The notes below the pieces were generated by a model. It saw only the letters and a program-made list of their open reading frames with translations. It was not told the origin of the DNA and made no database searches. A stretch of DNA of 64,000 nt. It comes from Camellia lanceoleosa (Eukaryota; Streptophyta; Magnoliopsida; Ericales; Theaceae). Numbering within the stretch: the stretch's first letter is position 1; each line of letters opens with the position of its first letter. The stretch covers positions 87,258,084-87,322,083 of the forward strand of contig CM045770.1 in assembly GCA_025200525.1 (NCBI GenBank). The letters run 5' to 3'. A program made the translations under genes and the position numbers. Of this stretch, positions 1 through 64,000 are shown one piece after another.

Positions 1-559
1 ACAAAATAACATCTGTCAAATATTTAATAAATCTGTCTAGCAGAGAGAATAGTATCATGTTCAACAAAATAGCACAAACAACAAAACATCTGTCTAGCAG
101 CCCACACACACAAGAAAATTCAACAAGTTGCAAAGAGGATAATTAGTCCCAAGCACAACCCGTAAGGGATATGTTACCCAAAAATTGAAATTAAAAAAAA
201 AAAAAAATTCCATTACAACATAAAAAATCAAATCCATTGTTTCTCCAATACTCATACAAACCACACAATAACTTTCATCATCTCCTTCAACTTGAATTCT
301 TGTTAAATAACAAAAGGAAAAAAACAAATAATTAATACTAATAATAAAATGTAAAAAATGTTAACAATTAAAACAAAAAAAAGATGACAACTAACACAAA
401 AGTGGCACATGATTCATCCGAGTCGATCTCATCATCATCATATATAGTTGCATAGCCCACCGATTCCAATGTTGAATTTCCTAAAAAGTAAAGAATATAA
501 ATTCAGTATTGAAATTATTCCATGGTAATATAAATAATAAAAGTGAAATAATATTATGT

Positions 560-2684
560 AGATTGGATGAAATAATACTTTTCATCTCTGTACCCCACAA
601 CCAACTTTGTGCACACATTAATGCTTCTAATGTGTTTGGATGAAGTCTACTACGATGTGGACTCACCAACCTTCCACTAGAACTAAATGCTGACTCAGAA
701 GCAACAGTGCATACAGGAATATAGCTAAAACGTCCCTAGCTATTGCCTGTAAGGTTGGATACTTTGGTCCATTAGCTTTCCACCAATTCAAAACATCAAA
801 ACCTGAAGTTCTTGGCTAAACATTTTCTTCTAGATAATGGTTCAATTCTGATCTTACATTCTTCATTTATTTACTTCTCTTTCTACTAATAAACAAATCA
901 AATTCTGAAAAGGTCTCTGTAACAATTTCTAGATGAGTAGAAGAGTCACCAACAACATCGGTCTCCATACCAACTCGGTGCTGATACTCTTGCAACAAAT
1001 CATAACAAATCTGACGAACCCTATCAACTTCATCTTCAGCTTTGTCTCCATAAAGTTTTTCAAAATAAAACTCCAATACACTCATCTTATACCTAGGATC
1101 AAGTACAACTGCAACTCCAATAACACCATGTATCACTAACCAATATTTATCAAAATTTTCCACCATTTTGATGCCATTGTTCTAATCACTTCAATTTCAC
1201 AAGAGAGCCATTGAGACAGTGTCATCCTAATCTCACATAAAGCTGGGAAACAAACATTGACTGTGTGATACTTAGTACCAGAAAATAACTCTGTGACAAA
1301 AAGAAAATCTTAAACCTCCCAATAATCTCTCTAGCAAACTCCCATTCTTGCTCACTTGGCACAGTCTTATATTGGGGCTCTCTAATTTTCAACCTAGAAA
1401 AGACATCCTTATACAATAAGGCTGTTTGAAGAATCAAGTAGGTTGAATTCCACCTAATTGCACATTCAAGTCCTAATTTCTTAGTATTTGGAATACGCAA
1501 TTGGTTGACTGTTTCTTCAAATTTTTCTTATCTTTTGGTGTTGCTGTTCAATAAGCTACACTCTCTCGAATTTTCTCCACACCCACTCGTATGACATCCA
1601 ATCCATCTTTCACTATCAAATTCAAAATATGCACATAACAACGCATATGAAACAAAGTACCACCCAACAAAAGTGATGTATTACTTAACTTATCCATCAA
1701 CATGGTAATCATGGCATCATTTGTGAAGCAATTATCAACAGTAACAGTAGAAATTTTTCTATCAATATTCCAGTCCATCATACACTCAAGCAAAGTATCA
1801 CAAAGAACTTCTTTTGTGTGTGGACATGGAACATAAATAAACCTATAATATGATATTCATAAACAAGTATTAATAACATGCAAATTGAACTGAATAAGAC
1901 AGAATTTTTCAATGATTTGCAAATTTACAAAAATATATCTCAAAATGCGACTTTGCAATGTCCATGAATCATTAATAAAATGTGCGGTGATAGCCATGAA
2001 TCCTTTCTTTTGATTGCTAGCAGTCCACATATCAGTTGTGATTGCCACCCTACTTTTATTATGCTCCACCAAACTCAATGTCTTTATTCTCTCATAATCA
2101 TAAATCTTTAAAATATCACTCTTTATCGTATTTCGAGAAGGCACTTTAAACAATGGTTGAAGTGCTGCTAAATATCGTTTAAAACCAACATGGTTTACGA
2201 TAGAGAGGGGATATTCATGGAAGATTACGGCATGTGACAACTCTTTCCTAGCAAAATCTTGATAAAAAATATAAGAATTCATTTTTAGACTCTCTCTACT
2301 AAAGTTGTTAGTTAAAACTTTTTGTCTCATGTCCATCACTTTTTTCCTAGTACAACTTTTATGGTGATTATGCAAATACCTAGTTCCATTTTTTGAATCA
2401 CCTCCAAGATGCTTATTACAATAATTACATATTGTCTTCCACACCCCATTGACTTGTTTTTTAAAATGTTCCCACACAACACTAGGTTATCTTTTAGTTC
2501 CTCCACAAGTAGTATTAGACTCTTTTTTTAAATCAATAACATTTTGATTAGAGAGGGGAGATGGTGAGTTCGTAGGTGAGTTTGTAGCTGGCGATGAATG
2601 TTGTGACGCGTCACTCTCAAATGGTACTTGAGAGTTAACGGGTATTTGAGAGTTAACTGGTGCTTGAGAGTTAACATCTGACAT
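560..2684 (-). pseudogene. Broken hAT transposase (BED zinc finger, RNase H-like core, C-terminal dimerisation region)
   Basis: Fragments line up in order on the minus strand. First is a serine/proline-rich leader from 2684, then a BED zinc finger near 2470-2345 (CNYCNKH, then the HNHH region). The central region includes TTDMWTASNQKKGFM near 2045-1985 and VTVDNCFTNDA near 1750. Next comes LGLECAIRWNSTY near 1480, and finally the hAT dimerisation region near 700-585 (LVSPHRSRLHPNTLEALM). It is dead: TAA at 2484-2486, TGA at 1548-1550 where the family has tryptophan, and frame changes near 1520 and 860. A short intron seems to lie at about 1937-1839; its acceptor (ATTATAG) is good, but the expected GT donor reads AT. 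Transposases of this family excise and reinsert hAT elements in the nucleus. Confidence 0.82.
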
Positions 2685-3548
2685 TTTTAACCTTTATAAA
2701 AATAATATGGATTCAATTAATATTAATAGAGGCAACATAAAAGTAGATTACTGGAACTGAGAAACAAATTAATAATAACTAAGCTAATGGATTGAATTAA
2801 TGGAATTCAGAATGAAATTATCAACATCATCATCAACTAATCATCAATTTTCTTCACATAAACAGATGATGGAACCATCAACTAAGCTAATGGAACCATC
2901 AATAACTAAGCTAATGGAATCATCAATATCATCAATTTATATTCAGCTAATGGAATCATCAACTACAAACAGACCAGAAGTAGTAAAATACTCTCAGAAG
3001 CCACAAACAGACCATGACATAAACTACAGACCATGAATTAATGGAATCATCAACCACAAACAGACCATGACATAAATTAATAAAAAAATATTAACAGAAC
3101 TCTAAATTTATTCATCATCATCATCATCAGGCTTGAAATATAATCAAGTGCCATAACTTTGAACTCAAATATCTGAACTAAGCAAGTTCTGGCTGAAATA
3201 TAATCAGGCTTGAAATATCATCAATTTAATAACTAAGCAAGTTCTGGCTAATTTCTCAACATCATCATCAGGGTTGAAACATAAAAAATATATATATATA
3301 TATTTATATTTATTTTAACAGATCAAGAACTCTATATATATATTTAACCTAAACTCTATATTTATTCACCCAGAACTGTATATATATATACATATTTATT
3401 TAACAGATCAAAAAAAGGAATTTTTACAGATCAATGCATATTTATTTAACAGATCAAAAAAAATAATTTTTACGGAATAAAGATAAATAAATAAATTTAG
3501 AGAAAAAAAAGAAAAGAAAAAAGGAACAGAGGTCGAAACCCCTTGATA

Positions 3549-3801
3549 CACACACACACACACATATATATGTATGCATGTATGTAACCCTATATTGACA
3601 TCCTGAGAGAGAGAGAGATACCCTTTGAAAATCGGCGGTGAGGGAAGAGTGGCGGTAAGGGAGCAGCCGTCGTCGTGTGTGAGAGAGAGACAGAGGCGAA
3701 ACTCTAACCAGCAGCGGTGGTGAGGGAGAAGGATCGACAGTGACATCTGGCGTGGTGAGGAGGATAGTATTGTCGTTGAGAGAGAGAGAGAGAGAGAGGA
3801 A
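3549..3801. repeat. Simple-sequence tracts in the hAT leader: (CA)n and (GA)n
   Basis: A (CA)n run lies at about 3549-3563, followed by (TATG)-rich sequence. (GA)n runs lie at 3604-3619 and about 3777-3800. A TA-rich run also occurs at 3288-3308. They are low-complexity and not coding. Confidence 0.8.
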
Positions 3802-4158
3802 GGCGAAACCCTAGAGATAGAGAGAGAGCAGAGAGAGAGGGACGGCTTTGTGTTTGTGTTTGTGTTGTGTGTGTGTTCTGTTCAACCAAAGCCCTAAACA
3901 CACACAAGCGTGTTATATATAGCCAGGGGCAAAATAGTCATTTCACATTGGGGGGCAAGCGAGGCCAGGGTTGGGTCGGGTCGGGCCGGGCCGGGCTGGG
4001 GCTAAAATAGGTATCCTCGTCCCCGGCCCGAATATCATCGGGGATATAATTTTTAATACCATCCCCGGCCTGTCGGGGGTCTTTTTCAGGGAATAACCGC
4101 TCAATTCGGGGTCGGGGGATCGGGTCTCCGTCGGGTCGGTTTCCGATTGCCATCTCTA

Positions 4159-5188
4159 TATAAGCATAACAGTTGTATGATCATGCATTATCAATCACAA
4201 AAATCAAATATATAAATCAGATGAAAATGTATCTTAGACAAAAGATCTTTAACAATCATACGATGATTATCCAAATTGAAAAAAAACTAGAATCTAAATA
4301 CAAAATTACAAGTTACTTGATTAGGGTTTTATCTCAATCCCGAAGAAGAAGATTAGTCACACATGGAGAAGGTGAAGAACGCCATGAATGTGGAGAACTC
4401 CATCCTTGGAACTTTTGGTTTCCTCCCTCTTGCCTCTCGTGCTTCATTTCGATATGTGAAGAATCCCTTTTATGAAGGCTTGGTCACCCCTTTATACTCC
4501 CATATCTATTAGGGTTGGAATGGGCTTAAAAAGTGCATCAAAATATACTTTTCAATCACAAAGGCTCATATAACTTGCACAACATAGAAATTCATTAAAT
4601 AATAATTGATATGGACTTAACTAGTATAGTTTAGCGGACCTCAATCTATTTATTTTGGCACTTACCAGCAATTATGCAGCAAAAAATACATATAATGACA
4701 TTTCAATGGGAAGTCTCGGACACATACCCTATATTCTTATCCAAAGTGTCCGATACGGGTGTTTTGATCTACTTTGAAGAGTCCATGTAACATAGGCATG
4801 GGTTGCTAGGCCCTTTCACTGATTTGTGGTGACTATTATGTTGGTGCATGACGGCAGGACCTGCAGTAGCATATGCTGTAGTTTAGGAACTTATCAGGTA
4901 ACTATCATGAATCAATGAAATTGAACGGATCATTTGAATGTTTCTATGTGTTCATGGTGAATTTTTTTTCAACCCTCTGATATCATTATTGTATAGCACC
5001 AAATTTGATTTGTGTTATCTAGTGCCAAACAAATCCTTGTAGAGTTTTATATATCTTTTCTGATGTTCTAATAATATAAGAAAATGATAGTACTTCGGTC
5101 TAATCTAGAGATGGGACTATGAAATTCGTTTACTTGCTATAATGTGGATCTATGTAAAGGCTTTTCCTTGCAGAAGTGGTTGTAGTTA
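4159..5188. other. Intergenic DNA, no gene recognised
   Basis: Lies between the hAT end and the MITE at 5189. Both strands have only short open frames without recognisable domains or consistent splice sites. No RNA gene was recognised. Confidence 0.5.
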
Positions 5189-5534
5189 GGCTCCGTTTGT
5201 TTTCAGAGATAGAATGGAGGGGATTGATAGTGAGAGGATTGATAGTGAGAAATTGTTAAATTATTTTTATATAAAATAATAAAACAAATATAAAAATTGA
5301 ACATTAATATTTAAAAAAAAATTCCCAATATATAAAAAATAAAAAAATTTTTAATCCCCTCACTATTTTTCTAATACCATCTCTACCTCCTCACTATGAA
5401 TCCTCTTTCCAAGGGTATTAGTAATACCAAGATATTAGTAGTCTCAAGGCTATCTCTCAAAACAAACAAGGTATTAGTAATACCAAGGTATTAGTAGTCT
5501 CAATCCTCTTCCTATAACCCCAAACAAACGGGGC
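5189..5534. mobile_element. Tourist-like MITE (PIF/Harbinger type)
   Basis: The left end GGCTCCGTTTGTTT and the right end AAACAAACGGGGC are imperfect inverted repeats, and TTA occurs directly outside both (5186-5188 and 5535-5537). A 3-bp TTA duplication fits the PIF/Harbinger superfamily. The 346-bp interior is AT-rich, partly self-complementary and non-coding. It probably depends on a Harbinger transposase elsewhere. Confidence 0.7.
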
Positions 5535-5788
5535 TTAGTTCACCCGAGCCAACTTAGTTTTTAGTTCCCTTTTCATATTAATGTGAATTATTGTGCTCAA
5601 GTTAGTGGAAGGATGTTCTTTTCCATGACAAGGATTTTCTATTGCACGAATTAGTTCTTTACTTATACACCGTTGAATTTTTTTTTTTTTTTTTTTAATT
5701 TTAATTTTAATTTTTAAGGGGAAAATGAGCTAGATGTGGCAGTTTTTGAAGATTGTATATAACACAATTGATAACTTGGAAATTGCAG

Positions 5789-5902
5789 ATAGCAAAAATC
5801 ACTGAAGAGGGCGTGACGATTTCTCAGCCCTATGCATTGAAGACTTTCTGGAATTTTGCTGCTTTTCAGAATCCAACTGTGGGCGCTGAAGGGTCTTGGT
5901 AG
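5789..5902 (+). other. Candidate isolated terminal exon, 37 codons, unrecognised
   Basis: After a good acceptor (GAAATTGCAG, ending at 5788) the frame ATA GCA AAA ATC ACT runs 37 codons to TAG at 5900-5902. The protein-like stretch includes EEGVTISQPYALKTFWNF and ends NPTVGAEGSW. Its composition looks protein-coding, unlike the flanks. I could not name the family or find upstream exons. It could be the end of a decayed gene whose other exons were lost or lie outside, or chance. Confidence 0.35.
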
Positions 5903-7369
5903 TGCCGAAGCACGTGGCTTGAAAATTGAAAAACATAGCAGCACCTTGAGTTGCCGAATTTAAAATTTGATTCCATCTTTATTTTCATTTAGTATACTAT
6001 ATGTATGTTGTTAACTGAGTTCATTTGAAGTTTCTCGTGGACTAATCTACTGTGTTCATCAAATGATCGAAAGTGATAAGCGACATTGATTATCTGAACT
6101 GAAATGAATTGCCCTTTTATGTTTTTGAAATTAGAAACAAAAACTTGTTCTGTATATTGCTTGGAAGAAATTGATTCTAAAATTTCAAAATTTTTTGAAA
6201 CAAAATCCTCTCTTCCCCACTGGCCACTGCTGGTGACCTTTTGGCCACCTTTCTGTAACTCTCTGGCGGGCTCCAATGACTGGGTAGTCACTACCTGAGA
6301 TATCTAGACGTCTTGTGATCTCCGGAGACACTCCATCCATCACCTTCGGCAGTCACCTCTGGTCATCTCCCACTATCCATCACCACATTTGAATATACAG
6401 ATTACATTATATCCACCTCTAGCATCCTTGTTAACAATCCAACTTGGATAACAAAATTGTTTGATATTTATTACCTCCTTGTTTTTAGTATTCAATTCTC
6501 GATTACCTATACTTCTATTATCATTAAAATTATATACTATGTATTCAAGAGTAGGAAATGACAAAATTGGTTGATTTTATACGATTTTGTATGTAGATAA
6601 AATAAATCAGATTGATTTGACATTTAAAAGATTAAAAAAAAAAACTTTTTTGTTCTTAGTTTTTCTATATATTTTTTTTTTGAGTTAATTTTTTTTGCTT
6701 TTCCTAATCCATTTAATGTACAAGAATTTAAAAAGTAATAAAAAATTTAAAAAAATCCAAAAAAGTTCAATACAAAAAAAGAAGTCTTTTTTAATCTTTA
6801 GTAGTAATATTTTTTTTCAAATTTTTTTATTATTTATCTTTCGTTCGTCTAGTCAAGTAATTCTAAAAATCTTTGAAAATCTTAAATATAATTCACTTAA
6901 AAAAAAATCAATAAAAAAGTCAATACCAAACAGTTATATAATTTTATCATAGTTATTTATTTTAAAATAATTTATTTATAAAATTATACTCATAGTCTAA
7001 TTTGTTCTAAAATTAGCATATGAACCCGTGCGACGGGCTAAATAACTAATTAAAAATAAATTTTAAATTAAATAATAACATAAATTTTATTTAAAAAGTA
7101 TATAAAAATAGTTTAGAATGAATTAAATTTTAACCATTTTATTAGAATATATATTGCAATTGTTATGTCATTAATTGTATATTCTAGGCTCACACTAAGA
7201 AATAGATGTCATAATTTAATTGGTAAAGATGAAAAAAAAAAAGAATAAATTTTAAAAAATTATATTTATGATAAAATAAAAATAAATTTCGTTTTATAAT
7301 TTTTATAATTTTAGTTTTTCTATGTTAAAGTTTGTCACAAAACTTAAACTTACCTTTTAGAAATAAAAC
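5903..7369. other. AT-rich intergenic DNA, no gene recognised
   Basis: Very AT-rich from about 6540, with long A and T runs. A small GC-rich hairpin sequence, CCCGTGCGACGGG, sits near 7026-7038. I see no coding region, RNA gene or clear element boundary. Confidence 0.5.
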
Positions 7370-7935
7370 AATATATATTTTGATAAAATCGTTAAAATCG
7401 GTCAAAAGACTAACCAACTTACATAAAAATTAATTAATTAAAACTTTTAAATGGGAGCATAGGTTTACTTTATATAAGTAAAACAACTCACTTTTTTTTT
7501 TTTTTCTTTTCTCAATATGAGATTATTTTTTTAAAAAAATAACAATTGTTTGGGTGAGAAATTTATTTCGAATCAAACAATATCAGTCATTTAATATTTA
7601 ATTAGGTCAATTTTTAATTTATTTTGAATCAAACAAATTTAACTAATATATTTTGATAAAATTGCTAAGATCGCGGTTAAACTAGCGAATCAGTTAAACC
7701 GAAAACGGTTCAACCTAATCGGTTAGGTAAAAAAACCAATTAACTTATACAAAAATTAATTAATTAATTAAAACTTTTAAATTTTATTTTAATTTTAAAA
7801 TTTAAACTATCTTAAACTAAAACATGCATAACACTACAATATTAAATAGAAATATAAGATTCATTTTATATAAGTGACAACTCAATTTTTTCTTCTTTTC
7901 CTAATGTAAGATATTGAGATAATTTTTTTCAAATA
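7370..7935. repeat. Diverged direct duplication, about 280 bp per copy
   Basis: Copy one (about 7370-7540) and copy two (about 7645-7935) share the order of landmarks. These are ATATTTTGATAAAAT, a GTTAAA-rich stretch, an (ATTA)n-AAACTTTTAAAT block, then TTTATATAAGT followed by a T-rich run and an ATGAGAT/GTAAGAT segment. The copies are clearly diverged. No coding capacity is seen. Confidence 0.45.
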
Positions 7936-8145
7936 CCATAATAATTAAATTATAATAATTATATATATGAAAAATAAGTATTTCTCGAATAGAATCCATA
8001 TAAAATTGGTTATTATAATTAAAATTGAGTTTGTATAGAAATTTATAAATAAATAGAAAAGACATGCTAATATGAATTTTTTAGAAAAAAATACACTTTT
8101 AGATTTTGCTATCTAAGCAAAAGAAAAACAATCATTTTAATAATA

Positions 8146-8375
8146 TATGCCTTCGTTTGGCATGTCAAAAAACTTGACTTTTTGGCTATTTTACTTAGAA
8201 AAAAATAAAATAAGTTAAAAAGTCAATAAGACAAAATGTCATATTCAAGTTATAATCATTTCATTTTTTTCTCATAAAAGTAAAAAAAAAAAACCTATGA
8301 TAATCGAAACTTTTTAACTCCGGACTAAAATAACTAAAAATCAAAAAATTAAAAAGTTAACCCACATCTCAAACG
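8146..8375. mobile_element. Possible short MITE related to those at 22230 and 22505
   Basis: Begins GCCTTCGTTTGGCATG and ends near CATCTCAAACGTA, giving weak inverted ends. The interior is rich in AAAAGTTAAAAAGTCAA, as in the elements at 22230-22458 and 22505-22757. The target duplication is not clear, so boundaries are approximate. Confidence 0.4.
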
Positions 8376-8599
8376 TATATATATGTTGATATGATAGGAT
8401 GATGATGGATATGATATGTTAAATATAATAAAATTATTAAATTATTTGACTATAAATACTATAAATATCAAATCAAATTAATATTTTATAAATAATTTAT
8501 CAATAAATAATTTATCAATAAATATGTTTTTGTTATGTTTTTAGTTTCTCATACAATATCAAGCAATAACTAGAAGCCCTACCTCTTACGCTTCTCTTC

Positions 8600-8654
8600 T
8601 ATAAATACTATCGTAGCACTCCCCAAACCCTAACGTCGCTCTCTCTTAGGGTTT
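8600..8654 (+). promoter_or_regulatory. EF1A core promoter: TATA box and two telo-boxes
   Basis: TATAAATA lies at 8600-8607. A telo-box AAACCCTAA lies at 8625-8633, and an inverted one, TTAGGGTTT, at 8646-8654. Telo-boxes close to the transcription start are a known hallmark of plant EF1A and ribosomal protein genes and give strong expression in dividing cells. Transcription probably starts around 8630. Confidence 0.75.
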
Positions 8655-10213
8655 AAGCTGTGTCACTTGCTGCGGCTATCTTTCTACTTCAGTAGGTCAG
8701 ATCTCCGATCATTTGTTCTTCTATTTTCTGTTTCGATCTTAGTTCGATTTGTAAATTGTATCTATATGTATAGTGCTTATCTTGTTAAATTGTTTGCTTT
8801 CAAATGGAATTTGATCATTTTTGTTGCAAACGAGTTGGTTTGTTTGTTTGTTTGTTGTTCGTATCTAATGTTCGATACTGATGGACCTTGATAATGGATC
8901 AGCTCTGATTTGCTGAATTTGTATTACATTTGTATTCGGAAAATCATCTGCTTTTCCTTTTTCTTTTTTTCTTTTTTTAAAAAAATTTGAAAAGATTGTA
9001 AGGGAATTAAATGGATATGCAATTAATATGTTTGCGGTATCTTCTTTTTTTTCTTGTTGAAAGTTGATTGATTCGTTACACACTCAATCATATATAGTCC
9101 AACTCCATTGCCGTTGGTAAATTTGTGGGTTAGCATTTCTTGAATTGTGAAGTTAGAGCATCCTTATCAGCCTACCAAAATTTTACCCTAAAATATTATT
9201 AAAAAATTCATTCCCTAGTAAATATTTTTTTATTTACTTCCTCCAACAAACTCCCTATTCTTTCTCTATTCTATTAAAATAATATTTTTAATTATTTTTA
9301 TAATTAAATATTTTGTTAATAATAAGATAATAAAAACAAAGGAGCACAACATTGCATAAAGAAGTAGCAGCAGAGGAAAAAGCGGCGGTCATCCGGGTGG
9401 TCAACCTCCCAGATGACTGGGCGGTCGTTCGGTCAAGCTAATTTTGAACATTTTCCAGGACTCTCACGGGACATCCGGGGGACGTCCGGGGGACATCCTT
9501 AACGCGTATAAAATAAAAATTTATCAGATATGAAGGAGCTACAGCGACTCTCTGTAGCAATACTTATATTTAGGGGTTAGATAGGGGAACTGCTGGGGAT
9601 GTGGTTTGACAGAAAAACTCCTTATTTTGAGTAAGGAGGGAATATAAGGGAAGAGATGAGGATGCTCTTAGATTGGTAGTATTCTACTCGGTGATTTATT
9701 TTATGGAAAATGCTAATAACAACCATCATTAGCCTTGATATGTGTATAAAAATTGGGGCTGCTAATTTTGAAATCTAGAAGCTTGCTTTTTTCAGACTTT
9801 GATGCTATTATCACTTAGTTTAATTTTTTTTATTTCTACATGTTATATTATTAACCTTTTTTCTTTCTTTCTTACGCACATGTTTTCTTTTATTCTTTGT
9901 TTTTTTGTTTTTATCAATGATTGGGGCTTAGTTCCTTGGTCGACTGCTTTTTTGTGTCTTTTTTTCTCTGCCATGCATGCAAATATGTACTAGCAGGCAG
10001 CAGCTGTGTTAGCCAAAGGCCCAAGTTCAATTGTGGTTATATGTGTAGTGATTTTTGTTTTGCTGTTATCTTTTCTTTCTTTCATATTTATGAATTTATT
10101 GTAAATAGATAAACAATATTACTGAATGTGTTTGGCCTTTTCCTTATTTTTTATATTTTTTATTTTTGTAAAAAAATGTTTTCTTCTCAGCCTTTCCTAC
10201 TAAAAAGTTCAGA
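8631..10213 (+). other. EF1A 5' untranslated exon and leader intron
   Basis: A short untranslated exon ends near 8695 (AGTAG before GTCAGATC). The intron acceptor is TTCTTCTCAG, ending at 10190, 23 nt before the start codon. A leader intron of about 1.5 kb at this place is normal in plant EF1A genes and usually raises expression. Here about one third of it is a MITE (9156-9667). The donor choice is by eye; the acceptor is firmer. Confidence 0.65.
9156..9667. mobile_element. Tourist-like MITE inside the EF1A leader intron
   Basis: The ends GAGCATCCTTATC and GATGAGGATGCTC are inverted repeats with two mismatches at most. TTA flanks both sides (9153-9155 and 9668-9670). The 512-bp interior has an AT-rich left half and a GC-richer core (9370-9500, with CCGGG-type motifs). 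The GAGCATC start is shared with the MITE at 15355. Non-coding. Confidence 0.75.
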
Positions 10214-11681
10214 ATGGGTAAGGAGAAGGTTCACATCAACATTGTTGTCATTGGTCATGTCGACTCTGGCAAGTCGACCACCACTGGTCACCTCATCTAC
10301 AAGCTTGGAGGTATTGACAAGCGTGTTATCGAGAGATTCGAGAAGGAAGCTGCTGAGATGAACAAGCGGTCATTCAAGTATGCCTGGGTGTTGGACAAGC
10401 TTAAGGCTGAGCGTGAACGTGGTATCACCATTGACATTGCTTTGTGGAAGTTTGAGACTACCAAGTACTACTGCACTGTCATTGATGCTCCTGGACATCG
10501 TGATTTCATCAAGAACATGATCACTGGTACCTCACAGGCTGACTGCGCTGTTCTTATTATTGATTCCACTACTGGTGGCTTTGAAGCTGGTATATCAAAG
10601 GATGGTCAAACTCGTGAACATGCTTTGCTTGCTTTCACTCTTGGTGTCAAGCAAATGATCTGCTGCTGCAATAAGGTAAGCTTCTGAGTTTGATGCTATT
10701 AGATATATAGTTATGTTCTGCTTGAGCAGTTTTGGTTGCGCAAGGTTGTATTTGGGATTTACGCGTTTCTTTCCTTGACTTATTTTTGTATAGATGGATG
10801 CTACCACCCCAAAATATTCCAAGGCAAGGTATGATGAAATCGTCAAGGAAGTTTCTTCTTATCTGAAGAAGGTAGGATACAACCCTGACAAGATCCCATT
10901 TGTTCCCATCTCTGGTTTTGAAGGAGACAACATGATTGAGAGATCAACAAACCTTGACTGGTACAAGGGTCCAACCCTCCTCGATGCTCTTGACATGATC
11001 TCGGAGCCCAAGAGGCCCACAGACAAGCCACTCCGTCTCCCACTTCAGGATGTCTACAAGATTGGTGGTATTGGAACTGTCCCAGTGGGACGTGTCGAGA
11101 CTGGTGTTCTCAAGCCTGGTATGGTTGTGACCTTTGGGCCTACTGGACTGACAACTGAAGTTAAGTCTGTGGAGATGCACCATGAAGCTCTTCTGGAGGC
11201 CCTGCCTGGTGACAACGTTGGCTTCAATGTCAAGAATGTTGCTGTGAAGGATCTGAAGCGTGGATTTGTGGCTTCAAACTCAAAGGACGATCCTGCCAAG
11301 GAGGCTGCTAACTTCACCTCTCAAGTCATCATCATGAACCACCCTGGACAAATTGGAAACGGTTATGCCCCGGTTCTTGACTGTCACACCTCCCATATTG
11401 CTGTCAAGTTTGCTGAACTGGTGACCAAGATTGACAGGCGATCCGGCAAGGAGCTTGAGAAGGAACCCAAGTTCTTGAAAAATGGCGATGCGGGTTTTGT
11501 GAAGATGATCCCCTCCAAGCCCATGGTGGTTGAGACCTTCTCTGAATACCCACCTCTTGGACGTTTTGCTGTTAGGGACATGAGGCAGACTGTGGCTGTT
11601 GGTGTTATCAAAAGTGTCGAGAAGAAGGATCCTACTGGAGCCAAGGTCACCAAGGCTGCAGCAAAGAAGGGTGCCAAGTGA
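10214..11681 (+). CDS. EF1A: Translation elongation factor 1-alpha (eEF1A), exons 10214-10675 and 10794-11681
   Basis: Cytosolic GTPase that delivers aminoacyl-tRNA to the ribosome A site. The two coding exons give 154 + 295 = 449 residues, the normal plant length, with no stops or frame breaks. GTP-binding motifs are all present: GHVDSGKST (residues 14-22), GITID (about 69-73), DAPGH (91-95) and NKMD (153-156). The last is split by the intron exactly after NK. The intron 10676-10793 has GTAAGC and TATAG ends, and its position is conserved in plant EF1A. Domains II and III follow ([12 protein letters not shown], then [18 protein letters not shown]). The tail is AAKKGAK. The start at 10214 begins [17 protein letters not shown], the family N-terminus. 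The GC-richer coding sequence contrasts with the AT-rich flanks, as expected for a highly expressed gene. I see no sign of decay. Confidence 0.97.
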
Positions 11682-12000
11682 ACCGTGCGGGTTTGGATTA
11701 CTGTATATGGAGTTTACTATCATAAAAATAAAGAGGGTAAAAAAAACTCAGTATTTGTTAGGCCTGCTATTGTAGGTCGGTTGTTTGGTTTTGTATGTTA
11801 TAGTGTTCTGCCTTGTTTGTTGGGTAGCCATTACCAGAACTGGGTGCTTGACAGGCGGTGGCAGATCCTATAGCATGAGTGTCTCAGTTACTTTTGGTTT
11901 GAGAATCTCAGTTATTGTTTTTATTCGTGTTTATAGGGTTTTGGTTTGAGATGCTTCATGTTTTCTCAAGCATCTCAAAGAGTTTTGTGCCTGTGTCTTT
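11682..12000 (+). terminator. EF1A 3' untranslated region
   Basis: Follows the TGA at 11679-11681. An AATAAA occurs at 11727-11732, and TGT/TTG-rich sequence (11760-11960), typical of plant 3' ends, follows. The exact cleavage site cannot be read from sequence alone. Confidence 0.45.
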
Positions 12001-14055
12001 GCGGATCATATAAATTAATTTTCTGGTTTTTGCAATTTTTTTTTTTTGTTGGTGTCCTTGCATTTATGTGAATGCTTTTTCGACTTTGACATTAGATGAC
12101 ATTGCTTGGGTGAAGTTTTATGATATCAAGATCTGTTTGTTTTGACGTAAATTGATTTTACACAAAAAAAAAAAAATGTTTTTGTTTTTGGTTTTAGCAT
12201 TTAGTTGACACTTTAAACAAAAATATTTTATTGCTTAAAAGAAAAATTTTGATTCAATAAAGTGTATGATTAGTGAGTTCAAAAATTTATTAAAAAGTTA
12301 AATGTGTTGGAAAGGTAACGAGTGATAATCAACTTTATAAAAATTGATTTATGAAATTTTTAAAGGTGGATCATTTTTGAAAAATAACTTAAAAACATTT
12401 TTAAAAAAATATATTTTCCTTACTTTTTGTTCAATCAAATAACAAAAAATAAGACAAATATTTTATGTTAAAACGAACAAAGCTAAGTCAAAATCTTGAT
12501 CCTCACTTTAAGGTCTCCTATTGCCCTAGAGCAAAAAGTTGCCGACTGTGTTATGGATAGCAGAGTTCATTTTCAGCTTAGGTTTGATTAGAGTGATGCA
12601 TTTGATGTAGCCTCATGGAGGACTCGATCCTTGTACAATTCGATGTTGCCTCCCTTTTCTCTCCTTGAATATCACAAATTGTGAAACCTAACAACAATCT
12701 AACCCTGATCGATCATGAAGACAGTCACAATTTTCGGTATTCTCTTCAGTTCGCTGTTGAATTAATGTATTTTTGGCAGTATGTTTATTGGTCCACACGA
12801 GTGACAGTTTACCGTTTCTTTTGTGATTTGTTCCCGTGCTTGAGAATGCAAGAGGGGGAAAGGTTGCATTTGGAGGGAAAAGAGGGGGCAGCGCGGGAGC
12901 AGTTGCACTCTATCTCTCAATCCATCCGGATCCTCCTTTGGGTTACCAAGTAAATTCAAGTAGTGTAAATGACAATGAAGCAAGAGCAAGCCAACATGCA
13001 CTCAAACATGAACCGTTAGTTGCTGAACTAGTTGCTAGTTGCATCTCGTGCCGAGTCACAAACAGGCAGGTAACGGAGTGCAGATCTCTTGTGAGTCAAC
13101 CGAAGATCTCTTGTGAGTCCTCTTGTGAGTCAACTGACAAACGGGCAGGCAGTGGAGTTAAGGTCAACACAGGGGCCACATAATTGCACTAGGCTGGGCT
13201 GTCAGTTCGAAAGATCAAATACCTTTGAAGGCTTATCTTTGCAGGACCACATTGGAATCTGAAACAGAGAGCTCCAAATAAATTCCATGAGGGAAAGTGC
13301 AGAGTAGGAAAGTAGCCAAGGGTCAGGAAGGGGAGCTTGTTGGCCCTGATTAGACGGCAACACCTTCCCCTGTGCTAAATTTGCAAGAGAGTTGTATCCT
13401 AATTCTAAATCCTGGTACACTGTTTACTTCTTGTTGTTCAACTATCTGGGAGAACAAACCAAAGCGACATTTAAGTTTTTTTAATCATGCTGTTTTTCCA
13501 CCAGCATTCTGAATCATAACAATCTGAGAGGGCTGATGGGGTTGCAATAGTGTCATTATAACATTAGTGCATAACATTGACAATCTCAAAATGTTCATTG
13601 CAAAATAAATTTAATATGCATATAAAAACACCTACAAGCTTAGATCTGTTTATGTGGCATCTCTCTGTTCAAACATCCGGTAGTAAAACAAAAAATAATT
13701 GAACACCGTTAAAGTATCTGCCAAAACTTCATAACAACATCGGGATGTAGCTTTCATTGCTTTCCTGCTTTCATTGTTAATGGCTGACGGTCGTTCAGCC
13801 TCCATGACGAGAACCAAGACTGCACAGATCATCATCAATTTGAATGTGAAGTCACATACTGCTGGAACTTTTAAGGAGTCAATATAAAGACATTTTATCT
13901 ATCAAATGACCAATGTTATAAACCTTCTTTTTTTTTTGGCAAAGACAATTTCTGACACAAAAAAAAAAAAAACTCCATGGAGTGCAACTCATATTCATTC
14001 CCAAGAAAGACTTCCTTCTGATGTACAAAAAGAAACCAGAGCCAAACATAACTTC
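12001..14055. other. Intergenic DNA between EF1A and PDIL5-1, no gene recognised
   Basis: 12150-12480 is AT-rich. 12836-13183 has an open frame of 115 codons (+) rich in G, S and C without a recognisable domain. It contains a small tandem pattern, CTCTTGTGAGTC, three times at about 13087-13128. 13200-13840 shows no convincing exon on either strand. I would not annotate a gene here. Confidence 0.45.
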
Positions 14056-14061
14056 TTTATT
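14056..14061 (-). terminator. Possible poly(A) signal of PDIL5-1
   Basis: AATAAA on the minus strand, only about 15 nt after the PDIL5-1 stop. It is very close to the stop, so a more distal signal may be the one used. Confidence 0.4.
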
Positions 14062-14075
14062 TACCTGACAGACTA

Positions 14076-17000
14076 TCATAACTCTTTCTCACTCTCAAGC
14101 TGCGCTTTTGTTGCTGCCTTTTCTGCTTCTTCTAAAACAAATGTTTTTAGCGACTCCACATCCCTAGGCCCTGGTTACATGCCAGTTTAGCAAAATCATA
14201 ATCAGATCTAGTAAGCAAAGGAATTATAGAAATTGAGTGATACAAAGCAACTTATTCTGAAGAAATTTTGCATGGAAGTGTCAACTGTTGAAAAATGTGC
14301 CTGGCAGCAGATAAATGCCCTTGTTTCTTGGCTTTACAGAAATATGAATTATAAAAAACAAAGTCTAAATACATTTTCTAGAAAATCGTTCATTACTTTT
14401 ATTTCTGATGTGCACAAGTATGGAAGACAATGAAGTGATTTGTGCAGCTAAATTTCGATAGAACAGAACTCCACAGTTAGAATTTGGGTCCAACTATGGT
14501 ACCCAAATTTGGGTACCATACCTAAAAATGATTTTCAACCATTAGATGAGGATCTTGAATCTTGAGCATTCAAAGATAAAAGAGGTAACCAGTTACAACC
14601 GGTGAAGTAAAATTCTCCTCCCTCTCCTCTCACTACAATTCGTCTCCACCTTCCCTCCGAATATCTAGATTTCATGGTTTGCTCTCCCTCCCTTTGATTC
14701 ATTCTCTGTATTTCTAGGGAAACCCTATGATGTGCACCCCTTTAGAGGTGCATACCATATGCACCCTACCACAAAAATGTGCAACTTTACCACAAAATTT
14801 CGTAACATCAACCACAAAATACATAACCTAGCCACAAATTGGCATAACAAAATGTCCAAAATTTTGTGGTTGATGTTGCAAAATTTTGTGACTTGATTAC
14901 GGCATTTTTTGCTGTACCAATTTGTGGCGAGATTACGCATTTTGTGGTTGATATTACAAAATTTTGTGGTAAAGTTACGCATTTTGTGGTAGGCTGCATA
15001 TGGTATGCATCCCTAAAGGGGTGCACACCATAGCATTTCCTGTATTTCTATGGCGGTTGGCCCTTTCTCTCTCTCTCTCATTTTGTATTTAGAAACGATC
15101 TAACTCTCTTTGTAATTTCAATTCGAAGTCTATAATAAAGATATGTGATCAAACTTTAATGGCAGACATTTATTGGAGCAAGAAGCACTAGCTTCGACAA
15201 TAAAGGTGCTGAAGTAATTCATTTGCCAAGAGAGTTGGAGGAAAAGGAGAAATGATTAAACCAAAGGCATCATGCTATGAGACATCTGAACTCTAATGAA
15301 AATAAACAATCAAAAAGTAGTAGAAGGGACAGTAATGCTACTAGAGTAGTGCTAGAGCATCTCCAATCCTTCACATCTTCTTTCACCAAATTACAAAGTG
15401 CTCAAAAATTATCTCAAATCATTTCCTCAAATGTTCATCAAATCTAGGGAGAGTTATTTTTTTTCATCAAATTGAGAACTCATCAAATCCTTCATCCAAA
15501 AAGATGAAGCATTGGAGATGATTTTTTTTCACCAAATTTGATGAAAAGGGAAATTTGGGATAAGAGAGGAGCTTTTAAAAAGATTTTGATGAAAATTTAA
15601 TAAAAAGATTGGAATAGTTCATATAAAATCAAACTTTTTACTCAAATTTAGATTCATATTAGATGGGAAAAAAAATGGTGAAGGGTTGGAGATGCTCTTA
15701 CAATGATCATATTATCTTACTATATTGTGCTTACCATGTGATGTATCAACATTACATTGGTTAAGTGGGTCACACCACTCATGTTTATTACCAATGCAAT
15801 AGTGACACAGCACATAGTAAGCAAAATGTGATAAGATAATGTGGTCATTGTAGCATTATTGATGCTACTAACTTTACTGCTAATGCTGCATATTTGCGGT
15901 TTGTCGTGTCAAGGAAGTTGGTAATATTGGTCGCAATGTGTCAGTGAAAAACAAGGAGGCTCAACATTGTATGGTAAGGTGAAGTTAAGTGGTAAGGAAC
16001 ATGTGGTGGTAACACACTGAGTAGTAAGTTTGACCACAATATTGGTAAGTTCGCTGATAATGGACAGCGAGTTTTTTTACTACTAAATGTGATCAAACTT
16101 ACTACTCGATGAAAAACTATTTATCACTTCGTAAAATCAACTTTCAATAAATACGAATAAACTTGCAGTTAATAGAAGGGTCACAATGAGAAGCAATTAA
16201 CATAGTGAGAAAGTAAGAAGGGACACAGGTGTGGAAAGTAAGTCACAGTAAGATGCAAAAATGGTCACAGGTGGACCCAAGTGCAGGCTAGGGGGGGCTG
16301 TGGCCCCTGCTAAGATTAAAAGAATTCCATTAGGTTGTAGTGTTTTGGGCTCCTGACATGCAAATTGCAATAGGATGGTCCCTCCAAAAAAGCAGTTTCA
16401 GGTTTCATATACCCCCATATTCTAATGGTTTTTAAGCTTGATATGGTTATGAGGCCACCTAAATATTAAAGTGCTATAAAACTAGCAGTTTTTTGTTATG
16501 ATCTATAGTTGTGTTTAGTTATGAGTTATTATGGTTGTTTCTAGTAAAGAATTTAGTGACACTTGGTTATAGTAAGTTTGGTCACAATATTAATAAGTTT
16601 GTTTACGAGTGCAAGGTTTTTTACTACCAAATGTGTTCCAACTTACCACTCAATTACAAACTACTTACCACTCAATAAGAGCAAACTTATAATAAATACC
16701 AACCATTTGTCATTTTAATCAAAACAAACAGTCCCAATAAACCTTTTAGCCACTTTAATAAAATTAAATGGTTTAAAATAATCAGTCTATCATTTTAATC
16801 AATCAAATTATCCAAACCCGTTTTGTCATTTTAATCAAATCAAATTATCCAAATTACCTATTTATCAACTTTATCGAAATCAAATGATCGGGTTTGGCTG
16901 AGTTAAAATGGGTTGTGCATTAAAACAACCGAAGTCAAACCTGCTCATTTAAAGGGATTTAAGCGGGTTGGGTTAAATTGGGTATGGGAGGTGGTGGAAG

Positions 17001-19014
17001 TGGTGGTGGTGGTGGTGGTGATGGTTTGGTTGAACTGGGTACGGAGGTGGAGATGGTGGTGATGGAGCTAGAGGTTGGGTGAATTGGATACGGGAAGTGA
17101 TGGAAATGGACATGTTGGTAGGGTGGTGGAGTAGTGGAGGAGGAGGACAAGGATATCTCATTTGTAGTAAGTATAGAAAAATTAATTTCATGAAATTGAA
17201 TATTAGTTAGTGTTAGAATTAATTAGCTCAACCTGAGTGGTAATTAAGTTTAGAACAAGTGGTAAGTTATGCCATACACAATAGTAAGTTATTATACTAC
17301 TAAATGTTATCCTACTTTCCACTCATTTACAAGCTACTTACCACTCAATAAAATCTAAAATCTAACCAACTTAGAGTCATACTGCGTAGTAAGTTATTTT
17401 AGAACAAGTGGTAAGTAATGCCATACAGTATTAAGTTATTATACTACTAAATATGATCCCACTTACCACTCATAAAAACTAACCAACTTAGAGAGTCATA
17501 CTAAGTAGCAAGTCTTTTCAGAACAAGTCGTAAGTAGATACAAAACAAATGGTAAGTTATGTTATACACGGTAGAACTTAACCTTCTTCTACATGTGGGT
17601 TGAAGCCCATTTCATTCCACTCTTTCGTCTCTTAATTTATAAGGCTGATGTATATGTTTTTCCTTAGGTTTGTATTGTAGATTTCACTAAATTCATAACA
17701 AAACCCAAGTGCCACAACAATTATACAACAAGAATACTGAATTCGAATATTAGCAAACATGCTAAAACAAAAGCATATGAAAGCTTAAACTTTCAGTGCT
17801 TTGGATCTAGATGATGAGTTACAACTTACAAACTTGAAATCTTGAAAAAGTGATTTGCTATTGGTATTTAAAAAATACTAAGCAAAGCATCACAGGAAAC
17901 TCAAATGTACCTTGATATTTTGCGACTTCTTCTCCATTATAAAAGAGCTTGAATGTAGGATATGAATGAATATCAACTTTGTTGCACAGTGGCTTACTTG
18001 TACCACAATCAACTTGCCCAATCTCTATCTCATCCTCCCCTTCCATAGTTTTCCCCAAGTCCTCCCACAATGACCCCAAGTTCTTACTGCAAACTCATTT
18101 TAACAATTGAAAATAAGCCAAAAAAGCAATATAACCCATTAGAGCGAGATTCATTGCATCCATGGGAATCACAAAGGTAGCATTATTACCAGTGCTTACA
18201 CCAAGGAACACAAAATTTCACAAACCATGCAGTATCCTTCTCCTGCACCTAAATGAAACACAGACAAACCCAAATATGGTTTCAACAAGCATTAGAAGTC
18301 AACATGAGCATATCCCACTTCAAACATAGAATAAAAGAAGTTGTGCTGAATATATCAATCAATTCACTACAACATGTCATCATTTTACTGAAATATAAAT
18401 GTGTATAGCACATAGATCTCTTAGGAGTAATCCGCTCATTGGGGCCACACTGCGGACTCTGCCCAAAATTTGCCCGATCCACATGGAGGGATCCTGGATT
18501 AGTCGAGGTCCACGAAAGCTGGACCGGACACCCAGTCATTTAAAAAAAAAATCTCTTAAGTATCACATTCAGTTCAGCTCCAGAAGTTCACAACATATGT
18601 GCACAAATCTTTTTTTAAACCACAGATAACTTTGAAAAAAAAATAATTTTGATCTGCATATTGACTTCCCAATATAACTTAATTGTTCAATCATCCAAAG
18701 AGCAAACATTTTAATCAAAAGGAGTAAAATTTGTCCTTAATGGGATCCACATTTCATAAAGTAACAAACTGCACAATGCAAACCCAGATTTTGATAATCC
18801 AGCACCAAAAACGAAGAATTCTAAACATTCAACATGTCAGTTTAGATAAATTAAAAACCCTAGTTGAGAAGATGAATTGGGGGTTTTGGAGGATGAGATT
18901 GACCTTGTCATTGAAAGTATCGGCGGTTAGGGTTATGACCTCAGCTTGAGAAGATAGTGAATTGAAAAGAAGAATTGATATTAGAATCAGAGAACGCTGA
19001 TTGAAGAGTTTCAT
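14076..19014 (-). CDS. PDIL5-1: Protein disulfide isomerase-like 5-1; exons 18904-19014, 18190-18248, 17911-18086, 14076-14170
   Basis: Small ER thioredoxin-fold protein predicted to help disulfide formation in secretory proteins. The four exons give 111+59+176+95 nt, or 146 codons plus stop, matching the 146 residues usual for plant PDIL5-1. Residues 1-23 form a signal peptide (MKLFNQRSLILISILLF). Then come AEVITLTADTFNDK, the active-site segment FCVPWCKHC (WCKHC carries the redox pair) and VDCGTSKPLC. The cis-proline region HSYPTFKLFYNGEEVAKY follows, and the end is TKAQLESEKEL, whose last four residues resemble an ER-retention tetrapeptide. All introns are GT-AG and the phases fit. The first three introns' exons lie within 1.1 kb, but the last exon is 3.7 kb downstream, across an intron (14171-17910) holding two MITEs and repeat arrays. 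That exon starts GPRDVESLKTF. It could be missed by gene finders, leaving a model ending at 17858 with a false tail. A CT-rich stretch at 19099-19119 lies in the likely 5' untranslated region. Confidence 0.9.
14495..14520. repeat. 26-bp perfect palindrome
   Basis: The arm TATGGTACCCAAA is followed directly by its exact reverse complement, with no spacer. It lies in the last intron of PDIL5-1, next to other elements. It may be the fused ends of a deleted fold-back element. Confidence 0.8.
14717..15039. mobile_element. Fold-back MITE, MULE-like, with 11-bp target duplication
   Basis: CTGTATTTCTA flanks it on both sides (14706-14716 and 15040-15050). Nearly the whole 323 bp is an inverted repeat. 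The left arm has CTATGATGTGCACCCC, ACCATATGCA and repeated ACCACAAAAT; the right arm mirrors these. A 9-11 bp duplication with long arms suggests a Mutator-type non-autonomous element. It lies in the last intron of PDIL5-1. Confidence 0.8.
15355..15697. mobile_element. Tourist-like MITE in the PDIL5-1 intron
   Basis: The ends GAGCATCTCCAATCCTTCA and its near-complement (AAGGGTTGGAGATGCTC) are inverted. The flanks are CTA (15352-15354) and TTA (15698-15700), an imperfect 3-bp duplication. The interior repeats TTCACCAAATTTGATGAA-type sequence. Non-coding. Confidence 0.72.
15990..17590. repeat. Diverged repeat array with GGTAAGT and TACCACTCA modules, plus a (GGT)n patch
   Basis: A module of about 110-130 bp recurs at about 16010-16130, 16560-16690, 17240-17350 and 17395-17480. 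It has the form AGTAAGTT...ACAATA...AAGTT...TTACTACTAAATGTGATC...CTTACCACTCA. Its two halves are roughly inverted. Between copies lies AT-rich sequence and, at 16985-17150, a purine-rich (GGT)n patch. All is within the last intron of PDIL5-1. No coding capacity is supported. Confidence 0.55.
18424..18550 (+). mobile_element. SINE-like insertion with poly(A) tail in PDIL5-1 intron 1
   Basis: ATCTCTTA flanks both ends (18416-18423 and 18551-18558). The 127-bp body is GC-richer than its surroundings and ends in an A run (18541-18550). The 3' part GGATTAGTCGAGGTCC...AGCTGGACCGGACACC resembles the 3' region of Au-type plant SINEs. The 5' part with pol III boxes appears missing or diverged. It is inserted opposite to the gene's direction. 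Confidence 0.72.
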
Positions 19015-19611
19015 CGCACCAACAGTTTTGAGGTTCACTCTGTGTCTCTGATGACTCTCTGCCTTCTTCACTCTCCGAACAAATTCAAACCGGTGATCGT
19101 ACTCTCTCTCTCTCTCTCCAATTGCGGACTCTATGTTTGGATTGAATGATTTGCAGAGAAAAGAAAAGAAAAGAAACGAAACGAAGAGATACGTATTTTT
19201 TTTTATTTGTTTGGATAATTTAGATAGAGAGAAATGAATAGAAATTGGGAGAGAAAAGAAATTATTTATTTTCATAATATTAATTTTATCTTTATAAAAT
19301 AAAAAAAATAAAATAATTGAAAATATAAAAAGATTATTTTGATAATATAATATAAAATAATCATAATATTTTTTTTTTATTTTTTTTTTATCCAAACAAA
19401 AAGAAGAAAAATCACAATCATTTCATTTTATTTCATTTCTTTTCTCTTATAACTTAAGTAATCATTTCTTTTCTTTTCTCTCATAGATTCCTAAATATAG
19501 TGTCCTATTTTATCTGGGCTCACTATTACATACAGAAATTAAAATGTTTTTTTCATTTCTCTTTTCTTTTTAAATTTCTATTCAAATTTATAATTCAAAA
19601 CTTTGTTTAGG

Positions 19612-19880
19612 TCGTCTCTTGAGGTGTCATTTGGAAAGTGGGTTGGTTTTTTGATTTTTTTGATTATTTTAGTTTGGGCTAAAAAATTTAGTTTGGGAAG
19701 GACTTTTTAGCTTTTTGATTTTTTTGGCTTTTTTTTTTTTAGAAAAGAGTGTAATGATTTTGGGTTTGATGTGATATTTTATTTGTTGTGACTAAAATAA
19801 CCTATTTTATCTTTTGTGACTAAAATAGCCAAAAAAAACTCCTAAACTATCTTCCCAAACCTATCCTGAGTAATGTTAAA
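19612..19880. mobile_element. MITE-like element related to that at 22505
   Basis: It shares with 22505-22757 the run GTTGGTTTTTTGATTTTTT, TTATTTTAGTTTGGG, the mid part AATGATT-TGGGTT-GTGATATTTT, and the end AAACCTATCTTCCC. The left start is near GGTGTCATTTGG and the right end near CCCAAACCTATCC. Boundaries are approximate and no clean target duplication was found. It lies upstream of PDIL5-1. Confidence 0.5.
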
Positions 19881-20084
19881 ATTTATTTAATTGAAAACTT
19901 TTTTAAAAAAAATATAAAATCACTTTTCTTTCTATTATATATTAATAATTTTTTTTTCTCACACTCATCTATTCAATTATAAAAATAAATAAATTAAAAC
20001 TCCGTTTGATTTAATTTTTGAAATGAGTTTTGAGTTTTAAGTTATATTTTAAAAATAAGTTGTTAAAAATAGTTTTGAAAATTA

Positions 20085-20914
20085 AGGGTGTGTTTGGTAA
20101 CGTTTACGTTTTCAATTTATATTTACTAAAATTTTATAAATTGATTTTTGTTTATTTTTAGAAAAACATAAACTTCAAACGCATTTGGTAATTGATAAAA
20201 TATTTAAAAAAATTTAAAAATATAAAAAAAGAGTGAGAAATAGGAAGTGGTGGCAAGTGGCGGCGGAAGATGGTGGTGAAAAGTGGTGGTGGTGGTGGTG
20301 ATGGTGGTGGTGGGCGTGGTGGTGGTGGCAAGTGGCGAATGGCGGGTGGTGGCGGTGGTGGTGGTGGCGGCAGGTGGTGGTGGTGGTGGTGGGTGGTGGG
20401 TGGTGGTGGTGGTAGGTGAGTGATGGGTGATGGTGGTGGTGATGGTGGTGGTGGTGGGTGGCTGGTGGTGGTAGGTGGTGGATGGTGGTGGCAGGTGGGT
20501 GGTGAGTGGTGGTGGCAAGTAGGTGGCGGTGCGGCAGGCGATGGATGGTAGTAGTGGGTGGGTGGGTGGTGGTGGTGGTGGTGGCGAGTGGGTGGCAGGT
20601 GAGTGGTGGTGGCGAGTGGGTGGTGGTGGCAGGTGGGTGGTGAGTGGTGGTGGCAGGTGGTGGTGGGTGGTGCGGAAGATGGCGGTGAAAAATGGTGGCG
20701 AGTGGTGACTAGTGTTGGGTGGTAAAAAAAAAAAAAACTAAAAACTCAAAATGGAAACACATTTTTTATGTTTTCATTTTTTGGCCAAATTTTTAAATTA
20801 AGACTACTGATTTATAAATAAAAAATTTTACCAAATAAGTTTTTATTTGAGTTTTTAAAATTTTTGTAAATATAAACAGAAAACTGAAAACGTAAGTGTT
20901 ACTAAACAGCACCT
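20085..20914. mobile_element. hAT-like MITE expanded by an internal (GGT)n block
   Basis: The left end AGGGTGTGTTTGGTAACG and the right end TTACTAAACAGCACCT are inverted. They continue as TTACGTTTTCA and its complement, for about 30 bp. The 8-bp flanks GAAAATTA and AAAAATTT match at 6 positions. The 830 bp consists of AT-rich arms around a 480-bp GGT-rich core. Confidence 0.6.
20243..20725. repeat. (GGT)n / GGTGGTGGC minisatellite block
   Basis: Almost pure GGT, GGC and AGT triplets for about 480 bp in six imperfect frames. Open frames across it encode only proline/threonine/histidine-rich or glycine/valine/tryptophan-rich low-complexity sequence and are not genes. Confidence 0.9.
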
Positions 20915-20922
20915 AAAAATTT

Positions 20923-22229
20923 GTTTGGTTATAAATTTTGAAAATAATTTTGCGATAATTTGTAAATTTTTTTTTTTTATAATTAAATAGATAGGTGTAA
21001 AAGAAAATTTAATTGATTAATGTATAAAATGTGATAAAGGAGAAAGGATAAAGAAAAAGTGATCAATTAATTTAATAATAATAAAAGAGAATGAGAGAGG
21101 AGAGAGAGAAAAATAATTTTAAAAGGAGTTTTGAAAGTTGATTAATCAAACATATTTTTTTTGAGTTATGATTCATTCTTCTAAAACTAGAGTTTTAATT
21201 GAGCTTTATTGAGGTGAAAAATCAAAATAATAAAAAAAAATACAAAATAAGATCAAAATATCACATCAAAGTGAGATCTACCTTCCATTAGAGCTATTAG
21301 AGCTTCTATATTAGAGGTCTAAAGCGTTTTTTATTTTAATTTTTTGCTTTTTTGATTCAAAAGTTAATTTAGAAAGTAAACCAAATGTACTTAAATCATT
21401 TCAAACTTCAAAATTTTAAAATTATTTTAAAAAATACAATTAAATAAAGTTTTAAATTTTATAAATTCTTTCTAAAAAATTATTTTTTAAAATTATTTGA
21501 CAAACACAAATCAAACATGACCAACGCAAAAATGTGCTTGTCAAGTACTTTTTAAATTTTGTAAAAAAAAATTTATTAAAAAATAATTCACTTTTAAATC
21601 TAAAAATATTTTTTTTAAAATCTTACTACACTAAACTGCCCTAAGAATTAAAGAAAAAACTTTTTTTAGTTTTTAGTATTTTTTTTTTTACTTTTTATAT
21701 TTTTATAAATTACAAGTACTTGACAATTTTTTAGAATTTTTTTTATATAAAAAAGTGAGTTTTTTAGTTATTGTCAAACAAGCCTACAAATATACATGCA
21801 AGCCTACTCGAGGCAAAGTTGTTGTATTAATTTAAAACACTATACTAGCAATTGCCTTGTTTATTGCTATTTATTTATGGAGTTACTTATAAAAAAATAT
21901 TTATAAAATTTATGTTAAAGTATTTAGTGTAATTTTTACTTAGAACTTAGACATAAAGTGACTTGTACAAACAGAAATATATACTTTTAACTAGGGACAA
22001 TTGTAGAAAAATAGTATAAACTCAAAACAATTACAAAGAGATAGAAGCACAACACTTAATTGCATGATTTAATGTATAAATTACTTATACTTTCATAATA
22101 TTACAATTATTTTATGTTCATATTATTTTCTTGTAATTTTCCTATTTAACTTTAACTTTATAATTATTAATTTTCAACTTAATAATAATAATAATAATAA
22201 TCCAACAAACACAATAGGTGAGGTACTAA
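20923..22229. other. AT-rich intergenic DNA, no gene recognised
   Basis: Long A/T runs, with an (AAT)n run at about 22182-22201. The start resembles decayed MITE sequence (GTTTGGTTATAAATTTTGAAAA). No exon or RNA gene is supported. Confidence 0.5.
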
Positions 22230-22458
22230 GGCCTCGTTTGGCAAGTGTTTCTTTTAGTCAAAAAGTTAAAAAGTTACTAAAAAAATTAAAAAGCTAACAA
22301 CCCATACCAAAAAGTTAAAGATTCTCTTTTCTCTCTACTTTTTGTACATCTTTTCGTAAAAAGCCAAAAAATCATCCCAAACATACTAGTATTTTTTACA
22401 TCACATTTTAGTCAAAAAGTCAAAAAATTACTAAAAAAACATGTTCCCAAATGAGGCC
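22230..22458. mobile_element. Tourist-like MITE with TAA target duplication
   Basis: Ends GGCCTCGTTTGGCAAG and TTCCCAAATGAGGCC are inverted. TAA flanks both (22227-22229 and 22459-22461). Interior repeats of AGTCAAAAAGTTAAAAAG lie in the arms. 229 bp, non-coding. Confidence 0.75.
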
Positions 22459-22504
22459 TAAAGTGGATGACAGCTTCCCCAGTAAACACTTTATTCCGGT
22501 GAAG

Positions 22505-22757
22505 GTTTCGTTTAGGAAATAAGTTGGTTTTTTGATTTTTTGACTTTTTAATTATTTTAGTTTGGGGTTAAAAAATTTTATTTGGGATAGATTTTTTTTG
22601 ACTTTTTTAACTTTTGTGAGAAAAATAATATAATGATTATGGGTTATATGTGATATTTTGTTTTATTAAACTAAAAAATCTATTTTATTTTATTTTATTT
22701 TTGACTATTTTAGCTAAAAAAATCCCAAACCTATCTTCCCCAACGAGCACTAATGGG
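22505..22757. mobile_element. MITE-like element, second copy of the 19612 family
   Basis: Starts near TTCGTTTAGGAAATAAG and ends near CCCAAACCTATCTTCCCC. The body is shared with 19612-19880. The duplication is not visible. Confidence 0.5.
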
Positions 22758-23035
22758 AAGTTCTGTTTGGTGATGCTGTGTTCCTAAACTCAAAATAATT
22801 AAAAAATAATGAAAGTATAAATAATTCATGCATTAGATTGTACAGAGTCTTACACTTTCATCTCTTTGTAATTGTTTTGAATTCATACTATTGTTTTTAC
22901 AATTGTTCCCATCTCATAAAGGAGTTTTCCAACAATAAAATATCATGGGAAATATTAATCTCCGGTCCACTATTTTCTGATTTAGCTGTGATAAGACAGA
23001 ATATATAAATGTGAGATAAAAGATATTCACATTTG

Positions 23036-23842
23036 CAATTTTTTTTTTTTTTATCAGAGAAGAAATTTCCATTAAAGTAGCCAAACGGCACTTACAAGGA
23101 GAGGAAACCATCCAAAATAAACTTACACCATCAAAGGGAAGATGGAAAAACAAAGAAAATCCAAGAGTAAATCGATGAAAAATATCCAGTTGCATAACAA
23201 GTGCTTGTACTCGTATTACAAGCAGAGGCTAACAAACGACCGTAGAGCATGCCGAGAATAGATCATAGATTATAACCACAACGTGGGTAAGTAACATTAA
23301 GCACTGATGGATTTTAGAGGCAAAACCAAACCAAAATAAACACAAACAAAAACAAAAGAAGACCAGAACTCAACCTCAAAACCAGTGGATAAGTACACTT
23401 CCACCATGGCTCGTACTCAAACTCCTAGAAGCCAAATCCAAGGAGGCCGGTAGGGGGAGGCAGCAGATCCGGCGAGAAGTGGCAGAGTTGGTGTCGATGT
23501 GGTGGTGGTGACGGCGATGCCGGCGTGAAGCAAAGAGGAGGGAGACAGCAGATCTGGTGAAGGCTTTAGCTAGGATAAGGTAGAAGGAGAGAGGAGTGGA
23601 GAAAAACAGACTGAAAATCCACCATAAGAGGAAAACACCTCACAAGGAGGGAGAAATGTGGAAAGCAAAGCTTCCAAAGCTTATTGACTAGAAGTGGTAG
23701 AGGAAAACGGAAGAAAAAAAAAAGGGTAGAGAGGAGAAGAGAGGCAGCCGGAGGCCAAAACCCCCAACCCCCAACAGCGCTCAAAGACGGAAACCCTAGA
23801 AGAAGAAGAAAAGGGGTAGAGAGAGAAGCTCTCTAATCAAAC
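23036..23842 (-). mobile_element. Short LINE-like insertion with poly(A) tail
   Basis: The 9-bp duplication TCACATTTG lies at 23027-23035 and 23843-23851. On the minus strand it starts with a CT-rich leader and CTAGGGTTTCC (about 23800). It ends TTTAATGGAAATTTCTTCTC TGATA before an A run (complement of 23039-23052), a 3' end common in plant L1-type LINEs. No reverse transcriptase is present, so it is either an internally deleted LINE (5' and 3' ends only) or a non-autonomous element copied by LINE machinery. Confidence 0.7.
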
Positions 23843-24666
23843 TCACATTTGTAGATCACATCCAAACATAAATGTTTGGTTTGGTTTTGTAGAGTGATTT
23901 TGGAAAATTTTTTCTAAAAAACTTGTTTGGTTTGTAATTTTTTCAAAACAATTTTCAAAATCACTTTCTCTCTCTTATACATTAATCAATCACTTTTTCT
24001 CTCTCATTTTCAATCACTTTTTCTCTCACACACATCTACTCAATTATAAAAAAATATCAAATCATTCCAAACTCCCAAACTCCAAAATTACTTTCAAAAT
24101 ACACAACCAAACAAATCAAAAAAATTTGGGTAAATTACATTTACCTCCCCTGAGATTTCTGAGAAATACAGGGACCTCCCCTGTGGTTTGAATAATTATA
24201 GTAACCTCCCTACTTTATCTGACAATGTCAAGATTCCCCCAAAATTTGACTGCCGTTTATATCCCTAACAGACCCTACCGATGTCATCAAATGTAAACAA
24301 TAAAATGCCCATAATATCCTCAACCCATCTATATATACCAAATGCTAGAGTTCTCCAGCTTCAGTAAATCCAAGTGAAATTTACAAAGGCAACCAAAACT
24401 GAAGAACAACAAAAAGAAGAAAGGGCCAAGCACAACACAGGTATGTTCCCACTCACATTAACTATTTAAAAAAAAAAAAAAAAAAAAATTTGCTTGTGAA
24501 AATGTATTATAACTATGATCCATTATTGAGAAATGAAGCACAAACAACAAACATCCAACACAGGTATGTCCCATTATTCAGAAATAAAGCACAACAACAA
24601 CAAAATGCAATATATGTTCTGAAAATGCATTATAACTCTCACATTTCATGAATGTAGGTTCATTAG

Positions 24667-25068
24667 ATGGATATATCATCATCAAGTAATGGAGGAGGGG
24701 TGATGAAATATAGAAGCAAGCTCTGTTACTGTGGGAGCAAAGCAACAATTAAAGTCACTGAATATGAAAAAAACAAAGGCAAATTGTATTATTTATGCCC
24801 AAATGGGAAATGTGGATTCTGGGAGTGATACAAACCAGTAAACTCATCTGTTGGAGGAGAAATGATGATGGAAGACACTTAAACAACTATTAACAGACAC
24901 ACTTTATCCTATGAAGAAGAAAGTCTTGTAATGAATTTAATGAACCAAATGGGGGCTATGCAAACAAGGATGCAAGTACTTGAAGCAAAAATGGGGTTTA
25001 TAAAAATAATAATGATCATAAATGTTGTTTTATGTTTGATTTCCCTAATGGTTGCTCTAAAAATGTAA
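24667..25068 (+). pseudogene. Broken GRF-zinc-finger protein with C-terminal membrane segment, inside the MULE
   Basis: From ATG at 24667 one frame runs 133 codons to TAA at 25066, interrupted by TGA at 24826-24828 and TAA at 24880-24882. Residues 19-53 match a GRF zinc finger: LCYCGSKATIKV, LYYLCPNGKCGFWE. The first stop falls exactly where the family has the last tryptophan (FWEW). Downstream are SYEEESLVMNLMNQMG, a short heptad-like helix with repeated MQ/MG/ME, and a hydrophobic tail (IKIIMIINVVLCLISLMV). This layout of GRF finger, short coiled coil and one membrane span matches a family of small plant proteins of unknown function (At4g04775-like). GRF fingers bind single-stranded nucleic acid in other proteins. 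I infer that the MULE carried it. Confidence 0.72.
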
Positions 25069-25678
25069 TGGTAATGATTCACCTAATGTTTTGTAATGGC
25101 CCTTATGTAAGGTTTTGTAATATTTTATAATAGACCTTATGTTTGTAATGCAGTATGTTTTGTAATGGACCATATATAAATATGCACATCTAATTTGGCT
25201 AACATAATGACCTGTAAACATAAAAACCATTCCATTACATCATCTAAACATAAAGTAAAACCATTCCATAAATATGCACATCTGTTTAATTACATCATGA
25301 TTGTTGTCAAATATGTTCAAGTAGTTTACTTACATCATTCCTATCAGATATGTTCAATTACATCATTCCATGGACCATATTTGTCAAGTCTATGCAATTA
25401 CATCATGTACATTCCCAAAATGAGTATTTATAAAATACTTCATGGCCACTACAAAAAAACAAAAATGGCCACATCATCATATTTCTTAGCATTCTATGTC
25501 CACTACAAAAATACAAAAAAGTGGAACATGATCCTCACTAACTATATAGTCAAGCAACATATATTTTATACCTTCAACCTATGTTAATCCTTGTATCCAA
25601 AATATCAACAGTTTAGCTAAGTCATCTGCAAAAAAAGTCAAACAAACAAACAAATAAATTGATGTTGTGTGACCTGTG

Positions 25679-28600
25679 TCACAAACAAACAAATATCAAC
25701 ATCTTAGCTAATTTCATTGTAACTTCATAAGTAAGTTCATAGCTAACATGATGTTGTGTGACCTGTGTCACACACTGAGTAGGCATTAGGGGGGTCCCTC
25801 TTGGAATATCCTAAATTGAAAACCAAAGTAATGTAATAAATATGCATATCAATATTATAAATTGATAGAGAAAACAAATAAAAATCACAAATGAAAAGGC
25901 AAAACAAATAGAAAAACTTACCTGTGCATGGTTGGCCTTCCCCTTGCCTCTCTCACTTGAACTTCCCTTCCCAGCTGAACTTCCTCTTGTAGTTGTATTT
26001 CCCCTTCTAGCTGAACTGTCCCTCCCACTTGAATTGCCTCTACCACTTGCATTCTCCCTCTTAGCTGAACTACCTCTCCCACTTGAATTGCCTCTACCTC
26101 TGCCCCTACTCACAGATCTGCCACTGTCCCTACTAGCAGTTTTGGCACTACCTCTACCACTGGATGTGCCACTGCCCTTACCAGCAGCAGATGCTTCATC
26201 CCTGACTGGACCTCTTTGGCAAGTTCTCTTGTTGTGTCCAAATTGCATGCACCATTTGCATCTCAAGGTACTAGACCTTTTGCTCTGACTTGTTCTAGCT
26301 GGTGGCTCATGAGCAGCCCTCTTTCTTGAAGTCCTTAGCCTTCCTAGCAATCTTTTCAGTGGTGGGAGTTGTAAAGGGTCCCCATGTATAAGTGTCTACA
26401 TGCTATGGTCTAAGATGGGATGTATCATTCCACCATTGGCTCTCAAGTAAGTTGCCTTAGAATAGTAAGGGTGGACAAAATCTTCTATGTTTAACCTACT
26501 GTAAGAAATTGCAGCCACATCATGCTTGCATGGAAGGCCAGATATTTCCCATTGTTTACATACACAAGTCATAGCCCCAATATATCCTTCACCTCATACT
26601 CATTGCTTCTTGCATACTCCACTGTGCAAGTCCTTGACCATTTCAGTGTGACCTCAAGCTGTTTCTTCACATTCAATGTCACATTAGATTTCCATTGCAT
26701 TGCCTTTTGGTACCTCATCTGAAACTTATCCATCAACTTGCACCTTATGCCTTCTAATATAGTTAAAATTGGCTGACTTCTCAAATTTTCTAACCAATTG
26801 TTGAAGGACTCTGTTATGTTATTTGTGATGTGATCACTTCTAATCCTACCATCAAATGCATGCCTAGACCTTCCTTCAACTAGAACCTTCTGCAACCAAA
26901 TGAAAGCATCATTGTTCAGGTCCTTAATGGCTTGCATAGCCTGATCATACTCCATTTGATTGTAAGCCCTTACTGCTCTCCAAAATTGCTTTCTCAAAAT
27001 TAAACCAGGAAATTTGGCTCTGAAATTGTTATATAGGTGCATGTAACATCTTCTATGAGTTGCCTCTGGTATAATGTCACTCACAATCTTATCAAGGCCC
27101 AGCATACAAAAACAATGAAACATTAGTAACCATTAGAAGTTTAAAACTAGAGAATCAAGCATAATTATGTAAGTAAAGTAGTTGTTGAATATGTCAGTAA
27201 AGTACCTTTTGTTGATCAAACATGATGGTCCATGGTCTAGAAGGTAGTGCATCTTCTATGATTGTTCTCAAGTTGTGCAAGAAAAAAGACCAACTGTCCT
27301 TGCATTCACCCTCTACTACTACCAATGCCAATGGAAACAAGCCATTATTCCCATCTAAGGCAACTGCTGAAATTAAAACACGACCATAGGGACCCTTCAA
27401 GTGACAACCATCTACCCCTATGTATGGCCTACATCCATTAATGAACCCTACTTTCATTACATCAAATGATATGAAAATTCTTTGGAACAATGGATATTAA
27501 GGAATGGTAGGGTCTGGTTCTTCTCCATCTTCTGAGACTGGGGTAGAGGGTATGTCATAATTTATGACCACCAAGCTGTCAGGGTTTGTTTTGTTAATTT
27601 CCTCAACATATGTTGGCAACAACACATATTGGCTCCCATGATCACCCTCTAGCTCCTCCTTGCACCTCCTTCTGGCTCTATACAGTTGCATTCTTGAAGC
27701 CTTAATCCCAAACATTTTATTTAGTTTCACTTTCATGGTATCTAAGCCCATGTATGGATTGTCCTTAAAACTTTCAACCATTTTTTTAGCAATCCAAGCT
27801 GATGTAGCTTCAGTGTTTGTGTTCATCCTGCTACATGTGTGAGTAGGTACTAAGGTTTTAATCTTATAGGTGATCCCATCTGGAAGTGGAGAAGCATGAA
27901 TTCTCTAAGGGCAGCCCTCAACAGCACAGTGGGTTGTTACTCTAGACTTCTCATTTCTGTCTCTTACTATCTTGAAACCAGTTTGCACTGTATAGTCCCT
28001 CAATGTAGCCCTAAAAGTATTCACTTCTGGAAAAATCATCCCTTCTTCCAATACAACTTCTCCATCTTGATTCATATATGGCTCTTTCCCATTATAGGTA
28101 CCATCATACTTCATGCCTGGAAACCTCATCTCTTCATCATCTAGATAGTCTACTTCATCATCATAATCATCATTAGTAGTAGAATATGGCACTTCATCAT
28201 CACCAGATTGGTAATCACTAAGTTCAGTATCATCATCTTCACTTGAGCACTCATTATCATCATCACTCAAAATCTCATAGCCATCTGATTGGTTTTCATC
28301 CTCAACAGTTGCATTCCAATCCCTATCCTCATCATTAAACCCATAAACATTGTCCTCATGGTACTCTTCATCTACATCTACAGTATGGTAGTCTTGCTCT
28401 ACATCTACAGCATCTACTCCATGATTTTCATTTCCAACATCACTTTTATGTCCACCATCACTCATTCCAATAGAATATGCTATGTCTACATACAAGTTAA
28501 TTTTTTTACTCCGACCTTGCACATAAAACATGTCTAGCACATCAAGATCATTTTCTACTAATCTCCTTGTGTCAGTACCAGGCATATCACAATGCAATGT

Positions 28601-28783
28601 GATTGCTATTGCTTCACTACAAGAAATGTAAGAGAGGACTATTGCAGTTACATCCTTCAAGGCATCAATGTAGCAATACATATTTGGGTCCACATCATAC
28701 ACTTTTTCCACTTTCCCTTTGTAGTTAATGATTAAATCAAAATAAGGAAATGCAGCCATACTGTGATCATAATGATGTACCAA
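25679..28783 (-). pseudogene. Broken MULE transposase (MuDR type)
   Basis: Order on the minus strand: N-terminal PB1-like/plant-MULE region (28783-28480), a long acidic stretch (28440-28090), then the MuDR DNA-binding region (VNTFRATLRDYTVQTGFK, then THCAVEGCP). The DDE domain follows with GVDGCHLKGPYG (about 27410), MFDQQK (about 27215) and CYMHLYNNF (about 27050). After it come the SWIM zinc finger CVCKQWEISGLPCKH (26560-26515) and the zinc knuckle CKWCMQFGHNKRTC with GRGS-rich repeats (26265-25930). A final short exon probably runs 25800-25679 after a GTAAGT donor at 25921. Breaks: TAG at 27905-27907, TAA at 27497-27499, a one-base frameshift near 26580, and TAG at 26396-26398. An intron at about 27199-27107 has a good donor, but its acceptor reads CTG instead of CAG. 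It would otherwise cut and reinsert the MULE. Confidence 0.88.
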
Positions 28784-30309
28784 TTAATTCCTAACATGTA
28801 TTGTACTCAACAATTAACTGAATAAAAGAAAAAAAAAATTGAAGAAAAGCCCTAATAACACTATAATGAAGAAAAGCCCAAATTCACAAGAAAAAGAAGA
28901 AAAATGATGTAAAAATTAACTCCTAAGATGTACTGTACTCAACAATTAATTGAAGAAAATATGAAAACATGAAGAAATCCCTAAATTACACTATAATTAT
29001 ACTAATATTAAACAATCAAAAGTAAAACCCAAAAAATTAGAAATTCATTCTAAACACACATCTCATGAATAACACCCAGAAAATCAGAAATTCATAAATT
29101 TTCAACAAATTCCTTTTTTTCCAATCAAAAATTTTGCAAATCAAATAAAATCCTTTTTTTTTCCAATCAGAAATTTTGCAAATCAAATAAAAGCCCTAAA
29201 CATTGCAAATCAAATAAAAGCCCTAAACATACATCTCATAAATAAAATCAAAAAAATCAAAAATTTATATTAAATCCCTACATTACACTATTCTTATAGT
29301 AATATTCAACAAATTCCTTTTTTCCAGTCAGAAATTTTGCAAATAAAATATAAACTCTAAATATATATTTTCAAGGAAAACCATTTTCACATACATTTCA
29401 TCAAATCAAACACAGAATAGAAACAAATTTGTAAGAAAAAAGATGGGAAAAAAAAATCGAAAATCATCAACTCAAATTAATCATATTCGAAGCTTACAGA
29501 GTTCGAAATCTTACCTGGAAGCCGTAACAGCAACTTCTCACCGATGAAACTCTTTTACATTGTGTACTGGCAACGACGATCAGTTCAAAATCGAATAGCT
29601 TCTTCGTCTTCTTCACACAGATCAACCTTGCTTTACGTTCTTACTTTCACCTCCTTCTCTCTTCTTTCTCTGAAGAATTCGATTTGTGTTGTGAATGTAT
29701 TGATTAGGGATTTTGTGAACGAAGGGCTTTTTGGTCTTTTTGCAAGCAAAAACAAGGGTAACATGGTCATTTTCTATTGGATACTAACGTCGTTTGTGCA
29801 AAATAGACAGAATGGGAGAATCTTGACATTGTCAAGTAAAGTAAGGGGGGTTACTGTAATTATTCAAATCACAGGGGAGGTCCCTGTATTTGTCAGAAAC
29901 TTCAGGGGAGATAAATGTAATTTACTCAAAAAATTTCTAAACTCTCTCTCCCAAAATAATTTTTAAAAACTACTCTATCAAAACTAAACCAAACATATGT
30001 ATTTAAAATCTTCCGTGCATCTAAATTTTTTCTTTGTGATTTGTTTACTGTCTTCATTCTGTTGTGGGTTGTTTTCACATTATGTGTACCTTCCCCCCCC
30101 CCTCCCTCCCCCAAAACCAAAAAAAAGGGATCAAGAATATGTAATAAGAAATATCTCAACCTTCTTTTTTTCTTTTTTTGTTTTCTTCTTTTCCTTCTGT
30201 TTCTCTTGATTGCTATCATGAAATAAAGATTTTTGTTTAGAAAAAAGATATATAGGCTGCACAAGCATATGCTTATTGATGCACAAAAATGTGTAGAATT
30301 AAGGAATAT

Positions 30310-31245
30310 GAATAAATTACACTGACACTCTCTTAGGTTTCTATTTAACACGGATTTTCCTCCCATATTTAAAAAATTATATTCTCTTCTCCGAGGTTTG
30401 TAACCTTATTACAAATTATCTCTAGATTGCTAATGTCATGTCCTAAAATTTTTTAAATGACTATCTTGCCATTTTTTTTACCATTTATTCTTTCTATCAT
30501 CATGACTACATTCTATAACTTTTCATTTTACCTAAACATATTCTTATTGAATGAGGATATACAAACATAAATTTTATATAGAATTTTCAAGCACAATGAT
30601 ATGACTTAATAGTGACATTTCACTTCAAAACAAAACACTCATAAATATGATCTATATTTACAACAATATCACTATCACAATATTTTTATGATTTTTTTGT
30701 ATAAATTTTTATATATGAATATAATTTTTTATTTTTATTTCCACCATTATATCTAGATTAGATCAATTTAATCTAGATATATTTTCAAAGTATAAAATTT
30801 GTACAAAAAACTTTTAAAAAATCCATTGAATACAACAAAATAATAAAATAATGTATTGTATTTTTGTATTTTTTTATATTTAGTGAATTTTTTAAAAAAA
30901 TATAAAATATTATACATCTTAAGTATATCTAGATTAGGTATATCTAAAAAATAAAATAAAAAATTACTTAAAATATTAAAAAAATTCAATAAAAAAAATA
31001 TATATGAAAAATAAAAAATCTCAATTTTTTGTGTGAGTTAAATTAAAGAAGGTGATTTTTATTTATTTTGAAATGACATGAATAAAATATCTGTATTATT
31101 TTATTATTTTATATATATATATATATATAAATGTTAAAGGACAAATATGTCATTTTAATCTGATAGAGGGTAAGTGTAATTTTTCAAATGTGATAGGAAA
31201 TCTGTATTAAACAGAAACATCAAAGGTTGTTAATGTAATTTACCC
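30310..31245. mobile_element. Non-autonomous MULE-like element sharing the GGGTAAATTACA end
   Basis: The right end, read on the minus strand, is GGGTAAATTACATTAAC; the left is GAATAAATTACACTGAC. Matching continues for about 90 bp (GTTTCTRTTTAAYACRGATTT). The flanks AAGGAATAT and TAAGAATAT are a near-identical 9-bp pair. 936 bp, AT-rich, non-coding. Confidence 0.65.
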
Positions 31246-31647
31246 TAAGAATATTAACTCAACAAGAATAAGCACAAATTAAAAAAAAAATAAAAATAAA
31301 ATAGCGGATTGCATATGTAAAATTATAGTTCCGTGAACGATAATCAATAATATTATAAATTTAAAAATTTTATCTAAAAAAATAGTGGATCGCATATGTA
31401 AAATTATAATTTCATAAAATATAATCAGTATAAATTTAGAAATTTTATCTAAAAATATTAATATATATAATTCAAATTCATTTTACACTTAGATTCCACA
31501 ATACATATTTTTAATCTTCACAACTTATGGGAACCAAAGTCTAAGGTCTTAGCCTTTCTGAAAGACTAGCGGGTGACACAGGCGATACGTGTGCAATTCA
31601 GATAACTAATAATAAAAACAAATAATAAAGAATTTAATATAATAATA

Positions 31648-31745
31648 TGTATATTGCTTAAGTGATAAGTATGTTGTTAATGAAACCCAAAGTCTTGTAT
31701 TCAAAATTTACTTACGTTGCGTATAATAATTTTTTTTGTTTATTT
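31648..31745 (+). mobile_element. Possible decayed tRNA-derived SINE
   Basis: GCTTAAGTGATAAGTATGTTG resembles a pol III A box region with its usual SINE continuation. AGTCTTGTATTCAAAATTT resembles a B box about 40 nt later. A T-rich tail follows. It has no clear duplication and is weak. Confidence 0.35.
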
Positions 31746-32138
31746 TAACATATATAAAGTTATCATATGGCATGAGGAGAAGAAAATTTCACTAAACCAA
31801 TTTAAACCTTCCCTTAATAATAAGATAGATAATAATAAGTTGAATAATTCCTCTGTAACTATATGACATCAATCAATTAGGTCTGGTTTAGTTGATCATC
31901 ATGACTCTTCTAAGGGTTTAATCCCAAAGAGTAAGTCAATTTTTCCTTAGGGAGAGTTAAATTAGGAAACATGCATTTCGTGCTTTGCAAGGGTAGGAAA
32001 ACTTACTCCTATACATGTTAATCTAATAATTAACAACTGATAAACAAAAATAAAAACAACAACAAAAAACTATATAACATCATTCTATTGATTTTTTTTT
32101 TCTTGAAAAAAAAATTAGAAAAGACTAAAAAGTAAAAA

Positions 32139-32981
32139 GGCAAATTACACTAACAGTCCCTATAATTTGGGACTTGTATCACTTTAGTCCTTGACTTTTT
32201 AATTATGACATATTTGACCGTGAATTTTGAATCTTGTTTTAAATAAGGACAATTAAAGATACCATTGTTTAATTTCAATGACAAAATCGTCAATTTGATA
32301 AAATATAAACTAATTTGACAAAAATAAATGTCAAAAAAATATTTTTAAATTTTTAAAAATTATTTATATACATCAAAAATAAAATTATGTAAAATTAATA
32401 AATCTTTTAGATATTTATTTATTTATTTTACCAAATTAATTTTTATTATGTATGTGAATGATTATCATTTAATGAGTGATTGTTAGGATTTTAATGTGTA
32501 ATCGATATATTTAATCTATGAAATATTTTTAGTTTCGAATGTTTTGATTTAATGGATTATTCTAATCATGATATCAAAGTTGTCGCCATATATGACTTTT
32601 AAAAAAATAAAAACTAATTTAATGAAAATAAAAACAATCACCCATTATATGATTATCATCCAAACACATAATAAAAATTAATTTGGTAAAAAAATAAAAA
32701 AAAAAATGTCTAAAAGATTTGTCAATTTTACATAATTTTATCTTTAGTAAGTAGAAATAATTTTAAAAAATTGAAAAATATTTTCTTGATATATATTTTG
32801 TTAAATTAGTTTATATTTTATCAAATTGATGATTTTGCCCTTGAAATTAAGCAATGGTATCTTTAAATGTCCTTATTTGGAATAAGATTCAAAATTCAAG
32901 ATCAAATGTGTCACAATTAAAAAATCAGGGATCAAAGTGTCACAAGCCTTAAGCTATAGGGACCATTAGTGTAATTCGTCC
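32139..32981. mobile_element. Fold-back MULE-like element, nearly entirely inverted repeat
   Basis: The arms start GGCAAATTACACTAAC and, on the other strand, GGACGAATTACACTAATGG. They stay alignable for about 340 bp each, including TTGAATTTTGAATCTT, AAGATACCATTG and ACCAAATTAATTTTTATTATG, leaving only about 150 bp of loop. The 10-bp duplication AAAGTAAAAA lies at 32129-32138 and 32982-32991. A transcript would form a long hairpin. Confidence 0.8.
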
Positions 32982-33151
32982 AAAGTAAAAAATAGTTATC
33001 TTTTTTTTGTTTTTTATTTTTGGATTTTTTATTTTTATTTATATTTTACTATTTAGATTCCCTCCACACAAAACAAACTAACAAATTTAAAAAAATTAAC
33101 ATAATTCTAAAAGACAAAAAAAAGTGTTTTTTGTTTAAAAAAAAGTGTAGC

Positions 33152-34292
33152 CACTACAAGAAAAAGCATCTTTGACGACTAAAAAAGTACCTTTGGTCGC
33201 TAAAAGTATAGGTTTTAGCGACTAAAAATAATTTAGTAGCCAAAAGTAAAATTTTTGGCGACTAAAAAAATTTAGTAACCAAAAGTATAGGTTTTGGCGA
33301 CTAACAATCTGTTTGGTCACCGATATAAGGCTTTTACCGGCTAAAAATATTTTAGTAGCCAAAAGTGAGGTATTGGGCGACTAAAAAGATGTTTAGTAGC
33401 CAAATGTGATGCTTTTACTGACTAAAAAAATTTTAGTAGCCAAAAGTGAGGCATTGGGTGACTAAAAAGATGTTTAGTAGACAAATGTGATGCTTTTACC
33501 GACAAATAAAATTTCAGTAGCTAAAAGTGAGGCTTTTTAACAACTAAAAAGAAGTTTAGTCGCCAAAAGTGGTAATTTTAGCGCTGAATTAAATTTTTTA
33601 GCGACTAAAAAAATTAGTGGCCAAAAGTATAAAATTGGCGACCAAAAAGAAGTTTAGTTGCCAAAAGTGGTCTCTTTTTTTTTTAGTAATTTATTTTTAC
33701 ATAAATTATGTTCAATAAAAAATAATTATATTTATATATATAATTTTATATTAATACCGGTCTATATACTATATAAATAATATATGTTGCATATATAATT
33801 GTATGGTATTATAGAGGCATAGTGGAAAGAGTGTTGTATAAGATTTATAGTGTGGGAGGTTGATGGTTCAAATCTCCACAATAGCTGATGTGAAGCTAGT
33901 GACTGTATTTTTTTTTTTTTTTCCACAAATGACCTTTTGGCGACTAAAAGGTTTGGTCGCCGATTCCTTGAGTAATGGTCGGTAAATGTATAATTTTAAA
34001 AAATAAAATTAACTATTGGCGACCAATAATTTAGTAGCCAAAACATTTATTTTTGCTGACCAAATAAAATTTAGTAGCTAAAAGGTAACATTGCCGACTA
34101 AAAAAAATAGTAGCCAAATGTTGCACTTTCAGCGACCAAAACACGCGTTTAGTCACTAAAACATTCGCCGACAAGGTTTAGGGGACTAACTTGGCGACAA
34201 AAAAATTTAGTCGCTAAATGGTATCAACGACTAAAATTCCGACCTTTGTCGACTAATATTTTGGTCGGCAAAACTGTTTATTTCTTGTAGTG
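33152..34292. mobile_element. Non-autonomous CACTA (En/Spm) element
   Basis: It begins CACTACAAGAAAAAGC and ends TTTCTTGTAGTG, with the perfect 3-bp duplication AGC (33149-33151 and 34293-34295). The interior holds many subterminal repeats of GCGACTAAAAA and TAGTAGCCAAAAGTG in both orientations, the transposase binding pattern of this class. It has no transposase (1141 bp) and carries a SINE in its middle. Confidence 0.9.
33812..33925 (+). mobile_element. tRNA-derived SINE nested in the CACTA element
   Basis: A-box-like TAGTGGAAAGAG at about 33818 and B-box-like GGTTCAAATCTCC about 50 nt later (33864-33876) are followed by a 3' end with a T run (33909-33923). The spacing fits a pol III promoter. 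The target duplication is not clear, so ends are approximate. Confidence 0.6.
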
Positions 34293-34314
34293 AGCCAAAC
34301 ACCCATTATAATAA

Positions 34315-34677
34315 TGTTGTGAAGTAATCTTGCTTCACTATAAAACAATTTCCACCAGCCTAAGAGTAGAATGGAGGCTGCAAATTAAGATTGTCAAAAG
34401 TAGCAGCTGCAAATCAAGTTTGTCGTTTGAAATTTGTTGCCTCAGCCATAGTTGCACTTAATGCGTTCACATTGTTAGTTTAATCTATATATAACTATTG
34501 TATTATGAGAGTTCAGTGTGTGGGAAAAAGAAGAGAGTTAGAGAGTTTTTCCTCTCCTCAGTATATCCTAAATATTTGAGTTAAATAATCTGTTTTTCTG
34601 ATTATACATTCTCTCTCTCGTATTTGTTTTTATTTTGTGAACCACCATAAGTGGTTTGCATCCCATTTCCACCAACA
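34315..34677 (+). repeat. Copia-1 5' LTR
   Basis: 363 bp, TG...CA. Compared with the 3' LTR it lacks a 12-bp piece near 34360 and differs at roughly 15-20 bases by eye, about 5 percent. Confidence 0.92.
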
Positions 34678-34678
34678 G

Positions 34679-34690
34679 TGGTATCAGAGC
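34679..34690 (+). other. Copia-1 primer binding site
   Basis: TGGTATCAGAGC, one base after the LTR, is complementary to the 3' end of initiator tRNA-Met, the standard primer of many plant LTR retrotransposons. Confidence 0.93.
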
Positions 34691-34954
34691 CGATTTTGTG
34701 CGTTTTCAAAAAAACAAAGTGTTTTTCAAAAATTGCCCAGAAATCAAAGTGGTCAAAATCCATTTTTGATCACATCGGCTTGAAGCTCGAGACGAGAAGA
34801 GCATAACTGTGAAAACCGCGTCGAAAAAGGATTTCGAACAACTTCACACGCTCCACAAGCGCCACTGACACCGTTCTCACGCGCTCACGCTCTGCCAGAG
34901 GGACAGAGACAGAGTAAAGAAGAGTTAAGTTAAATAATATAACATGAGCTTTAA

Positions 34955-35045
34955 AAATGTAGGAACTTGTCTGGCAAAGTGGTTGACTCTCTCTTCTAAA
35001 TTCCAAGGGCCAACGTTCGACACTCGGTAGCTGCATTTCAAAATT
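34955..35045 (+). mobile_element. Possible SINE fragment in the copia-1 leader
   Basis: TGGCAAAGTGG (34975-34985) fits the pol III A box. CGTTCGACACTC, about 40 nt later, fits a B box with one or two changes. No poly(A)/T tail or duplication is seen. It may instead be part of the element's own leader. Confidence 0.35.
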
Positions 35046-35090
35046 AATTTTTGTTTTGACAAGCCAAAGTCCGAGCCGCGCCACCAAGCC

Positions 35091-35424
35091 GCAGACTGAG
35101 CCGAGCCGCCATGCTGCTAACGTCAAGTTGACGTCATCTGATCTAAAAAATTATCCGGTGCTTCTCAGAAGTCCCAGATTCCGCCGATCTGAGCCATTCA
35201 ATTATTTTTTGCTACAACTAAGTCATTTAAAATCCATTTTTGGTGATCCAATAGTACGCAGACTGAGCCGAGCCGCCAAGCTACTGACGTCAAGCTAACG
35301 TCATCTGATCCGAAAAATTATCCAGTGCTTCTCAGAAGTCCCAGATTCTGCCGATCTGAGCCGTTCAATTATTTTTTGCTACAATTAAGCCGTTTGAAAT
35401 TCATTTTTGGTGATTCAATAGTAC
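35091..35424 (+). repeat. 167-bp tandem duplication in the copia-1 leader
   Basis: Unit 1 is 35091-35257 and unit 2 is 35258-35424. Both start GCAGACTGAGCCGAGCCGCC and end AATAGTAC. They differ at about a dozen bases. Unit 1 holds TGACGTCA at 35129-35136; unit 2 has the altered TAACGTCA. Confidence 0.88.
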
Positions 35425-35515
35425 TTTCCAACTATTTCGAATATTCCAGACACATCTGTACGGTCAGAATTTGAAAATTCCATTCTAAAAATTTGCAATT
35501 TTTTAAAGACAACCA

Positions 35516-37964
35516 ATAGCCAACACAAACAACTTCTTTCAGCCCCAGTTTCCAAAACTCAACTAGGATAACTATGAAAATTGAAGTATTCAAATGCAAG
35601 TCCTACTAGCCTCACAAGATTTGTGGGAGTTAGTGGATCGAGGATATGACGAGCTAGCTACTCTCGAAGATGAAGGAAGTTTAAATGATGCTCAGAATAC
35701 GGCATTAAAACATTCAAGGAAGAGAGATAAAAATGCCTTGTATCTACTCTATCAAGGCATTGATGAGTCAAGTTTTGAGAAGATTTCAGCAGCAACAACC
35801 TCTAAAAGGGGATGGAGTATTCTTCGCAATTCACATTGTGGAATTGAGAAGACGATCAGAGTTTGACTCTAGGTGTTACATGGCGAATTCGAGATGTTGC
35901 ACATGAATGAGAATAAGTCAATTTCTGAGTACTTTAACAGAACATTGATCATTGTTAATCAGATGAGAAGATATGGAGAGAAGATGGAATCTCTTCAAGT
36001 GATAGAGAAGATTCTCCGATCACTCAGTCCCAAGTTCGAGCACGTAGTTGTAGTAATAGAAGAGTCCAAGGATCTCAGTGCCATGACCACCGATGAGTTG
36101 ATGGGCACACTTGAGATTCATGAATAAAGGATCAACAAGAAGACTCCCTTAAGTTCCCTAGAGCAAGCTTTTCAATCAAAGCTGTCTTTCAGAGATGACA
36201 GAAACAAGCAAAGAGGGACATCACAAAGAAGTAAAGGAAGAGGTCATGATTACAATAACCGAAGTTCTGGTTTTTGAGGAAGAGGCGGAAGAGGTCCAGC
36301 CAAAGGAGGAAGAAGTCAACCACACTTTGCTCCAAGAGGAAGAGCAAGAGGTAGAAGAGGTGGTTACAACAACCGAACAGGAGTTGACAAAAGCAATGTT
36401 CAGTGCTACTAGTGCCACAAGTTCGGGCATTACAGCAATGAATGCCGAAGTAGAGCAACAACAGAAACCGGAGAGCAAGCAAATTTTGCTGAGCAGGAAA
36501 CAAACAAAGTTGTATCTACAGTCCTGTTTGTCCACCATGGAGACACTGAAAACCAAAACAATGTTTGGTATCTAGATTCGGGAGCTAGTAATCACATGTA
36601 TGGTAAAAGAGAGTTGTTTGTTGAGCTTGACGAGACTGTACAAGCGTAAGTCTCATTTGGTGATTCTTCAAAGACTCCAGTGAAAGGAAGAGGTAATATT
36701 CTGATCAAGCTCAAGAATGGAGATCATGATTACATCTCCAATGTTTATTATGGTCCTGCCATGAAGAACAATATTTTGAGTATGGGACAACTCCTAGAGA
36801 AAGGATACGACATCAGCATGAAAGATTGCTGTCTTACCATCAAAGACAATCATGGTAATTTGATCGCTCGGGTGAGAATGTCTAAGAATTGGATGTTTAC
36901 ATTGAACATTCAACATGATGCTACGAAGTATTTAAGTGCCATTATCAAAGACAAAGGCTGGCTATGGCATTTGAGGTTTGGACATCTCAACTTTGAAAGC
37001 TTGAAGCTGTTGTCAAGCAAGAATATAGTGAAAGGGCTCCCTCATATTGCTCATATTAATGAAGTCTATGAAAGCTGCATTCTTAGCAAGCATCATAGAA
37101 CTAGCTTTGCCAAAGAAGTGAAGTGGAGAGCAACGAAGCCGTTGGAGCTAGTGCACACTGATGTGTATGGTCCATTGAAGCTAATGTCAAATGGACAGAA
37201 TAGATATTTCTCACCTTCATTGATTATTATAGCCGGAAAACATTGGTGTATTTTCTTAAAAAAAAGTCGGAGGTGTTCAGTATTTTCAAAGAATTCAAAG
37301 CTTTTGTAGAAAAGCAAAGCGGCTACTACATCAAGAAATTGCAATCAGATCAAGGTGTACATCAGATACTTTCAAGAATTATTACAAAGAGCATGGAATC
37401 AAGCATCAAACAACACCATCCTATACACCACAGCTGAATGGTGTTGCTGAAAGGAAGAATCACACAATCTTAGATATGGTAAGGAGCATGTTGAAAGGAA
37501 AGGGATTGCCCAAGCAATTTTGGGTTGAAGTCGTATCATGTGCTGTGTATTTATTGAACATATGTCCAACCAGGAGCCTTCATTCTATGACTCCAGAAGA
37601 AGCTTGGAGTTCACATAAGCCAAGTGTCAACCATCTCAGAATATTTGGGTGTGTTGCGTACACTAAGATTCCAGAAGTAAGAAAAACCAAGCTCGATGAT
37701 AAGAGAGAAAAATGTATCCTTGTTAGATATAGAGATAGAACAATGGGATACAAGCTGTATAATCCCATTACCAGAAAGGTGATCATGAATAGAGATGTGA
37801 TATTTGAAGAAGAAGAAGCTTGGAACTGGAATCAAGATGAAGTTGTTAAAGATGCAGAACTCATTCTTGAAGATGAAACATCAAAAGCTCCAGTTGAAAT
37901 CACAAGAGAAGTTCAAGATGAGACACAAACTCCTTCACATAGAATACCAGCACCTAAATCGCCA
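35516..37964 (+). pseudogene. Copia-1 gag, protease and integrase, broken
   Basis: The likely start codon is ATA at 35516-35518, where ATG is expected. Gag follows with a zinc knuckle near 36405-36450 (CHKFGHYSNEC after a C-Y-stop). The protease motif LDSGASNHM lies near 36575, and the integrase zinc region (WHLRFGHLNF, then C-X2-C-like ESCILSK) near 36965-37090. The core follows with HTDVYGP, FIDYYSRKT and [10 protein letters not shown] (about 37437-37466). Stops at 35564, 35582, 35864, 36125, 36273 and 36408 and frameshifts near 37208 and 37365 kill it. Integrase ends at 37964, where solo LTR A is inserted after the coding sequence for PKSPV. Confidence 0.85.
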
Positions 37965-37969
37965 GTTTC

Positions 37970-40384
37970 TGTCACGACCCAAACCCGCCCCTATGGGTTA
38001 GCACCGTAACCGGCCAGTAATCCGAGATTATCGAAGGCCTGCTTAACAGTGATACAGCAAAACAGAGCACAGGGGCATGGCGGAAGCCAATACAGTAGAT
38101 AAACAATATCCAATGAGCTGTGACAGTCTGTATGCAAAAAGATTTTTCATACATACATAGATATATACACAGTATAGAACAGTATGCACAATGTTTACAG
38201 TCATTCAGAATAGGGACCAAATCCCTATTAACAGTACGGTACAGTGCTAACAGTCTATGTAGTTATACAAAACAGACACAGGAACAGACAGGGGAAAATA
38301 AAAATACCCCTAAGCCGTAGCTCGGCAGGCTCGGAACCTCACAGTGAGGCATAATGGTTGGCTTGACAAAACTGGGAGTCTACCTCGACGCCCCTAGCTC
38401 CGGTCTGGTGCCTGCACACCTACATATATATATGAGCAGTGAGCTAAAGCCCAGTGAATAACATAAAGCGTAAAGGGGTTTAGAATGAATGTCTTTACAG
38501 TAATGAAAACAGTTCATTTCAATCAAGATATCGATTGTTCAAGACAAGAAATGATCATATGTGGTACATCCATTAGCATAATAGTAAACAGTAGGTCTTA
38601 GAAGATCGAACAGTAAATGATGGCCATCAATCAGTAAACAGTAGTGGCTCCAACGAGGGAACCGACAGAGATCTCTGTAATAGTAATAGTCAGTAACAGT
38701 AGTTGCTAAGGATGCCACAATATGATTCAGAATATAAGACATACATTCATTCAATTAATAGTAGCAGTTCAGAAAACAGTACAGTTCAATTGTTCAGAAG
38801 ATAATCATTTTTGAACATATCTTTACACAGTTGTTACTCACAGAGTTCTGGGCTATAGTAAGCTAGAGCGTCTCCTCGGAAAGCCAACCCTACACAGTTA
38901 CAGATTGAACACACACTAAGCTACACAGTTGGGAAAGATAATAACTTCTAATTGCCTCGGTGTGTTCTATATCTATATCCTGAATAAGATGCCTTAAATA
39001 TGCCCTAGGAATGCTTAGGATAGAAAGAGGATGTAAAGATGCACTCAGAAAACATTTCAATGAAACAGGGTCCCGCTTGAACGCATAATTCCCCGCTCAA
39101 GCTTACATGCAGACAACGGTTCTGCCGAAAGGCCACTTCCTACGCCGGCGGACATGCAAAAATCAAAAGTCTTTGGATACTCAAAACCACGCCAATTGGC
39201 GCGATAGCGCCGGCGCAAGACAAGGACCGCCGGCCAATTACCCCGCTTGAGCGGATTGTAGTACAGTGCAAAGTACTGGGAGCACGAATTTCCCGCTCGA
39301 GCGCCACTTTCCCTGCTCGAGCGGGAGTCCAAAATTTGGAATTTCTAGATTTGAACTTCCAAGCTCAAATCAAGCTTAAATGCATCAAATTCGATCCTCT
39401 TGGGCTAATTTTCTGGAAAAACACTTCAAAACTCATAATATCACATGTTTCAAAGATCAATTTGGCAAATCAAAGCCCAAGGGTATTTAATTCAAACTCA
39501 ATTTCAAACCAATTTTCATGAACATGCTACAAACATGACATGCATGAGTTTAAATCATTTCAAAGCTTTAAATACAAGCTCAAATGAGCCAAATCATTCA
39601 AGAACATGATGGTATCATGAACCTTAACTAGAACTTGTACATGCATGCAACAATTATCCATGAAATCAACTTAAAACTCAACAATACTGACATGCATACA
39701 TGGAATGAGCTCCAATTCAACATTATTTGACTCAATCTTGACTTAGATCACTAGAGGCTCATGAATCATGCAAGAACAAGCTTAAACACAACAATGAGAG
39801 GTTGAATTTCTTACCTAAGTCTTCAATTAGAGGTGTAGGAGCTCAATTTACAATTATCTTCTAAAATCTCCAAGTCTTCAAGCAATTTACCCAAGAACAA
39901 GTCAATTCTCTCCCTCACTCTCTCTCTTGGTCGGCTATGACAAGAAAATGGTTAAAGAAAATGTTTTGAGCAATGCAAGAATAAGTCCCTCAACATTTGG
40001 TATAATGGCCCACTCAATGGTCTAATGGTAAATAAGTCCAATACTTGCTATCTATCCATATTTAATCTAATTTAATTATACCAAATCAGTTTCTAATTAA
40101 ATATACCATAAAATCACATAAATTCTAATGAATACAGAACATCAATAAATTTCAGATTCGGCCGCCGATAAGGCCTTCAATTTGTAGTTTAAACACAAAG
40201 ACATGAACAGATAATCAAACGATCAACAGATAGAATGCAATTCAAATAGGTACACTCAATCAATTCGGTTTCATTTTTCAGTCAATCAGTTCAGTATTTC
40301 AATTACTTCAATTATCAGTCATAATCAGTCTCAGTTTAACAGTATTCGGTAGTTTATCGGTAAACAGTGGTGAGGGTTATTACA
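37970..40384 (-). mobile_element. Solo LTR A of a large-LTR retrotransposon family
   Basis: Ends TGTCACGACCCAAACCC and GGGTTATTACA, with the perfect 5-bp duplication GTTTC (37965-37969 and 40385-40389). It is 2415 bp without coding capacity. Read on the minus strand it starts TGTAATAACCC and ends TTGGGTCGTGACA, as do the elements at 41640 and 54609. Much of its sequence is shared with 54609-56960 in reverse orientation, for example the AGACCGGAGCTAGG region. The centre (39060-39330) is GC-rich with CGCTCGAGCG palindromes. No flanking internal region exists, so it is most likely a solo LTR left by unequal recombination. Confidence 0.82.
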
Positions 40385-40389
40385 GTTTC

Positions 40390-41274
40390 TCACAGAAGTG
40401 CTGCATCATCATCATCATCAGATGATAGTTTTTTCAAACAACCAAGACCAATAAGAAATTTACAGGAGATATATAAAGCTATAGAAGAAGCAGATTTGAA
40501 TTTGTTCTGCCTACTTGCAGATAGTGATCCACTTACCTTCTCAGAAGCCATCCAAGAAGATAAATAGAAGAAAGCAATGGATAAAGAAATTCATACCATT
40601 GAGAAAAATGACACATGGAAGCTTACCAGTCTACTGGAGGGGCACAAACCCATTGGAGTGAAATGGGTATACAAGACAAAGAGGAATGCACAAGGCGAAG
40701 TACAACGCTACAAGGCGAGATTAGTGGCAAAAGGTTACAAGCAGAGAGCTGGAATTGACTATGGAGAGGTGTTTGTTCCGGTTGCCCAGTTGGAGACGAT
40801 CAGGCTAATGGTTTCTTTGGCTGCCTAGCACAAGTGGCAGATGTATTAACTTGATGTGAAATCTGCATTTCTTAACGGTTTCCTTTAAGAAGAAATTTAT
40901 ATTGAACAACTTTCAGGGTATATTCAGAATGTGCATGAAGACAAATTGTACAAATTAAAGAAAGCACTTTATGGATTGAAGCAAGCTCCGCGTGCATGGA
41001 ATACTAGAATTGATCAGTATTTTCATGACAATGGTTTTGAAAAATGTCCATATGAGCACGCGCTATATTTGAAGAAGGAAGCTGATGGAAGCATATTGCT
41101 TGCTTGTCTTTATGTTGATGATCTAATTTTCACCGGAAACAATCCAGCCATGTTCAAAGACTTTAAAAGAAGCATGGTCTAAGAATTTGAAATGACAGAT
41201 ATTGGATTGATGGCTCATTTTCTCAGCATTGAAGTGGCACAAAGAAAAGATGAAATTTTTATTTCCCAAAGTGG
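40390..41274 (+). pseudogene. Copia-1 reverse transcriptase, broken
   Basis: One frame with several stops. It has a serine/aspartate-rich linker, [50 protein letters not shown] and the catalytic YVDDLIFTG near 41112-41140. Stops at 40565 (TAG where tryptophan is expected), 40826 (TAG where glutamine is expected), about 40886 and 41180. It continues after the gypsy insertion at 49568. Confidence 0.87.
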
Positions 41275-41279
41275 CTATG

Positions 41280-44133
41280 TGTCACACACTAGCAATGCGG
41301 AAGCCTTGTTGAAGATAAGCAAGTGTGTGTGGCGCTAGTTAACACTCTTCACTAGCCCGCCAAGAATGCTCGAAAGGTTTGCAAAGACAAGCAAACACAA
41401 TATTAGTCCAGTTGATGAGCCACAAGATGGAGACAAGCCACAAAATAGCAATCAACAAGCTAGAATTAAAGTAGCAACAATACAAAGGCTTTGCACAATG
41501 TAAAAGCGAAATGAACTTTTCATTACTCAAAAGAAGGCATTACAAAAGTTGAACAATGCACAAAAGTGCTACAAAAGTTGCCTTACCATATACAAGGTTG
41601 GGGTACATTAAAGGCACAAGTGGTCAGGTTCAACACTTGTGTAATGACCCCAAAACGTATGGCATAATTATCAATAATTAATTATGTGTTCATATGAAAT
41701 CAATTGAAGAATATCTGTTTGAATTGGAAAAATATCTGTTGAGACTACAACTTCGGGACTGAAATTGACAACCATAATGGGTTCGGAAAACGAAATTGAA
41801 AACGCCTATGTGATACCGGGAATTTTTAGAGTTATTTGGGACATTTAATTGAGGACTGAATTTCGTCTGATTCGTTAGGCCATGTTTGGTTCAATTTTTA
41901 AGCATAAATGTATTTATAATTATAAATAAGGATGTTGACCCTTGTTTGACCCAATACAAAGAGGAAAAAATCTGAGAAAGGGAGAGAGAAAGAGTGAATT
42001 CGAGAGAAAAGGGGAAACAAGGGGAAAGAAGATAGAGAAAGGAGAATCAAGCTCAAACCTTCTCCAATTAAGTGATTAAGCTAAGAATTTCTCTTCTAAG
42101 TTCTTGATTAAGATTGATTTCTTCATGTGCTCATGGTATATAAATAGAATGAAGGGAAATTATGGATAATTGAAGGTATTATGTGTGTTTTGACCTAAGG
42201 AGCATCTATGAACATGCATGGCATTATAATATGAAATTTATGTTTAAAATCATGGTTTGCTTGTATGATTTTCATATTTGAGGAGAAACTTCATGGTTTT
42301 GAGAATGAAGCTTTTGGGTGCATAGTTATGAATTTTCATCTCAATTCAAAGCTCGATCTTTTATGTGATTCGCGTGGGTTTAGTTTTGAAGCTTAAATCA
42401 AGTTATTCTTCAAGTGTTTAAGCCTTGAATTTTATGATTTTGGAAATTGATTTTGCAAAAGGGAGACCCATGGTTTAGCAGAAAATGGGACTGGTTTTTC
42501 ACCCAGATTTTGAAAAGACGCTTGAGTGGGGGTTTTGCCGCTCGAGCGGGAATTTCACACATCCAGTATCTTTATCACAGTTTACAGTCCGCTTGAACGG
42601 GGGTTTTGCCGCTCGAGCGGGGACCTATTTTTCAGAAATTTCACAAAGTGTTTCAATGCATGTTTTGGCATTCCCATTACATTTTAGGCATTCATAAGCC
42701 TTAATTCAGTTATGATAATGAGGTTATGAGATGAAAACACCATTAAGAGATTACATGTGTGTGTTTACTCTATGTGTTAAGAATCATGCTATAATGTTTG
42801 TATTTGTAGGTCAAATCTTGAAGACCGTGCAACCGGTTTTGGAAACTCACTGTAAGTAACATTTCTGTAAAGTTATGTTGATTTGTAATGTATTTGAAAT
42901 ATTATATGAAATGCTAGATGATACGATATGTTTTGAAATGTGATTTTAAACTCGTGAACGAATGTCCCAATTTGTGAATCTAGTATGGCATCCATAGATA
43001 GTCCCAAGTCATGGGGGACGGCATGAAAATGTAGGTCCATAACCAGTTTACGAGATCTCGTTACGAATGTCCCGATTTGCGAATCTAGTATGGCATCCAT
43101 AGATAGTCCCAAGTCATGGGGGACGGCATGAAAATGCGGGTCCATGACCAGTTTACGAGATGTCGTTAGCCACTTCATTGTGGTGTGTGTTTAATCAGTA
43201 TCCGGAACTGATTACTCTAGTCGGAAGACGTTATATGTTATGTTCTATGGAGTATGCCATTATGTATGTTCTGATTATGATTATGTTTATGAATAATTTG
43301 ATTTACGGATATATGACATGTGGAATTCGTTCACTACCCCTTTACTTTAATGTTATTCGCTAAGCTTTAGCTCATTGTTTGTATATGTATTTATAGGTGA
43401 GCATTCTGGTAGCCAAGCCTAGGTGGAGTCTTGATCGAGCCGCCGTTTTGAAGCCTATCCTGTGTTGTGGGTGCCTCCAAGCTGGGGCTAGGCCTGGAAG
43501 GCCGTTAGTAAGGTTGTTTTGTTGTATCGGTGGCATGTGTCTATGTTTGTATATGATCTTTTTGTTACATGTTACGTACTGTAGTGGGTAAATTAACATT
43601 TTTGGCATGTAAATATTTGTTCATATATATGCACAGCTCTTTGGACTATTTGTATTCTGTCTTTGCTTCCGCGAGCCCCGATTATTATGTTTTATACAGA
43701 AAGGCCTGTGGTAATTTAGAATTACTGTCCGGTTACGATGCCAAACTTGTAGGGGCGGGTTTGGGTCGTGACAACTTGGGTACCCCCTCCTTATATATAG
43801 CTTGTTAAGCGCTTTTCTATCTGGCACGAGGAAACATCCACTATGTTTGAGGAGTCACAATGGATTTTTAAAAATAATACAAAAATAGAAAAATTACAAC
43901 TCTTGGACTCAAAACACCTTTAATACTAAGGTATTTACATAAAAATTTACAAGACAAAAAGATTACATTTGACCCTCTAAAAGTTGGCCTAAAGTTGTCA
44001 CTTGGTGGCTAGCTTGCTTCATGGAATATCTTGGACTTGCACCAACAACTTCTTAGGCATGTCTTTGGCTCTCCAAAGGGCACAAATGTGTATGGCATCA
44101 AGGTGTTGACCCTTGGATGGGCGCACCTTGACA
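41280..44133 (-). repeat. Gypsy 3' LTR, interrupted by solo LTR B
   Basis: The pieces 41280-41639 and 43779-44133 join across the ACTTG duplication to a 715-bp LTR, as in the 5' copy. It begins TGTCACACACTAGCAATG and ends GCACCTTGACA on the plus strand. Confidence 0.92.
41640..43773 (+). mobile_element. Solo LTR B of the large-LTR family, inside the gypsy 3' LTR
   Basis: Starts TGTAATGACCCC, ends GGTTTGGGTCGTGACA, with the 5-bp duplication ACTTG (41635-41639 and 43774-43778). The empty site is visible in the gypsy 5' LTR at 49200 (CAACACTTGGGTACC), which proves the insertion. It is 2134 bp. It carries a 106-bp tandem duplication (42951-43056, 43057-43162) and two CCGCTCGAGCGG palindromes (42538-42549, 42609-42620). 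No coding capacity. Confidence 0.9.
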
Positions 44134-47100
44134 GTCTCCCCCACTTGAACGGTCGACGCCCTCGACGACTTGGCCCAATACGCATCAATCTCGTCTTGAA
44201 AAGCCGACAAGTCTGCCTCCCGTTCCCAGCTGATTTCTTCATCTCCAAGGCATTTCCATTTCACCAAGTATTGCCTTTGTTTCTTCTTGGAAACCATTTT
44301 CTCCCGATCGGCCAAGATAGATTCAATAGACCTTTTCTTGCTTTGGCTGTGATGGTTTGGCGTTTCTGCTCATTTCGGATTGGATCTTCCTTGTCTAGAT
44401 AGTGAGGCTTCAAATAACTCACATGGAAAACCGGATGCACTTTCAACCAAGATGGAGCATCTATCTTGTAAGCACACTTGCCAATTCTCTTTAGAATGGT
44501 TACCGGTCCCTCATACTTGCGCACTAGCCTTCTATCTCTTCCCCTCATGAACTTGCGTTGCTCAGGGTTGAGTTTGACAAGAACTTGATCCCCAACTTTG
44601 AACTCAAGTTGCCTCCTATTTTCATCAGCCCATTTCTTCATTTTACTTGCTACTTTTTCAAGATAGGCACGAGTAATGTCATGGTTTCTCTTCCATTCCT
44701 TAGCAAATTGGTAAGCCCTGGGAGACTTTCCTTCATAAGGTCCATCCACTGTGTGGGGCAACAGTGGCTGCTGTCCATTCACTATCTCAAAAGTACTCTT
44801 GCCCGTAGAGCTACTCTTTTGAGAGTTGAAGCATAACTGTGCTACATCAAGAAGTTGCACCCAATTCCGTTGATTAGCATTGACAAAGTGGCGCAAATAC
44901 TCCTCGAGCATACAGTTGAAGTGTTCAGTTTGCCCATCCGTCTCCGGATGGTAGCTTGATGAAGTATTAAGTTGTGACCCAAGAAGCTTGAATAACTCCG
45001 TCCAGAAGTTGCCAACAAAACGCGTGTCTCGGTCACTAACAATACTTTTAGGCACACCCCAATATTTGACAATGTGCTTGAAGAAGAGTTGGGCAGTCTT
45101 CTCCGCTGAAACATACTTTGGGGTAGCAATAAAGGTAGCATATTTGGAGAATTGGTCCACAATAGTTAAGATAGTCCCGATATCTCCCACTTTAGGCAAT
45201 CCAGTGATGAAGTCAAGTGATACACTTTCCCACGGACGTTTAGGCACGGGGAAAGGTTCAAGCAAGCCTGCTTTCTTCTTATGCTCAACCTTGTCTTGTT
45301 GGCAAGTGAGACAAGTGCGTACATATTCTTCCACATCATCACACATTTGGGGCCAATAATATCCTTGTTTCACCAAGGCCAAAGTTCGTTCCCACTCCGG
45401 ATGTCCTGCCCAAAGTGTATCATGGCACTCCCTAAGAAGTGTCTTCCTCAAGTCACCAGCCTTGGGTACAAATATGCGGTTGCCTATTGTCATGAGAAGT
45501 CCATCTTGCACCCAAAATTGGCGAGTCTTGCCCATTTTGACAAGGTTCATAAGATTTTCTGCCATAGCATCCTTGTCTAGATGAGCCTTGATTTTCTCCT
45601 TGAGGCTGGTTGAAATAGAAGTAAGTGAACATACATGTTGGCACACGGCAAGCTCCGCTTTCCTGCTTATTGCATCAACAACATGATTGGTGGCCCCGGC
45701 CTTGTATTCCAAGGCAAAATCAAACTCTGCCAACTTCTCTTACCACCGTGATTGTCGTGCGCTTAGCTTGGGTTATGTTAAGAAATGGCTAACCGCCGTG
45801 TTGTCAGTCTTCACAACAAACCGTGAGCCCAAGATGTAGTGCCTCCAAGTCCTCAGACAATGCACTACTGCAAGCAACTCTTTCTCATGAGCTGGATATC
45901 TTCGCCCAGCATCATTGAGCTTTCTACTCTCATAAGCAAGAATACCACCCAAAGCGAATCAGATGCATCAGTTTGTATCTCAAAAGCTTTACCTAAGTCT
46001 GGTAGAGCAAGAACAGGAACTCTTGACATAGCTTCTTTCAAGGCTTGTTGGCACTCCTCTGCCCAAACATATGGCTTGCCCTTCTTTAACAACTCTGTCA
46101 ATGGGGAAGCTAGTCTTGAGTAGCCTTTAACAAACTTGCGATAATAATTAGCCAATCCAAGGAATGACCGCAACTCTGAGACATTTGTAGGTGGCTGCCA
46201 CTCTTGAATAGCCTTGACCTTCTCTTGGTCCATTCTGATGCATCCATACTCAACAATGTGCCCTAGGAACTTAATCCTCTCTTGGGCAAAAGAACACTTC
46301 TCTAGCTTGACATAAAGCTTGTGCTCTCTCAACTTGGTAAGGGCCTTCTGAAGATGCTCCACGTGCTCTTCTAAAGTGGAGCTATATATTACAATGTCAT
46401 CCAAATATACCACCACGAATTGATCCAGATACTCTTGAAAAACTTCATTCATCATGGTGCAGAATGTTGCTGGGGCATTAGTCAAGCCGAATGGCATGAC
46501 AAGAAACTCATAAGAGCCATAACGGGTAACACAAGTAGTTTTAGGCTCGTCTCCCTCGGCAATCCTTACTTGATAGTACCCCGACCGAAGATCTAGCTTA
46601 GTGAAATACCTCGCTTTGCTCAATTGATCAAAGGAATCCGCAATGAGAGGAAGGGGATACTTGTTCTTGATGGTCAGCTTTTTGAGTGCCCGATAATCCA
46701 CACATAAGCGAAGACTACCATCATGCTTCTTTTGGAATAAGACAGGTGCACCGAATGGGGCCTTAGATGGCCTAATAAAGCCTGCTTCCAATAACTCTGT
46801 AAGCTGCTTCCTTAACTCATTCAACTCAGGAATAGCCATTCTATATGGTGCACGAGCTGGTAGCTTTGCCCCAGGTACCAACTCGATAGCATGATCCACA
46901 CCTCGACGTGGAGGCAACTTCTTAGGCAACTGTTTAGGCATAACATCTGCAAATTGCCTTAAGACCTTTTTGACTACAGTTGGGACAGGAGTAGAATCAA
47001 GAGGTTCATCCAACTTCAATACTGCAACCCAAGTTTGCTTACCATGCCTAACACCCCTTTTGAGTTGCATAGCTGAGACAAACCGGTCACTGTTGTTGGT

Positions 47101-47553
47101 GGCCATAGCAGGAATGAGACATGGCTTATCCCCCATGACACACATACTATTAGAATAAGGCATGACTGCCGTCTTTGTGTTTCTCAAGAAATCCAGCCCA
47201 ATGATGGCTTGGAAGTCATCCATGGGCACTGCGGTGAAATCTACTCTTCCTTCCCAAGTGCTGACCTTCAAATGAACAGATTTTGCAACCCCATAGATAG
47301 GCTGCGCTGCCGAGTTAACCGCCTTGATGCGGCTACCATCCTTCTCTAAAAATAGCCCAAGTCTTTCAACCTCAGTCCCCGTATCAAAGTTGTGGGTGGC
47401 CCCGGTGTCAATCAATGCACGAAGGGGCTTCCCATTGAGTTTTACATCCACAAACATCAAACCTTTGTTGGATGACTTGCTCTTGTTCAACTTGCCTGAT
47501 GATTCCCCACTATACATGGGTTTCTTCCCTTTGCCTTCATCTCTAGACTCCAC
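44019..47553 (-). pseudogene. Gypsy pol: protease, reverse transcriptase, RNase H, integrase, chromodomain; broken
   Basis: Protease [11 protein letters not shown] lies near 47410, and reverse transcriptase [15 protein letters not shown] and YLDDIVIYS near 46600 and 46400. RNase H lies in another frame (about 45955-45780), including [11 protein letters not shown]. The integrase zinc region (HPEWERTLALVKQGYYW, then CLTCQQDKVEHK) lies near 45400-45290. The core follows with LDFITGLPK, SDRDTRF and HPETDGQTE, and the end includes the VHPVFHVSYLK region. The chromodomain RQYLVKWKCLGDEEISWE (about 44280-44220) lies in a shifted frame; it reads on through the polypurine tract into the 3' LTR and stops at 44019. 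Frameshifts near 45955 and 44310 and stops near 45777 and 45738 break it. Chromodomains steer integration toward heterochromatin marks. Confidence 0.92.
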
Positions 47554-48796
47554 AAGTTATTTAGGATCTGAATGCTTGCCCACTTTGCCACTCTTGGCAT
47601 TCTTTGTAGGCCTCCCTGTAGAAGCCTTCTTCTCCATGGCATTCATCATATGAAAGGCTTCCACTCTAAAGCCAGCTACCTTAGAACCCTTGCCACTTCG
47701 CTTAGACCGCACGTCCTCTTCCTCACTATCATCGTCACTTGGTTAAGAGACATGGTCAGACACAGTTGCTAGAGCATTCAAGGCACGCTTTTGTGGACAA
47801 TCAGATAACTGGTGTGGCCCATTGCATAAGAAACAAGAGATAGGGCCTTTTGTTTTGCTTGTAGAGAATTGTTGAGGGGCTTTTGCCTTGTCACCATAGC
47901 TCTTCTGTTGCCATTGTTATCCACCCGAATGGGTTTTGGATGTAGAAGTGTTGCCTCCCCCACTCTTAGGTTTGCCATGACCTTGGGACTTTCCACCTCC
48001 CCTACTCTTGCACGGGGAACCACTATCCCGTTGCTTAGGTTCGGCGTAGTTTGTAAGGCATTCAGCTGCTGCTTGGGCATGGGCTAAATCTTGCACTCTT
48101 TGCCTTTGAAGTTCAACTCTGGCCCATGGCTTCAATCCTCAAGAAAGAAGAAGAGCTTGTCTTTCTCTGACATATCTTTGATGTCTAGCATGAGCCCAGA
48201 GAATTCTTTCACATAATCTCTTATAGTGCCAGTGTGCTTGAGATCCCGCAAAGCGCGCCGGGCATTATACTCAACATTTTCAGGGAAGAATTGGAGCTTA
48301 AGTTCATGCTTAAGTTGCTCCCAAGTCTCAATTGTGCATAAGCCGCGTTGCATCTCATCATGTTTAGTCGGCCACCATAACTTGGCATCACCGGACAAAT
48401 ACATTGTGGCCATAGAAATCCTTGTCTCCTCAGCATCGGCTTTCACAGCTTTGAAATATTGCTCCATATCAAAAAGAAAGTTTTCTAACTCCTTGGCATC
48501 TCGGGCGCCACCGTAGGCATGGGGCTCAAGCACACGCGCCCTAGTGAATTCCATGCCGCCACTAGGTGCATTGCCAAAGGCACGGGTAAGAACACCAACC
48601 CCGGCCACTGAGGTCTTCAATCTCCAGCCTGAGTTCAGTGACAACATCCTCAAAACCATGCGTTTGCTCAATATCATAAACCCCGTTGCTCAAGGGTGGC
48701 TAATGAAGCTACCATGGCCTCCATGTTGTCCATACGCTGCTCCAAGAGCTCAATTCTCTCCCTTTGCGTGGGTTGATGGTTACCAGTACCCTCCAT
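47554..48796 (-). pseudogene. Gypsy gag, broken
   Basis: The start ATG is at 48796-48794, about 40 nt after the primer site (MEGTGNHQPTQRERIELLEQ). An early stop at about 48676 and frame changes separate it from the capsid-like retrotrans_gag part (48600-48160: YLSGDAKLWW, TWEQLKHELKLQFFP, RDYVKEFSGLMLDI). A basic glycine-rich linker and the zinc knuckle CFLCNGPHQLSDC (about 47845-47805) follow. It then joins pol in frame through a TAA at about 47560. Confidence 0.88.
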
Positions 48797-48833
48797 TTAG
48801 AAAGCCAATAATAGAGAAAGCCAAATAGACTGT

Positions 48834-48845
48834 GCTCTGATACCA
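48834..48845 (-). other. Gypsy primer binding site
   Basis: Reads TGGTATCAGAGC on the minus strand, two bases after the 5' LTR; complementary to tRNA-Met. Confidence 0.93.
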
Positions 48846-48847
48846 AC

Positions 48848-49562
48848 TGTCACACACTGGCAATGCGGAAGCCTTGTTGAAGATAAGCAAGTGTGTGTGG
48901 CGCTAGTTAACACTCTTCACTAGCCCGCCAAGAATGCTCGAAAGGTTTGCAAAGACAAGCAAACACAATATTAGTCCAGTTGATGAGCCACAAGATGGAG
49001 ACAAGCCACAAAATAGCAATCAACAAGCTAGAATTAAAGTAGCAACAATACAAAGGCTTTGCACAATGTAAAAGCGAAATGAACTTTTCATTACTCAAAA
49101 GAAGGCATTACAAAAGCTGAACAATGCACAAAAGTGCTACAAAAGTTGCCTTACCATATACAAGGTTGGGGTACATTAAAGGCACAAGTGGTCTGGTTCA
49201 ACACTTGGGTACCCCCTCCTTATATATAGTTTGTTAAGCGCTTTTCCATCTGACACGAGGAAACATCAACTATGTTTGAAGAGTTATAATGGATTTTTAA
49301 AAATAATACAAAAATAGAAAAATTACAACTCTTGGACTCAAAACACCTTTAATACTAAAGTATTTACATAAAAATTTACAAGGCAAAAAGATTATATTGG
49401 ACCCTCTAGAAGTTGGCCTAAAGTTGTCACTTGGTGGTTAGCTTGCTTCATGGCATATCTTGGACTTGCACCAACAACTTCTTAGGCATGTCTTTGGCTC
49501 TCCAAAGGGCACAAATGTGTGTGGCATCAAGGTGTTGACCCTTGGATGGGCGCACCTTGACA
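48848..49562 (-). repeat. Gypsy 5' LTR
   Basis: 715 bp, TGTCACACAC...CACCTTGACA on the plus strand, uninterrupted. It serves as the empty-site reference for solo LTR B. Confidence 0.93.
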
Positions 49563-49567
49563 CTATG

Positions 49568-49614
49568 CCAAGGAAATTCTCAAGAGATATGGAATGGAGA
49601 ATTGCAATCCAGTG
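49568..49614 (+). pseudogene. Copia-1 pol fragment between the gypsy and copia-2 insertions
   Basis: The short frame CCAAGGAAATTCTCAAGAGA and onward encodes AKEILKRYGMENCNPV, the connection between reverse transcriptase and RNase H of copia-1. It links 41274 and 59286. Confidence 0.85.
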
Positions 49615-49619
49615 AACAC

Positions 49620-50540
49620 TGTTGGAAAAAATGGTTTAACATAGGCATATTTTTTGAGCCCAAGATTTGAGTGGGCCCCAAACGTCTTTGGGATGGGTCC
49701 GAAGAGGTGAAGTGTTCCTTGCCACGTGGCAAGTCATACGGTGAAGACGGAACATTAAAACCATTTATGAGTGAATGGGAAGTTAATGTCGTTTTCAGGT
49801 CTAACATTAATTTTTTAGATAAAATTCATTTGAATTTTTTCAATAAAAATTATTGTGGGAATTTAATTTAATTCTAAATTCAAATTTTAGGTTCTTTTAA
49901 AGTTTCCTAAAGTTTGTACCTCTTCATTTATTTATTTAACTATTTCAATAATTTAATATATATATATATTTGAAATAGTTTAAATAATATATTACCTACA
50001 GGTTTCACTTTGTCCAACGGTTCTTTTCAAATTGTTTGAAAATGTTCATAGTGCAACGGTCAAGAATTCAATGTTTGAATTGGTGTGCACCTTTTCATTC
50101 ATTTTAGAACCTGTTCGGGCTGTGTTAATTTGCCTATTTATATCCACCATTTCGACAGTCTGGGGTAATGATTTTTTTTTTTTATCCGAAAAAATTAATT
50201 TGATTTTTGTCTTTGGCTGTCATAAATTCTGCATTTTTTGTATTATTCTTCATATTAGATTTAGTATAAATTTCAGAGAGTTAGAACACAGGTTTGGTTC
50301 GCCGAACAAATTATTTGGAGTACTACTACAATTTGTGAAGATCATTGTATCCTAGGAGATAGACGCCACTTAACCATAAATACCGTAGTGGGGCGAATCT
50401 GTCTTAAGGACAGAGTGTCACCCACTTGACTTGGTCTTAAATTATTTATTCAGTTCAACGAAATAAATTCGGTATGTTATTTATTTATTTTGTTTGAAAT
50501 ATTTCAAGTTATTTTATTTACACAGAAGATTGTTCCAACA
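49620..50540 (+). repeat. Copia-2 5' LTR
   Basis: 921 bp. It holds a G-box palindrome (49729-49742), a possible TATA box (TATAAA, 50265-50270) and another weak one (ATAAATA, 50376-50382). It also holds the 15-bp segment 50394-50408 complementary to the bases after the LTR. Confidence 0.92.
49729..49742. promoter_or_regulatory. G-box palindrome in the copia-2 LTR
   Basis: TTGCCACGTGGCAA, a 14-bp perfect palindrome centred on CACGTG, the binding core of plant bZIP and bHLH factors (light, abscisic acid, stress). It is conserved in the 3' LTR at 58390-58403. Confidence 0.7.
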
Positions 50541-50542
50541 AT

Positions 50543-50557
50543 CTTAAGACAGATTCG
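50543..50557 (+). other. Putative self-complementary primer site of copia-2
   Basis: CTTAAGACAGATTCG begins two bases after the 5' LTR end, exactly where a primer site belongs. It is the perfect reverse complement of LTR positions 50394-50408 (CGAATCTGTCTTAAG), which is also intact in the 3' LTR at 59134-59148. No TGG-starting tRNA site is present. I infer that the element RNA may fold back to prime its own reverse transcription, as in Tf1-type elements; a structural or packaging role is the alternative. Confidence 0.6.
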
Positions 50558-50900
50558 AATTATTTTGTTTACAGAATTTTTCGTTTGTTTCCCTTTTTCT
50601 TTCTTCGTAAATAATTTCGAAAGAAAATTATTTTCTGTGGATTTACAAAATAATATTCTAGTTGGAAAAACAAATAGTGATTATATGCTATTTGATAGAT
50701 AGTAGTAATATACTGTCTCTTTTCTTTGACAACAACTAGTAGTACGATACTGGTGTCATTAACAATTCAGAATATATTTTTGTGGAATTTTTTTAGAAAT
50801 TAATTTTGGTTTTTAGAAATTATTTTTTGTGTTTTCATTAATTAAAATTCTATTTTCAATATTTTAATTATTGGAGTGTAACAAGAGATTTAAGGTTCTG

Positions 50901-51306
50901 TGTGAAATTAATTTGGTTAAATAAAATTTTATTTTATTTCCAAATTAATTGAAAAATAAAAATTATATTTTTATTTCTTTTATTTTACAGAATTTAATTT
51001 CTTGTGTGGAATTAATTTGGTTAAATAAAATTTTATTTTATTTCCAAGTTAATTGAAAAATAAAAGTTATATTCTTATTTCTTTTATTTTACAGAATTTA
51101 ATCTTCTGTGTGGAATTATTTTGGTTAAATAAAATTTTATTTTATTTCCAAATTAATTGGAAAAAAATAAAAGTTATAGTTTTTATTTCTTTTATTTTCT
51201 GTGTGGAATTAATTTGTTTAAATAAAATTTTATTTTATTTTCAAATTAATTGGAAAATAAAAGTTATATTCTTGTTTTTTTTTTTATTTTTACAGAATTT
51301 AATTCT
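50901..51306 (+). repeat. Four tandem repeats of about 103 bp in the copia-2 leader
   Basis: Units start at about 50901, 51004, 51108 and 51199 with GTGTGGAATTAATTTGGTTA or a close variant. Each contains AAATAAAATTTTATTTTATT and a TTTCTTTTATTTTaCAG-like end. They are very AT-rich and partly self-complementary. No coding capacity. Confidence 0.88.
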
Positions 51307-51374
51307 GTGCATTTGGTTTAATTTTCTGTGTAGTGTAAATTTTAATTATAATTTTGTTTTATAAATTAGAATTG

Positions 51375-52300
51375 ATGGCTACTGAAACAAATGCCCAAAC
51401 AAGTACTACTGTGGTGGCTGCAATGACGCCAACCCCCTCTCCTGTGGTGACAGTGCCAATAAATCATGGAGAAAAGCCAAAGAAGTTCTTAGGAACTGAC
51501 TTTAAAAGATGGCAACAGAAAATGTTGTTCTATCTTACAACTCTGAACCTGGCTCGTTTCCTCCATGAAGATGCTCCTATCCTGAAAGAGGATGAAACCG
51601 ACCGGCAAGTGGTTGCTGCGGTTGATGTTTGGAAACATGCCGATTTCCTTTGCTGGAATTTCGTCTTGAACGGACTTGACAACACATTATACAACGTTTA
51701 CAGTCCAATCAAGACAGTAAAGGAACTTTGGGATTCGTTGGAGAAAAAGTACAAAACGGAAGATGCCGGCTCAAAGAAATTTGTAGTTGGCAGATTCCTG
51801 AATTTTGTAATGGTTGATTCAAAAACTGTGATCAGCCAAGCTCAAGATTTTCAACTCGTTCTGCATGACATTCACGCAGAAGGCATGTCTCTCAGTGAAT
51901 CCTTCCAAGTTGCAGCCTTAATTGAAAAATTACCAAAAGGCTGGAAGGAATTCAAGAACTACCTCAAACACAAGCGCAAAGAAATTTCTATGGACGAATT
52001 AATTGTGCGTTTGAGAATTGAGGAGGACAACCGCACTGGCCGGTAAGCATCTTATGGAGTCTAAGGCAAATGTGGTTGAACATGCTTCAAAAACCAAGAA
52101 ACGAAAGTCTTCTGGAGAAAGTTCATCACAAGGCTCTAAAGGGGGGGATAATAAAAAGTACAAGTTTAATGGCAAATGTTACATCTGTGACAAAGAGGGA
52201 CATCGGGCCAAAGATTGCCGTAGCAAAGGCAAAAGCAAAAGAAGAACAAGCAAGAAGCCTGCTCAAGCCCACATGACTGAAGTGGACAAGATTTCCAATG
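51375..52300 (+). pseudogene. Copia-2 gag, broken by a one-base insertion
   Basis: Starts [17 protein letters not shown] at 51375. The UBN2/gag region includes [31 protein letters not shown] and [19 protein letters not shown]. Near 52040 an extra G shifts the frame. The second frame continues with KHLMESKANVVEHA and the zinc knuckle CYICDKEGHRAKDC (about 52180-52220). An upstream ATG at 51354 gives a longer frame, but the conserved start is 51375. Confidence 0.88.
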
Positions 52301-54603
52301 GTGTAGATGACATCAATCTTTCTGCAGTTGTTTCCGAGACAAATCTTGTCGAAAATCCTAAAGAATGGTGGGTGGACACTGGTGCTACTCGCCATATTTG
52401 TACCGACAAAAAGATGTTCACATCTTACTCTACAGTGGACAATGGTGAACAACTTTTTATGGGCAACTCCTCAACTTCCAAAGTTGAAGGACAAGGAAAG
52501 ATTGTTCTCAAGATGACATCAGGAAAAGAACTCACTCTCAACAATGTCTTTGCATGTCTGGGACATTCGCAAGAATCTTGTTTCCGGATCTTTGTTGAGT
52601 AAGAATGGGTTTAGGCTAGTATTTGAGAGTGATAAATTTGTACTTACTAAGAATGGGATGTATGTAGGAAAAGGTTACATGTCTGATGGCCTTTTCAAGT
52701 TAAATGTAATGATCGTTGTACCCTCAGTTATTAATAATACTACATCTTCTTCTTACTTGCTTGAGTCTTCAAATTTATGGCATGGTAAACTAGGACATGT
52801 TAATTATGGATCTTTGCATAGATTAATTAATATGGAATGTTTACCTAAATTTAACATTGATTCAAATCATAAATGTGAAATTTGCGTTGAGGCAAAATTA
52901 TCTAAAACTCCTTTTCATTCAATTGAAAGAAGTACGGAACCACTTGAATTAATTCATAGTGACATTTGTGATTTTAAATCAATTCAAACTAGAGGTGAGA
53001 AAAAGTATTTTATCACTTTTATAGATGACTATACTAGATATAGTTATGTTTATTTAATTCGAACCAAGGATGAAGCTTTGGAAACTTTCATTCAATATAA
53101 GAATGAAGTTGAAAATCAACTTGGTAAGAAAATCAAGAAACTTAGAAGTGATAGAGGTGGTGAATATGAATCACCTTTTGGTGAGTTTTGTAAAGAACAT
53201 GGACTAATTCATCAAACTACCGCTCCTTACTCACCTCAGCAAAATGAAATTAATAGGACTTTAAAAGAAATGATGAATGCCATGTTAATCAGTTCTGGAT
53301 TACCTCAGAACTTGTGGGGGGAAGCAATACTTTCTGCTAATTACATTTTAAATAAAGTACCCCGAAAGAAAGTGAATCAAGCACCTTATGAAATGTGGCA
53401 TGGTAGAGTACCATCCTACAAATACTTAAAAGTGTGGGGGTGTTTGGCTAAAGTGGCTATTCCTAGTCCTAAAAAGACTAAGATAGGTTCTAAGACCATT
53501 GATTGCATTTTCATTGGTTATGCCAAGAATAGTAGTGCATATCGATTTTTGATTCATAAATCAGAACATACCGAAATGCATGTAAATATTATTATTGAGT
53601 CTCAGAATGCATCTTTCTTTGAACATGTATCTCCAAATAAGACTGGACAAGAGACTAGTAATAAGAAAAGATCTTTTGATGCTATTACTAGTAATGAACA
53701 TGATCAAGAACAAGAGTTAGATCAAAATGAGGAAGAGGAACCTAGGCGTAGTAAACGTGCTAGAACCTCAAAATCGTTTGGTCCAGATTTTCTAACATAT
53801 TTGTTAGAAAATGAGCTTTTAACCTTTAAAGAGGCTATGTCCAGTCCTGAAGCTCTTTTATGGAAAGAAGCTGTCAACAGTGAAGTTGAATCCATCTTGC
53901 AAAATCACACTTGGGAATTGGTGGATTTGCCACCAGGTTGTAAATCTCTTGGGTACAAGTGAATTTTCAAAAGAAAATTGAAAGCAGATGGATCAATCGA
54001 CAAATACAAGGCAAGACTTGTAGTCAAAGGTTTTAGACAGAAAGAAGGTCTAAATTACTTTGACACATACTCACCGGTTACTAGAATAACATCCATTAGA
54101 ATGCTAATTGCCATTGTATCTCTATACAATCTAGAAATTCATCAAATGGATGTTAAAACCGCTTTCTTAAATGGTGAGTTAAATGAAGAAATTTATATGG
54201 AACAACCAGAAGGGTTTTCTGTTACAGGAAAAGAAAAGAAAGTGTGTAAATTGGTTAAATCATTATATGGTTTAAAACAAGCCCCAAAGCAATGGCATGA
54301 GAAATTTGACAAGGCAATGATGTCAAATAGATTTAAAATTATAAGTGTGACAAATGTGTTTATATTAAAACACAGACAAAGGTTATGTCATTGTATGTCT
54401 TTATGTAGATGATATGCTCATCATTGGTAGTAATAATGATATGATTAAAACTACTAAGAAAATGTTGAATAAACATTTTGACATGAAGGACATGGGCATT
54501 GCTGATGTAATTCTTGGTATGAAAATTACCAAAACATCAGAAGGATATGCTTTGTCACAATCTCATTACATTGAGAAAATACTTGACAAATTCAGCAAAG
54601 ATG
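52301..54603 (+). pseudogene. Copia-2 protease, integrase and reverse transcriptase, broken
   Basis: Protease WWVDTGATRHIC lies near 52370-52400. An extra T near 52545 shifts the frame to LHVWDIRKNLVSGSLLS. The integrase zinc region has WHGKLGHVNYGSLHRL and CEICVEAK; the core has HSDICDF, FIDDYTRYS and PQQNEINRTLKE. The last replaces the usual [10 protein letters not shown], so four residues around the catalytic glutamate seem deleted. Reverse transcriptase: GYK-stop (TGA at 53960, tryptophan expected)-IFKRKLKADG, MDVKTAFLNGE, LYGLKQAPKQW, frameshifts near 54340 and 54370, then YVDDMLIIGSNND near 54405. It continues after solo LTR C at 56966. Confidence 0.88.
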
Positions 54604-54608
54604 ATGAT

Positions 54609-56960
54609 TGTAACAACCTTCATACTGATTACCGATTAATTACTGATTATTACTGAATTAACCACTGATTACTGTTATACGGAGACTGAATATGATTGGT
54701 AATTGAACCGACTAAATTCCTAATCGAAAAAAGCTGAACCGATTAATTTGTGTTTGTTTGACTTGCATTGCCTATCTGCTTAATCGCTTAACTATCTGTT
54801 CATGTTTATGTGTTTAAACTGCTAATTGAAGGCCTTATCGGCGGCCGAATCGGAAATTGATTAATGTCTCATGATCACTAGAATTAATGGGATTTTATGG
54901 CATAATCATCTGAAAATCGATTTAGTATGATTAAACTAGATTAATCTAAGCCAAATGAATAGAGTTGCCTTATTTACGGAATTGCCATCTAGTAGGGCCT
55001 TTGTTTATTATTATGTTGAGGCTTATTACACCTTGAAGCAACATTTTCATCAGCTCATTTTGAGCTTACAACCGAATTAGAGAGAGAGAAAGTGAGGAGA
55101 TTTGGCTTCAATTGGGAGTTGTCTTGGAGATTTAGTGGATTTTGAAGAAAGATTGCAAATTTAAGCTTCCCTTCTTATACTCAAGACCCAAGGTAGATCA
55201 TTGACCTTCTTCATTGTATATTTGAGTTGATTTTGCATGTTTCATGTTCAATTTATGAGCTAAGCCATGTTTTAAGCTTAACATGTTGTATTGGAGCTTA
55301 ATTGTTGCATGCATGTTAATATTGTTAAGTTTTGAGGTCATAGTTCATGATTTCATTACATGCATGTCCATATTTTGAAAGTAGTCCATGAATCCATCTT
55401 GTTTTGAAAGGAATGAGCTCATTTGAGCAAGCTTTGAAGCTTCAATTGGTTTTAAAACTCATGCATGGCATGTTTAAAGATTGTTCATGAAAATGGGTTT
55501 GATTTTGGATTTAATTGACTCACCTTTGGGACTTGAATTCATAAATTGGCTTTTAAAACTTGTTATACATTGTTTTGGGATGTATTTTTCCAGAATTTGG
55601 GCCCAAGAGGTCGAGAATTGAGTTGAGAATGCTTGGTTTGAGCTTGGAAGGCAAATCTGGAAATTCCAGATTTGGCTTCTTCGCCGAGCGATTCTCGCCG
55701 AGCGAAACGCTTTCCTCGAGCCACGCCGGCGAAGGATTGGTGGCTCGAGCATAAAATCGAGCATCCAAGATTTTTATTGTTTCATCGCACCACTCGAGGA
55801 AGGATTGTTCGCCGAATTAAGCCTTTGATTTTGCAACCTCGCTCGAGCGAAGGAAGGCTCGCTCGAGCGAGACCCCTGTTTTCAGCAACTTTTGAAAAAT
55901 GCCTTCCAACTGTATTTTTGCATCCTCATCCCATCCTAGGCATTCTTAGGCCTAGTTTAAGGCATCTTAATGAGGATTTAGACATAGAACCACACCGAGG
56001 AAATTTAGGGATTTAATTATCATCCTTCCCGACTGTGAAACTTAGTGTGTGTTCTATTTGTTAACTGTTTAGGGTTGGCTCTCGGGGACGCGCTCTAGCT
56101 GCTATTAGCCCAATCTCTGTGAGTAACAATTGTGTAAAGATATGTTCAAAATGATTATCTTTTGAATACTGAACTGAACTGTTTATTGAACTGATATTGT
56201 TTACTGAATGAATGTATGTCCTGTATTCTGAACTGTACTGTGGCATCCTTAGCACTTACTGTTTACTGTTACAGAGCTCTGTCGGTTCCCTTGTGGAACC
56301 ATACTGCATCTTGATTGAGGGCCATTATTATCATGGTTCTAAGACCCGGTCCTTTTGGACCTACTGTTTATAGGCTAATGGATGTACCACATATGACTGA
56401 TTGATTGAAATACTGAAAGACTGAATACTGTTTAATGAATTGTTTTCCTCACCGTAAGGACATCCATTCATAACCTCTTTACGCATTGTGTTATTCACTG
56501 GGCTTTAGTTCACTGTTTATATATATATATGTTGGTTCTCAGCAGCCAGACCGGAGCTAGGAGCATGGGTTGGTCCCTAGTTTTGTCAAGCCAGCCTATG
56601 TGCCTCACTGCGAGGTTTCGAGTTGCCATGCTATGGCTTGGGGTGTTTTTGTGTCCCCCATCGGTCTCCTTACCGTATTGTACTACTGTATAGACATCTC
56701 TTGTTTTCTTGTATTGTTATCGAGGATTAGGTCCGTCTTGATCAATGTTGTATATGATTGTATAGATCAGACTGCTCGAATCGTATGAATGCATGAAAAT
56801 GTTTTTGGCATCTGATTTTCCGACTCAATGGACACTAGTTATTTATTGTATTTCCGCCAGTCCTCAGACTGCTTAATCAGACATCGTTTTGAGGCCTTCG
56901 GTAATCTTGACATCGGCGATTCTGATGCTAAACCGATAGGGCCAGGTTTGGGTCGTGACA
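54609..56960 (+). mobile_element. Solo LTR C of the large-LTR family, inside copia-2
   Basis: Starts TGTAACAACC, ends GGTTTGGGTCGTGACA, with the 5-bp duplication ATGAT (54604-54608 and 56961-56965). 2352 bp. It resembles solo LTR A in reverse orientation more than B. The central GC-rich part (55680-55880) has TCGCTCGAGCGA twice (55839-55850, 55859-55870). No genes. Confidence 0.87.
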
Positions 56961-56965
56961 ATGAT

Positions 56966-57709
56966 CATCTTGCTAGAACTCCTATAGATGTTAATTTGTA
57001 TCTTTCTAAGAATATACAGGAAAGTATTTCTCAATTAGAGTATACCCAAATTATTGGAAGCTTAATGTACTTGATGAACTGCACTCGCCCAGATATAGCT
57101 TATGCAGTAAGTAAATTAAGTAGATATACGAGTAATCCGAGAGTAGAACACTGGAAAGCAATTATAAGGGTTCTTAGATATCTCCGATTTACTCGTAACA
57201 TTGGGCTTAATTTTACTAGATATCCAGCAGTACTTGAAGGATACTGTGATGCAAATTGGATATCGGATACTAGAGACTCTAAGTCCACCAGTGGGTATGT
57301 CTTTACTCTTGGGGAGGCGGCTGTATCTTGGAAATCTTCCAAACAGACTTGTATTGCTAGGTCTACTATGGAATCTGAATTCATAGCTTTAGACAAAGCT
57401 GGGGAAGAGACAGAATGGCTTCGCCACTTTCTTGAAGATATTCCAATATGGCCAAAATCGGTGCCTGCTATCTGCATACATTGCGATAGTCAATCAGCTA
57501 TAGGTAGGGCACAGAGTCATATGTATAACGGTAAGTCACGACACATTCGTCGTCGACATAACACCGTAAGACAACTCCTCTCTAATGGAATTATTTCCAT
57601 AGAATATGTTAAGTCTAAAGACAACATAACGGATCCACTAACCAAAGGGTTAGCAAGAGAGTTAGTTGATAATTCATCGAGGGGAATGAGACTTAAGCCT
57701 ATTAAATAA
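56966..57709 (+). pseudogene. Copia-2 RNase H and connection region
   Basis: The open frame includes [81 protein letters not shown] and [14 protein letters not shown], ending MRLKPIK at 57709. RNase H degrades the RNA template during copying. The frame itself is intact, but the polyprotein is cut by solo LTR C upstream. Confidence 0.88.
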
Positions 57710-58290
57710 GAGTTACCACAATGGCAACCCAACCTAGTTGACTAAAGATCCCAAGATCTAGGTTCAAAGGGACAACCGAGTTGTGATTGACTCAGAAGGA
57801 TCACTGGGGAGTCCAACTCCTACCCATTTCTAGGATAAAATAGTGATGTCTGCAGCGTTTTAGGTTAAGTAATACTTTTAATGATTCTTATATCTAGGTA
57901 AACCTAGAGGAGTATGGCAGGATACTCTTCATAAGAATCACCTATGTGAGTGTGAATTGGGCCGGTTCTATGAGATTTGTGAAGGGCTACAATTCTCTAG
58001 AGCACTCATGAAAGACCAGGTTGTTCAGGGCCAAAATGAACACAATAGTGAGAACTAAACTGTGTCTGGGGATATACTGTGTGAGTTCTATTGTCTTGGT
58101 TTACACAAACGGCTGAACAGTTCAAGACATCATGTTCACTGTTTAGCTAGTAAATCCAATAGTGTCTCACAAGGGAAGGTTCAAAGCCAAAAGCTACCTA
58201 TCCTTTGCAGAATATTACCAATTTCTGTACTCTTTGATTAGATCATGTTGTTGCATTTTCTCTCCGTCAAATTCCATTCATGTGGGGGAT

Positions 58291-59280
58291 TGTTGGAAAA
58301 AATGGTTTAATATAGGCATATTTTCTGAGCCCAAGATTTGAGTGGGCCCCAAACGTCTTTGGGATGGGTCTGAAGAGGTAAAGTGTTCCTTGCCACGTGG
58401 CAAGTCACACGGTGAAGACGGAACGTCAAAACCATTTATGAGTGAATAGGAAGTTGACATTGTTTTCAGGTTTAACATTAATTTTTTAGATAAAATTCAT
58501 TTGAATTTTTTCAATAAAAATTATTGTGGGAATTTAATTTAATTCTAAATTCAAATTTTGGATTCCTAAGTGGTTTCCTAAAATTTGTAATTGTGGGAAT
58601 TTAATTTAATTCTAAATTCAAATTTTAGGTTCTTTTAAAGTTTTCTAAAATTTGTACCTCTTCATTTATTTATTTAACTATTTCAATAGTTTAATATATA
58701 TATATATATTTGAAATAGTTTAAATAATATATTACCTACAGGTTTCACTTTGTCCAACGGTTCTTTTCAAATTGTTTGAAAATGTTCATAGTGCAACGGT
58801 CAAGAATTTAATGTTTGAATTGGTGTGCACCTTTTCATTCATTTTTGGAACCTGTTCGGGCTGTGTTAATTTGCCTATTTATACCCATCATTCCGGCAGT
58901 CTGGGGTAATGATTATTTTTTTTTATCCGAAAAAATCAGTTTGATTTTTGTTTTTGGCTGTCATAAATTCCGTATTTTTTGTATTATTCTTCATATTAGA
59001 TTAGTATAAATTTCAGAGAATTAGAACACAGGTTTGGTTTCCCGAACAAATTGTTTGGAGTACTACTACAATTTGTGAAGATCATTGTATCCTGGGAGAT
59101 AGATGCCACTTAACCGTAAGTACCGTAACGGGGCGAATCTGTCTTAAGGACAGAGTGTCACACACTTGACTTGGTCTTAAATTATTTATTCGATTCAACG
59201 AAATAAATTCGATATGTTATTTATTTATTTTGTTTGAAATATTTTAAGTTATTTTATTTGTACAAAAGATTGTTCCAACA
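58291..59280 (+). repeat. Copia-2 3' LTR with a 69-bp extra segment
   Basis: 990 bp. It is longer than the 5' LTR because TTGTGGGAATTTAATTTAAT and its continuation occur twice (about 58522-58557 and 58589-58627), with TGGATTCCTAAGTGG between. Otherwise it closely matches the 5' LTR. Confidence 0.92.
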
Positions 59281-59285
59281 AACAC

Positions 59286-60041
59286 TCCTCTAGACAGTGG
59301 AGTGGAGCTCAATAAAGGTACGAAGGCAGGTAATGTGGATCCAACTTATTTCAAGAGCCTAGTTGGAAGTCTTCAATATCTTACTTGCACCAAGCTAGAC
59401 ATACTCTATGGCGTAGGATTGATTAGCAGATATATGAAAACACCGGATCAGTCACACCTTTATGTAGCAAAGAGGATTCTTCGCTACATCAAAGGTACAG
59501 TCGATGATGGTTTATTCTATAAGCCAACTAATAATTTCAGTCTTGTTGGCTACTCAGATAGCGACTAGAGACGTGACTTGGATGAACGGAAAAGTATTAC
59601 GGGATTTACTTTCTTTATGGGAGATACAACCTTTACATGGTCGTCCAAGAAGCAAGCCATTGTGACACTATCGACTTGCAAAGCTGAGTATGTTGCAGCC
59701 AACTCAGCTGTGTGCCATGCAATATGGTTATGGAACATGCTGAAGCATTTGGGATTTCCACAAGAAAAACCCACTGAGATCTATGTTGATAATCGCTTAG
59801 CAATTGCATTGGCAAAGAACCCAGTTTATCATGAAAGAAGTAAGCGTATTGACATCCACTATCATTTCATCTGAAAGCATGTGAAAAATAAAGAGGTGGA
59901 ATTATTTCCTTGCAAATCTCAATATCAGCTTGCAAATATTTTCACGAAGCCATTAAAAAATGATCTGTTCAACAGAATGAAGATAATGCTCGGGATGAAG
60001 CAGCATGGAGAATCAAGATTAAGAGGGGATGTTATGAAGTA
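59286..60041 (+). pseudogene. Copia-1 RNase H, broken
   Basis: YFKSLVGSLQYLTCTKLD, GLISRYMKTPDQSHL, AKRILRYIKGTVDDGLFY and GYSDSD, then TAG at 59566 (tryptophan expected). Next come SITGFTFFMGDTTFTWSS, STCKAEYVAANSAVCHAIW and IYVDNRLAIALAKNP, then TGA at 59872 in HYHFI-stop-KHVKNKEVEL, and the tail NIFTKPLKNDLF. It ends at a stop just inside the 3' LTR. Confidence 0.88.
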
Positions 60042-60404
60042 ATCTTGCTTCACTATAAAACAATTTCCACCAGCCCAAGAACCGGCCTAAGAGCAGAATG
60101 GAGGCTGCAAATCAAGATTGTCAAAAGTAGCAGCTACAAATCAAGTTTGTCGTTTGAAATTTGTTGCCTCAGCCATAGTTACATTTAATGCGTTCACATT
60201 GTTAGTTTTATCTATATATAACTATTGTATTATGAGAGTTCAGTGTATGGAAAAAGGAAAAGAGTTAGAGAGTTTTTCCTCTCCTCAGTGTATTCTAAAT
60301 ATTTGAGTTAAATAATCTATTTTTCTGATTATACATTCTCTCTCTCGTATTTGTTTTTATTTTGTGAACCACCATAACTGGTTTGCACCGCATTCCCACC
60401 AAGA
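60030..60404 (+). repeat. Copia-1 3' LTR
   Basis: 375 bp, starts TGTTATGAAG. The usual terminal CA reads GA (60403-60404). The AATAA duplication follows. Confidence 0.92.
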
Positions 60405-60474
60405 AATAATGCTCAACATTAAAAAAAATTCCAAAAAATAAACTACAGGAGTGAGAACAAAAACAAACCGCCAT

Positions 60475-60480
60475 TTTATT
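60475..60480 (-). terminator. Poly(A) signal of the cupin gene
   Basis: AATAAA on the minus strand, about 177 nt after the stop codon. The copia-1 target duplication lies about 65 bp further downstream. Confidence 0.55.
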
Positions 60481-60656
60481 CACAACTCGACCTCATAATT
60501 AACTATAATGAAAGAACAAAACAAAACAGCAGCAAAATTAATCCCAAAAAAAAAAAAATGCCAAAGAAAACAAAAAAACAAAAACACTGGGCAAGATAGA
60601 AACTGCTCTCAAAACACTTCCACCTCTTCTCCTCTCCTTCATCACCACCTTTTTCC

Positions 60657-63445
60657 TCAATCAAAATCCATAATCATTTCATTTTCAAAGCTCCTCATAA
60701 CCTTGGGCATCCATTCATCCTCCTCCTTCATCTTCACCTCCTCCTCCTCCACCCTACTCGGTGATGGCGCCTCGGGCGGTGGCAAAATAACGGACTCCCC
60801 CTGAGCATTCATCATCTTCTTGAACTTCTTCTCCGACACCCCGAAAGAAGCCGCAAACTCGGGACCCCTCATGCTGTGAAGAACTGAGTTTGATCCCACA
60901 AGGAACTGCGGCTTGTTCTTCCTCGACGAGGTTGTGAATCCGAAGAACTCAAAGGAGCCTTCTCGAGAGGCTGTTTGGCAGAATGGGAAGTACTGCGGAA
61001 CCCAGAACACGTCTCCTTCTTTCACCATGGCATTCATGGCTAGGGTTCCGTTTGGAAACACTACTTGGATTGTACCTGTTCCTTTCAACACTATTCCATA
61101 CTCTGTTGCTGTTGGATTTATGTGTGGTGCCATCATTGCTCCCTATGTTACAAACACGATACAAAAGAATAGTTTGGTTGAGTTTTAATAATTTTTTTTG
61201 AAAAATTAGAAATTAATTTGATAAAAATAACTATAAAAAAATATTATATATTTGGGTAAATTACAAATACACCTCTTGAGATTTGTTTAAAGTACAAATT
61301 GTCCTATGTGATTTGGAAAATTACAAATATCTCCTTGTTAGTATTTTTTATTTAACAAAATTCACTAAAAAAATGAAATTCATAATTATTCCCTTATACA
61401 ATAATAAAATTACGAAAATTATTAATTGAAACATATTTCTAACATCATTAAAAACTATTAATTAACTTGATGATTTATTAATAAAATGGGCGATTTGTTA
61501 TAAAATTAGAAATCTCAGGGATGAAATGTAATTTCTAAAACCACAGGGAGCGATTAGTATTTTAATCAAACCTCAGGGGGTGTATTTGTAATTTATCTTA
61601 TATATTTTTGAAAATTTGAAAATTATAGTCACCCATAAACGAGAAAAATATATGAAAATAATAAGTGATTTTTTTTTTTTTTTTACTAAACTAATTTTTA
61701 AAAATTTTAACAAATAGATTTAGAAAGCTTAACCAAATAGTAACATGGTTTTAAATAACAAAATTGTATCGATAATTCAATCATTTACCAGCAGATATAT
61801 TATTGAATATCTTTATTAAAAGATAAAAACCCCAATACATATGGGCCAATATTTTGGATTCTTTTGATTGCATTGTAATATTTTTTAGGCCTATTTTTGT
61901 TTTTAGTAATTTTTTAAAATTTTAGATTAAAATATTTTATTTTTTAAATTTATCTAAACTAGATCATCCTAAAATTGGGGGGGAAAAAATTAATAAAAAC
62001 ATAAATAAGCCAACTTTTACAAAACTTGGCTTATTCTATAGTGAACCTTTTCAACCAAAAAAAAAAAAAAATAAGTAGTTTAAAATTTTTAGATCATGTA
62101 GACTGACCTAAAATATAATCAACAATGCTTCCGACCCCCAGTGGCACCCCCAGTGACGTGTCAGCCTCTCATTGGCTGAAAACAAAAAAAATAATAATAA
62201 TAATAATAATTTTTTTGGGCCAATCACAGCCGACCCCCAGCACCCCCAACTGGGGTCCGAAGCATTGTTCAAATATATTTTAAAAAAATGACATATTTTC
62301 TTTAAAAAAAAAAAAAATTTACTAAAAGACAAATGAATCAAAAAAATGTGAGCATGTACGAGAGAAGTCAAGTAACGGCGAGTATGGAAGTGACTAATTA
62401 CCGCGGTGAGATTAACCATATAAAGGCCGATGCCAGAGTGATGAAGAGGCTTATAATCAGACTCATCAAGAGCAATGCTCGAGCCGTAATTGTTCTTGAA
62501 ATCCGGATGCTTGCTGTAGAGGTTGTAAGAGTGCGGCGACTTGCTTCTCTTGTTATCATCTCCATTGATTTCATTTCCAAAAACAGAACCCAATAGCTTC
62601 CTCAATGACCATGTTGTTGGTTTATCATCATCATCCTCTTTTTTAGTTGACTCTTCTTGGAATCTCACTATTCTCTTCAAATGATGCACTCTCTCTTGCT
62701 GTTCTAGCTGCAAGAACTTTGTCCATATGTTTTGTACCGGGTGGTGTGAATCCGATAAGTATACAATCGGGCCTGAGTCCTGCCTTGTCATGAACTCCTT
62801 CAGATCTGATGTTGAGACCTGTAATTAACATTGATTTAGAGTCAATTTTTTTTTTTTTTTAATTTTAAGATGTAAAGATCAATGTAAGTTGTTATGATTT
62901 GCTTACGTTAAATGCAGTCGCCAAGGTTAAGTGATCGAACCCAGAAAGAACAGATGTTGGATAAGTTCCTCCTCCGATGAAGAAAGACTGCAGAGACATT
63001 AAGAAAAAGGGCAAACATTTCAGTAAATTTTTGGAACACTGGCATAGACATTAATGCTATAAACTCAGAAAAATATCGTTTAATTATTAATTGTCACGTG
63101 TTCACATTGTCCTTATTTTTTCTCAAAATGATTGCATGTCTCTTATTATTGGGCGAGCACATGTATTATTTTTATGAAATTAAGGTTACAGAATCAAACT
63201 CACGACACACAAGTGTAATGTCCGATAAATTAGTAAATATTTGTCGATGATCTGATAATGTACCTGGAAATGGCCCCATCCGAAGCTCTCAGGTTTGTCT
63301 ATGCTGCAAACGATATGAAGTCTTTGGTCCTCGCCGGTGTTAACCAAATAGAATGCAGAACCGGCCGGAATTCTATACACATCTCCGCTCTTTAACCGCT
63401 TCTCCACCATTTCATCTTTGTATATTGAACCAATTTTTGCTTCCC
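60657..63445 (-). CDS. Bicupin vicilin-like protein, partial; exons 63264-63445, 62907-62987, 62402-62818, 60657-61142
   Basis: Four exons with GT-AG introns and consistent phases give about 387 residues of the C-terminal part. The first exon or exons lie beyond 64000 or in the unread intron. Exon A: GEAKIGSIYKDEMVEKRLKS, GDVYRIPAGSAFYLVNTG, the end of the first cupin. Exon B: SFFIGGGTYPTSVLSGFD. Exon C: a charged linker (STKKEDDDDKP) and NLYSKHPDFKNNYGS. Exon D: the second cupin, APHINPTATEYGIVLKGTG and GDVFWVPQYFPFCQ, then an acidic tail rich in glutamate. The HXH metal motif is not kept, as in 7S storage globulins. It resembles the At2g18540/At4g36700 group of vicilin-like proteins. Vicilins are stored in seed vacuoles; whether this one is a storage protein is not shown. 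No stops or frameshifts. Two small transposons sit in the last intron. Confidence 0.88.
61254..61598. mobile_element. Short MULE-like MITE in the cupin gene's last intron
   Basis: Ends GGGTAAATTACAAATACACC and, on the other strand, AGATAAATTACAAATACACC, with arms of about 100 bp (CTTGAGATTTG against CCTGAGGTTTG, and so on). A perfect 9-bp duplication, TATATATTT, lies at 61245-61253 and 61599-61607. It shares its terminal motif with the MULE at 24128. Confidence 0.85.
62121..62269. mobile_element. Small inverted-repeat element in the cupin gene's last intron
   Basis: Ends AACAATGCTTCCGACCCC and GGGGTCCGAAGCATTGTT are an almost perfect inverted pair. Inside lie CAGTGGCACCCCCAG and an (AAT)n run at 62191-62210. 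No target duplication is visible. GC-rich compared with its surroundings. Confidence 0.65.
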
Positions 63446-64000
63446 CTATACAACCACCCTCAAAACAAGTCAAAATTTTTAAAAAAAACATGTATGATAA
63501 AATTATATAATTACCATCATCAAATCATCTAATTTCTCAAATGATTTATATGGACTAAAACTTCAAAATAAACAGATTCATAGTGGCCCCCATAGGCAAA
63601 TTGGATGGTTCCGGATTGTCCAGCTGGGTTTATAGGGCCATCAAATACTCTAATTTGTAGGTACTATATTGTGCATGCATGGGGAAATAAATTTTTATTT
63701 TATATATTTTGAAAAATAGATGGTGGGTATAAGTATGTCAAAATAATGTAGTAACAACATACTTGTAATTACAAATCAAAAATAGTAAATGTTTTGATTG
63801 AAAATAAAATTATCATAAAAAGTTATGTCATTCTATATATAAACTTTTCATAAAGTTTATTATCTCAGATTTTGAATCAAAAACTGACCAAATGGTTTAA
63901 ATCTATGGTCCATATTTAAAGTTGTTATTGTAGGTCATGCTGTGAACAAATCTTGACCCTTGATTGTTAATTCTGAATGGATATCTGGGTCTCCATTTCT
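63446..64000. other. Probable upstream intron of the cupin gene, nothing recognised
   Basis: The acceptor TTGTATAG before 63445 shows that an intron lies to the right. No upstream cupin exon is readable on the minus strand before the window ends. Confidence 0.5.

What the first reader, a model, noticed from the sequence alone, without database searches (positions are those of the whole stretch)
50394..50557. Copia-2 may prime its own reverse transcription: 15-bp perfect complement of its LTR placed where the tRNA site should be
Directly after the 5' LTR (ends 50540) there is no TGG-type tRNA site. Two bases later begins CTTAAGACAGATTCG (50543-50557), the exact reverse complement of CGAATCTGTCTTAAG inside the LTR (50394-50408, repeated at 59134-59148). 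A 15-bp match at exactly this place is very unlikely by chance. Self-priming is documented for Tf1 of fission yeast and related Ty3-type elements, whose 5' RNA end pairs with a site just after the LTR. In a plant Ty1/copia element it would be unusual and, to my knowledge, not well described. The two neighbouring elements in the same nest use ordinary tRNA-Met sites, which makes the contrast internal.
Basis: partly seen in the sequence, partly recalled or inferred. Interest (0 to 1): 0.87.

Follow-up and report, generated by a model that had tools for sequence, protein, structure and literature searches.

The report
Self-primed plant copia retrotransposon, with covariation
This plant jumping gene appears to start copying itself with a piece of its own RNA instead of a borrowed tRNA, a habit already predicted in print for its likely lineage, and related families in the same genome change both pairing partners together, as real pairing requires.

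Summary
The 5' LTR ends at 50540, and 50543-50557 is the exact reverse complement of 50394-50408 inside it. There is no TGG-type site; both neighbours carry TGGTATCAGAGC.

What is added is evidence. Within the window's family, 40 copies show one-sided changes only. Across six families of the same genome the arms change together: covariation 0.265 against 0.134 +/- 0.014 in shuffles, 0 of 500, on 28 distinct rows from 38 elements. One family's arm was predicted from its PBS and found. Ten loci chosen without knowing their sites all had the LTR module and this PBS type.

The primer also lies in a conserved ~70-nt LTR hairpin whose other strand pairs with the same bases; this part is less certain. 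TATA-like boxes ~210-260 nt upstream suggest an internal primer, unlike Tf1. There are no RNA or enzyme data.

The parts
49620..50540 (+). 5' LTR of the copia element
58291..59280 (+). 3' LTR (69 nt longer, largely through an internal duplication of about 67 nt)
49615..49619 (+). target site duplication AACAC (left)
59281..59285 (+). target site duplication AACAC (right)
50394..50408 (+). LTR arm = inferred self-primer (3' end inferred at 50408)
   Evidence: exact reverse complement of 50543-50557; covaries with it across families
59134..59148 (+). copy of the primer arm in the 3' LTR
50541..50542 (+). 2-nt spacer AT between LTR and primer binding site
   Evidence: 2 nt in 37 of 38 and 1 nt in 1 of 38 elements, in a search that allowed 1-3 nt after a CA
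50543..50557 (+). primer binding site (self-primer type)
50345..50413 (+). conserved LTR module; its 3' strand contains the primer and it can fold as a hairpin
   Evidence: model R1, 78.7 bits (its own sequence was in the model); fold; pair counts
59085..59153 (+). the same module in the 3' LTR
   Evidence: model R1, 81.4 bits (also in the model)
50356..50363 (+). upstream strand of the LTR hairpin, alternative partner of the primer
50526..50545 (+). small hairpin over the LTR end and the first 3 nt of the PBS (window's family; not obvious by eye in F2-F5)
   Evidence: sequence, fold, contexts
50135..50142 (+). TATA-like box, 259 nt upstream of the primer arm (promoter inferred; another TATA-like box lies at -129)
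58282..58289 (+). probable polypurine tract GTGGGGGA before the 3' LTR
   Evidence: sequence; named by eye
51339..52046 (+). gag reading frame
   Evidence: PF14223
52517..53962 (+). integrase part of pol
   Evidence: PF13976, PF00665, PF25597
53963..54412 (+). reverse transcriptase part of pol (frame then changes)
   Evidence: PF07727

Best explanation
The element primes reverse transcription with its own RNA. The LTR segment ending at 50408 (...UCUGUCUUAAG) pairs with the primer binding site two bases after the LTR. The RNA is cut after 50408, and the new 3' end is extended through U5. Because the cut lies inside sequence repeated at the 3' end of the RNA, strand transfer restores what lies upstream. 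Before that, the primer probably sits in the 3' strand of a conserved LTR hairpin and switches from its upstream partner (GGAGAYAGA) to the PBS. Shown here: the pairing potential, its covariation across families, the absence of a TGG-type tRNA site, and a conserved LTR module that can fold as that hairpin. Inferred: cleavage, extension, strand transfer and the switch itself. The confidence below is for priming by the LTR segment; the hairpin switch is less certain (see the section on the most novel reading).
For: Exact 15-bp match two bases after the LTR. In 38 of 41 elements read, module and PBS were both located; the arm was taken by model position, not by pairing. The 11-bp core (G-U allowed) is fully paired in 26 of 38, with one pair lost in 8 and three lost in 4. 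Covariation on 28 distinct rows: 90.2% of cells paired against at most 52.6% when slid; 7 of 15 pairs changed on both sides; score above all 500 shuffles. Core paired changes separate families: pair 8 G-C to A-U (F5), pair 10 C-G to U-A (F2, F5), pair 15 G-C to A-U (F3, F4); the integrase tree groups F2 with F5 and F3 with F4, so one event each suffices. The F5 arm was predicted from its PBS and found 185 nt upstream: exact in 2 of 4, with transitions kept as G-U pairs in the other 2. 10 of 10 loci chosen blind to the site carried module and PBS motif, none TGGTATCAGA. Nine TGGTATCAGAG sites (500 nt upstream available at seven) have no upstream complement of 8 nt or more. Hairpin: one sequence from each of five families, cut at the primer end, folds alike; RNAalifold given no structure predicts the same two helices; 96.7% of cells paired over 40 rows against at most 53.9% slid, with a C-G to U-A change outside the primer in 8 rows.
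Against: Within the window's own family, 40 copies show no both-sided change, and in 30 of them the arms are not more conserved than their surroundings. Some copies share an uncompensated PBS change at pair 4 (6 C and 2 A in 40) and 4 of 40 have G to A at the inferred primer 3' end. Of the 10 blind loci only 5 have an unbroken perfect complement of 10 nt or more to their PBS; all 10 have 10 or 11 of 11 core pairs with G-U allowed. In 2 of 41 elements no module was found (L067, L081), and in L072 no PBS. Not every measure beats the shuffles: the number of both-sided pairs is reached in 26 of 500. For the hairpin, on the unfitted alignment the score is reached in 20 of 500 and paired cells in 62 of 500; on the fitted one the number of both-sided pairs and of further pair types is reached in 484 of 500 each. 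Shuffles ignore relatedness. Folding favours the PBS partner in 6 of 10 sequences, not in all. No RNA or enzyme data.
Confidence: 0.88

Rival explanations
1. Tf1-style self-priming in the strict sense: transcription starts at or just before 50394, so the primer is the first ~15 nt of the RNA.
For: Position after the LTR and the ~11-bp core match Tf1 (Tf1: first 11 bases pair with the PBS, cut between bases 11 and 12; PMC7175516).
Against: The upstream strand of the conserved hairpin lies 31-38 nt before the primer (50356-50363) and would not be in the RNA. TATA-like boxes recur at -208 to -259 in 26 of 32 elements with enough upstream sequence (loose motif, AT-rich LTRs, no shuffle control; 6 copies of the window's family also have one at -68). 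An ATAAATA 18 nt before the arm is too close, and the 3' LTR copy lacks it.
Confidence: 0.12
2. A host tRNA or half-tRNA primes, and the LTR match is a by-product.
For: Half-tRNA priming is known in plant copia (Bianca, Osser; PMC6317226).
Against: No TGG in the first 60 nt after the LTR. Among 40 host tRNA genes (Lys, Asn, Ile, Arg, Cys, Gln, Ala, Asp) the longest complement to 50541-50560 is 8 nt, at a T-loop. That test had no positive control: Met was not in the sample, and the neighbour's TGGTATCAGAGC site found no partner there either (7 of 12). The PBS varies between families in step with each family's own LTR, which a fixed host tRNA cannot explain.
Confidence: 0.03
3. The inverted repeat serves something other than priming (packaging, dimerisation, silencing), and the true primer is unknown.
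For: The primer bases can take part in more than one conserved pairing; conserved leader structures often serve packaging (general knowledge).
Confidence: 0.06

Closest known systems
TAR lineage of plant Ty1/copia (REXdb; includes Houba, Osr-1, Fourf), Neumann et al. 2019, PMC6317226
   Same: Plant Ty1/copia, 5-bp target duplication, region complementary to the 5' LTR starting 0-5 bp after it; self-priming predicted there for the lineage
   Different: In the passages read the self-primer was detected as a match of at least 10 bp by blastn; covariation, an LTR hairpin and an internal primer do not appear in those passages. Its supplementary files were not open to me
Tf1/sushi group of Ty3-type chromoviruses (fission yeast, vertebrates)
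   Same: Self-primer pairs with a PBS just after the 5' LTR; about 11 bp core; further duplexes around the PBS (pretzel) are described
   Different: Different superfamily. Tf1's primer is the RNA 5' end; here it is probably ~200 nt inside and part of a hairpin of its own (both inferred)
Half-tRNA-primed copia (Bianca, Osser, Bryco)
   Same: Plant Ty1/copia with a non-standard PBS
   Different: Partner is a host tRNA half; here the partner is the element's own LTR

Membership tests
TAR lineage (REXdb) | Ty1/copia domain order gag, protease region, integrase, reverse transcriptase | tested here: met
   Pfam hits for gag, zinc knuckle, integrase and reverse transcriptase in that order; RNase H at 56816-57709 recognised by eye only, no Pfam hit
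TAR lineage (REXdb) | self-primer: at least 10 bp complementary to the 5' LTR, starting 0-5 bp after it | tested here: met
   15 bp, offset 2
TAR lineage (REXdb) | clusters with TAR elements on RT, RH and INT trees | not testable with these tools
   no labelled REXdb sequences on hand; on an integrase tree F1-F5 form one clade (support 0.835) apart from four elements with a TGGTATCAGAG site upstream (L002, L006, L007, the window's outer copia)
Tf1/sushi | Ty3-type with chromodomain integrase | tested here: not met
   copia-type gag, integrase and RVT_2
Tf1/sushi | primer is the 5' end of the RNA | tested here: inconclusive
   TATA-like boxes 208-259 nt upstream in 26 of 32 elements argue against it; no shuffle control and no RNA data
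tRNA-primed copia | TGG plus complement of a tRNA 3' end just after the LTR | tested here: not met
   no TGG in the first 60 nt; best 12-nt 3'-end match 6 of 12 among 40 tRNA genes of 8 amino acids
Bianca-type half-tRNA priming | complement of an anticodon-arm half | tested here: inconclusive
   longest internal match 8 nt, at a T-loop, in 40 tRNA genes covering 8 of 20 amino acids

The most novel reading that the evidence does not exclude
In this copia lineage the primer is an internal RNA segment held in a conserved LTR hairpin that behaves like a two-state switch: closed, the primer pairs upstream; open, it pairs with the PBS. Priming then needs cleavage of the RNA ~200 nt from its 5' end. 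This would be a self-priming design distinct from Tf1, and shared by families whose integrase identity to the window element is down to about 66%.
Probability: 0.4. Interest if true: 0.7.

Novelty: new member of a known kind. Interest (0 to 1): 0.5.

Why it matters
In the passages I read, self-priming in plant copia elements rests on a sequence match. Paired changes across families turn it into a supported structure and narrow it to an 11-bp core. If the hairpin switch holds, it would explain how an element can do without host tRNA and where its RNA must be cut, and it gives exact positions to test. The 74-position RNA model may also serve as a marker for the lineage; that was not tested outside this genome.

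Tried and rejected
Anticodon-arm mimicry of the LTR segment (CUGUC-UUAAG-GACAG straddling the inferred cut): seen in the window's family, but by eye the register shifts in other families, so it was dropped as a conserved feature; no count was made.

Tf1-like 'pretzel': the LTR-end hairpin 50526-50545 pairs part of the PBS in the window's family but is not obvious by eye in F2-F5, so it is not part of the main claim.

Covariation within the window's family: looked for in 40 copies and not found.

First covariation count on 10 rows picked by best pairing: replaced by 28 distinct rows taken by model position, decayed copies included. In the hairpin alignments rows were left out: one search lists 28 rows; A3 uses 16 of them and A4 uses 14. 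The left-out rows were decayed or recombinant ones and near-duplicates of the window's family. A6 holds all 40 model matches.

The family labels F1-F6 are my grouping by similarity, not a formal clustering.

Relatives in viral contigs: none confirmed (protein scans), no pattern match. Genome contigs gave 18 loci in bacterial or metagenome assemblies, probably eukaryotic contamination, used only as comparison. L004's TGGTATCAGAG lies downstream of its reading frame, so it may not be that element's own site. Rfam: no match for 50100-50700.

Paper searches (open PMC library only; listings seen). In the passages read, only PMC6317226 describes self-priming in plant copia. Listed papers that hold 'self-priming' but were not opened include PMC5445492, PMC2864245, PMC6934838 and PMC4600332.

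Full report
WHAT IS THERE. The window's inner copia element runs from 49620 to 59280, with LTRs of 921 and 990 bp and a perfect AACAC target duplication. Gag, integrase and reverse transcriptase domains are recognised in Ty1/copia order. Two bases after the 5' LTR begins CTTAAGACAGATTCG (50543-50557), the exact reverse complement of 50394-50408 in the LTR. No TGG occurs in the first 60 bases after the LTR. The two neighbouring elements carry TGGTATCAGAGC at 34679 (+) and 48845 (-).

CHANCE. From base composition the match is expected about 5e-6 times. In the real, AT-rich and repeat-rich window, 29 of 8715 sampled positions reach 15 nt or more under the same rule. One copy alone is therefore only suggestive.

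SAME FAMILY. The genome (G000, 3.0 Gb, 790 contigs; 15 very large ones, which fits tea, an inference) gave 2629 first-look candidates for this stretch, of which 40, the window's own copy among them, were scored. I read all 40. Positions of the helix vary on one side only. Twenty copies pair at all positions with G-U allowed; 15 miss one, 2 miss two, 3 miss three. Primer positions 10-14 (CUUAA) and their partners are invariant in 40 of 40. In 30 of the copies the arms were compared with their surroundings and are not more conserved (mean minor-letter frequency 0.036 and 0.042 against 0.027 in between). So the family itself gives no covariation, and several outer changes are shared and uncompensated, for example PBS position 4 in 8 of 40.

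OTHER FAMILIES. A protein search with a citrus relative scored 64 of 68393 candidates; 30 loci were read. None of the 30 has TGGTATCAGAG in the first 1600 nt of the oriented locus. Other families carry different arms that still match: L064 CTTAAAACAGATTTC and L086 TTTAAGACAGAAATTCG, both perfect; L074 TTTAAGACAGAA, perfect over 12 nt. In family F5 only the PBS (CTTAAAATAGATTCG) lay in the fetched stretch. The predicted arm CGAATCTATTTTAAG was then fetched and found 185 nt upstream, exact in L065 and L087, and with transitions kept as G-U pairs in L078 and L088. A second search with a distant gag protein listed 150 of 9677 candidates. Ten were picked, mostly for long open frames and blind to the site. 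All 10 have the module and a PBS of this motif; none has TGGTATCAGA. Only 5 of the 10 show an unbroken perfect complement of 10 nt or more to their PBS; with G-U pairs allowed, all 10 keep 10 or 11 of the 11 core pairs. They add family F6 (7 loci).

COUNTING. Of 41 elements read (window, 30, 10), the LTR module was found in 39 and module plus PBS in 38. The misses are L067 and L081 (no module) and L072 (PBS not found). The LTR arm was taken by its place in the RNA model, not by pairing. The PBS was taken by a motif of its own, two mismatches allowed, 1-3 nt after a CA. All 15 pairs are Watson-Crick in 12 of 38. The 11-bp core (G-U allowed) is complete in 26, lacks one pair in 8 and three in 4. 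On the 28 distinct rows, 90.2% of cells pair (slid by 1-3 columns: at most 52.6%), 40 cells have both sides changed (shuffles 16.0 +/- 3.5, 0 of 500), and the score is 0.265 (shuffles 0.134 +/- 0.014, 0 of 500). The number of pairs with a both-sided change, 7, is reached in 26 of 500 shuffles. Shuffles ignore relatedness. On the integrase tree F2 groups with F5 (support 0.981) and F3 with F4 (0.878), so core pairs 8, 10 and 15 need at least one paired event each, and outer pair 4 another (F6 is not on the tree).

CONTROLS. Nine sites with TGGTATCAGAG (two in the window, seven in contaminant loci, two of these with less than 100 nt upstream) have no upstream complement of 8 nt or more. Forty host tRNA genes (8 amino acids; Met and 11 others missing) have at most 8 nt of complement to 50541-50560; the neighbour's site found no partner in that sample either, so there was no positive control.

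THE HAIRPIN. Just upstream of the arm, F1-F5 share a block GTATCCTGGGAGACAGACGCC...GGCG, and F6 has a variant of it. One sequence each from F1-F5, cut by me at the primer end, folds into the same hairpin: GGAGAYAG with the CUGUCUU part of the primer, a 2-3 nt bulge, then CGCC/GGCG, with CGUCC/GGACG in F3 and CGCCC/GGGCG in F4. Single-sequence z-scores are modest, -0.6 to -2.4. RNAalifold, given no structure, predicts the same two helices. On the unfitted alignment the shuffle test is weak (score reached in 20 of 500, paired cells in 62 of 500, both-sided cells in 5 of 500), though sliding breaks it (93.8% to at most 52.0%). On the model-fitted alignment of 40 rows from 39 elements, 96.7% of cells pair (slid at most 53.9%) and no shuffle reaches the score, but the number of both-sided pairs (2) and of further pair types is reached in 484 of 500. 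The two both-sided pairs are one in the primer (G-C/A-U) and one outside it (C-G/U-A, 8 rows). A model built from F1, F2 and F5 finds F3, F4 and F6 at 33-58 bits; this shows homology of the module, not by itself its structure. The same primer bases thus have two possible partners. In ten leaders folded with both partners present, the PBS partner dominates in 6 (mean pair probability 0.78-0.98), the upstream one leads in L060 (0.68) and L097 (0.54), and L084 and L102 are undecided.

WHERE THE RNA STARTS. TATA-like boxes occur 208-259 nt upstream of the arm in 26 of 32 elements with enough sequence, at similar places within families; the 6 misses are all in F1. The motif was loose, no shuffle control was made, and LTRs are AT-rich; 6 F1 copies also have one at -68, and the window one at -129. 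If the distal boxes are the promoters, the RNA starts roughly 180-230 nt before the primer, unlike Tf1, where the first 11 bases are the primer (PMC7175516 passages).

MECHANISM. Most likely the RNA folds back so that the LTR arm pairs with the PBS; cleavage after 50408 leaves a 3' end that is extended from 50542 into U5; the cut lies in sequence repeated in the 3' LTR, so strand transfer restores it. Pairing is supported; cleavage and extension are inferred. In Tf1 an RNase H cut makes the primer (passage).

WHAT IS KNOWN. Neumann et al. 2019 surveyed 13,863 plant elements, predicted self-primers from matches of at least 10 bp (12% of elements), and found them characteristic of the TAR lineage in Ty1/copia and of Tcn1 in Ty3/gypsy; for Houba and Osr-1 they cite Capy 2005. 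The element meets that PBS criterion. Its place on a TAR tree could not be tested. The interest lies in the covariation and in the hairpin, not in the discovery of self-priming in plant copia.

Noticed in passing
window 54650-56650: A stretch related in inverted orientation to 38300-40363 (72-78% identity) lies between the reverse transcriptase and RNase H parts of the element; probably another transposable element.
   Followed up: no
window 58523-58707: The 3' LTR carries an internal duplication of about 67 nt that the 5' LTR lacks.
   Followed up: no
window 50884-51309: Four tandem copies of a ~104-nt AT-rich unit in the leader between PBS and gag.
   Followed up: no
window 50399-50413: CTGTCTTAAGGACAG can form a small hairpin across the inferred cut site; similar but register-shifted complements seem to follow the primer in other families (by eye).
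   Followed up: partly
L001-L018: Copia-type elements in public bacterial or metagenome assemblies, probably eukaryotic contamination.
   Followed up: partly
L040, L061, L063, L080, L085: Decayed copies in which an indel or rearrangement has broken one arm; useful as neutral comparison.
   Followed up: partly
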